From: Thermotogae bacterium
GTDB taxonomy: Bacteria; Thermotogota; Thermotogae; Mesoaciditogales; Mesoaciditogaceae
Length of the DNA stretch: 44,286 nucleotides
Direction: 5' to 3'
NCBI GenBank assembly: GCA_026988035.1
Contig: JALSLY010000062.1
Coordinates: forward strand, 1 to 44,286
Positions 1-44,286 of this stretch are shown here, piece after piece. Below the pieces are notes generated by a model that was not told the origin of the DNA, ran no database searches, and saw nothing but the letters and a program-made list of their open reading frames with translations. Position 1 is the first letter of the stretch. Every line of letters begins with the position of its first letter. The translations under genes were made by a program, and so were the position numbers.

Positions 1-1
1 T

Positions 2-1411
2 ACTTTTTACATCCGTATATTTTGATAAGGACTTGAGTTTTCTAAGTGCACGAATTGCCATCCAATTAGAAACCAACGAATCTTCATACATATTATATCC
101 TATGATGAATTCTTTTAACACATTTGCACTGATTTTCATGGCTGTAATATGTGACATTTCGTATGTAAGATCCATAATACTGTTTAGAACTCCTTTTCCA
201 ATCCACTCAAGTGATTCTACCGAAGACTTGTCTGGAGTATCTTCACTGGAATGATAAAAGCGGTCTGGCCACTGGGTCAATGAAGTGGTTGGAATTTTAA
301 CAGTTGAATCACAAAACATAAAATGGTCTGAGCCTCCTGAATATTTACCAGTTTTTATTCTGAATCTATCTGTTTCAAGATTTGCAAAAAGAAGATCACT
401 TATAAAAGAGGGCAATGACCATGGAGTAGACGACACCCGCAAAATCGAACCGGTTTTGCATTGATCCTCTCCAACCATATCGAGATTTATCCCGACCTCA
501 AAATCAGGTACATGATCCGTAAGATAGGCAGCAATGCCATACATTTCCGGAACCCAAAGAGCTACAATTTCACGATCTAAATCAGCCTTTTTGAGTACTC
601 TCACTATTTCGGCTAAAAGTGCTGAACCACTGGCATTATCATTGGCGCCAGGCTTAGGATGACAAAGATGAGCTACTAAGAGTAATGGCTTTTCATTTCC
701 TGATTTTCCGAAACGCGCTTCTAAAATTTCTAAATCATTAGTGCCACGATCCACATTTATGTACGCTTCAATTTCAAGTTTTCCGGACTTAGAAAGAGAT
801 TTCATCCATTTGTATTGCTCATAAGTCAAAGCGAAGCCAAAGGCTTTTCCATTCGAATAAGGGGGAAAAGAAGTATAATTAATTGCTTGAGGTAGAAACT
901 CTGGAGTTCTTCGTATTTCTTCAAGTTGTGCTCTCATAAAATATGAGAGCACACACCTTGCACCAAACTTCTCAACCGCCATGTCATAAACCCTTGAAAT
1001 ATTCCCACTTGACAAGACTGCGCATCCTCTGACAGACTGTGAATAATCTTCTTCCAACTCACCGCTTCCAACATCTATAACTTTTAACCTTTCAGTTCCA
1101 TTTGACGAACCAGACATGAAAATCGCAGCTATTGGAAAGAGAGATAAATCGGAAACAATATATTTCTTCGGACTAACCGTTCTCAAAAATCCACTCTTTA
1201 CGTTCCAACCTTCAGGTGTATTCCAGCTGTTGTACACTTTCCCGGCAGGATATTTTAGTAGCGTAGAATCTCCTATAACCTCTTGAATTTTTTCAACAGC
1301 TTGTAAATATCCATATCCTCCCTTTGCCCTGTGAAATCTCGAGAGCTCCCATTCTACTTCAAGTGCATTTTTCGGCGAAAATTCATTTAATATCTTCAAT
1401 CTTTTTATCAT
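2..1411 (-). CDS. M28-type zinc peptidase (DUF4910-like), C-terminus beyond window
   Basis: An open frame runs leftward from an ATG at 1411 to the window edge, giving 470 residues without a stop. Family-type metal-binding elements are visible: AHLCHP with H248, GANDNASG with D258, the acidic VPEM segment with E289, NLDMVGED with D311, and a C-terminal FYHSSEDT with a possible last histidine ligand. These are the signatures of M28/DUF4910 aminopeptidase-like proteins, which hydrolyse peptides with one or two zinc ions. There is no obvious signal peptide, so a cytoplasmic enzyme is likely. The start follows AGGAGG by about ten bases. It lies downstream of the S24-type regulator and overlaps the end of a 53-codon ORF, suggesting cotranscription. 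The natural substrate cannot be told from sequence. Confidence 0.85.
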   Translation of the reverse strand, partial: MIKRLKILNEFSPKNALEVEWELSRFHRAKGGYGYLQAVEKIQEVIGDSTLLKYPAGKVYNSWNTPEGWNVKSGFLRTVSPKKYIVSDLSLFPIAAIFMSGSSNGTERLKVIDVGSGELEEDYSQSVRGCAVLSSGNISRVYDMAVEKFGARCVLSYFMRAQLEEIRRTPEFLPQAINYTSFPPYSNGKAFGFALTYEQYKWMKSLSKSGKLEIEAYINVDRGTNDLEILEARFGKSGNEKPLLLVAHLCHPKPGANDNASGSALLAEIVRVLKKADLDREIVALWVPEMYGIAAYLTDHVPDFEVGINLDMVGEDQCKTGSILRVSSTPWSLPSFISDLLFANLETDRFRIKTGKYSGGSDHFMFCDSTVKIPTTSLTQWPDRFYHSSEDTPDKSSVESLEWIGKGVLNSIMDLTYEMSHITAMKISANVLKEFIIGYNMYEDSLVSNWMAIRALRKLKSLSKYTDVKS

Positions 1412-1544
1412 TGCTTTGATTCCTCCTATTCAAAACTGGATTCCATATTTCAAATCTCACATCCGCTATTTTTGTAGAGTTTTTTCTCCATAGAACAGTA
1501 TTTCCAAAGTTTATTTTCCATAAAACCGTTTTTATTATTCTCAT
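1383..1544 (-). CDS. Possible 53-residue ORF of unknown function
   Basis: A short frame starts at ATG 1544, seven bases after a strong GGAGGT, and ends at a TGA inside the peptidase gene, overlapping it by 29 bases. The product would be basic and tryptophan-rich, with an internal imperfect repeat (TVLWKINFG / TVLWRKNS). I recognise no family. It sits between the XRE/S24 regulator and the M28 peptidase. It could be a real small protein, or a translated leader that delivers ribosomes to the peptidase start. The good ribosome binding site is the main support. Confidence 0.4.
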   Translation of the reverse strand: MRIIKTVLWKINFGNTVLWRKNSTKIADVRFEIWNPVLNRRNQSNDKKIEDIK

Positions 1545-1583
1545 GGGAGTACCTCCAAATAATTTTATTCATCGCGTAACGAG

Positions 1584-2183
1584 TCATAAAATCTTTTGCC
1601 ATCTCCCCACGACTACTCCTAACAAAGATCCAGAGATTTTCACATCTTCAACTATGACGGGTCTATATTTCGAATTTTCTGGTTTTAATATAACCGAATC
1701 GCCTTGAAAATAAATTCGTCGTATTACGATCTCTTTTTCCTTCCAAAGCACAAGGTCTCCCTCTAAAGCAGGTCCCTTTCTTATAAGAGCAATGTCTCCT
1801 TTGGAGAGAACAGGCTCACAAGATTCGTCTGAAACTAAAACTCCGAAATCACATCCAAACCATATTGGAAGTTTTAAATATTCAATGGCTTTTCCGATTT
1901 GTAAAGAAGCAATGTTGTAAACTGACACAGTTTTCAATGAATATTCCTGCAGAGTGGTTTCCGAAAATTCAGAATCTTCAGAAGCACCTATTAAATAGTC
2001 AACACTCACCCTGAATACTTTAGACAACTTTGTAAGTGTTTCAAAATCTGGTGTATTTCGACCATTTTCGTAAGCAGAGATCGTTTTATCACTCAATCCC
2101 AGTAGAGCTCCTAATGCCCTCTGGCTCATTTGTTTTTCTGTTCTAAGCTGTTTCAGTCGTGAAGAAAAGGTGGAACTCATCAT
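1584..2183 (-). CDS. XRE-family regulator with LexA/CI-like S24 C-terminal domain
   Basis: The 199-residue protein has an N-terminal helix-turn-helix (about residues 8-65, with SQRALGALLGLSDKTISAYE) and a C-terminal S24 peptidase-like domain (about 105-195). The segment SDESCEPVLSKGD places a serine (S121) where LexA and CI repressors have their catalytic serine. In the strand VIRRIYFQGD the position of the catalytic lysine is an arginine (R155), so self-cleavage may be lost or altered. Family knowledge suggests a dimeric repressor of its own promoter and of neighbours. The second ATG (2180) lies five bases from GAGGTG and is at least as good a start as the first. The gene diverges from the 71-codon gene and nuclease; two inverted repeats overlap both promoters. 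Confidence 0.88.
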   Translation of the reverse strand: MMSSTFSSRLKQLRTEKQMSQRALGALLGLSDKTISAYENGRNTPDFETLTKLSKVFRVSVDYLIGASEDSEFSETTLQEYSLKTVSVYNIASLQIGKAIEYLKLPIWFGCDFGVLVSDESCEPVLSKGDIALIRKGPALEGDLVLWKEKEIVIRRIYFQGDSVILKPENSKYRPVIVEDVKISGSLLGVVVGRWQKIL

Positions 2184-2197
2184 ATCACCTCGTTTTA

Positions 2198-2226
2198 ATT
2201 CTACAATAAATAGACTAAAAAGTCAA
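2198..2226 (-). promoter_or_regulatory. Promoter of the XRE/S24 regulator
   Basis: On the minus strand TTGACT (2226-2221) and TAGAAT (2203-2198) are separated by exactly 17 bases. An inverted repeat (GACT aaaa AGTC, 2213-2224) overlaps the -35 box and spacer, which would allow autorepression. Confidence 0.7.
2213..2224. promoter_or_regulatory. Inverted repeat, candidate operator 1
   Basis: GACT and AGTC flank a four-A spacer as a perfect inverted repeat. It overlaps the minus-strand promoter of the S24-type regulator. It shares the half-site core (A)GAC with the second repeat at 2230-2250, suggesting one binding protein, most likely the regulator itself. Confidence 0.5.
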
Positions 2227-2229
2227 TGA

Positions 2230-2250
2230 ATGTCTTGAAAAAATAGACAT
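2230..2250. promoter_or_regulatory. Inverted repeat, candidate operator 2
   Basis: ATGTCT and AGACAT form a perfect six-base inverted repeat around a nine-base A-rich spacer. It covers the -35 box (TTGAAA, 2236-2241) of the rightward promoter, so a bound protein would block transcription of the small protein and nuclease genes. Confidence 0.55.
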
Positions 2251-2263
2251 AATGATGTATACT
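2236..2263 (+). promoter_or_regulatory. Promoter of the 71-codon gene and nuclease
   Basis: TTGAAA (2236-2241) and TATACT (2258-2263) are separated by 16 bases and lie upstream of the ORF at 2305. The -35 box is inside candidate operator 2. Confidence 0.65.
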
Positions 2264-2304
2264 ATCAATCATAGATAATAACATATCTACTGAGGAGAGA
2301 TAAA

Positions 2305-2520
2305 ATGAAAGATGAAATCACCCAATTGCTGAGAAACGAGTCCTTCAATGAATGCCAAATTACGAAGATCTTGGCAAAACAAGGATCTATTTCTCTTTTC
2401 ATACCTCGCAATGGCTGTCTGAAATCAGTAGAAGTCAGACTCGCACTTTCGAAGCTTCTACGTTCAAATAAAATCATTCTTAATCCAAATAAAAAATTTG
2501 AAATAAGAGAACAAAATTGA
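2305..2520 (+). CDS. Small winged-helix-like protein of unknown function
   Basis: This 71-residue protein starts at an ATG preceded by GAGGAGAG. I do not recognise a named family. The helix pattern (ITQLLRN, CQITKILAKQ, VEVRLALSKLLRS) followed by a short strand pair (KIILNPNKKFEI) resembles a compact winged-helix DNA-binding fold; this is an inference from pattern only. It is the first gene rightward from the operator region shared with the LexA-like regulator and lies 38 bases upstream of the TM0106-family nuclease. A role as an auxiliary regulator or partner of that nuclease is possible. Confidence 0.65.
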   Translation: MKDEITQLLRNESFNECQITKILAKQGSISLFIPRNGCLKSVEVRLALSKLLRSNKIILNPNKKFEIREQN

Positions 2521-2521
2521 A

Positions 2522-2552
2522 TTGAAAAATACGGACGTTTTTGTAGTAAAAT
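2522..2552 (+). promoter_or_regulatory. Candidate internal promoter for the nuclease gene (leaderless)
   Basis: TTGAAA (2522-2527) is followed after 16 bases by TAGTAA (2544-2549), or after 19 bases by TAAAAT (2547-2552). The nuclease ATG at 2559 lies only six to nine bases further on, and no Shine-Dalgarno sequence precedes it. Transcription could therefore begin at or next to the start codon. Evidence is weak. Confidence 0.35.
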
Positions 2553-2558
2553 GAAGTT

Positions 2559-3749
2559 ATGAAAATTGATCAAGAAATTCTAACAACCTTTACTTCATGC
2601 CCAAGAAAGGCATTTTTTATGGAGAATCAAATTCAAGAAGTTGTAAAAGAAGATGTCTTTCTTACCGAATATTCTGGGATGACTTTAATAGCCAAAGCGG
2701 ATGAGGTTATAAAAATTAACGGGAACCGCGTTGCTATTCTCGACAAATCATCCAAAAGTGTAAAAGAGCGCCACAGAATTGAATTGGCATTTCTCGCTTT
2801 TGTTTTTTCCCTTCGCGGTGAAAGAATTTCTGTTGGGCTCCGTCTTAATGGCGAGTTAAGACTTATGTATCCAAATACGGACAAAATTCCTTTGATACTT
2901 TCAGAAATAAAAAAGAGTTTCAGTTCAACATTTCCTCCTGAGCCTTCCTTCTCCTACACTTGCAAAAACTGTCCTTTTCATACAGATTGTATCAACTTTG
3001 CGATCAAGAACGGTGATATTACCATGATAAACGGCATTGGGGAAGGAAGAAAACGTGCGCTGAAAAAAGCGGGATTCTTAAAAGTTGATGATGTTGCTAA
3101 ATCAGATCCTCGAGCAATTTCCAAATACACTGGGGTAGACTTAAAAGAAGCGAAAAGAATCGTAAAGCAAGCCGAATCTATAAGTACTTCTAAATGGTTC
3201 TCCATCAATGAATTTACACTTCCGACAAGCGAATTTGAGTATTTTTTTGACGTTGAAAAGGGCGAAGATAAAATCTATCTCTTGGGGGTTCTTTTAAAAG
3301 AAAAATCCGACAATCAATATCGTTATTTCATTTTGGACGATTATTGGGAAAATGCCTGGAAAGGCTTTATCGATTTTGTGAATATTCATCCGAAAGCTCC
3401 CATATATCACTATGATGTTTTTGATAGGGATGTGATCAGAAAATTTGGCAACTTGTCAAAAATGAATGTAAAAGAATTGAGCGCACGTTTAGTAGATCTC
3501 TACAAATTGATAGTCCGTTCTTTTATTCTTCCCGTCCGATTTTATTCTCTTAAAGATGTGGCAAGAACCACAGGATTCAATTGGAGGACGGGAAGTTTCA
3601 GCGGTTATGAGGCAATGAAGGCACTGAGCATGTGGAGAGAAAGTAAAAACCCCGACATTCTCAGCAAAATCGTCACATACAACGAAGATGATTGCCGTGC
3701 TCTTATGACGGTTAAGACACGTTTAGAACGAGCACAAATGAATTTTTAG
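2559..3749 (+). CDS. TM0106-family RecB-like nuclease with RNase H-like domain
   Basis: The 396-residue protein has the order of the TM0106 (TIGR03491-type) family. An N-terminal Cas4/RecB-like part carries four cysteines placed for an iron-sulfur staple (C14, C135, C138, C144). A helix-hairpin-helix-like stretch follows (about 155-205, NGIGEGRKRALKKAG). A C-terminal RNase H-like exonuclease part has D231-x-E233, D286 and the YNEDDC motif with D378. In the N-terminal part, D48 and ILDKSSK (D62) are present, but the lysine expected two residues after D62 is a serine, so that active site may be weak or dead. Known members are assumed to act on DNA; no substrate is established here. It follows the small winged-helix-like gene and has no clear ribosome binding site. 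Confidence 0.85.
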   Translation: MKIDQEILTTFTSCPRKAFFMENQIQEVVKEDVFLTEYSGMTLIAKADEVIKINGNRVAILDKSSKSVKERHRIELAFLAFVFSLRGERISVGLRLNGELRLMYPNTDKIPLILSEIKKSFSSTFPPEPSFSYTCKNCPFHTDCINFAIKNGDITMINGIGEGRKRALKKAGFLKVDDVAKSDPRAISKYTGVDLKEAKRIVKQAESISTSKWFSINEFTLPTSEFEYFFDVEKGEDKIYLLGVLLKEKSDNQYRYFILDDYWENAWKGFIDFVNIHPKAPIYHYDVFDRDVIRKFGNLSKMNVKELSARLVDLYKLIVRSFILPVRFYSLKDVARTTGFNWRTGSFSGYEAMKALSMWRESKNPDILSKIVTYNEDDCRALMTVKTRLERAQMNF

Positions 3750-3855
3750 CCACCACTTCGGATAAGAAGGAAGTAAGTGAAAGGAATAATGTACATCAAT
3801 TTGAAATAAACCTTTCATCTGCACAAAATCGGAAAAAATCGACGACTCAAAACAC

Positions 3856-3884
3856 TTGACACTCAAAGAATAAACGTATATAAT
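3856..3884 (+). promoter_or_regulatory. Consensus sigma-70 promoter of tRNA-Leu
   Basis: TTGACA (3856-3861) and TATAAT (3879-3884) are perfect consensus boxes separated by 17 bases. The expected start falls a few bases upstream of the mature tRNA end at 3896. Confidence 0.9.
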
Positions 3885-3895
3885 TCAATCGTATC

Positions 3896-3985
3896 GCCGA
3901 GGTGGCGGAATTGGCAGACGCGCTGGATTCAAAATCCAGTGAACTATAGAGGTTCGTGCGGGTTCAAGTCCCGCCCTCGGCACCA
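3896..3985 (+). tRNA. tRNA-Leu (anticodon CAA)
   Basis: The acceptor stem GCCGAGG pairs with CCTCGGC, followed by A and an encoded CCA. The anticodon stem CTGGA/TCCAG holds the loop TTCAAAA with anticodon CAA at 3930-3932. A long variable arm (GAAC...GTTC) and a T arm with GGTTCAAGTCC are present. The class II shape and the anticodon identify a leucine tRNA reading UUG. Confidence 0.97.
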
Positions 3986-3986
3986 G

Positions 3987-4011
3987 AAGCGGTCTGTAGT
4001 GACCGCTTTTT
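3987..4011 (+). terminator. Intrinsic terminator after tRNA-Leu
   Basis: AAGCGGTC (3987-3994) and GACCGCTT (4001-4008) form an eight-base stem with a six-base loop, ending in a run of T. It begins two bases after the encoded CCA, so the tRNA is a single-gene transcription unit. Confidence 0.9.
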
Positions 4012-4119
4012 AAACAGAAAATATGTTAACGTTGTGCTAAATGTTAAAATTATGGCAAATTGTGTTGTCATAGTGGTAAAATTATAGGAGACGTTTCCTT
4101 GAATCGAGGTGTAATTTAG

Positions 4120-5400
4120 ATGCTCATTACTAATGTTCGTATCGTGAGTAATGACACAGAAACTGGTATACTGGAAAATGGTGCCATATATGTAAATGAT
4201 GGCGAAATCGTAGAAATAGGCCCTACTGAGGTACTCGAGAAACGCTACTTCAACGTAAAAGACGTCATCCATGGTAAAGGAATGACCATTCTTCCGGGAT
4301 TGGTAAATGCTTACGTTAACATGGAGTCTGTTATATTCCCGAAGTTTGGTGTGGAAGAACGTTTTGGAATTCCTGCAGATGATCTTTACAAACGCATCCA
4401 CGAATCACTACAAAGGGTTTTTAATGAAGAAATGTTCTTCACCATAACGGAAAAAATTGCGTATGATTCTTTAAGACAAGGTGTCACCACAGTGGCAGGT
4501 TCCATCGAACGTTACCTTCACAAAATAGAAGTCAGCAAGACAATCGAGTCTGTTGTAAATTCTACGCCATTCAGATTTATAGTAGGTGAAAGCCTTAAAA
4601 CTCCTGAAGATTTGCAACGTCTAATCAAATCCGGAGAAAAGCCTCAATATATACCTTTAAACTCTATCACATCATTCGATGATAATTCTCTGAGAACTCT
4701 AAAAGAATTCTCGGATAATATAAATGCCTTCGTTGTTATCTTACTTTCCGACGAAAGCAAAGAAGAAAAAGAAGCATTCTTCAAATATGGGATGTCGAAT
4801 TTGGAAAGATTGAGACATTTAAGCCTTCTCGGAGATCACGAAGTCATTGTGAACGCCCAGCATTTCACCGAAACGGATCTCGACATCATGGCTTCTACTG
4901 ATACAATGGCAGTGTACAGTCCACGTCAGATGATGATACAAAGCATGGGTTTGCCAGATATAGATGGAATGATGGGGAGAGGTGTAAACGTTTCAATTGG
5001 TACGGGTGACATGCCAGATCTTTCCATACTTGGAGAATCGCAGGTGGCGTTCTTACTTAGAAGAATGGAGAAAGGTACTACCGACTTTGGCGCTGTATAT
5101 CAAATTAAGAAAATACTACTTGAAAACAATTACCATTTTGCCGGAAAATTATTAGATAAGCCAATTGGAAAGCTTGCTCCCGGTTACATTGCCGATTTTG
5201 TGATGTATGATTATAATGGTCCAATTGGTGAAGGGAAAAAGCCAACTCTTAGAAATTTGCTTTTTGAGTTTTTGAGAGATGCTCATGTCTACATGGCAGT
5301 GGTAGATGGCAAGATCGCATATGACTCTAAAAAAGATGACAGATCAGATCTTGAAGAGAGGATAAAAGAGATAAGGCATAAAGTTCTTTCCAAGGTGTGA
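4120..5400 (+). CDS. Amidohydrolase-superfamily protein lacking metal ligands (pseudoenzyme)
   Basis: The 426-residue protein has the layout of the SsnA/ATZ/TRZ amidohydrolase group: a beta-sandwich start (MLITNVRIVS), the LPGLVNA segment, a TIM-barrel body and the C-terminal KLAPGYIADFVMYD segment. The catalytic sites are missing. The usual HxH after LVNA is Y65-V-N67. The later histidine of an AHxxH-type segment is N245 in VNAQHF. The histidine of the HxxE-like strand is replaced in VILLSDES. The usual NP.SN is SPRQM, and GTDG is GTGDM. A hydrolytic role is therefore unlikely; a structural or binding role is possible. It starts after GAGGTG and ends nine bases before fliF, so it appears to head the flagellar cluster. 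Confidence 0.82.
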   Translation: MLITNVRIVSNDTETGILENGAIYVNDGEIVEIGPTEVLEKRYFNVKDVIHGKGMTILPGLVNAYVNMESVIFPKFGVEERFGIPADDLYKRIHESLQRVFNEEMFFTITEKIAYDSLRQGVTTVAGSIERYLHKIEVSKTIESVVNSTPFRFIVGESLKTPEDLQRLIKSGEKPQYIPLNSITSFDDNSLRTLKEFSDNINAFVVILLSDESKEEKEAFFKYGMSNLERLRHLSLLGDHEVIVNAQHFTETDLDIMASTDTMAVYSPRQMMIQSMGLPDIDGMMGRGVNVSIGTGDMPDLSILGESQVAFLLRRMEKGTTDFGAVYQIKKILLENNYHFAGKLLDKPIGKLAPGYIADFVMYDYNGPIGEGKKPTLRNLLFEFLRDAHVYMAVVDGKIAYDSKKDDRSDLEERIKEIRHKVLSKV

Positions 5401-5409
5401 CAAACTCAA

Positions 5410-6981
5410 ATGGCAATAAATGTCAGTAACTTGTGGAAACAAACAAAAAAAATTTATACTGATCGTTTTAAACCGCTAAGTTGGGGACAAAAGCTTTTGT
5501 GGATCGCCGTGGTTTTAGGAACGGCAATAGGTTTGATTATTCTGATAGATGTAAACTCTTCTCCCAAATACGTAACTCTTGTTTCAAACTTAAGCGAGGA
5601 AAGTGCCGGCTATATAACGCAAAAACTTGATGGATTAGGTATTCCATATAAAGCAGGACCAAACGGGACTATCTATATTCCACAATCATCGAACGTTTAC
5701 GAAGTAAGGATGAAGTTGGCAACTCTTGGTGCGCTTGGCCCTGCTGCTGGAACACAAGGATATAGTCTACTACAAAGTAATTCCATCGCTTCAATGGGAA
5801 TGACCAGTTTTGATAGACAAGTTCAATTTCAAATTGCTTTGGCAGGAGAATTGGAAAGAAGCATAGATATGCTCAATGCTATCCAATATTCGAAAGTTTT
5901 TCTTTCTCTTCCAAAATATACGTATTATGTGCCAGGTGAAGAGGAAAAACCAACAGCTTCTGTTTTGGTCATTTTGAAGCCTGGAATGTCTCTCACTGCT
6001 GATCAAGTGTTTGGCATTATGAATTTAGTTGCTGGAGCCGTTGGGAAAATGCCAGTTTCCAATGTCAAAGTTGTTGATCAGTTCTCAAATGTTCTAAGCG
6101 ATCAAGTAAATCTCTCATCTTCTGCAATCTCAGGTGCTTCAAAACTTAAGCTTCAGCAGTCTGTTGAAAAATATTACGTGGATAAGGTTAAAAAGATGCT
6201 CTATAATGTATTTGGATACGGGAATGTTGCCATTGCTGCAAACGCTGTACTTGATTGGCAAAAGATAACGCAGGAAAACAAAACTTACATTCCAACTAAT
6301 CAAAAAGGAAATACAGGTGTTCTTAGTAGTCAAGAAAGTGAAAAAAGCTTATCATCCAATGGCATACCTTCTGGAGTACCTGGAACGTACTCGAACATTC
6401 CGCCAACTTATTCGTCCACAACCAAGTCTTCAGAAGTATCTCAATATTCACGGACTGTGACTAATTACGATGTTTCTCAGACTTACAACCAAGTTGTGGA
6501 AGATAAATCAGGAGAGATCAAAAAACTCACAATGACCGTGTTTTTGAACTCATCTAATGCTACAGTCAATACTAACGAAGTCAAAATGGCAGTTGCAAAC
6601 GCCATAGGAGTTCCTGCATCTGGTGTACAAGTTTTACCGATGGCTTTTGACAGAAGTGCGGAAAAGGCTGCAGAAAAAGAACAGATAGTGCTTCAAAGTC
6701 AAGAACGTTTCAAACTGTTAGTAGCATACAGTTTAATTTTTTCGCTTTTATTAACGGCTTTACTTTACTTTATGTGGTCACGTCATAAAAAGAAGAAAAA
6801 GATAAGAGAAATTGAGATGCGTAGAAAGAAAATAGAAGAAGAAGTAGCTCAAGTGTCTCGTGAGGTTCCAGAAGTTAAGAACAAGGAGCTTCTCGATCTT
6901 CAAAATGCTGTGGTGGAATGGGTAGACGAGGATCCCAGCGAAGTGGCTCAACTTATAAAGATATGGATGTCTAAGGAGTGA
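5410..6981 (+). CDS. fliF: Flagellar MS-ring protein FliF
   Basis: FliF forms the membrane-embedded MS ring of the flagellar basal body and of its export gate. The 523-residue protein has a transmembrane helix near residues 24-46, the YscJ/FliF ring-building domains (YVTLVSNLS, IPYKAGPNGTIYIP, QFQIALAGELERSI), a low-complexity serine-rich loop around 295-345, a second membrane helix near 435-457 and a charged C-terminal tail for binding FliG. The usual family length is about 500-560. It lies nine bases after the amidohydrolase-like gene without a strong Shine-Dalgarno of its own, so translational coupling is likely, and it is followed directly by fliG. Confidence 0.97.
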   Translation: MAINVSNLWKQTKKIYTDRFKPLSWGQKLLWIAVVLGTAIGLIILIDVNSSPKYVTLVSNLSEESAGYITQKLDGLGIPYKAGPNGTIYIPQSSNVYEVRMKLATLGALGPAAGTQGYSLLQSNSIASMGMTSFDRQVQFQIALAGELERSIDMLNAIQYSKVFLSLPKYTYYVPGEEEKPTASVLVILKPGMSLTADQVFGIMNLVAGAVGKMPVSNVKVVDQFSNVLSDQVNLSSSAISGASKLKLQQSVEKYYVDKVKKMLYNVFGYGNVAIAANAVLDWQKITQENKTYIPTNQKGNTGVLSSQESEKSLSSNGIPSGVPGTYSNIPPTYSSTTKSSEVSQYSRTVTNYDVSQTYNQVVEDKSGEIKKLTMTVFLNSSNATVNTNEVKMAVANAIGVPASGVQVLPMAFDRSAEKAAEKEQIVLQSQERFKLLVAYSLIFSLLLTALLYFMWSRHKKKKKIREIEMRRKKIEEEVAQVSREVPEVKNKELLDLQNAVVEWVDEDPSEVAQLIKIWMSKE

Positions 6982-6983
6982 CG

Positions 6984-8003
6984 ATGGCTGAAAAAGACAA
7001 AAAACAAAAGTTAACTAACAAAAGAAAAGCTGCGATATTTCTCCTAACAATTGGAGCTGAAAAAGCTTCCAAGATATTGAAAAATCTGAATGAAGACCAA
7101 ATTGAAGAACTAACCTTGGAAATAGCAAACATTAGAGAAATCGATGACAAGGAACGCGAAGAAGCTTTAAAAGAGTTTTCCCAGATGATGAGAGCCAGAG
7201 AATTTATAAACCGCGGAGGAGTTGAGTATGCTCGGGATCTACTCGAAAAAGCACTTGGACCTGAAAAAGCACTTGAAATTATAGAAAGATTGACAGCCAA
7301 TCTTCAAGTAAAGCCTTTCGACTTTATGAAAAAAGCAGATATGGTACAGTTGGTCAACTTCATTCAAAATGAGCATCCACAAACTATTGCATTGGTTCTT
7401 GCATATCTTGATCCCAAACAGTCATCACAGGTTCTAATATCCCTTCCTGAAGATCTTCAAGCGGATGTGGTTAAGAGATTAGCGTTGCTTGAACGTGCTT
7501 CCCCTGAAATCGTAAAACAAGTAGAAAAAGTCCTCGAAAAAAAGATGTCCTCATTTGTCAGCCAAGACTTCAGCAATGTGGGTGGAATAGATGTTGCCGT
7601 GGAGCTCATGAATTCCATCGAGAGGTCAGCTGAAAAGCGCATACTTGATACTCTCCAGAAAACTGATCCAGAGCTTTCTGAAGAAATTAAAAAACGAATG
7701 TTTGTCTTTGAAGATATTACAACTCTTGATGATCGTTCGATACAAATGGTACTTCGAGAGGTTGACACTCACGATCTTGCTCTTGCAATGAAAGGCTCCT
7801 CAGATGAAGTAAAAAACAAGATCTTCAAAAATATGTCTAAGAGAGCATCTGCCTTGTTAGAAGACGAGCTGAAATATATGGGCCCTGTTAGAGTAAAAGA
7901 TGTAGAAAATGCCCAGCTGAAGATTGTGGCCATTATTAGAAAGCTTGAAGATGCAGGAGAGATCGTGATAAGCCGTGGTGGAGGCGAGGATCTGATTGTT
8001 TGA
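6984..8003 (+). CDS. fliG: Flagellar motor switch protein FliG
   Basis: FliG is the rotor component that meets the stator and, with FliM and FliN, sets rotation direction. The protein (339 residues from ATG 6984) has the N-terminal FliF-binding helices, the middle domain with ENEHPQ-type motif (FIQNEHPQTIALVL) and the C-terminal motor domain with the charged ridge (FVFEDITTLDDRSIQMVLREV). ATG 6984 is preferred because AAGGAG at 6973-6978 is at the right distance; an in-frame GTG at 6978 overlaps that site. The fliF stop is two bases upstream and the next gene overlaps the stop, so the genes are translationally linked. Confidence 0.97.
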   Translation: MAEKDKKQKLTNKRKAAIFLLTIGAEKASKILKNLNEDQIEELTLEIANIREIDDKEREEALKEFSQMMRAREFINRGGVEYARDLLEKALGPEKALEIIERLTANLQVKPFDFMKKADMVQLVNFIQNEHPQTIALVLAYLDPKQSSQVLISLPEDLQADVVKRLALLERASPEIVKQVEKVLEKKMSSFVSQDFSNVGGIDVAVELMNSIERSAEKRILDTLQKTDPELSEEIKKRMFVFEDITTLDDRSIQMVLREVDTHDLALAMKGSSDEVKNKIFKNMSKRASALLEDELKYMGPVRVKDVENAQLKIVAIIRKLEDAGEIVISRGGGEDLIV

Positions 8004-8655
8004 TATCATAAAAGGTGCTAATATCACTAATGAAAAGGTTATGATAGGACCTAAAACTGAAAAAAAATCAACTGGGCAAGAAGAAGATCCTCAAAAATAC
8101 GCCCAAGCGAAAAGTGAAGAAATAATCAGTGCGGCTCAAAAAAAAGCCAAGCAATTGATCGAGGAAGCCAACTCTAAACTCGAAGAGATAAAAAAGCAAG
8201 CTCAAAATGCGGGGTATAGCAGAGGTGTTGAAGAAGCCAAAGCAGAATGGGAATCCAAAATTTCTCGACTGAAAGAGATTGTAAAATTAATTGAAAAACG
8301 CATCGATCTTTCAATTGACGAGCTCAAACCTTCCTTGGTTGATTTATCAATCGCCGTGGTTAAGGAAGTAGCTTTCTCTGAAGTAGACCGCGGAAACATA
8401 TCTGACAAGATAAATCGCGCCATAGATATGGTTAAATCTTCAAAGAAAATCGTTTTAAAAATCTCGAACAACGTTCCACAAGAAATTGTGAATGAGCTTT
8501 CAAAAATCGAAAAAGTTCAGGTGATCACTGATACATTACTTGATGTCATGGATGTTCAAGTAGAAGCGGACTTTGGCTCTTTGGATCTTCGAATAAACTC
8601 CCAAATTGCTCTTTTTGAAAACCTTATAAGAAAGGCATTCGGAACTGCTACGTGA
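7996..8655 (+). CDS. fliH: Flagellar export protein FliH-like
   Basis: FliH-type proteins form the peripheral stalk of the flagellar type III export ATPase complex and hold FliI. This 219-residue protein has a charged coiled-coil region (about 30-110, rich in K, E, A and Q) and a C-terminal globular part (FENLIRKAFG end) typical of FliH/YscL. The start is TTG at 7996, overlapping the last codons of fliG, with GAGG six bases upstream. No fliI follows; instead a dam gene overlaps the stop by four bases. Family assignment rests on architecture and position after fliG. Confidence 0.82.
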   Translation: MFDIIKGANITNEKVMIGPKTEKKSTGQEEDPQKYAQAKSEEIISAAQKKAKQLIEEANSKLEEIKKQAQNAGYSRGVEEAKAEWESKISRLKEIVKLIEKRIDLSIDELKPSLVDLSIAVVKEVAFSEVDRGNISDKINRAIDMVKSSKKIVLKISNNVPQEIVNELSKIEKVQVITDTLLDVMDVQVEADFGSLDLRINSQIALFENLIRKAFGTAT

Positions 8656-9455
8656 AGCCGATTCTAAAGTGGGCTGGCGGGAAAAGATGGCTAATTCCCA
8701 TGATTTCTAAAATGTTCGAACATTTTCGTGATTTCAGACTTGTAGAGCCATTTGCCGGAGGTATTGCCATAGCGCTGGGTTTGCTTCCCAAAAAAGTTTT
8801 GCTTAACGATGCCAATTGTCACCTAATTAATTTTTACAAATGGGTGAAAAATGGCCTTGATCCCACTGTGATCAAAATGGAAAATAACAGAGAAACTTAT
8901 TATGAAAATCGACGTAAATTCAACTTGCTTATAACAAAAGGAAAATGGAGTTCTCCAGAGGCAGCTGCACTTTTTTATTATCTCAATCGTACGGGATATA
9001 ATGGTTTATGTCGCTTTAACAAAAAAGGCTCATTCAACGTCCCATTTGGAAAATACAAACACATTAACTATGTACTTTCATTCGAGGAGTATGAAACGGT
9101 TTTCAAAAATTGGGATTTTTCATGCGGAGACTTTGAAAATATTGATATCATGCCAAATGATTTTATATATGCAGATCCGCCTTACGATGTGGAATTTACC
9201 CAGTATTCGAAAAATGGGTTTACTTGGTCTGACCAGATCAGGTTAGTTAAATGGCTTGACAAGTTTCAAAACCCCATCGTTTTATCGAACCAAGCAACCA
9301 AAAGGATAGTCGATCTTTATCTCTCTTATGGATACAGTCTCAAGTACGTTAATATCCAAAGAGCTATATCTTGTAAGGCAAGAAATCGTACAAGAGAAGT
9401 AATTGCGGTAAGAAATACAACAATAGAGGAACACCTGATAGAGAAACTGTTATGA
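8652..9455 (+). CDS. dam: DNA adenine methyltransferase (Dam family)
   Basis: This alpha-class N6-adenine methyltransferase transfers a methyl group from S-adenosylmethionine to adenine in DNA. The protein (267 residues) shows the D12/Dam order: WAGGKRWL at 7-14, the SAM motif EPFAGGIA at 32-39, LNDAN at 51-55, LNRTGYNGLCRFN near 111-123, and catalytic DPPY at 175-178. The recognition site is likely GATC by family, but this cannot be proved here. No restriction endonuclease gene is adjacent, so it looks like an orphan methylase. It starts with GTG overlapping the fliH stop by four bases, so expression appears tied to the flagellar cluster. Confidence 0.93.
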   Translation: MKPILKWAGGKRWLIPMISKMFEHFRDFRLVEPFAGGIAIALGLLPKKVLLNDANCHLINFYKWVKNGLDPTVIKMENNRETYYENRRKFNLLITKGKWSSPEAAALFYYLNRTGYNGLCRFNKKGSFNVPFGKYKHINYVLSFEEYETVFKNWDFSCGDFENIDIMPNDFIYADPPYDVEFTQYSKNGFTWSDQIRLVKWLDKFQNPIVLSNQATKRIVDLYLSYGYSLKYVNIQRAISCKARNRTREVIAVRNTTIEEHLIEKLL

Positions 9456-9469
9456 AATTTACTTTTAAG

Positions 9470-9489
9470 CAATATCTCTGCTGATATTG
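9470..9489. other. Stem-loop between dam and sirtuin genes
   Basis: CAATATC and GATATTG form a perfect seven-base stem with a six-base loop. It lies just after dam but is followed by TCTA rather than a T run, so it is a weak terminator or an mRNA end-stabilising hairpin at best. Confidence 0.35.
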
Positions 9490-9518
9490 TCTAAACTAAC
9501 ACACACTGGGAGGAGATA

Positions 9519-10265
9519 GTGGAATTTGTAGAAAGACTTAAAGCGCATCGAGGAAAAACGACAATCCTTACTGGAGCTGGAGTTAGTACGCCAAGTGGAA
9601 TTCCGGATTTCAGATCACCAAATGGAATATACTCAAAATACGATCCGGAGCGATTGTTCGATCTCGAAATGTTTATGAAAGATCCTTCTTATTTTTACTC
9701 ATTCGCGATTGAAAATATTTTTACCATGAAAAACGCTGAACCAAACATCGTTCACATTCTCATTGCTCACTTTGAAGAAAAAGGGCTTATTAAAGGAGTA
9801 ATAACTCAAAATATAGACATGCTTCATGAGAAAGCAGGATCAAAAAATGTTGCAGAAGTACATGGGAATATTAAAAGTGGGCACTGCATCAAATGTGGGA
9901 AAAGATATTCACTTGAAGACATAGAAAAACGGGCAAAAAATTCTCCTGACAAAGTGGCAAGGTGCGATTGTAATAGTCCTATAAAACCAGATATAGTTTT
10001 CTTTAAAGAAATGCTACCAGAAACAGAAATCAAAAAAGCATACGATATGTTGGAAGATTCAACACTGATAGTAACGATGGGTACATCTCTTTCAGTTTAT
10101 CCTGCTGCTTCATTTCCCAAAGTTGTGTTGAGAAATGGCGGAGAACTCGTAATCTTAAATGCCACTCCTACTTCCTTAGATAGTTTCGCTTTGGAAATCG
10201 AAAGGGAACCCCTTGAAGAATTTGCGAAAAAAGTTCTTTTAGATATCAGAAAAAGCGGAACGTAA
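9519..10265 (+). CDS. cobB: Sirtuin NAD-dependent protein deacylase
   Basis: Sirtuins remove acyl groups from protein lysines using NAD, releasing nicotinamide and O-acyl-ADP-ribose. The 248-residue protein has the NAD-binding TGAGVSTPSGIPDFRS (18-33), TQNID (96-100), the catalytic histidine in EVHGN (H115), a zinc module with C123, C126, C149 and C151, and the GTSLSVYPAA segment. It is close to the length of compact bacterial sirtuins such as the Thermotoga enzyme. The start is GTG, four bases after GGAGGAG. The gene stands alone, converging on the glp-type operon. Confidence 0.96.
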   Translation: MEFVERLKAHRGKTTILTGAGVSTPSGIPDFRSPNGIYSKYDPERLFDLEMFMKDPSYFYSFAIENIFTMKNAEPNIVHILIAHFEEKGLIKGVITQNIDMLHEKAGSKNVAEVHGNIKSGHCIKCGKRYSLEDIEKRAKNSPDKVARCDCNSPIKPDIVFFKEMLPETEIKKAYDMLEDSTLIVTMGTSLSVYPAASFPKVVLRNGGELVILNATPTSLDSFALEIEREPLEEFAKKVLLDIRKSGT

Positions 10266-10277
10266 AAATCAATTGGC

Positions 10278-10661
10278 TTACGTACCTTTATCCATTTTTA
10301 CCGTTCGAGTCGCTATTACGTTTACTCCCGTACCAAGAAGGTTTTTTATCAAGATTTGTCCTCTTTTTACGGGCGCCTTAACTTTAAAAGTTCTTATCAC
10401 CTCCATAGCTTCAAAAAGTAATTTCTTCGGAATCGGCTTTTCAGTTCTTACAGATACAAGTGGAAGTTCTCCTCCAACAACTTTGATATTTGTTGGGAGG
10501 ATGCGCTTCGGTTCCGTTACTTCTTCCTTGGCATAAATGGCGCCTTTGAGACATTTGTTTCCTGTGACTGAAAGAAACTTCCCATTGCCATCCATCGTAA
10601 CTTTCAAATTGCAACCTATTGGGCATACCACGCAAGTCATTTCAATTGTCTTTTCACTCAT
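10278..10661 (-). CDS. DUF1667 iron-sulfur-type protein of the glycerol-3-phosphate oxidoreductase operon
   Basis: The 127-residue protein begins with a cysteine cluster (C10, C13, C17 and later C37 in NKCLKG), which matches the DUF1667 family and resembles the N-terminal iron-sulfur domain of molybdopterin oxidoreductases. It likely carries an iron-sulfur centre that passes electrons from the two FAD proteins encoded just upstream. Its ATG overlaps the stop of the second oxidoreductase gene by four bases. This trio is a conserved arrangement in Thermotogota and Firmicutes. The biochemical function has not been firmly shown as far as I know. Confidence 0.88.
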   Translation of the reverse strand: MSEKTIEMTCVVCPIGCNLKVTMDGNGKFLSVTGNKCLKGAIYAKEEVTEPKRILPTNIKVVGGELPLVSVRTEKPIPKKLLFEAMEVIRTFKVKAPVKRGQILIKNLLGTGVNVIATRTVKMDKGT

Positions 10662-11881
10662 CTTTTTGCCTCCACTGCGGAAAGTTCAATTTCGCCTTTT
10701 AAGTTGTATTTGGTTGGATCAAGCGTGAATTCTATCATTTCACTTGGCTTGGCATTCAAAACTGTTTTCAAATTTGTGTCGTTTATTCTCAATATAGCCA
10801 TATCCATTGGATGATCTACTCTGACGTACATCTTGAACGGAATGGTTGCTGTTGTGTAATGAATACTTATAACTCTAATACCTTTTCCTTTTTTAAAAAT
10901 GCCCACTCTCTTTGGCATTTTCTCTTTTTTTGCAACGCGTGCGGCGTTTTGACCCGCTCCTTCACCTTCAACAGTAACAAAGTCAACGAGATCGTGGATA
11001 CAAACGTTGTTCCCAGCTGCAAATATATTATCAACGCTTGTTCTCATAAGATCATCTACTACGGCGCCACCACTACTTGAAATTTCAATTTCCTTGTCAA
11101 CAAGATCATTCTCAGGTATTAACCCAACTGAAGCTATAAGTGTATCACAACCTATAAATCTTTCAGTCCCACTAACTGGATTCCCATCGATAAATTTCGC
11201 CACTGTGACACCTTCAAGTCTTTCCTTCCCATGAACTTTAACGACACTCGTTGAAAGATGAAGCGGTATATTGAAATCTTTGAGACACTGAACCACATTC
11301 CGAGTTAGTCCTCCTTGATAAGGCATTATCTCATAAACACCTTCAACTTCGACACCTTCAAGTGTGAGGCGACGAGCCATTATTAAGCCTATATCGCCAG
11401 AGCCAATAACAATTGCTTTGCGACCAGGAAGACGATTTTCAAGATTAACAAAATGCTGCGCCAAACCAGCTGTGAAGATTCCTGAAGGTCTTGAGCCAGG
11501 AACTCTCAACGCTTCAAATGGTCTTTCACGTGCTCCAGTTGCCAAAACAAGTGCACCATATCTTATTTTATAAATCCCACTTGCACTTATCACTTTGAGA
11601 AGTCTACTTTCAGAGTCTATATCAAGCACAGTAGCTTCATACATAGCATCAAATCCTTTAAGCTTTTCGAGGTACATTTCGTGATATTCGGGTCCCGTTA
11701 ATTCTTTTTTAAATACTCGAACACCAAATCCATTGTGTATACACTGATTTAGTACCCCACCTGTTGACGCTTCTCGTTCTACGAGAAGAACACTGGCATT
11801 TTGGGAAAGTGCTCCACGTATGGCACCCATTCCTGCCGCCCCGCCACCTAAAATAACTACATCATATTCAAGCCTTTTCAC
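10658..11881 (-). CDS. FAD-dependent pyridine nucleotide-disulfide type oxidoreductase, glp operon
   Basis: This 407-residue flavoprotein has the FAD-binding VVILGGGAAGMGAIRGA at the N-terminus, the ATG motif (LVLATGARERPF), a second dinucleotide-binding site (AIVIGSGDIGLIMARR), and the FAAGNN segment that closes the FAD site. It lacks the CxxC redox pair of thioredoxin reductases; a single cysteine sits in NQCIHNGFG. It probably accepts electrons from the GlpA-like dehydrogenase or oxidises NADH. Its start overlaps the stop of the GlpA-like gene by four bases, and its stop overlaps the DUF1667 start, so the three products are probably made in fixed ratio as one complex. Confidence 0.9.
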   Translation of the reverse strand: MKRLEYDVVILGGGAAGMGAIRGALSQNASVLLVEREASTGGVLNQCIHNGFGVRVFKKELTGPEYHEMYLEKLKGFDAMYEATVLDIDSESRLLKVISASGIYKIRYGALVLATGARERPFEALRVPGSRPSGIFTAGLAQHFVNLENRLPGRKAIVIGSGDIGLIMARRLTLEGVEVEGVYEIMPYQGGLTRNVVQCLKDFNIPLHLSTSVVKVHGKERLEGVTVAKFIDGNPVSGTERFIGCDTLIASVGLIPENDLVDKEIEISSSGGAVVDDLMRTSVDNIFAAGNNVCIHDLVDFVTVEGEGAGQNAARVAKKEKMPKRVGIFKKGKGIRVISIHYTTATIPFKMYVRVDHPMDMAILRINDTNLKTVLNAKPSEMIEFTLDPTKYNLKGEIELSAVEAKR

Positions 11882-13287
11882 CTTACAACACCATCCACAA
11901 TATGAGAGTTTGGAAAATTTTTAACAATTTCCTCGAAGTTCTCACCTATTTCTCTTCTCATAATATTCATGATTTTAACCATACAAAAAGATCCTTGACA
12001 GCGTCCAAACATCGCAGTAGTTCTGAACTTTACGCCATCTAATGTCCGTGCACCATGTCTTATGGCCTCAACAATCTCTCCTTCGGTAACTTTGTTACAT
12101 CTGCATATTACCTTTCCATAAGACGGATTCTGGCTGATGAGTTTTTCTTTCTCTTCATCACTCATATCAACAATTTTTGGTATTGCTTTCCTTATAGGAT
12201 GAAAATCGTCTTTTTTTTGCAAATTTAGCTTTTCGACAATCTCGCCAACGATATCTCCAGCTATAGCTGGAGCTGCAGTTAAACCAGGAGATCTTGTTGC
12301 AACAATGTGAATCATATTACTTTCTCTTTTGATCACAAAATCTTTTATATCATTTTCCGGTCTCAATCCTGCAAATGTACGGAGCGTCTTTGAGAGATTA
12401 ATTAGTGGAACGAGCTTCTTCGCTTTTTTCACAACTTTTGATAAGCCTTCAGCGGTAGTTTCTGTCACCTCTTTTTCAATTGGTAGCAAATCTTCTGATG
12501 TTGGACCAAGCAGCGTTGTATTATGGATGGTCGGAAGCACAAGTATTCCTTTTCCTGCTCTTGATGGCGTTGGAAAGAGCACTGTTCTGACAACGTTTGG
12601 TTGATCCAGAAGTATGTATTGTCCTCTTCTCGGATGGAGAGGGGTAACCTTTACACCAGCGGATTCCGCGAGTTCATCTGCCCACAATCCTGCTGCGTTT
12701 ACGACCACATCAAACAAAAAAATTCCCTTAGAGGTCCTAAGCCTATACTTTTCTCCTTCTTCGAAGATCGATTCCACCTTAGTGGAAAGGTGAATCTTTG
12801 CACCATTATTCAAAGCATTTTCAACAGCAGCTTGCGCAACTTCCCATGGTGCAAGCACCCCAGCATTTGGTGAATAAAGTGCCGCTACAATTTCTCTTGA
12901 AAGATTCGGTTCAATCTCTAAAGCACTAAGCCTGGACAGTATTCTCAAGTCTTTTACGCCATTGATTTTGCCGCGTTTTAACAGTTCCTCCAGGATTTTA
13001 ACTTCTTTATCATTGAATGCGGCTACAAGAGAACCCGTTCTCTTTATTTTAAAGTTTAATTCTTCTGAAAGTTCTGTATACATCTCGTTCCCACGTGAAC
13101 AGTACTTTGCCCTTAAAGTGTTGGGCTCGTCATCATATCCTGCATGTAATATCCCGGAGTTGGCTTTCGTAACTCCCCAGCCAACATCTGGAAGTTTTTC
13201 AAATATCTCAACCTCCACCTTGTATTTGGTAAATTCTCTTGCAATAAGGGAACCTATGATACCAGCCCCAATTATAGCTATCTTCAA
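11878..13287 (-). CDS. GlpA-like FAD-dependent glycerol-3-phosphate dehydrogenase with BFD-like domain
   Basis: The protein (469 residues from TTG 13287) begins with the FAD motif IAIIGAGIIGSLIARE, followed by the DAO fold (KANSGILHAGYD, VVNAAGLWADELA, TFAGLRPEN) and a C-terminal BFD-like [2Fe-2S] domain (VICRCNKVTEGEIVEAIRHG and FGRCQGSFC). This is the architecture of anaerobic GlpA-type glycerol-3-phosphate dehydrogenases, which oxidise glycerol-3-phosphate to dihydroxyacetone phosphate. TTG 13287 is preferred over an in-frame GTG at 13338 because GGGGAGGTG lies seven bases upstream. It is the first gene of the trio. A terminator-like leader (13341-13381) between promoter and gene suggests antitermination control. 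Confidence 0.88.
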   Translation of the reverse strand: MKIAIIGAGIIGSLIAREFTKYKVEVEIFEKLPDVGWGVTKANSGILHAGYDDEPNTLRAKYCSRGNEMYTELSEELNFKIKRTGSLVAAFNDKEVKILEELLKRGKINGVKDLRILSRLSALEIEPNLSREIVAALYSPNAGVLAPWEVAQAAVENALNNGAKIHLSTKVESIFEEGEKYRLRTSKGIFLFDVVVNAAGLWADELAESAGVKVTPLHPRRGQYILLDQPNVVRTVLFPTPSRAGKGILVLPTIHNTTLLGPTSEDLLPIEKEVTETTAEGLSKVVKKAKKLVPLINLSKTLRTFAGLRPENDIKDFVIKRESNMIHIVATRSPGLTAAPAIAGDIVGEIVEKLNLQKKDDFHPIRKAIPKIVDMSDEEKEKLISQNPSYGKVICRCNKVTEGEIVEAIRHGARTLDGVKFRTTAMFGRCQGSFCMVKIMNIMRREIGENFEEIVKNFPNSHIVDGVVR

Positions 13288-13340
13288 ATCATTCACCTCC
13301 CCAAAAGGTAGAAAGACACAACCCATTGAGTTTCTCACTT

Positions 13341-13381
13341 ACAAAAAAATAAAAGCCACACACCAAATAGCGCGTGGCTTT
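13341..13381 (-). terminator. Terminator-like hairpin in the glp operon leader (attenuator)
   Basis: On the minus strand AAAGCCAC (13381-13374) pairs with GTGGCTTT (13359-13352) and is followed by a T-rich run (TTTTATTTTTTTG). It lies between the probable promoter (13411-13439) and the GlpA-like start codon (13287), so it would stop transcription before the operon unless relieved. GlpP-type antitermination is known for glpD leaders in Bacillus; the same logic is an inference here. Confidence 0.7.
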
Positions 13382-13410
13382 CTCTTCATCTCTGCCAGCC
13401 GTACTTTTTT

Positions 13411-13439
13411 ACTATAACATCTTTTAAAACAAAATCCAA
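13411..13439 (-). promoter_or_regulatory. Promoter of the glp-type operon
   Basis: On the minus strand TATAGT (13416-13411) is preceded by TGT (extended -10) and, 17 bases further up, by TTGGAT (13439-13434). It would give a leader of about 115 bases containing the terminator-like hairpin. Confidence 0.5.
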
Positions 13440-13447
13440 ATATTTTC

Positions 13448-13476
13448 TTGACACCAAAAAGTTTTTCTGATAGACT
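13448..13476 (+). promoter_or_regulatory. Promoter of the feo operon
   Basis: TTGACA (13448-13453) and TAGACT (13471-13476) are separated by 17 bases, with TGA just before the -10 box (extended -10). The -10 box lies within the palindrome at 13472-13487. Confidence 0.85.
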
Positions 13477-13487
13477 AAAGTTAGTCT
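13472..13487. promoter_or_regulatory. Palindromic operator, probable DtxR-family site
   Basis: AGACTAA and TTAGTCT are perfect inverted arms around two central bases, overlapping the -10 box of the feo promoter. The shape and the A/T-rich TTAG/CTAA core resemble DtxR-family operators. The DtxR-FeoA protein encoded 280 bases downstream is the likely ligand, giving iron-dependent autorepression. Confidence 0.7.
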
Positions 13488-13532
13488 TGTATAAGATATT
13501 TCTCTTAAAGCACATGGAAAGTAGGAATATTG

Positions 13533-13799
13533 ATGTTTGTTGAGATTCTTGAAGCTATAAAAAAGAAGCGTATTTCAACTTTATCCGAAATATCCAAAAT
13601 CACCGGAATTGATAGAGACTCAGTCAGAATTGCGGTAGATTACTGGGAAAGAAAAGGAAAACTTTCTATCCAAAATGTTAGTGAAAGCTACAGCAGCAAC
13701 ATCTGTTTCACATGCCCTTTAAGGGGGAAATGTTATGTGTGCAGAAATCAAACGAAAGAAGGAGGAAGAAATGTCTTTATCACTCACAGAAAGCGTTGA
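13533..13799 (+). CDS. feoC: FeoC-like winged-helix protein with four cysteines
   Basis: The 88-residue protein has an N-terminal winged-helix (residues 3-48, with LSEISKITGIDRDSVRIAVDYWE) and a cysteine cluster C58-x2-C61-P-x4-C67-x2-C70, as in FeoC proteins, small iron-sulfur regulators or protectors of the FeoB transporter. AGGA lies seven bases before ATG 13533; an in-frame TTG just upstream is less likely. The frame continues 29 bases into the DtxR-type gene, so its tail after the cysteines may have no function. It is the first gene behind the palindromic operator. Assignment rests on cysteine pattern and context. Confidence 0.75.
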   Translation: MFVEILEAIKKKRISTLSEISKITGIDRDSVRIAVDYWERKGKLSIQNVSESYSSNICFTCPLRGKCYVCRNQTKEGGRNVFITHRKR

Positions 13800-14508
13800 G
13801 GATTACTTGTTGGAAATATTTCTGATCACCCGACAAAAGAAAGTCGCAAGACTTAAAGATTTGGCTAAACGCAGAAAAGTCAAAATGCCTTCCGTCGTGA
13901 ATGCTCTTCGAAACTTAATGAATGATGGGCTTGTTGAGCATGAAAAATACGGTTATATTGAACTGACTGAAAATGGGCTTGAATTAGCAAAAAAACTATA
14001 CGAGAGACATAAAACCATTTATTCATTTCTTCATGAAGTACTTGATGTAGACGAGTCAATGGCGGAAAGTGATGCACACAAAATCGAACATTATCTCCAT
14101 CCTGGAACTCTGAAAAAGATCACTGATTTTATGGAATTTGTCCGGCGATCTGAGCGCGAAAAACATGCGAAATGGCATGAACACTTTGTTTACTTTTCTA
14201 AGAATGGCGAAATTCCAGACGATTGTGACATGTTAAGTGCAAAAGAGAAAGAAACAGCTATGGGAAAGCAGAAAAAGCTTGGTGATTTGAAAAAAGGTTC
14301 AAGCGGTCGAATTTTGAGTATCATTTCTGACAGTTCCAACAGCTCTATCAAAGCAAGACTCATGAGTATGGGGATGATTCCCGGAGCCGAAGTAAAAGTG
14401 GAAAAAATAGCTCCCCTTGGTGACCCCATAGACATACTTGTTAAGGGTTACCATCTATCCCTTAGAAAAAAAGAAGCGAATCAAGTGATAGTGGAGAAAA
14501 TTTCATGA
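13771..14508 (+). CDS. DtxR-family metal-dependent repressor with C-terminal FeoA domain
   Basis: The protein (245 residues from ATG 13771) has a DtxR-type winged-helix domain (SVEDYLLEIFLI, RRKVKMPSVVNALRNLMNDGLVEH split across about 30-55), the dimerisation and metal-binding helices (ESDAHKIEHYL with conserved E and H residues) and a C-terminal SH3-like FeoA domain (about 170-245, LMSMGMIPGAEVKV). Such proteins bind their operators when loaded with Fe(II) or Mn(II) and repress uptake genes. The start is set by GGAGGAAGAA directly upstream of the ATG. Its stop overlaps the feoA start by four bases. It probably binds the palindrome at 13472-13487. Confidence 0.93.
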   Translation: MSLSLTESVEDYLLEIFLITRQKKVARLKDLAKRRKVKMPSVVNALRNLMNDGLVEHEKYGYIELTENGLELAKKLYERHKTIYSFLHEVLDVDESMAESDAHKIEHYLHPGTLKKITDFMEFVRRSEREKHAKWHEHFVYFSKNGEIPDDCDMLSAKEKETAMGKQKKLGDLKKGSSGRILSIISDSSNSSIKARLMSMGMIPGAEVKVEKIAPLGDPIDILVKGYHLSLRKKEANQVIVEKIS

Positions 14509-14753
14509 CTCCATTAACGTACGTTAAAAATGGAGAGATAGTAGAAGTGATCAAACTTACTGGTGGGAAGTATTTTGTTGACAAACTCACAAATATTGGA
14601 ATATATCCAGGCACAAAATTGAGAATTGTATCTGACGGGGAGTATGGACCCATGATCATCGCTGTAGGGGAAACAAGAATAGGATTAGGGCGTGGTATGG
14701 CACAAAAGATACTTGTAAGACTTGCTGAATCCACATCGGAGGTGAAACAATGA
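14505..14753 (+). CDS. feoA: Ferrous iron transport accessory protein FeoA
   Basis: FeoA is a small SH3-like cytoplasmic protein thought to act on FeoB. The 82-residue protein shows the family pattern: an IVEVIKLTGG start, KLTNIGIYPGTKLRIV, and a final GETRIGLGRGMAQKILV segment. It overlaps the DtxR-type gene and feoB by four bases at each end (ATGA), so all are translationally coupled. It resembles the FeoA domain fused to the upstream regulator. Confidence 0.92.
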   Translation: MTPLTYVKNGEIVEVIKLTGGKYFVDKLTNIGIYPGTKLRIVSDGEYGPMIIAVGETRIGLGRGMAQKILVRLAESTSEVKQ

Positions 14754-16663
14754 AAGAAGCCATAGAAAAAACAAAAATTGTACACATAGCTCTAGCCGGA
14801 AATCCTAATACAGGAAAATCAACAATATTTAATGCTTTAACGGGAGCACATCAACATGTTGGAAATTGGCCAGGAGTTACGGTTGAAAAAAAAGTGGGAG
14901 ATTTTCACTACAAAAATAAGGAATTCGAGATAACAGATCTCCCGGGAACTTACGGCCTCACTGCTTATTCTATAGATGAACGAATTGCTCGAGATTTCTT
15001 AATAGAAAGCAAACCAGATGTTACTGTGATTGTTATGGACTCAACAAACCTCGAGAGAAATCTTTACCTGGCTATCTCCGTATTGGAACTCGGCAGGAAA
15101 ATTGTTTTGGATTTAAACATGAATGATATAGCCGAGCATAAGGGCATCAAAATAGACACTGAAAAAATAGGTAAGATTCTCAATTGTCCAGTTGTGAAAA
15201 CAGATGCCTTTCATAAAATAGGACTTGAGGAACTAAAAGCTGCCATTTTAAAAGCCACAACCTTTTCCTCATCCCAAAAGGAGTTGGAGTTCTTTGTAGA
15301 CTATTCGGAAGATGTAGAGATAGAAATCTCAAAAATAGAAAAAATGCTAAAAAGTGAAAGTATATACCCAAAAAGATTCTTAGCCACAAGACTTCTTGAG
15401 GGAGATCCGGAAATTGTGCATTACTTGCGTCAGACAAGTAGAGAATTCGTCGTTGAAGAAGCAATGCATGTAGGTAGACACCTCGAAAAGAATTTCGGAT
15501 ACGACATGGAAACATGGATGATTGAAAGACGATACAATTTTATCAGAGGTTTGTTAAAAGAGAGCGTTAAAAGAGAAAAAAGATCGATAAAATTGAACAC
15601 TTCTGACAAAATAGATAGAGTACTCACTAACAAGTTTTTAGGAATTCCCATATTCCTTGCTGTCATGTGGGCAACTTTTGAAATAACTTTTTCGGTTGGT
15701 GGATGGTTTGCAAACTACATCGACGCATTTTTTGGGTGGTTCGCAGAAGTCGTAACAGCTGGGATGGATGTAATTCAAGCACCTATGTGGCTGATATCCT
15801 TTTTGACAAATGGGTTGATAGCGGGAGTTGGAACAGTTTTGGTGTTTTTACCAAATATTATGATCCTTTTCCTCGCGATAGCAATTCTCGAAGACTCGGG
15901 CTATATGGCACGTGCTGCGTTCGTTATGGATAAATTGATGCATGCAATAGGTTTACATGGAAAATCCTTCATTCCAATGATCATAGGTTTTGGATGCAAC
16001 GTACCTGCAATTATGTCAACACGGACTTTGAGCTCTGAAAAAGACAGAATACTGACCATACTGATAAATCCTTTTATGTCTTGTTCTGCAAGACTGCCAA
16101 TATATATATTGTTCACATCTATCTTCTTTAAATCCAATCAAGGAACGATCGTTTTTTCACTCTACTTTCTTGGAATCGCAGTTGCAATTCTTTCAGCCAA
16201 GATCCTCAAACCTATATTCTTCAAACACGAGACAGCTCCTCTCATTATGGAACTCCCTCCTTATAGATTGCCAACTGTGAAAACTTCCTTGATTCATACC
16301 TGGGAAAGAGCAAGCGCATTTTTGAAGAAAGCAGGAACAGTGATCGTAGCTGGGGTGGTGCTTGTTTGGTTTTTGGCAAGTTTCCCAATATCAACAGAGT
16401 ATGCCAGTCAACAAACATTAATAGGACATTTGGGAATGTTCCTTGCACCTATATTTAAACCAGCTGGATTTGGATTTTGGCAAGCCGCCGTGGCACTTTT
16501 TTTTGGAGTGATCGCAAAAGAAACCGTCGTGGGAACGATGGGAACTTTGTTCGGAGGAGAAAGCAAACTTGCAACAATTCTCCCACAGTATTTTGCGCCG
16601 CTTTCGGCATATTCGTTCATGATCATGAGTTTATTGTACATTCCGTGTATTGCGCGAGTATAG
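14750..16663 (+). CDS. feoB: Ferrous iron transporter FeoB, truncated by frameshift
   Basis: FeoB imports Fe(II) through the membrane with an N-terminal GTP-binding domain. Visible parts: G1 GNPNTGKST, G3 DLPGTYGL, G4 NMND, then Gate/nucleoside-recognition membrane segments (LVFLPNIMILFLAIAILEDS, GFGCNVPAIMSTR, FMSCSARLPIY). The frame ends early at 637 residues with YIPCIARV. The expected continuation (SIATIYKETNWKW) is found in another frame from 16657. Removing two bases (CG at 16655-16656 in GCGCG) would restore a protein of about 676 residues, near the usual Thermotoga length. As read, the last membrane helix is lost. Sequencing error, a real mutation or recoding remain possible. Confidence 0.93.
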   Translation: MKEAIEKTKIVHIALAGNPNTGKSTIFNALTGAHQHVGNWPGVTVEKKVGDFHYKNKEFEITDLPGTYGLTAYSIDERIARDFLIESKPDVTVIVMDSTNLERNLYLAISVLELGRKIVLDLNMNDIAEHKGIKIDTEKIGKILNCPVVKTDAFHKIGLEELKAAILKATTFSSSQKELEFFVDYSEDVEIEISKIEKMLKSESIYPKRFLATRLLEGDPEIVHYLRQTSREFVVEEAMHVGRHLEKNFGYDMETWMIERRYNFIRGLLKESVKREKRSIKLNTSDKIDRVLTNKFLGIPIFLAVMWATFEITFSVGGWFANYIDAFFGWFAEVVTAGMDVIQAPMWLISFLTNGLIAGVGTVLVFLPNIMILFLAIAILEDSGYMARAAFVMDKLMHAIGLHGKSFIPMIIGFGCNVPAIMSTRTLSSEKDRILTILINPFMSCSARLPIYILFTSIFFKSNQGTIVFSLYFLGIAVAILSAKILKPIFFKHETAPLIMELPPYRLPTVKTSLIHTWERASAFLKKAGTVIVAGVVLVWFLASFPISTEYASQQTLIGHLGMFLAPIFKPAGFGFWQAAVALFFGVIAKETVVGTMGTLFGGESKLATILPQYFAPLSAYSFMIMSLLYIPCIARV

Positions 16664-16782
16664 CAACCATATATAAAGAAACAAATTGGAAGTGGACGGC
16701 ATTTTCTGTAGTGTACAGTTTACTGATAGGATGGACATTCGCGGTAACTTTTTATCAAATAGGAAGTTTAATTGTGAAATGA
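16657..16782 (+). pseudogene. feoB: Out-of-frame 3' end of feoB
   Basis: This 41-codon stretch encodes SIATIYKETNWKWTAFSVVY and then a hydrophobic helix ending before a TGA at 16780-16782. It matches the conserved C-terminus of FeoB, including the last membrane helix, but lies one frame behind the main ORF. It has no start or ribosome binding site of its own. Confidence 0.85.
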
Positions 16783-16825
16783 ACTACCCTACCATCTATA
16801 TTAGTGAGACTCTCAATTGCCAGTC

Positions 16826-16842
16826 TGGCTTTGTTAAAGCCA
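16826..16842. other. Perfect stem-loop downstream of feoB
   Basis: TGGCTTT and AAAGCCA pair around a three-base loop. The following bases on the plus strand are A, not T, so it is not a standard intrinsic terminator for feoB. It may still mark the mRNA end. Confidence 0.35.
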
Positions 16843-16909
16843 AAAAACATGTCTTGCCTATCGATCTCCGGCACGAAGCAAAAAGACGTTGCTCTGGGAA
16901 TTCACCGTG

Positions 16910-16938
16910 TTGACAAACACAAAATGAAATGCTAAACT
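16910..16938 (+). promoter_or_regulatory. Promoter of pyrE
   Basis: TTGACA (16910-16915) and TAAACT (16933-16938) are separated by 17 bases, with TGC before the -10 box (extended -10). The pyrE ATG is at 16976. Confidence 0.85.
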
Positions 16939-16975
16939 CCTCCTGATAAATAACAAAAAATTAAGGAGTGAGAAG

Positions 16976-17551
16976 ATGATAAACATAAGAGAACTATTGG
17001 AGGAGACTGGTGCGTTTCTAAAAGGCCATTTTTTGCTCTCTTCAGGTCTCCATTCTGATACTTACATTCAGTGCGCAAAATTGCTTCAAAAAACACGCTA
17101 TGCTAAAGGAGTAGGTGCAGATCTTGCTTTGAAATTACAGAAATTTAGTCCAGATTGCATAGTATCGCCTGCAATAGGAGGTATTATTATAGGCTACGAA
17201 GTGGCTCGCAGCTTAGATATATCTTTCATGTTCGCCGAGAGAAATTCTGATGGTATCATGACATTCAGACGTGGGTTTGATCCCTCAAAGTTCAAAAGAA
17301 TGGTTATTGTGGAAGATGTGGTAACAACCGGGAAATCTACACGGGAAGTTATCAAAGCCCTTAAAGAATGCAATTCAAATGTTATAGCTACTTCTGCCAT
17401 AGTAAACAGAACAAAAATAAATGAAATAGATGATCTCCCACTCGTCTCGCTCACCAATATATCTTTGAAAACGTATACACCAAAAGAATGTCCCCTATGC
17501 AAAGATGGGATTCCTTTGATCAAACCCGGCACCAGAAAGATCTTTAAGTAG
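16976..17551 (+). CDS. pyrE: Orotate phosphoribosyltransferase
   Basis: PyrE joins orotate to PRPP to give OMP in pyrimidine synthesis. The 191-residue protein has the type I phosphoribosyltransferase motif MVIVEDVVTTGKS (about 107-120), the early FLLSSGLHSDTYIQC substrate segment and the SPAIGGIIIGYEVAR region typical of the thermophile PyrE group. AAGGAG lies eight bases before the ATG. It has its own promoter and no other pyrimidine gene is next to it. It converges with polC 25 bases later. Confidence 0.95.
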   Translation: MINIRELLEETGAFLKGHFLLSSGLHSDTYIQCAKLLQKTRYAKGVGADLALKLQKFSPDCIVSPAIGGIIIGYEVARSLDISFMFAERNSDGIMTFRRGFDPSKFKRMVIVEDVVTTGKSTREVIKALKECNSNVIATSAIVNRTKINEIDDLPLVSLTNISLKTYTPKECPLCKDGIPLIKPGTRKIFK

Positions 17552-17576
17552 GGACAATTCTTGAATTGCTCTCGTT

Positions 17577-20500
17577 TCATATCAACATTATTTGATCATT
17601 TTCAGGTAAATCCTTTAAAGCACCTAAGTCGCGTAAAAGCTGCAGATGTGTTTTATTAAGAAGTGTTCGAGTCTTTAAGTCCTCGATGGATTTGAAGGGT
17701 TTTTTGCTCCTTTCTCTTTCTATAGATGCAGCCACTTTGCCACCAAGCCCTGAAATTTTATTTAGAGGAACCCTGAGAGCATTATCCTCGATAGTAAAGC
17801 GTGTAGCGCTTGATTTGAAGATATCCACACCTTTAAATAGAAATCCTCTTAAGAGCATTTCCTTGGCGACTTCTAAAACAGTTTTCCTGGCTCTGTCTTT
17901 GACATTCTCTATTCCTTCTTCAGCCATATGGCGCAACTCCACATTCACCCATTCTAATCCACCACTTACAATTCTTATATCAAACTCGCCACCTTTAATA
18001 GTAAAGTAGGCCGCATAAAAAGCAAGTGGATAGTGAACTTTAAAATATGCGATTCTGAAAGCCATACTTACATAAGCAACGGCGTGTGCTTTAGGGAAAA
18101 GATATTTTATTTTGTGACACGATTTCATATACCATTCCGGTACTTTATTTTCCTTCATAGCTTTTATATCTTCTTCTCTGAGGTTTTTGCCCTTTCTAAC
18201 ACGCTCCATTATTGCAAAAGCTCTGGATGGTTCAAGCCCCTTATGTATGAGATAATTCATAATGTCATCTCGACAGGCTATGACATTTTCTAACGTTGCC
18301 TTTTTCGCTTTTATGAGATTTTGAGCATTATTTGCCCACACATCTGTTCCATGAGAAAGGCCTGAGATTCTCACGAGATCCCCAAAAGATTTTGGCCTTG
18401 TTTCTACAAGCATTTGCCGCACAAAGTTGGTCCCGAATTCAGGTATTCCATATGTCCCGACATCTGTTCCGAGTTCTTTTTTGTTCAAGCCTAACGATTT
18501 CGTTGAGGAAAAGAGTTCCAAAGTAGGCTTATCGTTCATTGGAATTTTCATGGGATCCACACCCGTTAGATCTTTAAGCATTTTCATCGTTGTAGGATCG
18601 TCATGCCCAAGTATATCGAGTTTTACAAGCGTATCATGTATTGAGTGATAATCAAAATGTGTGGTTGTTACATCACTTTTGCTATCATTTGCCGGTCTTT
18701 GAACAGCCGTAAATTGATGGACATCGAGATCTTTTGGAACAATCATCAAGCCACCTGGATGCTGGCCGGTTGTGCGTTTAACTCCAGTAAGGCGCGAAGC
18801 AAAGTACTCAATTTCAGCCCTATTTAAATGCTCACCGGTTTTCTCTATGTATCCTTTTACAAATCCATAAGCTGTTCGATCGGCTATTGTAGATATCGTT
18901 CCGGCACGAAAAACGTGCTTCTTCCCAAAAAGTTTTTCTATGAATTTATGAGCTTTGGATTGATAATCACCAGAGAAGTTGAGATCTATATCAGGAACTT
19001 TGTCACCATGAAATCCCATAAAGGTTTCAAATGGGATATTTTGCCCATCAATTTTCAAATCTGCCCCGCATTTTGGGCACTTTTTTGGTGGAAGATCATA
19101 TCCTGATTCCACCGAATTGTCAAATTCAATATGATGGCATTTTGGACAGTAATAATGTGGTGGAAGCGGGTTAACTTCGGTAATGCCAAGCATTGTAGCT
19201 ACCAATGAAGATCCAACAGAACCTCTTGAACCGACAACGTATCCATCAGATTCTGACTTCTCAACCAACTTTTTTGCTATAAGATATAAAACCGCATAAC
19301 CATGATCTATTATGGAGTGAAGCTCTCTATCAAGCCTTTCAGATACAACTTTCGGGAGTGGTTGACCATAGAGCTTCATAGCATTTTGATATGCTTCTTT
19401 CTTGATAGTTTCTTCTGCATCTTCAATCTTAGGTGGATGAAGCTTTGAATCCACAACTTTCACATTTTCAACTTCGTCTGCGACCTTGTTGGTATTCTCC
19501 ACAACGACTTTCTTGCAAATCTCATCCACATTATCAAAGTCTTCGAATATCTCCCTGGCAGCTTTCAACATTTCTTCTGTCGTTCTAAGATAAAGGCCTG
19601 GTTGATCATTAAAATTCTTGTAATCCTGTGCTGCCTGGAGTATTGCTCTGACTTTAGCATCTTCTGGATTCAAAAAGTGCACATCTCCTGTCATGACAAC
19701 AGGTATGGAAAGTATTTCTCCAAGGGAATAAACTTTCAAATAAAATTTCTTCAGAAGCTCTTTTGTTATATTACGCGAATCATCATCGCTTTTTACGTCT
19801 AAAGGCATAATTTCGAGAAAATCATAAAATGATGCAATTTGTATAAGCTCTTCTTCAGTTGCTCCTCCAAAATAATTTTCTGCCAGTTCACCAGACAAGC
19901 AGGCAGAACCAATAAGTAATCCATTTCTCCTTTTTGCAAGCAGGGATTTGGGAATCCTTGGTTTTCCCTTAAAGTATTCAATATGAGATTTACTGACCAA
20001 TTTGTAAAGATTGGTAAGGCCCTTCTGATCTCTTACAAGGATTGTCATATGATGAGGATATAAAGACTTTACATCTACATTTTTAGAAAGCTCATTAAGC
20101 TTTTCAAGAGTATGTATCCCCTTAGAACTTGACATGTTTACAAGTTTCAAAAAAACCTCTGCGGTAATTTTCGTGTCCTCCAAAGCACGATGATGATTGA
20201 ATTCACCCAGTTCAAGTGCTTTGACAACCTTTTCTAATCCATAGCCAGAAAGTGTTAAAAGCGCCTTTGAAAACTGAAGAGTATCTATGTAAGGAAGATT
20301 TACAGCCACGTTAAGCTTTTTTGCGGTTTCCCTCAGGAACCTATAGTCAAAATCAGCGTTGTGGGCAACAAGAATCGAGTTTCCTATGAAATCCATGAGT
20401 TTCGGAAGAACTTCTTCTATATTGGGTGCACTCTTGAGCTTTTCCTCAGAAATACCTGTGATTTCAAACGACTTAGATGAGATTTTGCCTTTCGGTTTTA

Positions 20501-21728
20501 CAAGAGAATGAAACGTTTGAGTGATCTTCATGTTTTCTACTCTAACAGCACCGATTTCTATGATTTCATCACTTACTGCGTTTAAACCTGTTGTTTCAAA
20601 GTCTAAAACAACAAAAGTCGTATCTTTTAGCTCCCCAGCCGGCATCCCGTTTCTAAGTATTTCACCGGTGTCATCAACAACGTAGGCTTCCATTCCATAT
20701 ATAGTTTTAATGCCATTTTTCAAACTAAGCTTTTCAAATGTCGGGAAGGCCTGTATAACACCATGATCAGTCACGGCAATAGCACTGTGATTCCATCTCT
20801 TCAGGATCTTGAAAAGTTCTTCTGGATTCACCAATCCGTCCATCGCCGACATGGTAGTATGTAAATGTAATTCGACTCGCTTAACAGCGGAGTTGTCTAT
20901 TCTGAACTCCGGTTCCCATTCTTCAATAGAATTGACCATAATGATTTTTTCATGTGTATATTTGTCTTCACTAACTTTTCCCGAGATCATGCAATACTTT
21001 GGCATAGACTTAGCAAGATCGTTTGCTAATTGCCTGAACGCTTTACACTTTATAGCAGAAGTGGAATCGATTATTGAAAATGAAAATATGGGGTTTTTCC
21101 CACTTCTAAAAGTCCCTCCGAAGGATTCTCCAGCTATCCAAACATTATCTCCGATCTTAAGTGATTCGATTGACAATAGGGAAGGATATTTCAAGCTTTT
21201 CTTCTTCATTTGTCTTTTTCGCTTATTTTCAACAACTTTCGCTGCATTTGGTATAATTATTGGAGGCGGCGGCACTTCTTGTTTGTTGTTCGAAGATAAT
21301 GAGCAAGTGATTTCTACATTCATTTCAGGGAAAAATTTATATGCAAGTAAATCTATAGCACGTTTGGAGCCATTAACACTTATTCTGTCTTTTATAAACT
21401 CGTTGGAAACAAATATTCTAATGGCTTTACCTTCTATTTTCACGTCGTCCAATACACCATTTAAAACTTTAACTTCATCGAGAAGAGCATTTTTGAAAAG
21501 TTCTTTCTTGTCACTTGCACTAAAGGTGCGAATTCTCACGGGCATCTGCATATACGCTGCCAATATCTCTTCCATCTTTTTTGTTTCTCTGACTTCATCT
21601 ACAAGTAGTTCAATGACGTCCTTTTTCACAATAACGCTATCCACCTTAAACTTAAACATGGAATTGTTGAAACCAAACTGTTCAGAAAACTCTGTAAGAT
21701 CAAGATTTGTGACTATTCTGTAAGCCAT
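17577..21728 (-). CDS. polC: DNA polymerase III alpha subunit, PolC type
   Basis: PolC is the replicative polymerase of Firmicutes and Thermotogota and carries its own 3'-5' exonuclease. The protein (1383 residues from ATG 21728) shows an N-terminal region, an OB fold (about 190-275), the PHP domain start VELHLHTTMSAMDG (about 285), a DEDD exonuclease inserted at about 370-535 (FVVLDFETTGL, D376 and E378), the second PHP part, a zinc module (CPKCHH and CPKCGAD), and polymerase motifs GSRGSVGSSLVA and PDIDLNFSGDY. AAGGTG lies eight bases before ATG 21728, better than an in-frame GTG at 21752. It follows ruvC by 37 bases and is probably cotranscribed with it. Confidence 0.98.
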   Translation of the reverse strand: MAYRIVTNLDLTEFSEQFGFNNSMFKFKVDSVIVKKDVIELLVDEVRETKKMEEILAAYMQMPVRIRTFSASDKKELFKNALLDEVKVLNGVLDDVKIEGKAIRIFVSNEFIKDRISVNGSKRAIDLLAYKFFPEMNVEITCSLSSNNKQEVPPPPIIIPNAAKVVENKRKRQMKKKSLKYPSLLSIESLKIGDNVWIAGESFGGTFRSGKNPIFSFSIIDSTSAIKCKAFRQLANDLAKSMPKYCMISGKVSEDKYTHEKIIMVNSIEEWEPEFRIDNSAVKRVELHLHTTMSAMDGLVNPEELFKILKRWNHSAIAVTDHGVIQAFPTFEKLSLKNGIKTIYGMEAYVVDDTGEILRNGMPAGELKDTTFVVLDFETTGLNAVSDEIIEIGAVRVENMKITQTFHSLVKPKGKISSKSFEITGISEEKLKSAPNIEEVLPKLMDFIGNSILVAHNADFDYRFLRETAKKLNVAVNLPYIDTLQFSKALLTLSGYGLEKVVKALELGEFNHHRALEDTKITAEVFLKLVNMSSSKGIHTLEKLNELSKNVDVKSLYPHHMTILVRDQKGLTNLYKLVSKSHIEYFKGKPRIPKSLLAKRRNGLLIGSACLSGELAENYFGGATEEELIQIASFYDFLEIMPLDVKSDDDSRNITKELLKKFYLKVYSLGEILSIPVVMTGDVHFLNPEDAKVRAILQAAQDYKNFNDQPGLYLRTTEEMLKAAREIFEDFDNVDEICKKVVVENTNKVADEVENVKVVDSKLHPPKIEDAEETIKKEAYQNAMKLYGQPLPKVVSERLDRELHSIIDHGYAVLYLIAKKLVEKSESDGYVVGSRGSVGSSLVATMLGITEVNPLPPHYYCPKCHHIEFDNSVESGYDLPPKKCPKCGADLKIDGQNIPFETFMGFHGDKVPDIDLNFSGDYQSKAHKFIEKLFGKKHVFRAGTISTIADRTAYGFVKGYIEKTGEHLNRAEIEYFASRLTGVKRTTGQHPGGLMIVPKDLDVHQFTAVQRPANDSKSDVTTTHFDYHSIHDTLVKLDILGHDDPTTMKMLKDLTGVDPMKIPMNDKPTLELFSSTKSLGLNKKELGTDVGTYGIPEFGTNFVRQMLVETRPKSFGDLVRISGLSHGTDVWANNAQNLIKAKKATLENVIACRDDIMNYLIHKGLEPSRAFAIMERVRKGKNLREEDIKAMKENKVPEWYMKSCHKIKYLFPKAHAVAYVSMAFRIAYFKVHYPLAFYAAYFTIKGGEFDIRIVSGGLEWVNVELRHMAEEGIENVKDRARKTVLEVAKEMLLRGFLFKGVDIFKSSATRFTIEDNALRVPLNKISGLGGKVAASIERERSKKPFKSIEDLKTRTLLNKTHLQLLRDLGALKDLPENDQIMLI

Positions 21729-21765
21729 GTAACACACCTTCCGCATTTTCACTTTTCAAAATAAT

Positions 21766-22248
21766 TCATATTAAAAACTGATGAGCATGGCACAAAGCAA
21801 TTGCAAGTGCATCGGCAGCATCGTCTGGACGTGGAATGTTTTCCATTTTTAACATCACTCTGACCATTTCTTGTACTTGTCTTTTAGTGGCTTTCCCATA
21901 CCCAGTGACTGAAAGTTTAACCTCCATAGGCGTGTATTCATAAATCTTGACACCAAATTTTTCGAGTGCTAAGAGCATGACACCTCTAGCTTCTCCAACA
22001 GATATAGCAGTTGTTACGTTTCTAAAAAAATAAAGTTCTTCAATGGCTGATTCCTCGGGCATGAACTCAGTAAGAATCTTCGAAAGAGTATCGTATATTT
22101 TCTCAAGCCTTTTCGGTATGGCATCTTTGGAACTCGTTCGTATCGCTCCATACTTTACAAGTGTTTCTGTTCTGCCATGAACATCTATAACACCATAACC
22201 AACTATCCCGAACCCAGGATCCAGGCCTAATATTCTTTTGCTTAACAT
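21766..22248 (-). CDS. ruvC: Holliday junction resolvase RuvC
   Basis: RuvC cuts four-way DNA junctions during recombination. The 160-residue protein has the catalytic acids in expected places: D10 (GLDPG), E70 (IEELYFF), and D143/D146 (PDDAADALAIA). Length is typical. No Shine-Dalgarno precedes the ATG, and a TATAAT box lies only six bases upstream, so the mRNA may begin at the start codon (leaderless). polC follows in the same direction. Confidence 0.96.
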   Translation of the reverse strand: MLSKRILGLDPGFGIVGYGVIDVHGRTETLVKYGAIRTSSKDAIPKRLEKIYDTLSKILTEFMPEESAIEELYFFRNVTTAISVGEARGVMLLALEKFGVKIYEYTPMEVKLSVTGYGKATKRQVQEMVRVMLKMENIPRPDDAADALAIALCHAHQFLI

Positions 22249-22254
22249 GTTGTA

Positions 22255-22260
22255 ATTATA
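22255..22260 (-). promoter_or_regulatory. -10 box of ruvC-polC, placed for a leaderless transcript
   Basis: A perfect TATAAT on the minus strand ends at 22255; the ruvC ATG begins at 22248. The start site expected from this box coincides with the start codon. No good -35 box is visible. Confidence 0.55.
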
Positions 22261-22412
22261 CTTGAAAGAGTTTTAAGAAGCCTCACGCTATTATGAAGAA
22301 TTAAGAATTTGAAGAATGTAAATTCCACTAAACTAACGACAGATCATCAAAAAACGTAAAAATGCGCCTCACAAACGAAACTTATAGTCAGATCGCAAGT
22401 ACATAACTTGAG

Positions 22413-22441
22413 TTGAGTTTTGAACTTAAGCATGTTATAAT
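22413..22441 (+). promoter_or_regulatory. Promoter of rpmB-alr-yhaM
   Basis: TTGAGT (22413-22418) and TATAAT (22436-22441) are separated by 17 bases, with TGT before the -10 box. The 232-base region between ruvC and rpmB holds nothing else that I can support. Confidence 0.85.
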
Positions 22442-22480
22442 TCGCCAGATAGAAAAGTGAAAGGGAAGGTGTAAAAAACG

Positions 22481-22672
22481 ATGTCAAGAAAATGCGATAT
22501 TTGCGGAAAAACTGTTTCAACTGGAAACAATGTAAGCCATTCGCACAGAAAGACAAAAAGAACTTTTAAACCAAACCTTCAGCCTGTCAAGATATTAGAC
22601 AAAGAAGGCAAGGTAAAACGCTTGATGGTTTGTACGAGATGTCTTAAGGCTGGAAAAGTTCAGAGAGTTTAA
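22481..22672 (+). CDS. rpmB: 50S ribosomal protein L28
   Basis: The 63-residue protein is the zinc-ribbon form of L28, with C5-x2-C8 and C51-x2-C54 and the [16 protein letters not shown] core. It is part of the large ribosomal subunit. GGGAAGGTG precedes the ATG. alr starts five bases after the stop. Confidence 0.98.
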
Positions 22673-22677
22673 CAAAC

Positions 22678-23775
22678 GTGGAAAGCAGAAACACGTATGC
22701 GGAGGTAAATGTTAAAAAGTTCCTCCGCAATATTTTTGAGATTTCGAAAAGAGCTGGAGTTCCTGTTGCTCCCGTACTTAAAGCCGATGCTTATGGTCAC
22801 GGGGCGGTGAGATTAGCTCATGCGTGTCAGAAAGATGGAATCGGATTCCTTATTGTTGCTTTCTTGGAAGAAGGAATTCAACTTAGAAAATCCGGAATAA
22901 CGTTGCCGATCCTTATTTTAAACTATTTTAATCCCTTTTATACAAAAAAGGCTATAGAATATGATTTGTCGATCACGATATATTCTTTTGAACAGATGAA
23001 AAAAATTGTTGAATGTATAGATCAAAGTGACAAATTGAAAGTTCATCTTAATGTTGATACCGGCATGTCTCGGCTTGGACTCGATCCCGAAAATTCTCTG
23101 AAACTTTACAAAGAAATGAAAAATGACAAAAGGTTTATCATCGAGGGTGTTTATACACACTTTTCTTCGGCTGACGAACCAGAAGATGCGACAAATACCA
23201 AACAAATAAAAAAATTTAAAGCTTTTCTGAATCGCATAGGGAAACCACGTTACATTCATGTCTCCAACAGTGCCGCAACCACCATTTTGAATCTTCCCTT
23301 TGGGAACATGTGCAGGGTTGGCATAGCTTCATACGGGCTACAGCCATCTTCCAATGTTCAGATAGATTACATTCAACCTGTGATGAGCATCCACTCAACT
23401 GTTTCATTCGTGAAAAAGCTAAGTAAGGGTCAAAGTGTTGGTTATGGCCACACTTTTACTGCTAACAAAAAAATGAAAGTCGCCACCGTTCCATTTGGCT
23501 ACGCTGATGGGTTGCCAAGAAGTCTTTCAAATAAAGGAGAGGTTTTGATCCACTCTAAACGCGCTCGTATATTGGGAAGAGTAAGTATGGACCAGATAGT
23601 AGTTGATGTTTCAGCCCTTAATGATGTTAAAATGGGAGATGATGTGATAATAATTGGTGAAAGCAATGGTGAAAGAATAAGCGCTGAAGAAGTGGCAGAG
23701 ATAGCTGGTACAATAAATTATGAAATTGTATGTGATATTTCTAAGAGAGTACCACGTATTTACATTGAAGAATGA
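22678..23775 (+). CDS. alr: Alanine racemase
   Basis: Alr interconverts L- and D-alanine with PLP for cell wall synthesis. The 365-residue protein has the PLP lysine K35 in VLKADAYGHG, the HLNVDTGMSRLG segment, and the catalytic tyrosine Y256 in SVGYGHTF, followed by PFGYADGLPR and GRVSMDQ. It starts with GTG close after rpmB and lacks a strong Shine-Dalgarno, so coupling to rpmB is likely. Length is normal. Confidence 0.96.
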   Translation: MESRNTYAEVNVKKFLRNIFEISKRAGVPVAPVLKADAYGHGAVRLAHACQKDGIGFLIVAFLEEGIQLRKSGITLPILILNYFNPFYTKKAIEYDLSITIYSFEQMKKIVECIDQSDKLKVHLNVDTGMSRLGLDPENSLKLYKEMKNDKRFIIEGVYTHFSSADEPEDATNTKQIKKFKAFLNRIGKPRYIHVSNSAATTILNLPFGNMCRVGIASYGLQPSSNVQIDYIQPVMSIHSTVSFVKKLSKGQSVGYGHTFTANKKMKVATVPFGYADGLPRSLSNKGEVLIHSKRARILGRVSMDQIVVDVSALNDVKMGDDVIIIGESNGERISAEEVAEIAGTINYEIVCDISKRVPRIYIEE

Positions 23776-23784
23776 AAGTGGTGT

Positions 23785-24822
23785 ATGTTGGTGAAACTTG
23801 GAGATCTTTTTAGCGATGAATATCTTGAAAAGTTAGGTTTTTCCAGGAAGAGTTTATCCGGACATAAAATGGTCGCGGATATTTTGGAAAACGATACAGT
23901 TGACGTGACACTTAAAGTTATGAGTAAAAGGCTACAGGAATCAAGAGATGGCAAAAAGTTCTTGCTTTTAACACTTGCAGATCGAAGTGGCGAAATACGT
24001 GCAGTAGATTGGTTCAACGCGACTGAAAATGATGCAAAGATAAAGGTTAATTCTGTTGTGAGAATTCGTGGGCGCGTGATGATGTACATGGATAAACTTC
24101 AAATAAACATCGACAAAGAGCGCGACGCCCTTATGGTATTGAACAAGGAAGAGTATGACTCATCCCTCTTTATCGCGGTTACCAAAAAAGATGTCAACAA
24201 GATGTACTCAGAATTTAGAAGTTTGATCAATGAGGTAAACAAACAGCATTTAAGAGAGCTTATTAAAATTCCCTTTGAAGATTCAAATTTCGTGGAAAAA
24301 TTTCTTAAAGCCCCTGCGGCAATTATTGTGCACCACGCATACCGTGGTGGCCTTTTGGAGCATACTCTTGGCGTCATGAAACTTTGCAAATCCATAGGTC
24401 AACTTTATCCTGATATCAATAAAGACCTCCTGATAGTTGGCGCTGCAGTTCATGATGTGGGAAAAATATACGAATACAAAATCGAACCTCATGGAATAGA
24501 ACGTACCACAGAAGGTGAGCTCATAGGTCACATAGTTTTAGGTGCGAAGATGATCAATGACTGGGCAGAAAAGATCCCAGGTTTCCCGAAAAAAGATTTG
24601 TACCACTTGACCCATATGGTTCTTTCGCATCATGGAGAATTAGAATGGGGATCTCCAACTCTCCCTAAAACTCTTGAGGCAGTGATTCTGCATCACGCGG
24701 ATGATCTCGATTCCAAGATAGGGCAAATAAATTCTCTTAAAGAGAAAAATGGTAAAGCTGAGTGGAGTGACTATGATCGCTATCTTGGACGAAAAGTTAT
24801 GCTTAACTGGGATGAATTTTAA
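23785..24822 (+). CDS. yhaM: YhaM-family 3'-5' exoribonuclease (OB fold plus HD domain)
   Basis: YhaM/CBF1 proteins are metal-dependent 3'-5' exonucleases that act on RNA and single-stranded DNA. The 345-residue protein has an OB-fold (about 40-115, with LLTLADRSGEIRAVDWF) and an HD domain with HHAYRGGLLEHT (H193), AVHDVGKIYE (H223, D224), H249, SHHGELEWGSP (H282, H283) and LHHADDLDSK. It is about 30 residues longer at the N-terminus than Bacillus YhaM. It follows alr by nine bases. Confidence 0.92.
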   Translation: MLVKLGDLFSDEYLEKLGFSRKSLSGHKMVADILENDTVDVTLKVMSKRLQESRDGKKFLLLTLADRSGEIRAVDWFNATENDAKIKVNSVVRIRGRVMMYMDKLQINIDKERDALMVLNKEEYDSSLFIAVTKKDVNKMYSEFRSLINEVNKQHLRELIKIPFEDSNFVEKFLKAPAAIIVHHAYRGGLLEHTLGVMKLCKSIGQLYPDINKDLLIVGAAVHDVGKIYEYKIEPHGIERTTEGELIGHIVLGAKMINDWAEKIPGFPKKDLYHLTHMVLSHHGELEWGSPTLPKTLEAVILHHADDLDSKIGQINSLKEKNGKAEWSDYDRYLGRKVMLNWDEF

Positions 24823-24831
24823 CCAATTTTG

Positions 24832-24837
24832 TATAAT
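24832..24837 (+). promoter_or_regulatory. -10 box upstream of topA
   Basis: A perfect TATAAT lies 31 bases before the topA ATG in the short gap after yhaM. No good -35 box is visible at the right distance. Confidence 0.45.
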
Positions 24838-24868
24838 TCTCATGTAATTTTATTAAGGATGTGAATTT

Positions 24869-27103
24869 ATGTTCAAAAAACTTGTAATAGTTGAATCTCC
24901 TTCAAAAGCTAAAACAATACAAAAATACCTTGGAAAGGGATACAGTGTTTTGTCGTCTCAGGGACATGTCAGAGACCTTCCCGTGTCTAAATTTGGAGTT
25001 AAGATAAATGGAAAATTTACTCCGGAATTCGAAATAGTAAAAGGAAAAGAGAAAATAGTTAAAAGCCTGAAGTCTGAAGCACTCGGAAAAGAAATACTCT
25101 TAGCCACTGATAATGATAGAGAAGGAGAAGCTATCGCTTGGCATCTTGCTAAGATCTTAAATTTGGATACCAAAAAAGAGAATCGCATTGTCTTCAATGA
25201 AATTACAGAAAAAGTGATAAAAGAATCTGTAAAGAAACCACGCCTTATAGATATGAATATGGTAAATTCTCAACTTACCAGGCGCATTCTTGACAGAATA
25301 GTGGGATATAAAGTGAGTCCAATTTTGTGGAAAGTATTCAAATATGGTCTCAGTGCTGGAAGAGTCCAATCCGCTGCTCTTAGAATTCTTTGTGAGCAAG
25401 AGAAGAAGATTCAAAAGTTCAAACCCCAAAAATATTTTGAAATTGGCACGGAAATATTCGGAATGAAGACCAAACTGAAGATTTTCGATGGAATTGATCT
25501 TTATAAGAATCCGTTTAGTTCAAAAGAAGCAGCAAGCGAGGCTTTGAACTATATTCTTTCAACAGACTTTACCATCTTAGATGTGAAAAATGTAACCGTT
25601 ACTGTCAAATCTCCTCTTCCTTTCAAGACCAGTACATTACAACAGGCAGCCGCGTCCGAATTGAATTTTCCGGTTTCAAAGACAATGAAAATAGCTCAAA
25701 AACTCTATGAAGGTGTTGAAGTAGACGGTGAGACAATTGCACTTATAACATACATGCGTACAGATTCTTATAGGATATCAGATGTTGCTAAAAGTCAAGC
25801 AAAAGAATTCATCACAAAAAATTACGGAAAAGAATATCTTGCTAAGAAGAGGATCATAAAAAAAGATGCGCTTTCCCAGGATGCCCACGAAGCAATCAGA
25901 CCTACTTATCCAAATTTAGATTCCGATTCGTTGAAGGGAAAGTTGCCAAAAGAACTTTACTCTCTTTATTCTCTTATATGGAAACGCTTTATGGCATCAC
26001 AAATGGCTGACTCTATCTACGAAAAACGTACTTTTACCATTTCGGATAAAAATCAACGTGCTCTGTTTGTGATGGAGTTCAAAAAGCGAAAGTTTGATGG
26101 GTTTGAAAAGGTGATGCCAACAAAAGGAGAGACTAAATCATTCCCAAAAGCTCATGCAGGTGACAAAATAGAGATCGTCAATCCGGCAATTTTAGAACAA
26201 GAAACTAAACCACCAGTCAGGTACACCGAAGCTTCCTTGGTAAAAAAACTCGAAGCTGTAGGAATAGGAAGGCCAAGCACTTACGCCACCATCATTCAAA
26301 GATTGCTTGATAGAAAGTACGTTGAACGTAACAAGAAGAATCTTATCCCAACATTTCTTGGCATGATAGTTAACGATTTTTTGACTAAGGAATTTCCTAA
26401 AATCGTGAACTTGAGATTTACTGCATCTATGGAGAAGGAGCTTGATGGAATAGAAGGAGGTAAAAGCAATTGGCAAAAGGTTTTGAAAGAATTTAACAAT
26501 GCTTTTATCGAAAACCTTAACCGTGTCGCCAATGACGTTAAATCCGGGAACCTTCGTGTGGCAGTACCAACAGATGTCAAATGCTCCAAATGTGGTACAA
26601 GAATGGTGCTGAAATACGGAAGATATGGTACTTACTTGGAATGCCCTAATTGTGGTGAAAGAAAAAAAGTCCCAGCAGGATCCGACATTTCTTACAATGG
26701 GAGCACGGCTCACGTAAAATTTTCAGAGCCTGAGATTCTTGATGAACAATGTCCTAAATGTGGTGCTCCTTTGGTCAAAAGAACTGGAAGATATGGTGAT
26801 TTTATATCATGCAGTAGATATCCTGAATGCGACTACAGTAGGCCTATCATCAAATACACCCGTGGGCACTGTCCTAAGTGCGGTGGAAAAGTAATAGTAC
26901 GTAAGAGCAAACGTGGAAAGACTTTTTACATATGTGAGAACAACCCAAAAAGCTGTGACTTCATAAGTTGGTATGAGCCTTCTGAACTCAGATGTCCTGA
27001 AGATGGAGAAACGCTTTATTACAAGAGTCGAAAGGGAGCAGAGGTGCTTTTTTGCTTAAAATGCAAGAAAGAGTACAACATAGAGGATTCAAAAAAAGAC
27101 TAA
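24869..27103 (+). CDS. topA: DNA topoisomerase I
   Basis: This type IA topoisomerase relaxes negative supercoils through a tyrosine-DNA link. The 744-residue protein has a Toprim domain (E9 in VESPSKAK; TDNDREGEAIA with D81 and D83), the catalytic tyrosine Y295 in ITYMRTDS, and the GRPSTYATII segment. The C-terminus has cysteine modules from about residue 570: CSKCG...CPNC, CPKCG...CSRYPEC, CPKCGG...CENNPKSC, and a last one with CPEDG and CLKC. The ATG follows AAGGATGTG. The 3' end overlaps the lnt start by 52 bases. Confidence 0.98.
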   Translation: MFKKLVIVESPSKAKTIQKYLGKGYSVLSSQGHVRDLPVSKFGVKINGKFTPEFEIVKGKEKIVKSLKSEALGKEILLATDNDREGEAIAWHLAKILNLDTKKENRIVFNEITEKVIKESVKKPRLIDMNMVNSQLTRRILDRIVGYKVSPILWKVFKYGLSAGRVQSAALRILCEQEKKIQKFKPQKYFEIGTEIFGMKTKLKIFDGIDLYKNPFSSKEAASEALNYILSTDFTILDVKNVTVTVKSPLPFKTSTLQQAAASELNFPVSKTMKIAQKLYEGVEVDGETIALITYMRTDSYRISDVAKSQAKEFITKNYGKEYLAKKRIIKKDALSQDAHEAIRPTYPNLDSDSLKGKLPKELYSLYSLIWKRFMASQMADSIYEKRTFTISDKNQRALFVMEFKKRKFDGFEKVMPTKGETKSFPKAHAGDKIEIVNPAILEQETKPPVRYTEASLVKKLEAVGIGRPSTYATIIQRLLDRKYVERNKKNLIPTFLGMIVNDFLTKEFPKIVNLRFTASMEKELDGIEGGKSNWQKVLKEFNNAFIENLNRVANDVKSGNLRVAVPTDVKCSKCGTRMVLKYGRYGTYLECPNCGERKKVPAGSDISYNGSTAHVKFSEPEILDEQCPKCGAPLVKRTGRYGDFISCSRYPECDYSRPIIKYTRGHCPKCGGKVIVRKSKRGKTFYICENNPKSCDFISWYEPSELRCPEDGETLYYKSRKGAEVLFCLKCKKEYNIEDSKKD

Positions 27104-28659
27104 TACTTATTACGATCTCAGCTGTTCTATCAGCTATAACTATGCCCGGGATGATCTCTTCCATCTTTGTATGGTTTGGGCTTGTCCCTTTTTTATTTGC
27201 CTTAAAGGGATTGAAATGGTGGAAATCCTTGTTATGGAGTTGGTATTTTGGTATTTTGTATATTGGAATAGCACTTTATTGGCTTGTTCCAACACTAACT
27301 CAAAATATATCCGAATTTAATGGATTCCCATCATTTCTTGGCATCATCGCCTTTTTTTTAATGACCATAATTGAAGGGGGTTTTTTCGCGATTTTCGGGA
27401 TGCTTTATAACTTAATCGATAAATTCGGATTCGACCTGTCGCTTTCAAGTAAGAAACCTCCAAAAAAGCACAACTGGCATTTCTACCTATCAAAGTCCCT
27501 GATAATAATTCATGCTATGAGTTTTGCTGGACTTTACACGCTAATGGAGTACCTTCGTGGTTTTGGAGAGATAGGATTTACAGGAGCACGTCTTTCAGAT
27601 GCATTATATTCTCAAATTGGCATTGTTCAAATTGTCTCTTTTTCAGGAACACTTGGACTAACCTTCCTTATTGTTTTTATGAATTATATGCTTTACACGT
27701 CTTTAAGGAAGAAGCGTTGGCATAGTCTCGTGACTTTATGCATCATAATAGTAGGATTTTACTCTTTTTCATTTTTTGTTCCGCAATTTTCCAAATATAA
27801 AGGTAGAAAGATACCGATTGGCGTAGTTCAAACAAATGTCTCTGTGGCCCAACGATATCATATGAGCTCTTCAAATATCGTTCAACAAGTTGATAACGCT
27901 ATAACCAAGTTATCAAGAACTTCTACTTTAATTGTCTTTCCTGAAGGCACATTTCCATATGATTTTACAAAAGGATTGTTTTACACAAAGGTTATTTCAA
28001 TCTTGAAATCCAAAAATGTTCATATTGTTTTGGGATATCCATCCACTTTGGGACAACATTTTTACAATTCCGCTGGTTTATTTGGACCAAATGGACTTGA
28101 AGGGCTTTATTCCAAGCACATACTTGTTCCTTTCACAGAAACGTTGCCTTATCCTAAACTTTTTGGGCTTTTCGGCTTTCTGAAACTAACTCAGTTTTTC
28201 AATCCAGGCAGTAAGTTTACAATTTTCAAATGGAATAACACGGCATTTTCTGTCCAAATATGTTTTGAAAGCTACTTTGGATGGCTTTCAAGAAAGTTTA
28301 CCAATGAAGGAGCTCGATTTCTGATCACAATCACCAACGACAGTTGGTTCAGTCAGCATCCCGCACTCGTTCAACATTTTGCCCAAACTGTATTTAGAGC
28401 TGTAGAAAACAGAAAATGGGTGATTCAGGTAGCTGATACAGGAATCACGGGTGTAGTTGATCCTTACGGTCACATTGTAAAGAAGCTTCCCACTGATTCC
28501 ACTGTTATGACTTCTTTCTTTGTTATTCCAAATGGTGATCGAACATTTTACGACAGATTCGGGAACTGGATACTGTGGTTTTCAATAGGATTAATCGGAT
28601 TGGACTTGGTGATCAGGATCATTGATGATATCATAAAAAAAAGAGAAAGGAATGTTTAA
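27052..28659 (+). CDS. lnt: Apolipoprotein N-acyltransferase
   Basis: Lnt adds the third acyl chain to the N-terminal cysteine of lipoproteins in the inner membrane. The 535-residue protein has several N-terminal membrane helices (about residues 15-245) and a nitrilase-like domain with the triad E298 (FPEGTF), K355 (SKHILVPF) and C404 (VQICFES). A final membrane helix lies near 505-530. TTG 27052 is five bases from GAGGTG; an in-frame ATG at 27061 is an alternative. It overlaps topA by 52 bases and the GH13 gene by eight. Its presence agrees with the lipoprotein encoded at 31967. Confidence 0.92.
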   Translation: MLKMQERVQHRGFKKRLILITISAVLSAITMPGMISSIFVWFGLVPFLFALKGLKWWKSLLWSWYFGILYIGIALYWLVPTLTQNISEFNGFPSFLGIIAFFLMTIIEGGFFAIFGMLYNLIDKFGFDLSLSSKKPPKKHNWHFYLSKSLIIIHAMSFAGLYTLMEYLRGFGEIGFTGARLSDALYSQIGIVQIVSFSGTLGLTFLIVFMNYMLYTSLRKKRWHSLVTLCIIIVGFYSFSFFVPQFSKYKGRKIPIGVVQTNVSVAQRYHMSSSNIVQQVDNAITKLSRTSTLIVFPEGTFPYDFTKGLFYTKVISILKSKNVHIVLGYPSTLGQHFYNSAGLFGPNGLEGLYSKHILVPFTETLPYPKLFGLFGFLKLTQFFNPGSKFTIFKWNNTAFSVQICFESYFGWLSRKFTNEGARFLITITNDSWFSQHPALVQHFAQTVFRAVENRKWVIQVADTGITGVVDPYGHIVKKLPTDSTVMTSFFVIPNGDRTFYDRFGNWILWFSIGLIGLDLVIRIIDDIIKKRERNV

Positions 28660-30280
28660 ATTGAGCTGGTGGAAAGACTCGGTGTTTTATCAGATTTATC
28701 CAAGAAGCTTTAAAGATCACAACGGAGATGGAGTGGGAGATTTAAGGGGTATAATCGAAAAACTCGATTATCTTTCTTGGCTTGGCATAGATGTCGTGTG
28801 GGTGTCACCTTTTTTTAAATCGCCAATGGAAGACTTTGGATACGACATCAGTGATTACAAAGATGTCGATCCACTATTTGGCACCTTGAGTGATTTTGAC
28901 AAACTCGTATCTGAAATTCATCGAAGAGGGATGAAGATCATAATTGATCAAGTCTATAATCACACTTCTGATAAACATCCATGGTTCGTTGAATCAAGAA
29001 GTTCTCGAAATAATCCCAAATCAGATTGGTATATTTGGAAAGATCCCAAACCAGATGGCAGTCCTCCAAACAATTGGGTTTCGCTATTCTCTGGCGGAGA
29101 ACCTCGGAGCATGTGGGAATGGGATGATAATCGAAAACAATACTACCTGCACTTATTTGGAAAAGAGCAGCCAGATCTGAACTGGCGAAATCCTAATGTC
29201 AAGAGTGCGATCTTCGATTCTATGAAATTCTGGTTAGAACGCGGAGTTGATGGATTTAGATTTGATGCTGCTTCTCATTACTACAAAGATCCATTATTCA
29301 GAGATGCCTTGAAAGGTCCTCAAATCAAAGAAAACCTCTTTCATAGTGCAAGAGATGAGTACTACTGGGATCGATTTTCGGGGAGACCAGAAACGCTTCT
29401 GGCAGTCGAAGAGATCAAAAGATTCATGGATTCTTATGGGGAAAAGGTCAGCGTTGGTGAAATCTCCGCTGATATGGGATTGTGCCTATATTTGCTTTTT
29501 ACAATCCCAGGTAGATTCGACATTGCTTTCAACATAGACTTTATGGAAAAACTCTCTCTCAACGCAAAAAAAGTGCGCGAACTTTCTGAAAATGTGGATA
29601 CGTTTTTCGGTGAAAGAGCATGGCCTAGTTATGTTCTTGGGAATCATGACAATTACCGAATAATAAACAGGCTGACCGATGGTATGAATATTAGCGAATA
29701 TGAAAAAAAATTGATTGCCAAACTCGCAGCCACACTCCTGTTGACGATGCGCGGAACCCCGTTCATATACTACGGAGAGGAAATCGGCATGGAAGATACT
29801 GATATTCCTTACGATAAAATTGTAGATCCATGGGGAAAAGCTCTCTGGCCCAAAAAGGGGCGTGATGTGTGTCGTACACCAATGCAGTGGAATAACAAAG
29901 AAAATGCTGGATTTTCAGAGTCAGCTCCTTGGCTTCCAGTTAATCTCAACAAAGCGTATGTAAATGTTGAAAGTGAGATGAAAGATCCAAACTCAATATT
30001 GAATTTTTACAGATCACTCCTAAAACTACGAAAAGAGCATGTTGAACTCAGACGTGGCACGATGAAATTTCAAAATGCTCCAAGTGATATAATCTTTTAT
30101 ATAAGGAAAGTGTCAGAAAAACAAGTAGTCGTTTTACTGAATTTTGGGTCTACAGTCCAGTGTGTTGATCTCACAATCTACGGAAAAGTATTGATAGGAA
30201 CTCATAAAAATGCTGGTGAGAAGATACATGGAGCTGTACGATTGGCTCCGTTTGAATCGATCGTAATAAAAGTTTCTTAG
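28652..30280 (+). CDS. GH13 alpha-glucosidase / oligo-1,6-glucosidase
   Basis: A family GH13 enzyme that releases glucose from short alpha-glucosides. The 542-residue protein starts with WWKDSVFYQIYPRSF, has region I IIIDQVYNHTSDKHPWF (about 96-112), the nucleophile D205 in DGFRFDAASH, the acid/base E270 in VGEIS, D333 in GNHDN and a C-terminal beta domain. No signal peptide, so it is cytoplasmic. The exact linkage preference (alpha-1,4 or alpha-1,6) cannot be told. It overlaps the lnt end by eight bases and is followed by a radical SAM gene after 23 bases. Confidence 0.92.
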   Translation: MFKLSWWKDSVFYQIYPRSFKDHNGDGVGDLRGIIEKLDYLSWLGIDVVWVSPFFKSPMEDFGYDISDYKDVDPLFGTLSDFDKLVSEIHRRGMKIIIDQVYNHTSDKHPWFVESRSSRNNPKSDWYIWKDPKPDGSPPNNWVSLFSGGEPRSMWEWDDNRKQYYLHLFGKEQPDLNWRNPNVKSAIFDSMKFWLERGVDGFRFDAASHYYKDPLFRDALKGPQIKENLFHSARDEYYWDRFSGRPETLLAVEEIKRFMDSYGEKVSVGEISADMGLCLYLLFTIPGRFDIAFNIDFMEKLSLNAKKVRELSENVDTFFGERAWPSYVLGNHDNYRIINRLTDGMNISEYEKKLIAKLAATLLLTMRGTPFIYYGEEIGMEDTDIPYDKIVDPWGKALWPKKGRDVCRTPMQWNNKENAGFSESAPWLPVNLNKAYVNVESEMKDPNSILNFYRSLLKLRKEHVELRRGTMKFQNAPSDIIFYIRKVSEKQVVVLLNFGSTVQCVDLTIYGKVLIGTHKNAGEKIHGAVRLAPFESIVIKVS

Positions 30281-30303
30281 GGTTAAAAGAGAGGTGATGT
30301 GTT

Positions 30304-31875
30304 TTGAAAATACTGATGGTTTATCCAAGGTATCCTGAAACTTTTTGGAGTTTCAAACACGCTTTGAAGTTTGTCTCTAAAAAGTCAGCTTTGCCTCCGT
30401 TGGGATTAGTAACAATTGCATCTTATCTTCCTGATTCATGGGATGTTAAACTGGTGGATATGAACTGTGAGAAGTTAAAAGATGAGGATATAAAAGGCAG
30501 TGATTACGTTTTTGTAAGTGCGATGACGATTCAGCGTGATTCTTCAAAGGACGTAATAAAACGGTGTAACGAATTGAACGTTCCAGTTATCGTCGGTGGA
30601 CCACTTTTCACCATGGAGCCCGACAATTTTCAAGATGCGGATCATTTCGTTTTAGGTGAAGCCGAAGAAATAATGCCAAAGCTCGTAGAAGATATGGAAA
30701 ACAACAGTGTCAAAAGGTATTACGCGAATCCAAATTTTCCAGACATAACTAAGGCACTTGTGCCAAAATGGAAGCTTTTGAATCTCAAAAATTACGCATC
30801 CATGAGTATTCAATACTCCCGAGGGTGTCCTTACGATTGTGAATTCTGCGATATAGGTGCGCTCAACGGGCGCATTCCAAGAGTCAAAACACCAGAACAG
30901 GTAGTTCAAGAACTGCAGGCTCTTTACAATGCTGGATGGTGGAAATCCAGGAGATCTATTTTTTTCGTGGATGACAATTTTATAGGTAAAAAGGTGGCAC
31001 TAAAGAGAGAGCTACTACCTCTTATAATTGACTGGCAAAAATCCCATAACTATCCTTTCACTTTTTACACAGAAGTTTCAATAGATCTTTCAGATGATGA
31101 TGAACTTATGAAATTAATGTCAGAAGCTGGATTTAACAGGGTTTTTGTCGGAATAGAAACTCCTGATCCAAATAGCCTTCAAGAGAGTAACAAGCTTCAG
31201 AACATAAGACATGATTTAAAGAAATCTATTGAAAAGTTGCAATCGTTTGGTTTTGATGTTCAAGGTGGGTTCATTGTTGGATTTGACAGCGACCGCCCAA
31301 CAATATTCAGACGTCAATTCGACTTCATTCAAGAAACAGGAATAGTTACAGCCATGGTGGGAATATTAAACGCTCCACGTGGGAGTCGATTATATGGAAG
31401 AATGAAAAAAGAAAATAGACTTATTGGTGAAATTACAGGTGACAACGTAGATGTATTCACAAATTTTATACCAAAAATGAGCGTGAAAACACTTGTTTTC
31501 GGGTACAAAGAACTTGTAGCTCGGCTTTATTCTCCTAAAAACTACTATAAACGGTTAAAAAAGTTTTTATCAACTTATGAGTTTCCGAAGATTCCGAAAC
31601 CGAGGATAACCTTCACAGATATCAGAGCCTTTTTAAGATCAACTGTGGTAATAGGAATATTTGGAAAAGAGAGAAAAGAGTATTGGAAATTGCTTGGATG
31701 GAGTCTGCTCAAGAGAAAAAACTATTTTCCAATCGTTGTAACTTTTGCTATATACGGTTATCACTTTAGGAAAATAGCCGAGAAGATATTCAAAGAGCCA
31801 ATAGATCCCATCCTCAAAAAATTTAGCTTAGCCGAGCAAAGATTGAAAAAGTTTCATAGACCGATCGCTTTATAA
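30304..31875 (+). CDS. Cobalamin-binding-type radical SAM protein with DUF4070-like C-terminus
   Basis: The 523-residue protein has an N-terminal Rossmann-like B12-binding-type domain (about 1-150, without the DxHxxG base-off motif), a radical SAM core with C175-x3-C179-x2-C182 in SRGCPYDCEFCDIG, and a long C-terminal part with YSPKNYYKRLKKFL, as in DUF4070 members such as hopanoid methylases. Such enzymes modify unactivated carbons, several in lipids. Thermotogota make membrane-spanning diabolic acids, and a radical SAM enzyme has been linked to that; whether this is the gene cannot be told. The start is TTG 30304, after GAGGTG. It ends the topA-lnt-GH13 run. Confidence 0.85.
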   Translation: MKILMVYPRYPETFWSFKHALKFVSKKSALPPLGLVTIASYLPDSWDVKLVDMNCEKLKDEDIKGSDYVFVSAMTIQRDSSKDVIKRCNELNVPVIVGGPLFTMEPDNFQDADHFVLGEAEEIMPKLVEDMENNSVKRYYANPNFPDITKALVPKWKLLNLKNYASMSIQYSRGCPYDCEFCDIGALNGRIPRVKTPEQVVQELQALYNAGWWKSRRSIFFVDDNFIGKKVALKRELLPLIIDWQKSHNYPFTFYTEVSIDLSDDDELMKLMSEAGFNRVFVGIETPDPNSLQESNKLQNIRHDLKKSIEKLQSFGFDVQGGFIVGFDSDRPTIFRRQFDFIQETGIVTAMVGILNAPRGSRLYGRMKKENRLIGEITGDNVDVFTNFIPKMSVKTLVFGYKELVARLYSPKNYYKRLKKFLSTYEFPKIPKPRITFTDIRAFLRSTVVIGIFGKERKEYWKLLGWSLLKRKNYFPIVVTFAIYGYHFRKIAEKIFKEPIDPILKKFSLAEQRLKKFHRPIAL

Positions 31876-31914
31876 TTTTACATTTTGCACAAACACTTAG
31901 AAGAAGTCTTGTTT

Positions 31915-31927
31915 TGCACAGAGTGCA
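31915..31927. promoter_or_regulatory. TGCAC inverted repeat upstream of the subtilisin-like gene
   Basis: TGCAC and GTGCA are perfect arms around AGA. The same TTTTGCACA string occurs 29 bases upstream (31883-31891 and 31912-31920). A CATAAT box (31926-31931) overlaps the right arm. It may be an operator for the protease gene; no firm promoter could be set. Confidence 0.35.
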
Positions 31928-31966
31928 TAATTCAAGCTGATACTTTGTATTCGTTGGAGGAATTAT

Positions 31967-34723
31967 ATGAAAATCAAAAGAAAAATTACATTTTTCTTGT
32001 CTGCGCTTGTTTTGCTTGCGTTAGTGCTTTCCTCATGTTTTTTGTTCAGAGAAAAATTGACGCTTCAGTCTATACCAAATGGTGTGAGAATAAAAGTTGA
32101 CAATGAACAAATAGTGATAACTCCTTATACACAGGATATGGATCTTGGTAAACATACACTTGAAGTTCTTACAAGTTACAAGACAATGGGAAATTATGCT
32201 GGCAGCAATAACACGAAATATGTTTTTTCAAACTGGTCAGATGGGTCTCACAAAAATCCGCGTACTGTGAATCTCGATTCTCCAAAAGTTTATACTGTTC
32301 GTATGAATACCTTCTACAAATTGGTCGTCGGTGCTAATATATCAGGTGCTTCAATTAACGTTTCGGCAACCTCTGATGGATTTTATCGCAAGGATTCTTC
32401 AGTTACATTGACAGCTCCAACTGTGTCGGGACATATTTTTCAAGGATGGTTGGTGAATGGAACAAAAGAAACAGGTAATCCACTAACTCAGTACATGACG
32501 ATGCCGATTCAAGCTACAGCAGTGTACACTCAAGATTTTCCACCAAATAAGCCATCAGTTTCTTACCCCTTGAACGGAGCGACCAACGTATCAACGAGTG
32601 TTACCTTACGGTGGTCTGATACTGATCCAAATGGTCAATCCTTAACTTACGACTTGTATTTCGGGACATCACAAAGTCCACAATTATTAGTTCAAGATAT
32701 TAAGTCTTCTCAATACTCGTTGTACAACTTGAACTATTCAACAACATATTATTGGTATATCGTTGCAAGTGATGGTAAAAACACAACCCAAGGTAATATA
32801 TGGATGTTTACAACTCAATCCTCACCACCTCCACATCCACCAACTAACTTACATAAAGTATCAGTGACATCAAATTCTATTTCAATTGCATGGAATGCAT
32901 CTTTTGGAGCATCCCTTTACAAAATTTATCGCTCAACAAACAACACGAACTTTTTCCAAATTGGTCAAACATCTTTTACAAGCTATACAAATAGCGGTCT
33001 CAGCCCATCTACAACTTATTATTACAAGGTAACCGCTCTTAACATTTATGGAGAATCCGATTATTCAAACACCATAAGTGTGACAACATCAACTCGCCAA
33101 GAAAGCGGAACTATAAGTGGAAAAGTGAACGTGTATACTGGAAAAAGTGCGTTCATTTCCTCAGTCCTCCAGAATGCTCTCTCAACAAATTGGCAAATAC
33201 AAAGACATTCAAAACTGGATTATGTTCCAAATGAGGTGATTGTTGGATTCAAAAAAGGCGTTAAGACTTCGACAGCGTTGACAATGTCAAATGCACCCTT
33301 TGACTACAAAATAGCGAGCATTTTGAGAACGCCGGATCAGAGTGTGAATTCAGCACTCATAAAAGTTTCAACGAATGTTGAAAATGCCGTGAATTATTTC
33401 AAAACACTTCCCAATGTTGAATACGCAGAGCCAAATTATATTTCGTATGCATTGTCTGTTCCAAATGATCAATATTATCCTGATCAATGGAACCTTGCCG
33501 ACATCGATGCCCCGCAAGTATGGCAGGTTACAAAAGGTGGAAACACCGTTATCGTTGCTGTCGTAGATACTGGTGTCTCTTTAACACATCCGGACTTGAA
33601 GGATGTCTTGGTACCAGGATATAATTTCATATCCAACGATGCGGATCCCCTAGATGATTACGGACATGGTACACATGTTGCCGGTATAATAGCAGCGGAG
33701 ACTAACAATTCAATCGGTATTGCTGGTATTGATTGGGGAGGGCAATCTTCGACGAAAATCATGCCAGTCAAAGTATTGGGAGCAAATGGAAGTGGATCCG
33801 ACTATCAAGTCGCAGAGGGCATAGTTTATGCAACTCAGCATGGCGCTAAGGTTATAAACATGAGCTTTGGAAGCACCGACTTTTCCATTACAGAGCAAAA
33901 AGCCTGTCAGTATGCTTATGACAACGGTGTAGTACTAGTGGCCGCAGCTGGAAATTCCAATGCAGATTCTCTCGATTACCCGGCGGCATTTCCAACAGTG
34001 ATTCCCGTAGCTGCCGTTGGCCCAAATAACACGCGTGCTTATTATTCTAACTACACATCAAATGTTATTTACGCACCTGGGGGAGAAATGTACTATGAAG
34101 GTGATCCTGATGGTATAATTAGCACGTACTACGCAACGGCAACAACGCCACATAATACTTATGCCTATCTTCAGGGTACATCCATGGCTGCACCGCACAT
34201 CTCGGCTATCGCCGCATTGATGATTGCAAAAGGCACAACCAACCCAGCTAATATATGGAATATCTTGAAAAATACATCCACTTACATAGGTCCTTCTTCC
34301 GAATACGGGCATGGTCTTGCTAACGCATACAATGCGGTGACATACAACGGCGGATGGGAGCCCATGATCGTGTGGGCACAAAATCAAAGTAATGGCCAAA
34401 CGGCAACCATGACAGTTGCGAAAAGCACTGGAGATTTTTCAATGACACTTCCTGCTGGAAAGTACAAAATATATGCCTGGCAGGATTTCAATGGTGATGG
34501 AGTGATCGATTCAGGAGATTTTTACGGCTTTTATGGTTACAATGGCAATTCAACTGATTCCCCGATTTCTGTGGATGTTAGTGCTAATTCTTCTTCAAAC
34601 TTGAATATCTTCGTCAGTCCGGAAATAGACGATTCGAATAATCCTTTAGGGAGTTCTAAATCTTCCCTAATTGAGAAATACATAGAAAATGTGATCGAGA
34701 AGCATTATGATTCGATCCACTAA
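31967..34723 (+). CDS. Subtilisin-like (S8) serine protease lipoprotein with FN3 domains
   Basis: The 918-residue protein starts with a lipoprotein signal (hydrophobic 8-21, lipobox LSSC with C24). Then come a PEGA-like part, a beta-repeat domain (about 115-190), two fibronectin type III domains (about 195-283 and 290-376), a GTISGKV segment and an internal prodomain-like stretch (about 418-492, VPNEVIVGFKKG). The S8 catalytic domain has D534 (AVVDTG), H567 (YGHGTH), N663 and S739 (GTSMAAPH). The C-terminus has a calcium-loop-like FNGDGVIDSGDF. It is likely anchored on the cell envelope and feeds peptides to amino acid fermentation. GGAGG precedes the ATG. Domain borders are estimates. Confidence 0.93.
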   Translation: MKIKRKITFFLSALVLLALVLSSCFLFREKLTLQSIPNGVRIKVDNEQIVITPYTQDMDLGKHTLEVLTSYKTMGNYAGSNNTKYVFSNWSDGSHKNPRTVNLDSPKVYTVRMNTFYKLVVGANISGASINVSATSDGFYRKDSSVTLTAPTVSGHIFQGWLVNGTKETGNPLTQYMTMPIQATAVYTQDFPPNKPSVSYPLNGATNVSTSVTLRWSDTDPNGQSLTYDLYFGTSQSPQLLVQDIKSSQYSLYNLNYSTTYYWYIVASDGKNTTQGNIWMFTTQSSPPPHPPTNLHKVSVTSNSISIAWNASFGASLYKIYRSTNNTNFFQIGQTSFTSYTNSGLSPSTTYYYKVTALNIYGESDYSNTISVTTSTRQESGTISGKVNVYTGKSAFISSVLQNALSTNWQIQRHSKLDYVPNEVIVGFKKGVKTSTALTMSNAPFDYKIASILRTPDQSVNSALIKVSTNVENAVNYFKTLPNVEYAEPNYISYALSVPNDQYYPDQWNLADIDAPQVWQVTKGGNTVIVAVVDTGVSLTHPDLKDVLVPGYNFISNDADPLDDYGHGTHVAGIIAAETNNSIGIAGIDWGGQSSTKIMPVKVLGANGSGSDYQVAEGIVYATQHGAKVINMSFGSTDFSITEQKACQYAYDNGVVLVAAAGNSNADSLDYPAAFPTVIPVAAVGPNNTRAYYSNYTSNVIYAPGGEMYYEGDPDGIISTYYATATTPHNTYAYLQGTSMAAPHISAIAALMIAKGTTNPANIWNILKNTSTYIGPSSEYGHGLANAYNAVTYNGGWEPMIVWAQNQSNGQTATMTVAKSTGDFSMTLPAGKYKIYAWQDFNGDGVIDSGDFYGFYGYNGNSTDSPISVDVSANSSSNLNIFVSPEIDDSNNPLGSSKSSLIEKYIENVIEKHYDSIH

Positions 34724-34738
34724 AACACTTGATGCTTG

Positions 34739-35932
34739 ATGCAAAACGAGGAGCTATATGATAAAGACAAACTTCATGTATTACCACAGTTGGGAAGTGA
34801 AACGAGTTTGGAAGTAGATTTATCGATAACACCGACGATTCCAGAAAATTTGAGTAAATTGAACACTCTCGCGATACTCAAAGTATTGATGAAATATCAT
34901 TCAATATCCAGAGCCAAGATCTCCAATATTACCAATATAAGCAAGGCAACTGTCACCAGACTCTCTAAAGATCTTGTGACTAACGGATTTGTGATTGAAA
35001 CGGAAAAAGGAAAATCCCAAGGTGGAAGAAAGCCACAGATAATTGAACTGAATCCTGATAAAGCGTTTTTCATTGGTGTAGATGTGGGAAGTGAAAGTAG
35101 CCGAATATCACTTTTTGATCTGTCCATGAAATCCAGAACAACTTCCGAATTTTCTACGGATAACAATCCGGATTCATTTGTGAAATCTCTCGCTCGAGAA
35201 ATAAATTCTATGCTGTTTCACTTTAAACCCATCAAAATAGAAAGTGTTGTCGTCTCTGTTCCGGGAATTGTTAACCACGATCTTACTCAGATCAGATGGC
35301 TTCCAGAGCTTGGATGGAAAGAAGTTGATCTGTCAAGAAGACTTACCACAGAGCTTTTAATAACTGGCCTAAAAACTCACGCAATAGTCGAAAATAGCGG
35401 GAATTTGGCTGTAATAGCGGAATCAATGATGGGAAAATACGTAAATTTTGATGATAAGAATGTCGTATTTTTGATGATCGCAAAGAGTTTAGAAATGGGT
35501 CTCATACTCAACGGAAAACTTTACACGGGAAGGACAAACACCGCTGGGGAATTCGGCCACACAATGATTTCTCGTGATGGTCGAGAGTGTGATTGTGGAA
35601 GAAAGGGCTGCTGGGCGACTTATTCAACTGCTCAAGAGGAAAAGGTAAACGGATACTTAGACTACACAGAAATCCTCTCTGAAGGAATAGTGAATATCGT
35701 GAATGCTGTTGATCCAGATCTCATTATCATTGGTGGAAATATAGTGAAACGATGGAATGAATTTTATCCAAAAATTTGGGCACATGTTGAAAAATACGCG
35801 CTTCCTTACGATATCAAAGGTCTTCAACTGGTTCCAACATCTTTTGCTCCTTTAGATGCTCCTTTGATCGGAACAGGATTGCTTGGCTTTTGGAATTTTG
35901 TAACTCACTCTATTTTGTCCATAAAAGATTGA
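34739..35932 (+). CDS. ROK-family transcriptional regulator without kinase aspartate
   Basis: The protein (397 residues from ATG 34739) has a winged-helix domain (about 40-95, ISRAKISNITNISKATVTRL) and a ROK domain with GVDVGSES, the zinc motif CDCGRKGC preceded by GEFGHT, and GGNIV. In sugar kinases of this family a catalytic aspartate sits in a NDANA-like motif; here it is ENSGN, so phosphorylation is unlikely. It probably binds a sugar or related ligand and represses nearby genes. The start is uncertain: there is no Shine-Dalgarno at 34739, and the good site at 34748-34753 opens another frame. The first 35 or so residues are not part of the recognised domains. Confidence 0.88.
   Translation: MQNEELYDKDKLHVLPQLGSETSLEVDLSITPTIPENLSKLNTLAILKVLMKYHSISRAKISNITNISKATVTRLSKDLVTNGFVIETEKGKSQGGRKPQIIELNPDKAFFIGVDVGSESSRISLFDLSMKSRTTSEFSTDNNPDSFVKSLAREINSMLFHFKPIKIESVVVSVPGIVNHDLTQIRWLPELGWKEVDLSRRLTTELLITGLKTHAIVENSGNLAVIAESMMGKYVNFDDKNVVFLMIAKSLEMGLILNGKLYTGRTNTAGEFGHTMISRDGRECDCGRKGCWATYSTAQEEKVNGYLDYTEILSEGIVNIVNAVDPDLIIIGGNIVKRWNEFYPKIWAHVEKYALPYDIKGLQLVPTSFAPLDAPLIGTGLLGFWNFVTHSILSIKD
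34758..34817 (+). CDS. Possible 19-residue ORF overlapping the ROK gene start
   Basis: ATG 34758 lies four bases after GAGGAG, the only good Shine-Dalgarno in this region, but opens a frame of 19 codons ending at TAG 34815-34817, out of frame with the ROK gene it overlaps. It could be a control peptide, or the site may serve another start. Support is only the ribosome binding site. Confidence 0.25.
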   Translation: MIKTNFMYYHSWEVKRVWK

Positions 35933-35964
35933 AATATCCTCCAATTTTTATGCTAACATTTTCA

Positions 35965-35982
35965 TATGAATAAAAATTCATA
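35965..35982. promoter_or_regulatory. Palindrome upstream of the amino-acid fermentation operon
   Basis: TATGAAT and ATTCATA are perfect seven-base arms around AAAA. It lies in the 168-base gap between the ROK gene and the aminotransferase, about 45 bases upstream of the predicted promoter. It may be an operator, possibly of the ROK protein; this is inference from position. Confidence 0.45.
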
Positions 35983-36024
35983 ACGAAAAAAGTTGCATAC
36001 AGTTTTTGGGCCGATTTTCCATAT

Positions 36025-36053
36025 TTAACGCAGTTTTCTGTGCTTTTTATACT
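36025..36053 (+). promoter_or_regulatory. Candidate promoter of the aminotransferase-buk-ptb-vor operon
   Basis: TTAACG (36025-36030) and TATACT (36048-36053) are separated by 17 bases and precede the aminotransferase ATG at 36101. The -35 match is partial. Confidence 0.5.
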
Positions 36054-36100
36054 TTGGCATGAATTTTGCTAATACAGGGTGTGTGAAGGAGGTGGAATGA

Positions 36101-37312
36101 ATGGTGAAATTGGAAAAACTGTTTTCCAAAATGTCGAAGCGCATGAAGTCATCCATAATTAGGGAACTTCTTCGTGATGCTGCAAACACTTCCATAATTT
36201 CCTTTGGAGGTGGTGCACCGGATCCGGAAACCTTTGACAGAAATGCGTTGGCAGAAGTGGCACAGAAGGTTTTGCTTGATGAGTACAAAGTTTCTTTGCA
36301 ATACGGAGCCACCGAGGGAGATCCGATTCTAAAAAGTGAATATATAAAAATACTTGATGAACGCAACGGAATAAAAGGTCTCAGACAAGAAAATATGTTG
36401 ATCACTGTGGGTTCTCAACAAGCATTAGATTTAATGGGAAAAATCTTCTTAGACGAGGATTCTTATGCAATGATCAGTCATCCTGTTTATCTCGGAGCGG
36501 CAAGTGCTTTTAGGGCATATGGTCCTAAATTTATAACCATAGATTTAGAAGATGATGGAATGAATATAAATCAGGTTGAAGATGCTTTGAAAACTCTCGA
36601 CAAAAGAGGGGAAATCTCAAAGTTAAAATTCATTTATACAGTTCCGAATTTTCACAATCCTGCTGGAGTTACAATGAGTCTTGAAAAACGAAGAGCTCTG
36701 ATCGAAATGGCCAGAAAATATGATGTGCTAATACTTGAAGATGATCCTTATGGTGAACTTCGGTACGAGGGCGAAAGACTCCCAAATATATACAAACTTG
36801 CAAATGGCGAAGGAGTCATGCTTCTCAATACAATGAGCAAAGTCATGAGTCCAGGACTTAGAGTAGGCATGATCGTCGGTGATGAACAAATAGTGGCAAG
36901 AGCTTCCCTTGCCAAGCAAGGTGCAGATCTGTGCACACCAACTCTCACTCAAAGAATAGCTGCAAGATATTTGCAAAAGGGTACTATTTTCAATAGAATA
37001 GCACAAAGTGCAAAAATCTACAAAAGCAAGAAAGACAGGATGCTAAGAGCATTGAAAGATTACGTAAGCATTGATGGAACACGGTGGACAAAACCTGAAG
37101 GTGGATTATTTATCTGGCTCCATTTACCAGAAGAGTATGACACCATGGAAATTTTTAGTAAGGCAAAACAAGTTGGTGTTGCATATATCCCAGGAAGTGC
37201 ATTCTACATTGATGATCGCAAAAGCTCTAATTTAAGGCTCTCATTCTGCCTCCCGACGGAGGAACAAATAGAAGAGGGAATACGTCGACTCGGAAAAGTG
37301 TTTAAATCCTGA
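36101..37312 (+). CDS. PLP-dependent aminotransferase (LysN/2-aminoadipate type, class I/II)
   Basis: The 403-residue protein is a fold-type I aminotransferase with ISFGGGAPDPETF near the start, YGATEGDP, the PNFHNPAGVTMS segment, D214/D215 in LEDDPYGEL and the PLP lysine K247 in NTMSKVMSPGLRVG. It resembles broad-range enzymes related to LysN that use aromatic, branched-chain and aminoadipate substrates. As first gene of the operon with acyl kinases and a 2-oxoacid:ferredoxin oxidoreductase, it probably turns branched-chain amino acids into 2-oxoacids. AAGGAGGTG gives a very strong ribosome binding site; an out-of-frame ATG at 36097 also follows it. Confidence 0.92.
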   Translation: MVKLEKLFSKMSKRMKSSIIRELLRDAANTSIISFGGGAPDPETFDRNALAEVAQKVLLDEYKVSLQYGATEGDPILKSEYIKILDERNGIKGLRQENMLITVGSQQALDLMGKIFLDEDSYAMISHPVYLGAASAFRAYGPKFITIDLEDDGMNINQVEDALKTLDKRGEISKLKFIYTVPNFHNPAGVTMSLEKRRALIEMARKYDVLILEDDPYGELRYEGERLPNIYKLANGEGVMLLNTMSKVMSPGLRVGMIVGDEQIVARASLAKQGADLCTPTLTQRIAARYLQKGTIFNRIAQSAKIYKSKKDRMLRALKDYVSIDGTRWTKPEGGLFIWLHLPEEYDTMEIFSKAKQVGVAYIPGSAFYIDDRKSSNLRLSFCLPTEEQIEEGIRRLGKVFKS

Positions 37313-38404
37313 AGGTGAGTTGAATGGAAACGTATACAATACTCGTCATAAATCCAGGTTCAACATCTACCAAAATAGCTGTTTACGAAGATGAAAAATT
37401 AGTATTCGAAAAGTCGATAACACACTCTCCTTCGGAGCTTTCAAGGTTTCCAAAGGTCATGGATCAGTTGGAATACAGGGAAAAAATTATTTTAGATGTG
37501 CTCAAAGAAAATGGGTTTTCATTGGAAAATTTTAACGCAATCGCTTGTCGAGGAGGCCTTATTGGTCCGGTGGAAGGTGGGACTTATCTCGTTGACGAAT
37601 CAATGGTCCGTGCTTTAAAAGAATCAAAGATTGAACATGCATCAAATTTAGCAGGTTTGATAGGTTTTTCTTTTGCTAAAAAGATAGAAGTAAGTGCTTA
37701 CATAACAGATCCCGTTTCAGTCGACGAAATGGATGCTGTGGCAAGGATATCTGGACTCATAGATTTAGAAAGAAAGAGTCAATCACATGCATTGAATATA
37801 AAGGCGGTGGCGAGGAAAGCAGAGCTTGAATTAGGTCGGAAATACGAAGACATGAACTTAGTGATAGTACATCTTGGTGGAGGTATTTCCATAAGCGCTC
37901 ATAGAATGGGGAAAATGGTGGACGTTAACAATGCAAATGATGAAGGCCCTTTCAGCCCTGAACGTACTGGAGAGTTACCAGTAGGTGATGTGGTAAAAAT
38001 GGCCTATTCTGGCAAATACTCTTGTAGAGACTTAAAGAAAAGATATATCGGTCACGGTGGACTCGTAGCTTACCTTGGAACAAATGATCTCAGGGAAGCT
38101 TTGAAGATGGCAGAAACTGATTCAAAAGCTGCTTTGATTCTCAAAGCAATGGCCTATCAAATAGCCAAGGGAATTGCAGAAATGTACATTGTTCTTGATG
38201 GGAAAGTGGATGCCATTATCCTTACTGGAGGTATGGCTTTCAGTTCTCAATTCGTTGAGATGATCAAATCTTATATTTCTAATCTTGCTCTCGTCTTAGT
38301 AATAGCTGGAGGTTATGAAATGGAAGCCCTTGCCATGGGAGCGTTAAGGGTTCTAAGAGGCGAAGAAAAAGCCAAAATATATGAAACAAAAGAGGTGAAA
38401 AAGT

Positions 38405-41056
<2,652 letters not shown>

Positions 41057-41079
41057 GAAATTCAGAGAGGAGGAGTCAT

Positions 41080-41319
41080 ATGACAAAGAAAGCATACATA
41101 GAAATAGACTCTGAGAGATGCAAAGGTTGTGGATTGTGCATCAATGCATGTCCACAGCACGTGATAAGATTCTCGGAGAAGTTCAACAACAAAGGTTATC
41201 ATTATGCAGAGCTCCACGATCCAGAAAACAAATGTATAGGATGTGCCTTTTGCTACAACATGTGTCCCGATGTGTGTATAGTCGTTCACAGGCTGGTGAA
41301 GGAGGAGAGTAAAGTATGA
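41080..41319 (+). CDS. 2-oxoacid:ferredoxin oxidoreductase, ferredoxin-like delta subunit
   Basis: The 79-residue protein carries two [4Fe-4S] motifs, CKGCGLCINACP and CIGCAFCYNMCP, and passes electrons from the TPP subunit to ferredoxin. ATG 41080 is set by GGAGGAG four bases upstream; a frame open from 41050 overlaps the P-loop gene and has a poor start. Its stop overlaps the next gene by four bases. Confidence 0.94.
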   Translation: MTKKAYIEIDSERCKGCGLCINACPQHVIRFSEKFNNKGYHYAELHDPENKCIGCAFCYNMCPDVCIVVHRLVKEESKV

Positions 41320-42380
41320 AAATGCTTTTCAAGGGATCCGAAGCTATCGCTGAGGCAGCAATCAGAGCTGGGTGCAGACTTTATTTTGGTTATCCAATAA
41401 CACCCCAAAGTGAACTCACCGAATATATGTCTCGAAGGTTACCTGAAGTAGACGGAACTTTTCTTCAAGCTGAGAGCGAAGTGGCAACAGTTAATATGAT
41501 GTACGGCGCTTCTTGTACTGGAAAACGTGTTATGACATCGACTTCCTCACCTGGCTTTAGTCTGATGATGGAAGGAGTTTCTTACATGGCTGGTGCTGAA
41601 CTTCCAGCTGTTTTTGTAAACGTGGTACGTGGGGGACCTGGTCTTGGAGATATTCAACCAGCGCAAAGTGATTATTTTCAAGCAACCAAGGGAGGAGGAC
41701 ATGGGGATTATCGGATGATCGTTCTTGCTCCTCACACGATTCAAGAGTCTGTAGATCTCATGAATTTAGCCTTTGATTTAGCAGACAAATACAGAATGCT
41801 CGTTACCATTCTTGCGGATGGCATGCTCGGACAGATGATGGAACCGGTGGAATTCCCAGAAATGCGCGATCCCAATGGCGTTCCTAAAAAAGATTGGGCT
41901 CTCACAGGAGCCTCTGATCATGAACCAAGGAAAGTTACTTCTTTCAATATAGATCCCTATGGACTTGAAGAAATGAATCTTCGCTATCAAGCAACTTACA
42001 AAAAAGTAGTGGAAAACGAAATTCGATACGAAGAAGTCAATACCAAAGATGCAGATATAATCATTGCTGCATATGGAACAATGGCAAGAATAGTTAAAAC
42101 AACCATTCATTTAGCTGAAAAGGAAGGAATAAAAGTCGGACTCTTCAGACCCATAACACTCTGGCCTTTTCCTTATAAACAAATAAACAAGCTTGCTGAT
42201 ACAGTGGAAAATGTGCTTACCGTTGAAATGAGCTATGGCCAGATGCTTGAAGATGTAAAACTCGGAGTTAATGGCAAGGCAAAAACGCCATTTTACGGGA
42301 GAAGCGGTGGAGTGGTTCCAACTCCCACAGAAGTCCTTGAAGCTGTAAAAAAGGTTATGGTAGGTGACTTAAATGGATAG
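41316..42380 (+). CDS. vorB: 2-oxoacid (2-oxoisovalerate-type):ferredoxin oxidoreductase alpha subunit
   Basis: The 354-residue protein is the alpha (pyrimidine-binding) subunit of the POR/KOR/VOR family: [20 protein letters not shown], the [13 protein letters not shown] motif, [32 protein letters not shown] and [17 protein letters not shown]. These enzymes split 2-oxoacids to acyl-CoA and CO2. The choice of branched-chain (VOR) over 2-oxoglutarate (KOR) follows from the buk/ptb neighbours, not from sequence alone. Confidence 0.92.
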
Positions 42381-43137
42381 CACGATTGATAAAATAATAG
42401 CTAAAATGCCAAAATCGTTAAGTGGGAAGGAGTTTACATATTGTCCTGGATGTCATCACGGCATAGTGCATAGACTCATTGCTGAAGTTATAGATGAACT
42501 TGGTATTGCTGGAAAAACGTTGATGGTGGCACCAGTTGGTTGTTCTGTCTTTGCATATGAGTTTTTTGATTTAGATGGCACAGTTGCTCCTCATGGACGT
42601 GCTCCCGCTGTCGCAACCGGCATGAAACGAGCCATGCCAGATCGCATAGTTTTCACTTATCAAGGTGATGGTGACCTTGCTTCTATAGGTACAGCCGAAA
42701 TAGTGCATGCCGCTAACAGAGGAGAAAATATAACAACGATATTTATAAACAACGCAGTATATGGAATGACAGGAGGTCAAATGGCTCCCACAACTCTTCT
42801 TGGTCAGAAAACAACAACTACTCCTTATGGAAGAAGTGCAAAAGCAAATGGCTATCCAATTCGAATGAGCGAAATGCTTGCCACTCTGGAAGGTTCTGCT
42901 TACGTTGAAAGAGTCATGGTTACCACACCTCAAAACGTTATTAAGGCAAAGCGGGCCATAAAAAAGGCATTTGAAGTCCAAATCAAAAACTTAGGCTTTT
43001 CAATGGTCGAAGTTCTTTCAACCTGTCCAACCAATTGGGGATTAACACCAATTGAAGCGATGAAATGGCTCGAAGAAAAAATGACTAAGCAATATCCACT
43101 CGGTATCTATGTTGATAGAACAAAGGAGGCTGAGTGA
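42373..43137 (+). CDS. 2-oxoacid:ferredoxin oxidoreductase beta subunit (TPP-binding)
   Basis: The 254-residue beta subunit holds thiamine diphosphate: [12 protein letters not shown] at the start, the TPP motif [20 protein letters not shown], and [18 protein letters not shown]. It starts eight bases inside the end of the alpha gene and its stop overlaps the gamma start, so subunits are likely made in equal amounts. Confidence 0.95.
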
Positions 43138-43685
43138 AAATGGCGACATACTCTGTTGTCACAGCTGGATTCGGTGGACAGGGAGTCATGCTGTTAGGGA
43201 AAATTATTGCGGAAGCCGCCATGCACGAAGGGAAGAAAGTTACTTGGCTGCCATCTTATGGTCCCGAAATGCGCGGTGGAACAGCTAATTGTACTGTTGT
43301 GATCAGTGACGAAGATATAGGATCACCAGTAGTTGACAAACCTGACATAGTTATCGCTATGAACATCCCTTCCATGATTAAATTCGAGAAAAATATAAAA
43401 GATGAAGGAATATTGCTGATCAATTCTTCGGTTATAGACAGAAATCCAACTCGTAAAGACGTCAAAAGTTTCAAGATTTCATCAAACGAAATAGCTGATG
43501 AAATCGGTAACACCAAAGTTTTAAACATGGTAACACTTGGTGCTTTTGCCAAGATTAGTGGACTTATTTCTTTCGATTCTATAAAAAAAGCTCTTGAAGA
43601 AACCATGACTGGAAAAAAGAAAGCTTTTTTAGAAATAAACATCAAGGCTGTTCAAAAAGGAATGGAAGAAGTTAAAGAACTGTAA
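43134..43685 (+). CDS. 2-oxoacid:ferredoxin oxidoreductase gamma subunit
   Basis: The 183-residue protein shows the gamma-subunit pattern: [37 protein letters not shown], and [13 protein letters not shown]. It completes the four-subunit complex. GTG 43134 lies four bases after GGAGG and overlaps the beta stop; ATG 43140 is an alternative start at ten bases. It is the last gene of the operon. Confidence 0.94.
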
Positions 43686-43704
43686 CCACAAATAATAAAA
43701 GAAA

Positions 43705-43731
43705 GAGAGCTCCTTTTAATGAGGAGCTCTC
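43705..43731. terminator. Terminator between the vor operon and the rRNA operon
   Basis: GAGAGCTCC (43705-43713) pairs with GGAGCTCTC (43723-43731) around a nine-base loop. On the minus strand it is followed by TTTCTTTTATTATT, so it ends the rRNA operon well; it may also serve the plus-strand operon, where CTTT follows. Confidence 0.85.
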
Positions 43732-43745
43732 TCTTTCATATCCAA

Positions 43746-43864
43746 CCCGGGCAATAACCTACTCTCGCAAAGGGCTGCCCCCTTACTACCATCGGCCCGC
43801 GGTGGCTTAACGGCCGTATTCGGAATGGGAACGGGTGTTTCCCACCACGGTATCCTCACCCGGG
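43746..43864 (-). rRNA. rrf: 5S ribosomal RNA
   Basis: The minus strand shows CCCGGG at both ends as terminal helix, ATACCGTGGTGGGAAACACC, CCGTTCCCATTCCGAATACG and GGCAGCCCTTTGCGAGAGTAG, all standard for 5S rRNA. About 119 bases; exact ends are estimates. It follows the 23S gene and precedes the terminator at 43705-43731. Confidence 0.96.
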
Positions 43865-43896
43865 ATATCTTGGTCACTCAAAACTGAACAGGTCAT

Positions 43897-44286
<390 letters not shown>

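Follow-up and report, generated by a model that had tools for sequence, protein, structure and literature searches.

The locus described here raises the question of what an S24-domain regulator controls when it stands back to back with a gene for a small protein, which is followed by a nuclease gene. A preliminary description had suggested a nuclease module under a LexA-like regulator, switched by stress or DNA damage. The window, i.e., the whole stretch of DNA that was analysed (44,286 nucleotides), stems from a member of the Mesoaciditogaceae (Thermotogota), which are hot-spring bacteria.

Genomes and gene layout

Ten Mesoaciditogaceae genomes from four genera (G000–G009) were compared, among them that of the cultured Athalassotoga saccharophila NAS-01, which is complete, and MAGs of Mesoaciditoga; genus g1 includes G000 (the genome of the window), G001 and G002. 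G002 and G005 are MAGs which are both 87% complete, and this incompleteness weakens absences scored there. The features of the locus are collected in the table. The start codon of the regulator gene is the ATG at either 2180 or 2183. On the rightward strand the order is 71-aa ORF, TM0106-family gene and then tRNA-Leu. A fliF-fliG-fliH-like cluster (5410–8655) is also present near the switch, and an ORF for a Dam-like adenine-N6 methyltransferase (8652–9455) lies directly 3' of the fliH-like gene, with overlapping ends.

Table. Features of the regulator locus and their positions in the window
Feature	Position	Strand	Basis or remarks
Regulator with XRE helix-turn-helix and degenerate S24 domain (LexA fold); CI-like, probably a repressor	1584..2183	-	HTH_3, Peptidase_S24, PHROG 4
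71-aa protein, predicted winged helix, divergent to regulator	2305..2520	+	AlphaFold2, family distribution
53-codon ORF, second gene of leftward operon	1383..1544	-	Conserved; substitutions by codon position
M28/DUF4910 peptidase, third gene of leftward operon, truncated by contig end	1..1411	-	Profile match
TM0106-family nuclease (putative)	2559..3749	+	TIGR03491
Leftward promoter, TTGACT, 17 bp, TAGAAT	2198..2226	-	TGAC of -35 and TAGAAT shared by all eight genomes
Rightward promoter, TTGAAA, 17 bp, TATACT	2235..2263	+	TATACT conserved in 8/8
Operator-like site O1, TCTACAATAAATAGA	2200..2214		Over leftward -10; half-sites (eight bases) intact in 8/8
Operator-like site O2, TCTTGAAAAAATAGA	2233..2247		Over rightward -35; one mismatch, 8/8
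Operator-like site O3, ACTATCAATCATAGA	2261..2275		Rightward -10 to start region; one mismatch, 8/8
Operator-like site O4, TCTACTGAGGAGAGA	2286..2300		Over ribosome-binding site of 71-aa gene; one mismatch, 7/8

The divergent arrangement of regulator and 71-aa ORF, as first described, was confirmed: the two genes are adjacent and divergent in all eight genomes which carry either of them, and neither was found in the incomplete MAGs G002 and G005. Nothing is conserved 3' of the 71-aa gene: this place is taken by the TM0106 nuclease in g1 and by an L-fucose-isomerase-like gene in g2, and G004 and G007 have other, differing genes there.

Regulator

The regulator contains HTH_3 (61 bits) and Peptidase_S24 (PF00717; 39.3 bits, cut-off 23.3) domains; its score with the LexA equivalog model was 30.8 bits, i.e., below the cut-off of 110.95. 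The best PHROG was PHROG 4, transcriptional repressor (5e-29), and relatives in phages are annotated as repressors, including the CI-like repressor of a Marinitoga phage. Clear orthologues (59–89%) are present in eight of the ten genomes. They were aligned with 18 other Thermotogota XRE-S24 proteins and with E. coli LexA, which served as a guide only. The Ala-Gly cleavage site is absent from all eight orthologues, and the position of the catalytic Lys is occupied by R, F or Y; the Ser of the S24 domain is retained in seven and replaced by Thr in G006. Most of the other Thermotogota XRE-S24 proteins have Lys together with Ala-Gly or a variant close to it, and E. coli LexA also has the Ala-Gly site. 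A structure model of the S24 domain was of low confidence (pLDDT 57) and was left unused.

Since Ala-Gly is gone and Lys replaced throughout the orthologues, classical RecA-triggered self-cleavage of the regulator is very unlikely, and with it the proposed switching by DNA damage; some residual S24 chemistry is formally still conceivable, given the Ser in seven of them. Of the designation "LexA-like", the S24 domain stood, as detected by profile, and the cleavage site, the catalytic Lys and the LexA equivalog score did not. Judged by its residues, the regulator does not share the mechanism of LexA.

Predicted winged-helix partner

That the small ORF encodes a protein with a winged helix had been anticipated correctly, as far as prediction goes. 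Substitutions between G000 and G001 (12/5/26 by codon position) have the third-position bias of a coding sequence, and AlphaFold2 with eight orthologues yielded a single winged helix with a mean pLDDT of 93.7. The best Foldseek matches of this model were winged helices of PadR, the MarR-type ZitR/TcaR and Rpa2 (TM-scores of about 0.6–0.7), none with an E value below 0.001. Sequence searches of Pfam, NCBIfam, PHROG and PDB yielded no convincing family, and a search for homologues in phages no convincing one; a Cro/XRE fold had no family match either, AlphaFold2 giving the winged helix instead. A toxin-antitoxin pair had been considered due to weak scores with XRE antitoxin models and was dropped in view of the predicted winged helix of the partner.

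The protein was found in 8 of 103 Thermotogota genomes, all of them Mesoaciditogaceae; one further, marginal match among the 103 is interrupted by a stop codon. The third helix of a winged helix is usually the recognition helix, and most of the invariant residues (S41, E43, R45, L48, L51) are located within or just before it. Between genera the identity of the 71-aa protein is 25–39%, while the operator-like sites hardly change, which fits with the regulator, rather than the 71-aa protein, as the main binder of these sites.

Promoters and operator-like sites

Two sigma-70 promoters face each other between the genes, each with 10 of 12 consensus positions. They are overlain by four sites of 15 bp with the pattern TCTA-N7-TAGA, which are conserved across three genera; O4 is the weakest of them. 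The TAGA halves of O1 and O2 are inside the promoter spacers and that of O3 is downstream of the -10, i.e., in positions which are not demanded by a promoter. In the intergenic alignment of eight genomes, four windows were conserved in at least seven genomes, as compared to one at most in 300 column shuffles, for which the 4-mer could be chosen freely. In the G000 sequence alone the four sites were not significant after motif choice, since 22 of 200 shuffles also reached four; the significance was therefore taken from conservation.

Scanning of the genomes detected an O1-O2-like pair once per genome at the switch locus in the eight genomes with the gene pair; G000 has one extra match, which is intragenic, and G002 and G005 have no such pair of sites. 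Matches to TTCTA-N7-TAGAY in the genome were at chance level (10, as against 35 for the control), and those inspected besides the native site appear inside coding sequence; single-site targets of the regulator elsewhere in the genome are conceivable.

Two inverted repeats had been pointed out originally. ATGTCT-n9-AGACAT proved to be one of the four sites, its core TCT(A/T)-N7-TAGA being conserved. The palindrome GACTaaaaAGTC is present, not conserved, and was rejected as an operator; its AGTC is part of the leftward -35 (TTGAC). Pairing and sites are conserved, and one regulator probably acts on both sides through this shared operator region, as had been supposed.

Leftward operon

The leftward side was described accurately: the 53-codon ORF is kept directly downstream of the regulator at all eight loci, has the family motif LW..-G..-vW.K...FE-W and, with 8/9/18 substitutions by codon position between G000 and G001, a third-position bias, which indicates coding. 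The M28 peptidase belongs to the operon in four of the eight genomes (G000, G001, G004, G007), an acetyltransferase in all of them, and an MTS-type methyltransferase with an NPPF motif in five. In G000 the remainder of the peptidase gene is on contig C24, with the acetyltransferase and methyltransferase genes after it. Orthologues of the acetyltransferase (L107, L108, L110) come after fliS-like genes in other Thermotogota families. G005 possesses a peptidase-acetyltransferase-methyltransferase operon without regulator, 53-codon ORF or sites; the switch is thus an optional head on this operon.

Proposed switch

Pairing, sites, promoters, lost cleavage residues and the predicted winged helix, all of them read from sequences, make it probable that the locus is a chromosomal, domesticated, autoregulated switch of the CI/Cro type, belonging to the Mesoaciditogaceae and having a repressor that is not cleavable. 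For binding, repression, the antagonist and the signal we infer the following course. The XRE/pseudo-S24 regulator, expressed from the leftward promoter, would bind to the four sites. At O1, on its own -10, it should regulate its own synthesis; at O2, O3 and O4 (-35, start region and ribosome-binding site) it would repress the winged-helix gene. The winged-helix protein would be the opposing partner, either a Cro-like one with the same DNA as its target or an antagonist of the repressor. The leftward transcript would also carry the 53-codon ORF, the GNAT acetyltransferase, in some genera the M28 peptidase and often the small methyltransferase, so that the output of this operon would depend on how the switch is set. 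Classical RecA-stimulated self-cleavage would not come into question as the signal, for which a ligand, a partner protein or the level of expression is therefore probable.

Alternative explanations

The regulator could also be a metabolic one that senses a ligand, namely a small molecule or peptide which is tied to the leftward operon and would bind to the dead S24 domain; the winged-helix protein would then be a minor accessory. The constant acetyltransferase, the M28 peptidase in four and the methyltransferase in five operons, as well as the retention of an S24 domain which has lost its cleavage residues, would agree with this explanation; however, G005 has the operon but neither regulator nor sites, and every genome with the regulator also retains the winged-helix gene. 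On balance it is considered unlikely, if worth keeping in mind.

For the damage-switched module, damage-induced cleavage of the S24 regulator would have to release one operon that encodes both the winged-helix protein and the nuclease of the TM0106 type. The S24 domain and the placement of the two genes on the same strand with a gap of 38 nt (G000 and G001) spoke for it. The nuclease itself had been classified correctly: it scored 215 bits with TIGR03491 (RecB-like putative nuclease; cut-off 97.45), which places it in the TM0106 family, and profiles detected Cas4-like and RNase_H_2 domains. The gene is present in all ten genomes, but it adjoins the regulator/71-aa pair only in G000 and G001, i.e., within genus g1, and is located elsewhere in the other eight. 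In G002, where no such pair was found, it lies elsewhere, with the 5' box TTTTGTAGTAAAATG intact just before the ATG and unrelated sequence further upstream; in the window a promoter-like box is found directly upstream of the gene, at about 2539–2553. The conservation of TTTTGTAGTAAAATG in G002 suggests that the nuclease has its own promoter and does not depend on the switch; some read-through from the 71-aa gene may occur in G000 and G001. Thus, the comparison of gene neighbourhoods in ten genomes upheld the regulator/71-aa pairing and led to rejection of the nuclease as part of the module; by its distribution, the nuclease is outside the conserved unit and a chance neighbour of the switch. 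Together with a regulator lacking cleavage site and catalytic Lys, this renders the module highly improbable. In aligned Thermotogota TM0106-type proteins (window 2559–3749, L002–L029) a RecB/Cas4-like D/E-x-K was not conserved, and Cys residues and the acidic residues of RNase H (DEDD-like) were kept; the C-terminal domain is thus the probable seat of catalysis.

A functionless remnant of a prophage immunity region, to which the CI-like regulator might point, has the least to recommend it, since operators, promoters and both reading frames are conserved over three genera with coding constraint, and no prophage genes were recognised around the pair.

Comparison with known systems and LexA of the family

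The proposed CI/Cro-type switch shares with phage CI/Cro systems (lambda type, Marinitoga) the XRE-S24 repressor with CI-like relatives, divergent promoters overlain, by sequence, with several palindromic operator-like sites of one consensus, and the geometry of autoregulation; it differs by the lack of a recognisable prophage, an S24 domain which is dead by sequence, and a partner which is not of the XRE/Cro fold. Among the domesticated pairs described so far, IrvR/IrvA of Streptococcus mutans comes closest. It is RecA-independent, derives from phage CI/Cro and belongs to the core genome; its LexA-like repressor IrvR has an Ala-Gly site and a Ser-Lys dyad, cleaves itself, and has as its main target the adjacent irvA with its Cro-like product (PMC7101444). 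In comparison, the regulator of the Mesoaciditogaceae has neither the Lys nor the cleavage site, and its partner is a predicted winged helix, not Cro-like. Where a regulator with the LexA fold but no cleavage residues is concerned, the nearest precedent is LexA of Synechocystis PCC 6803, which is not an SOS regulator (PMC4759255, PMC5101192); that protein is a wHTH LexA, whereas here an XRE-S24 regulator has a dedicated divergent partner. Thus, the general kind is already known, and what appears new is the combination, in which the S24 domain is dead and the partner a winged helix. In its mechanism the pair would therefore stand outside the LexA family.

The single strong LexA-wHTH protein found per Mesoaciditogaceae genome (L111 from the G000:C73:2774 region, L112 from Athalassotoga, L133, L140 and L123) is also without Ala-Gly and Lys, and its Ser fails to align. 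In G000, G007 and Athalassotoga its gene adjoins cheW. This degenerate type is not shared by LexA of several other families of Thermotogota; in two genomes of family f7 LexA looks degenerate too. From its sequences, the family Mesoaciditogaceae may lack cleavage-based SOS control.

With these data the story of a damage-switched nuclease is corrected to a clean two-gene switch. The fold of S24 kept, its protease chemistry lost and a partner of different fold raise the question of how such a switch flips. It could perhaps be, and this is put forward tentatively as one possibility, that a captured phage-type repressor without self-cleavage chemistry was rewired against an unrelated, family-specific winged-helix protein and now governs the operon of peptidase, acetyltransferase and methyltransferase, the signal being something else than DNA damage. 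This would have come about in a lineage in which LexA, too, has lost the cleavage residues. With a dead-S24 regulator and a degenerate LexA, the Mesoaciditogaceae would look like a lineage that has no SOS control of the classical, cleavage-based type.
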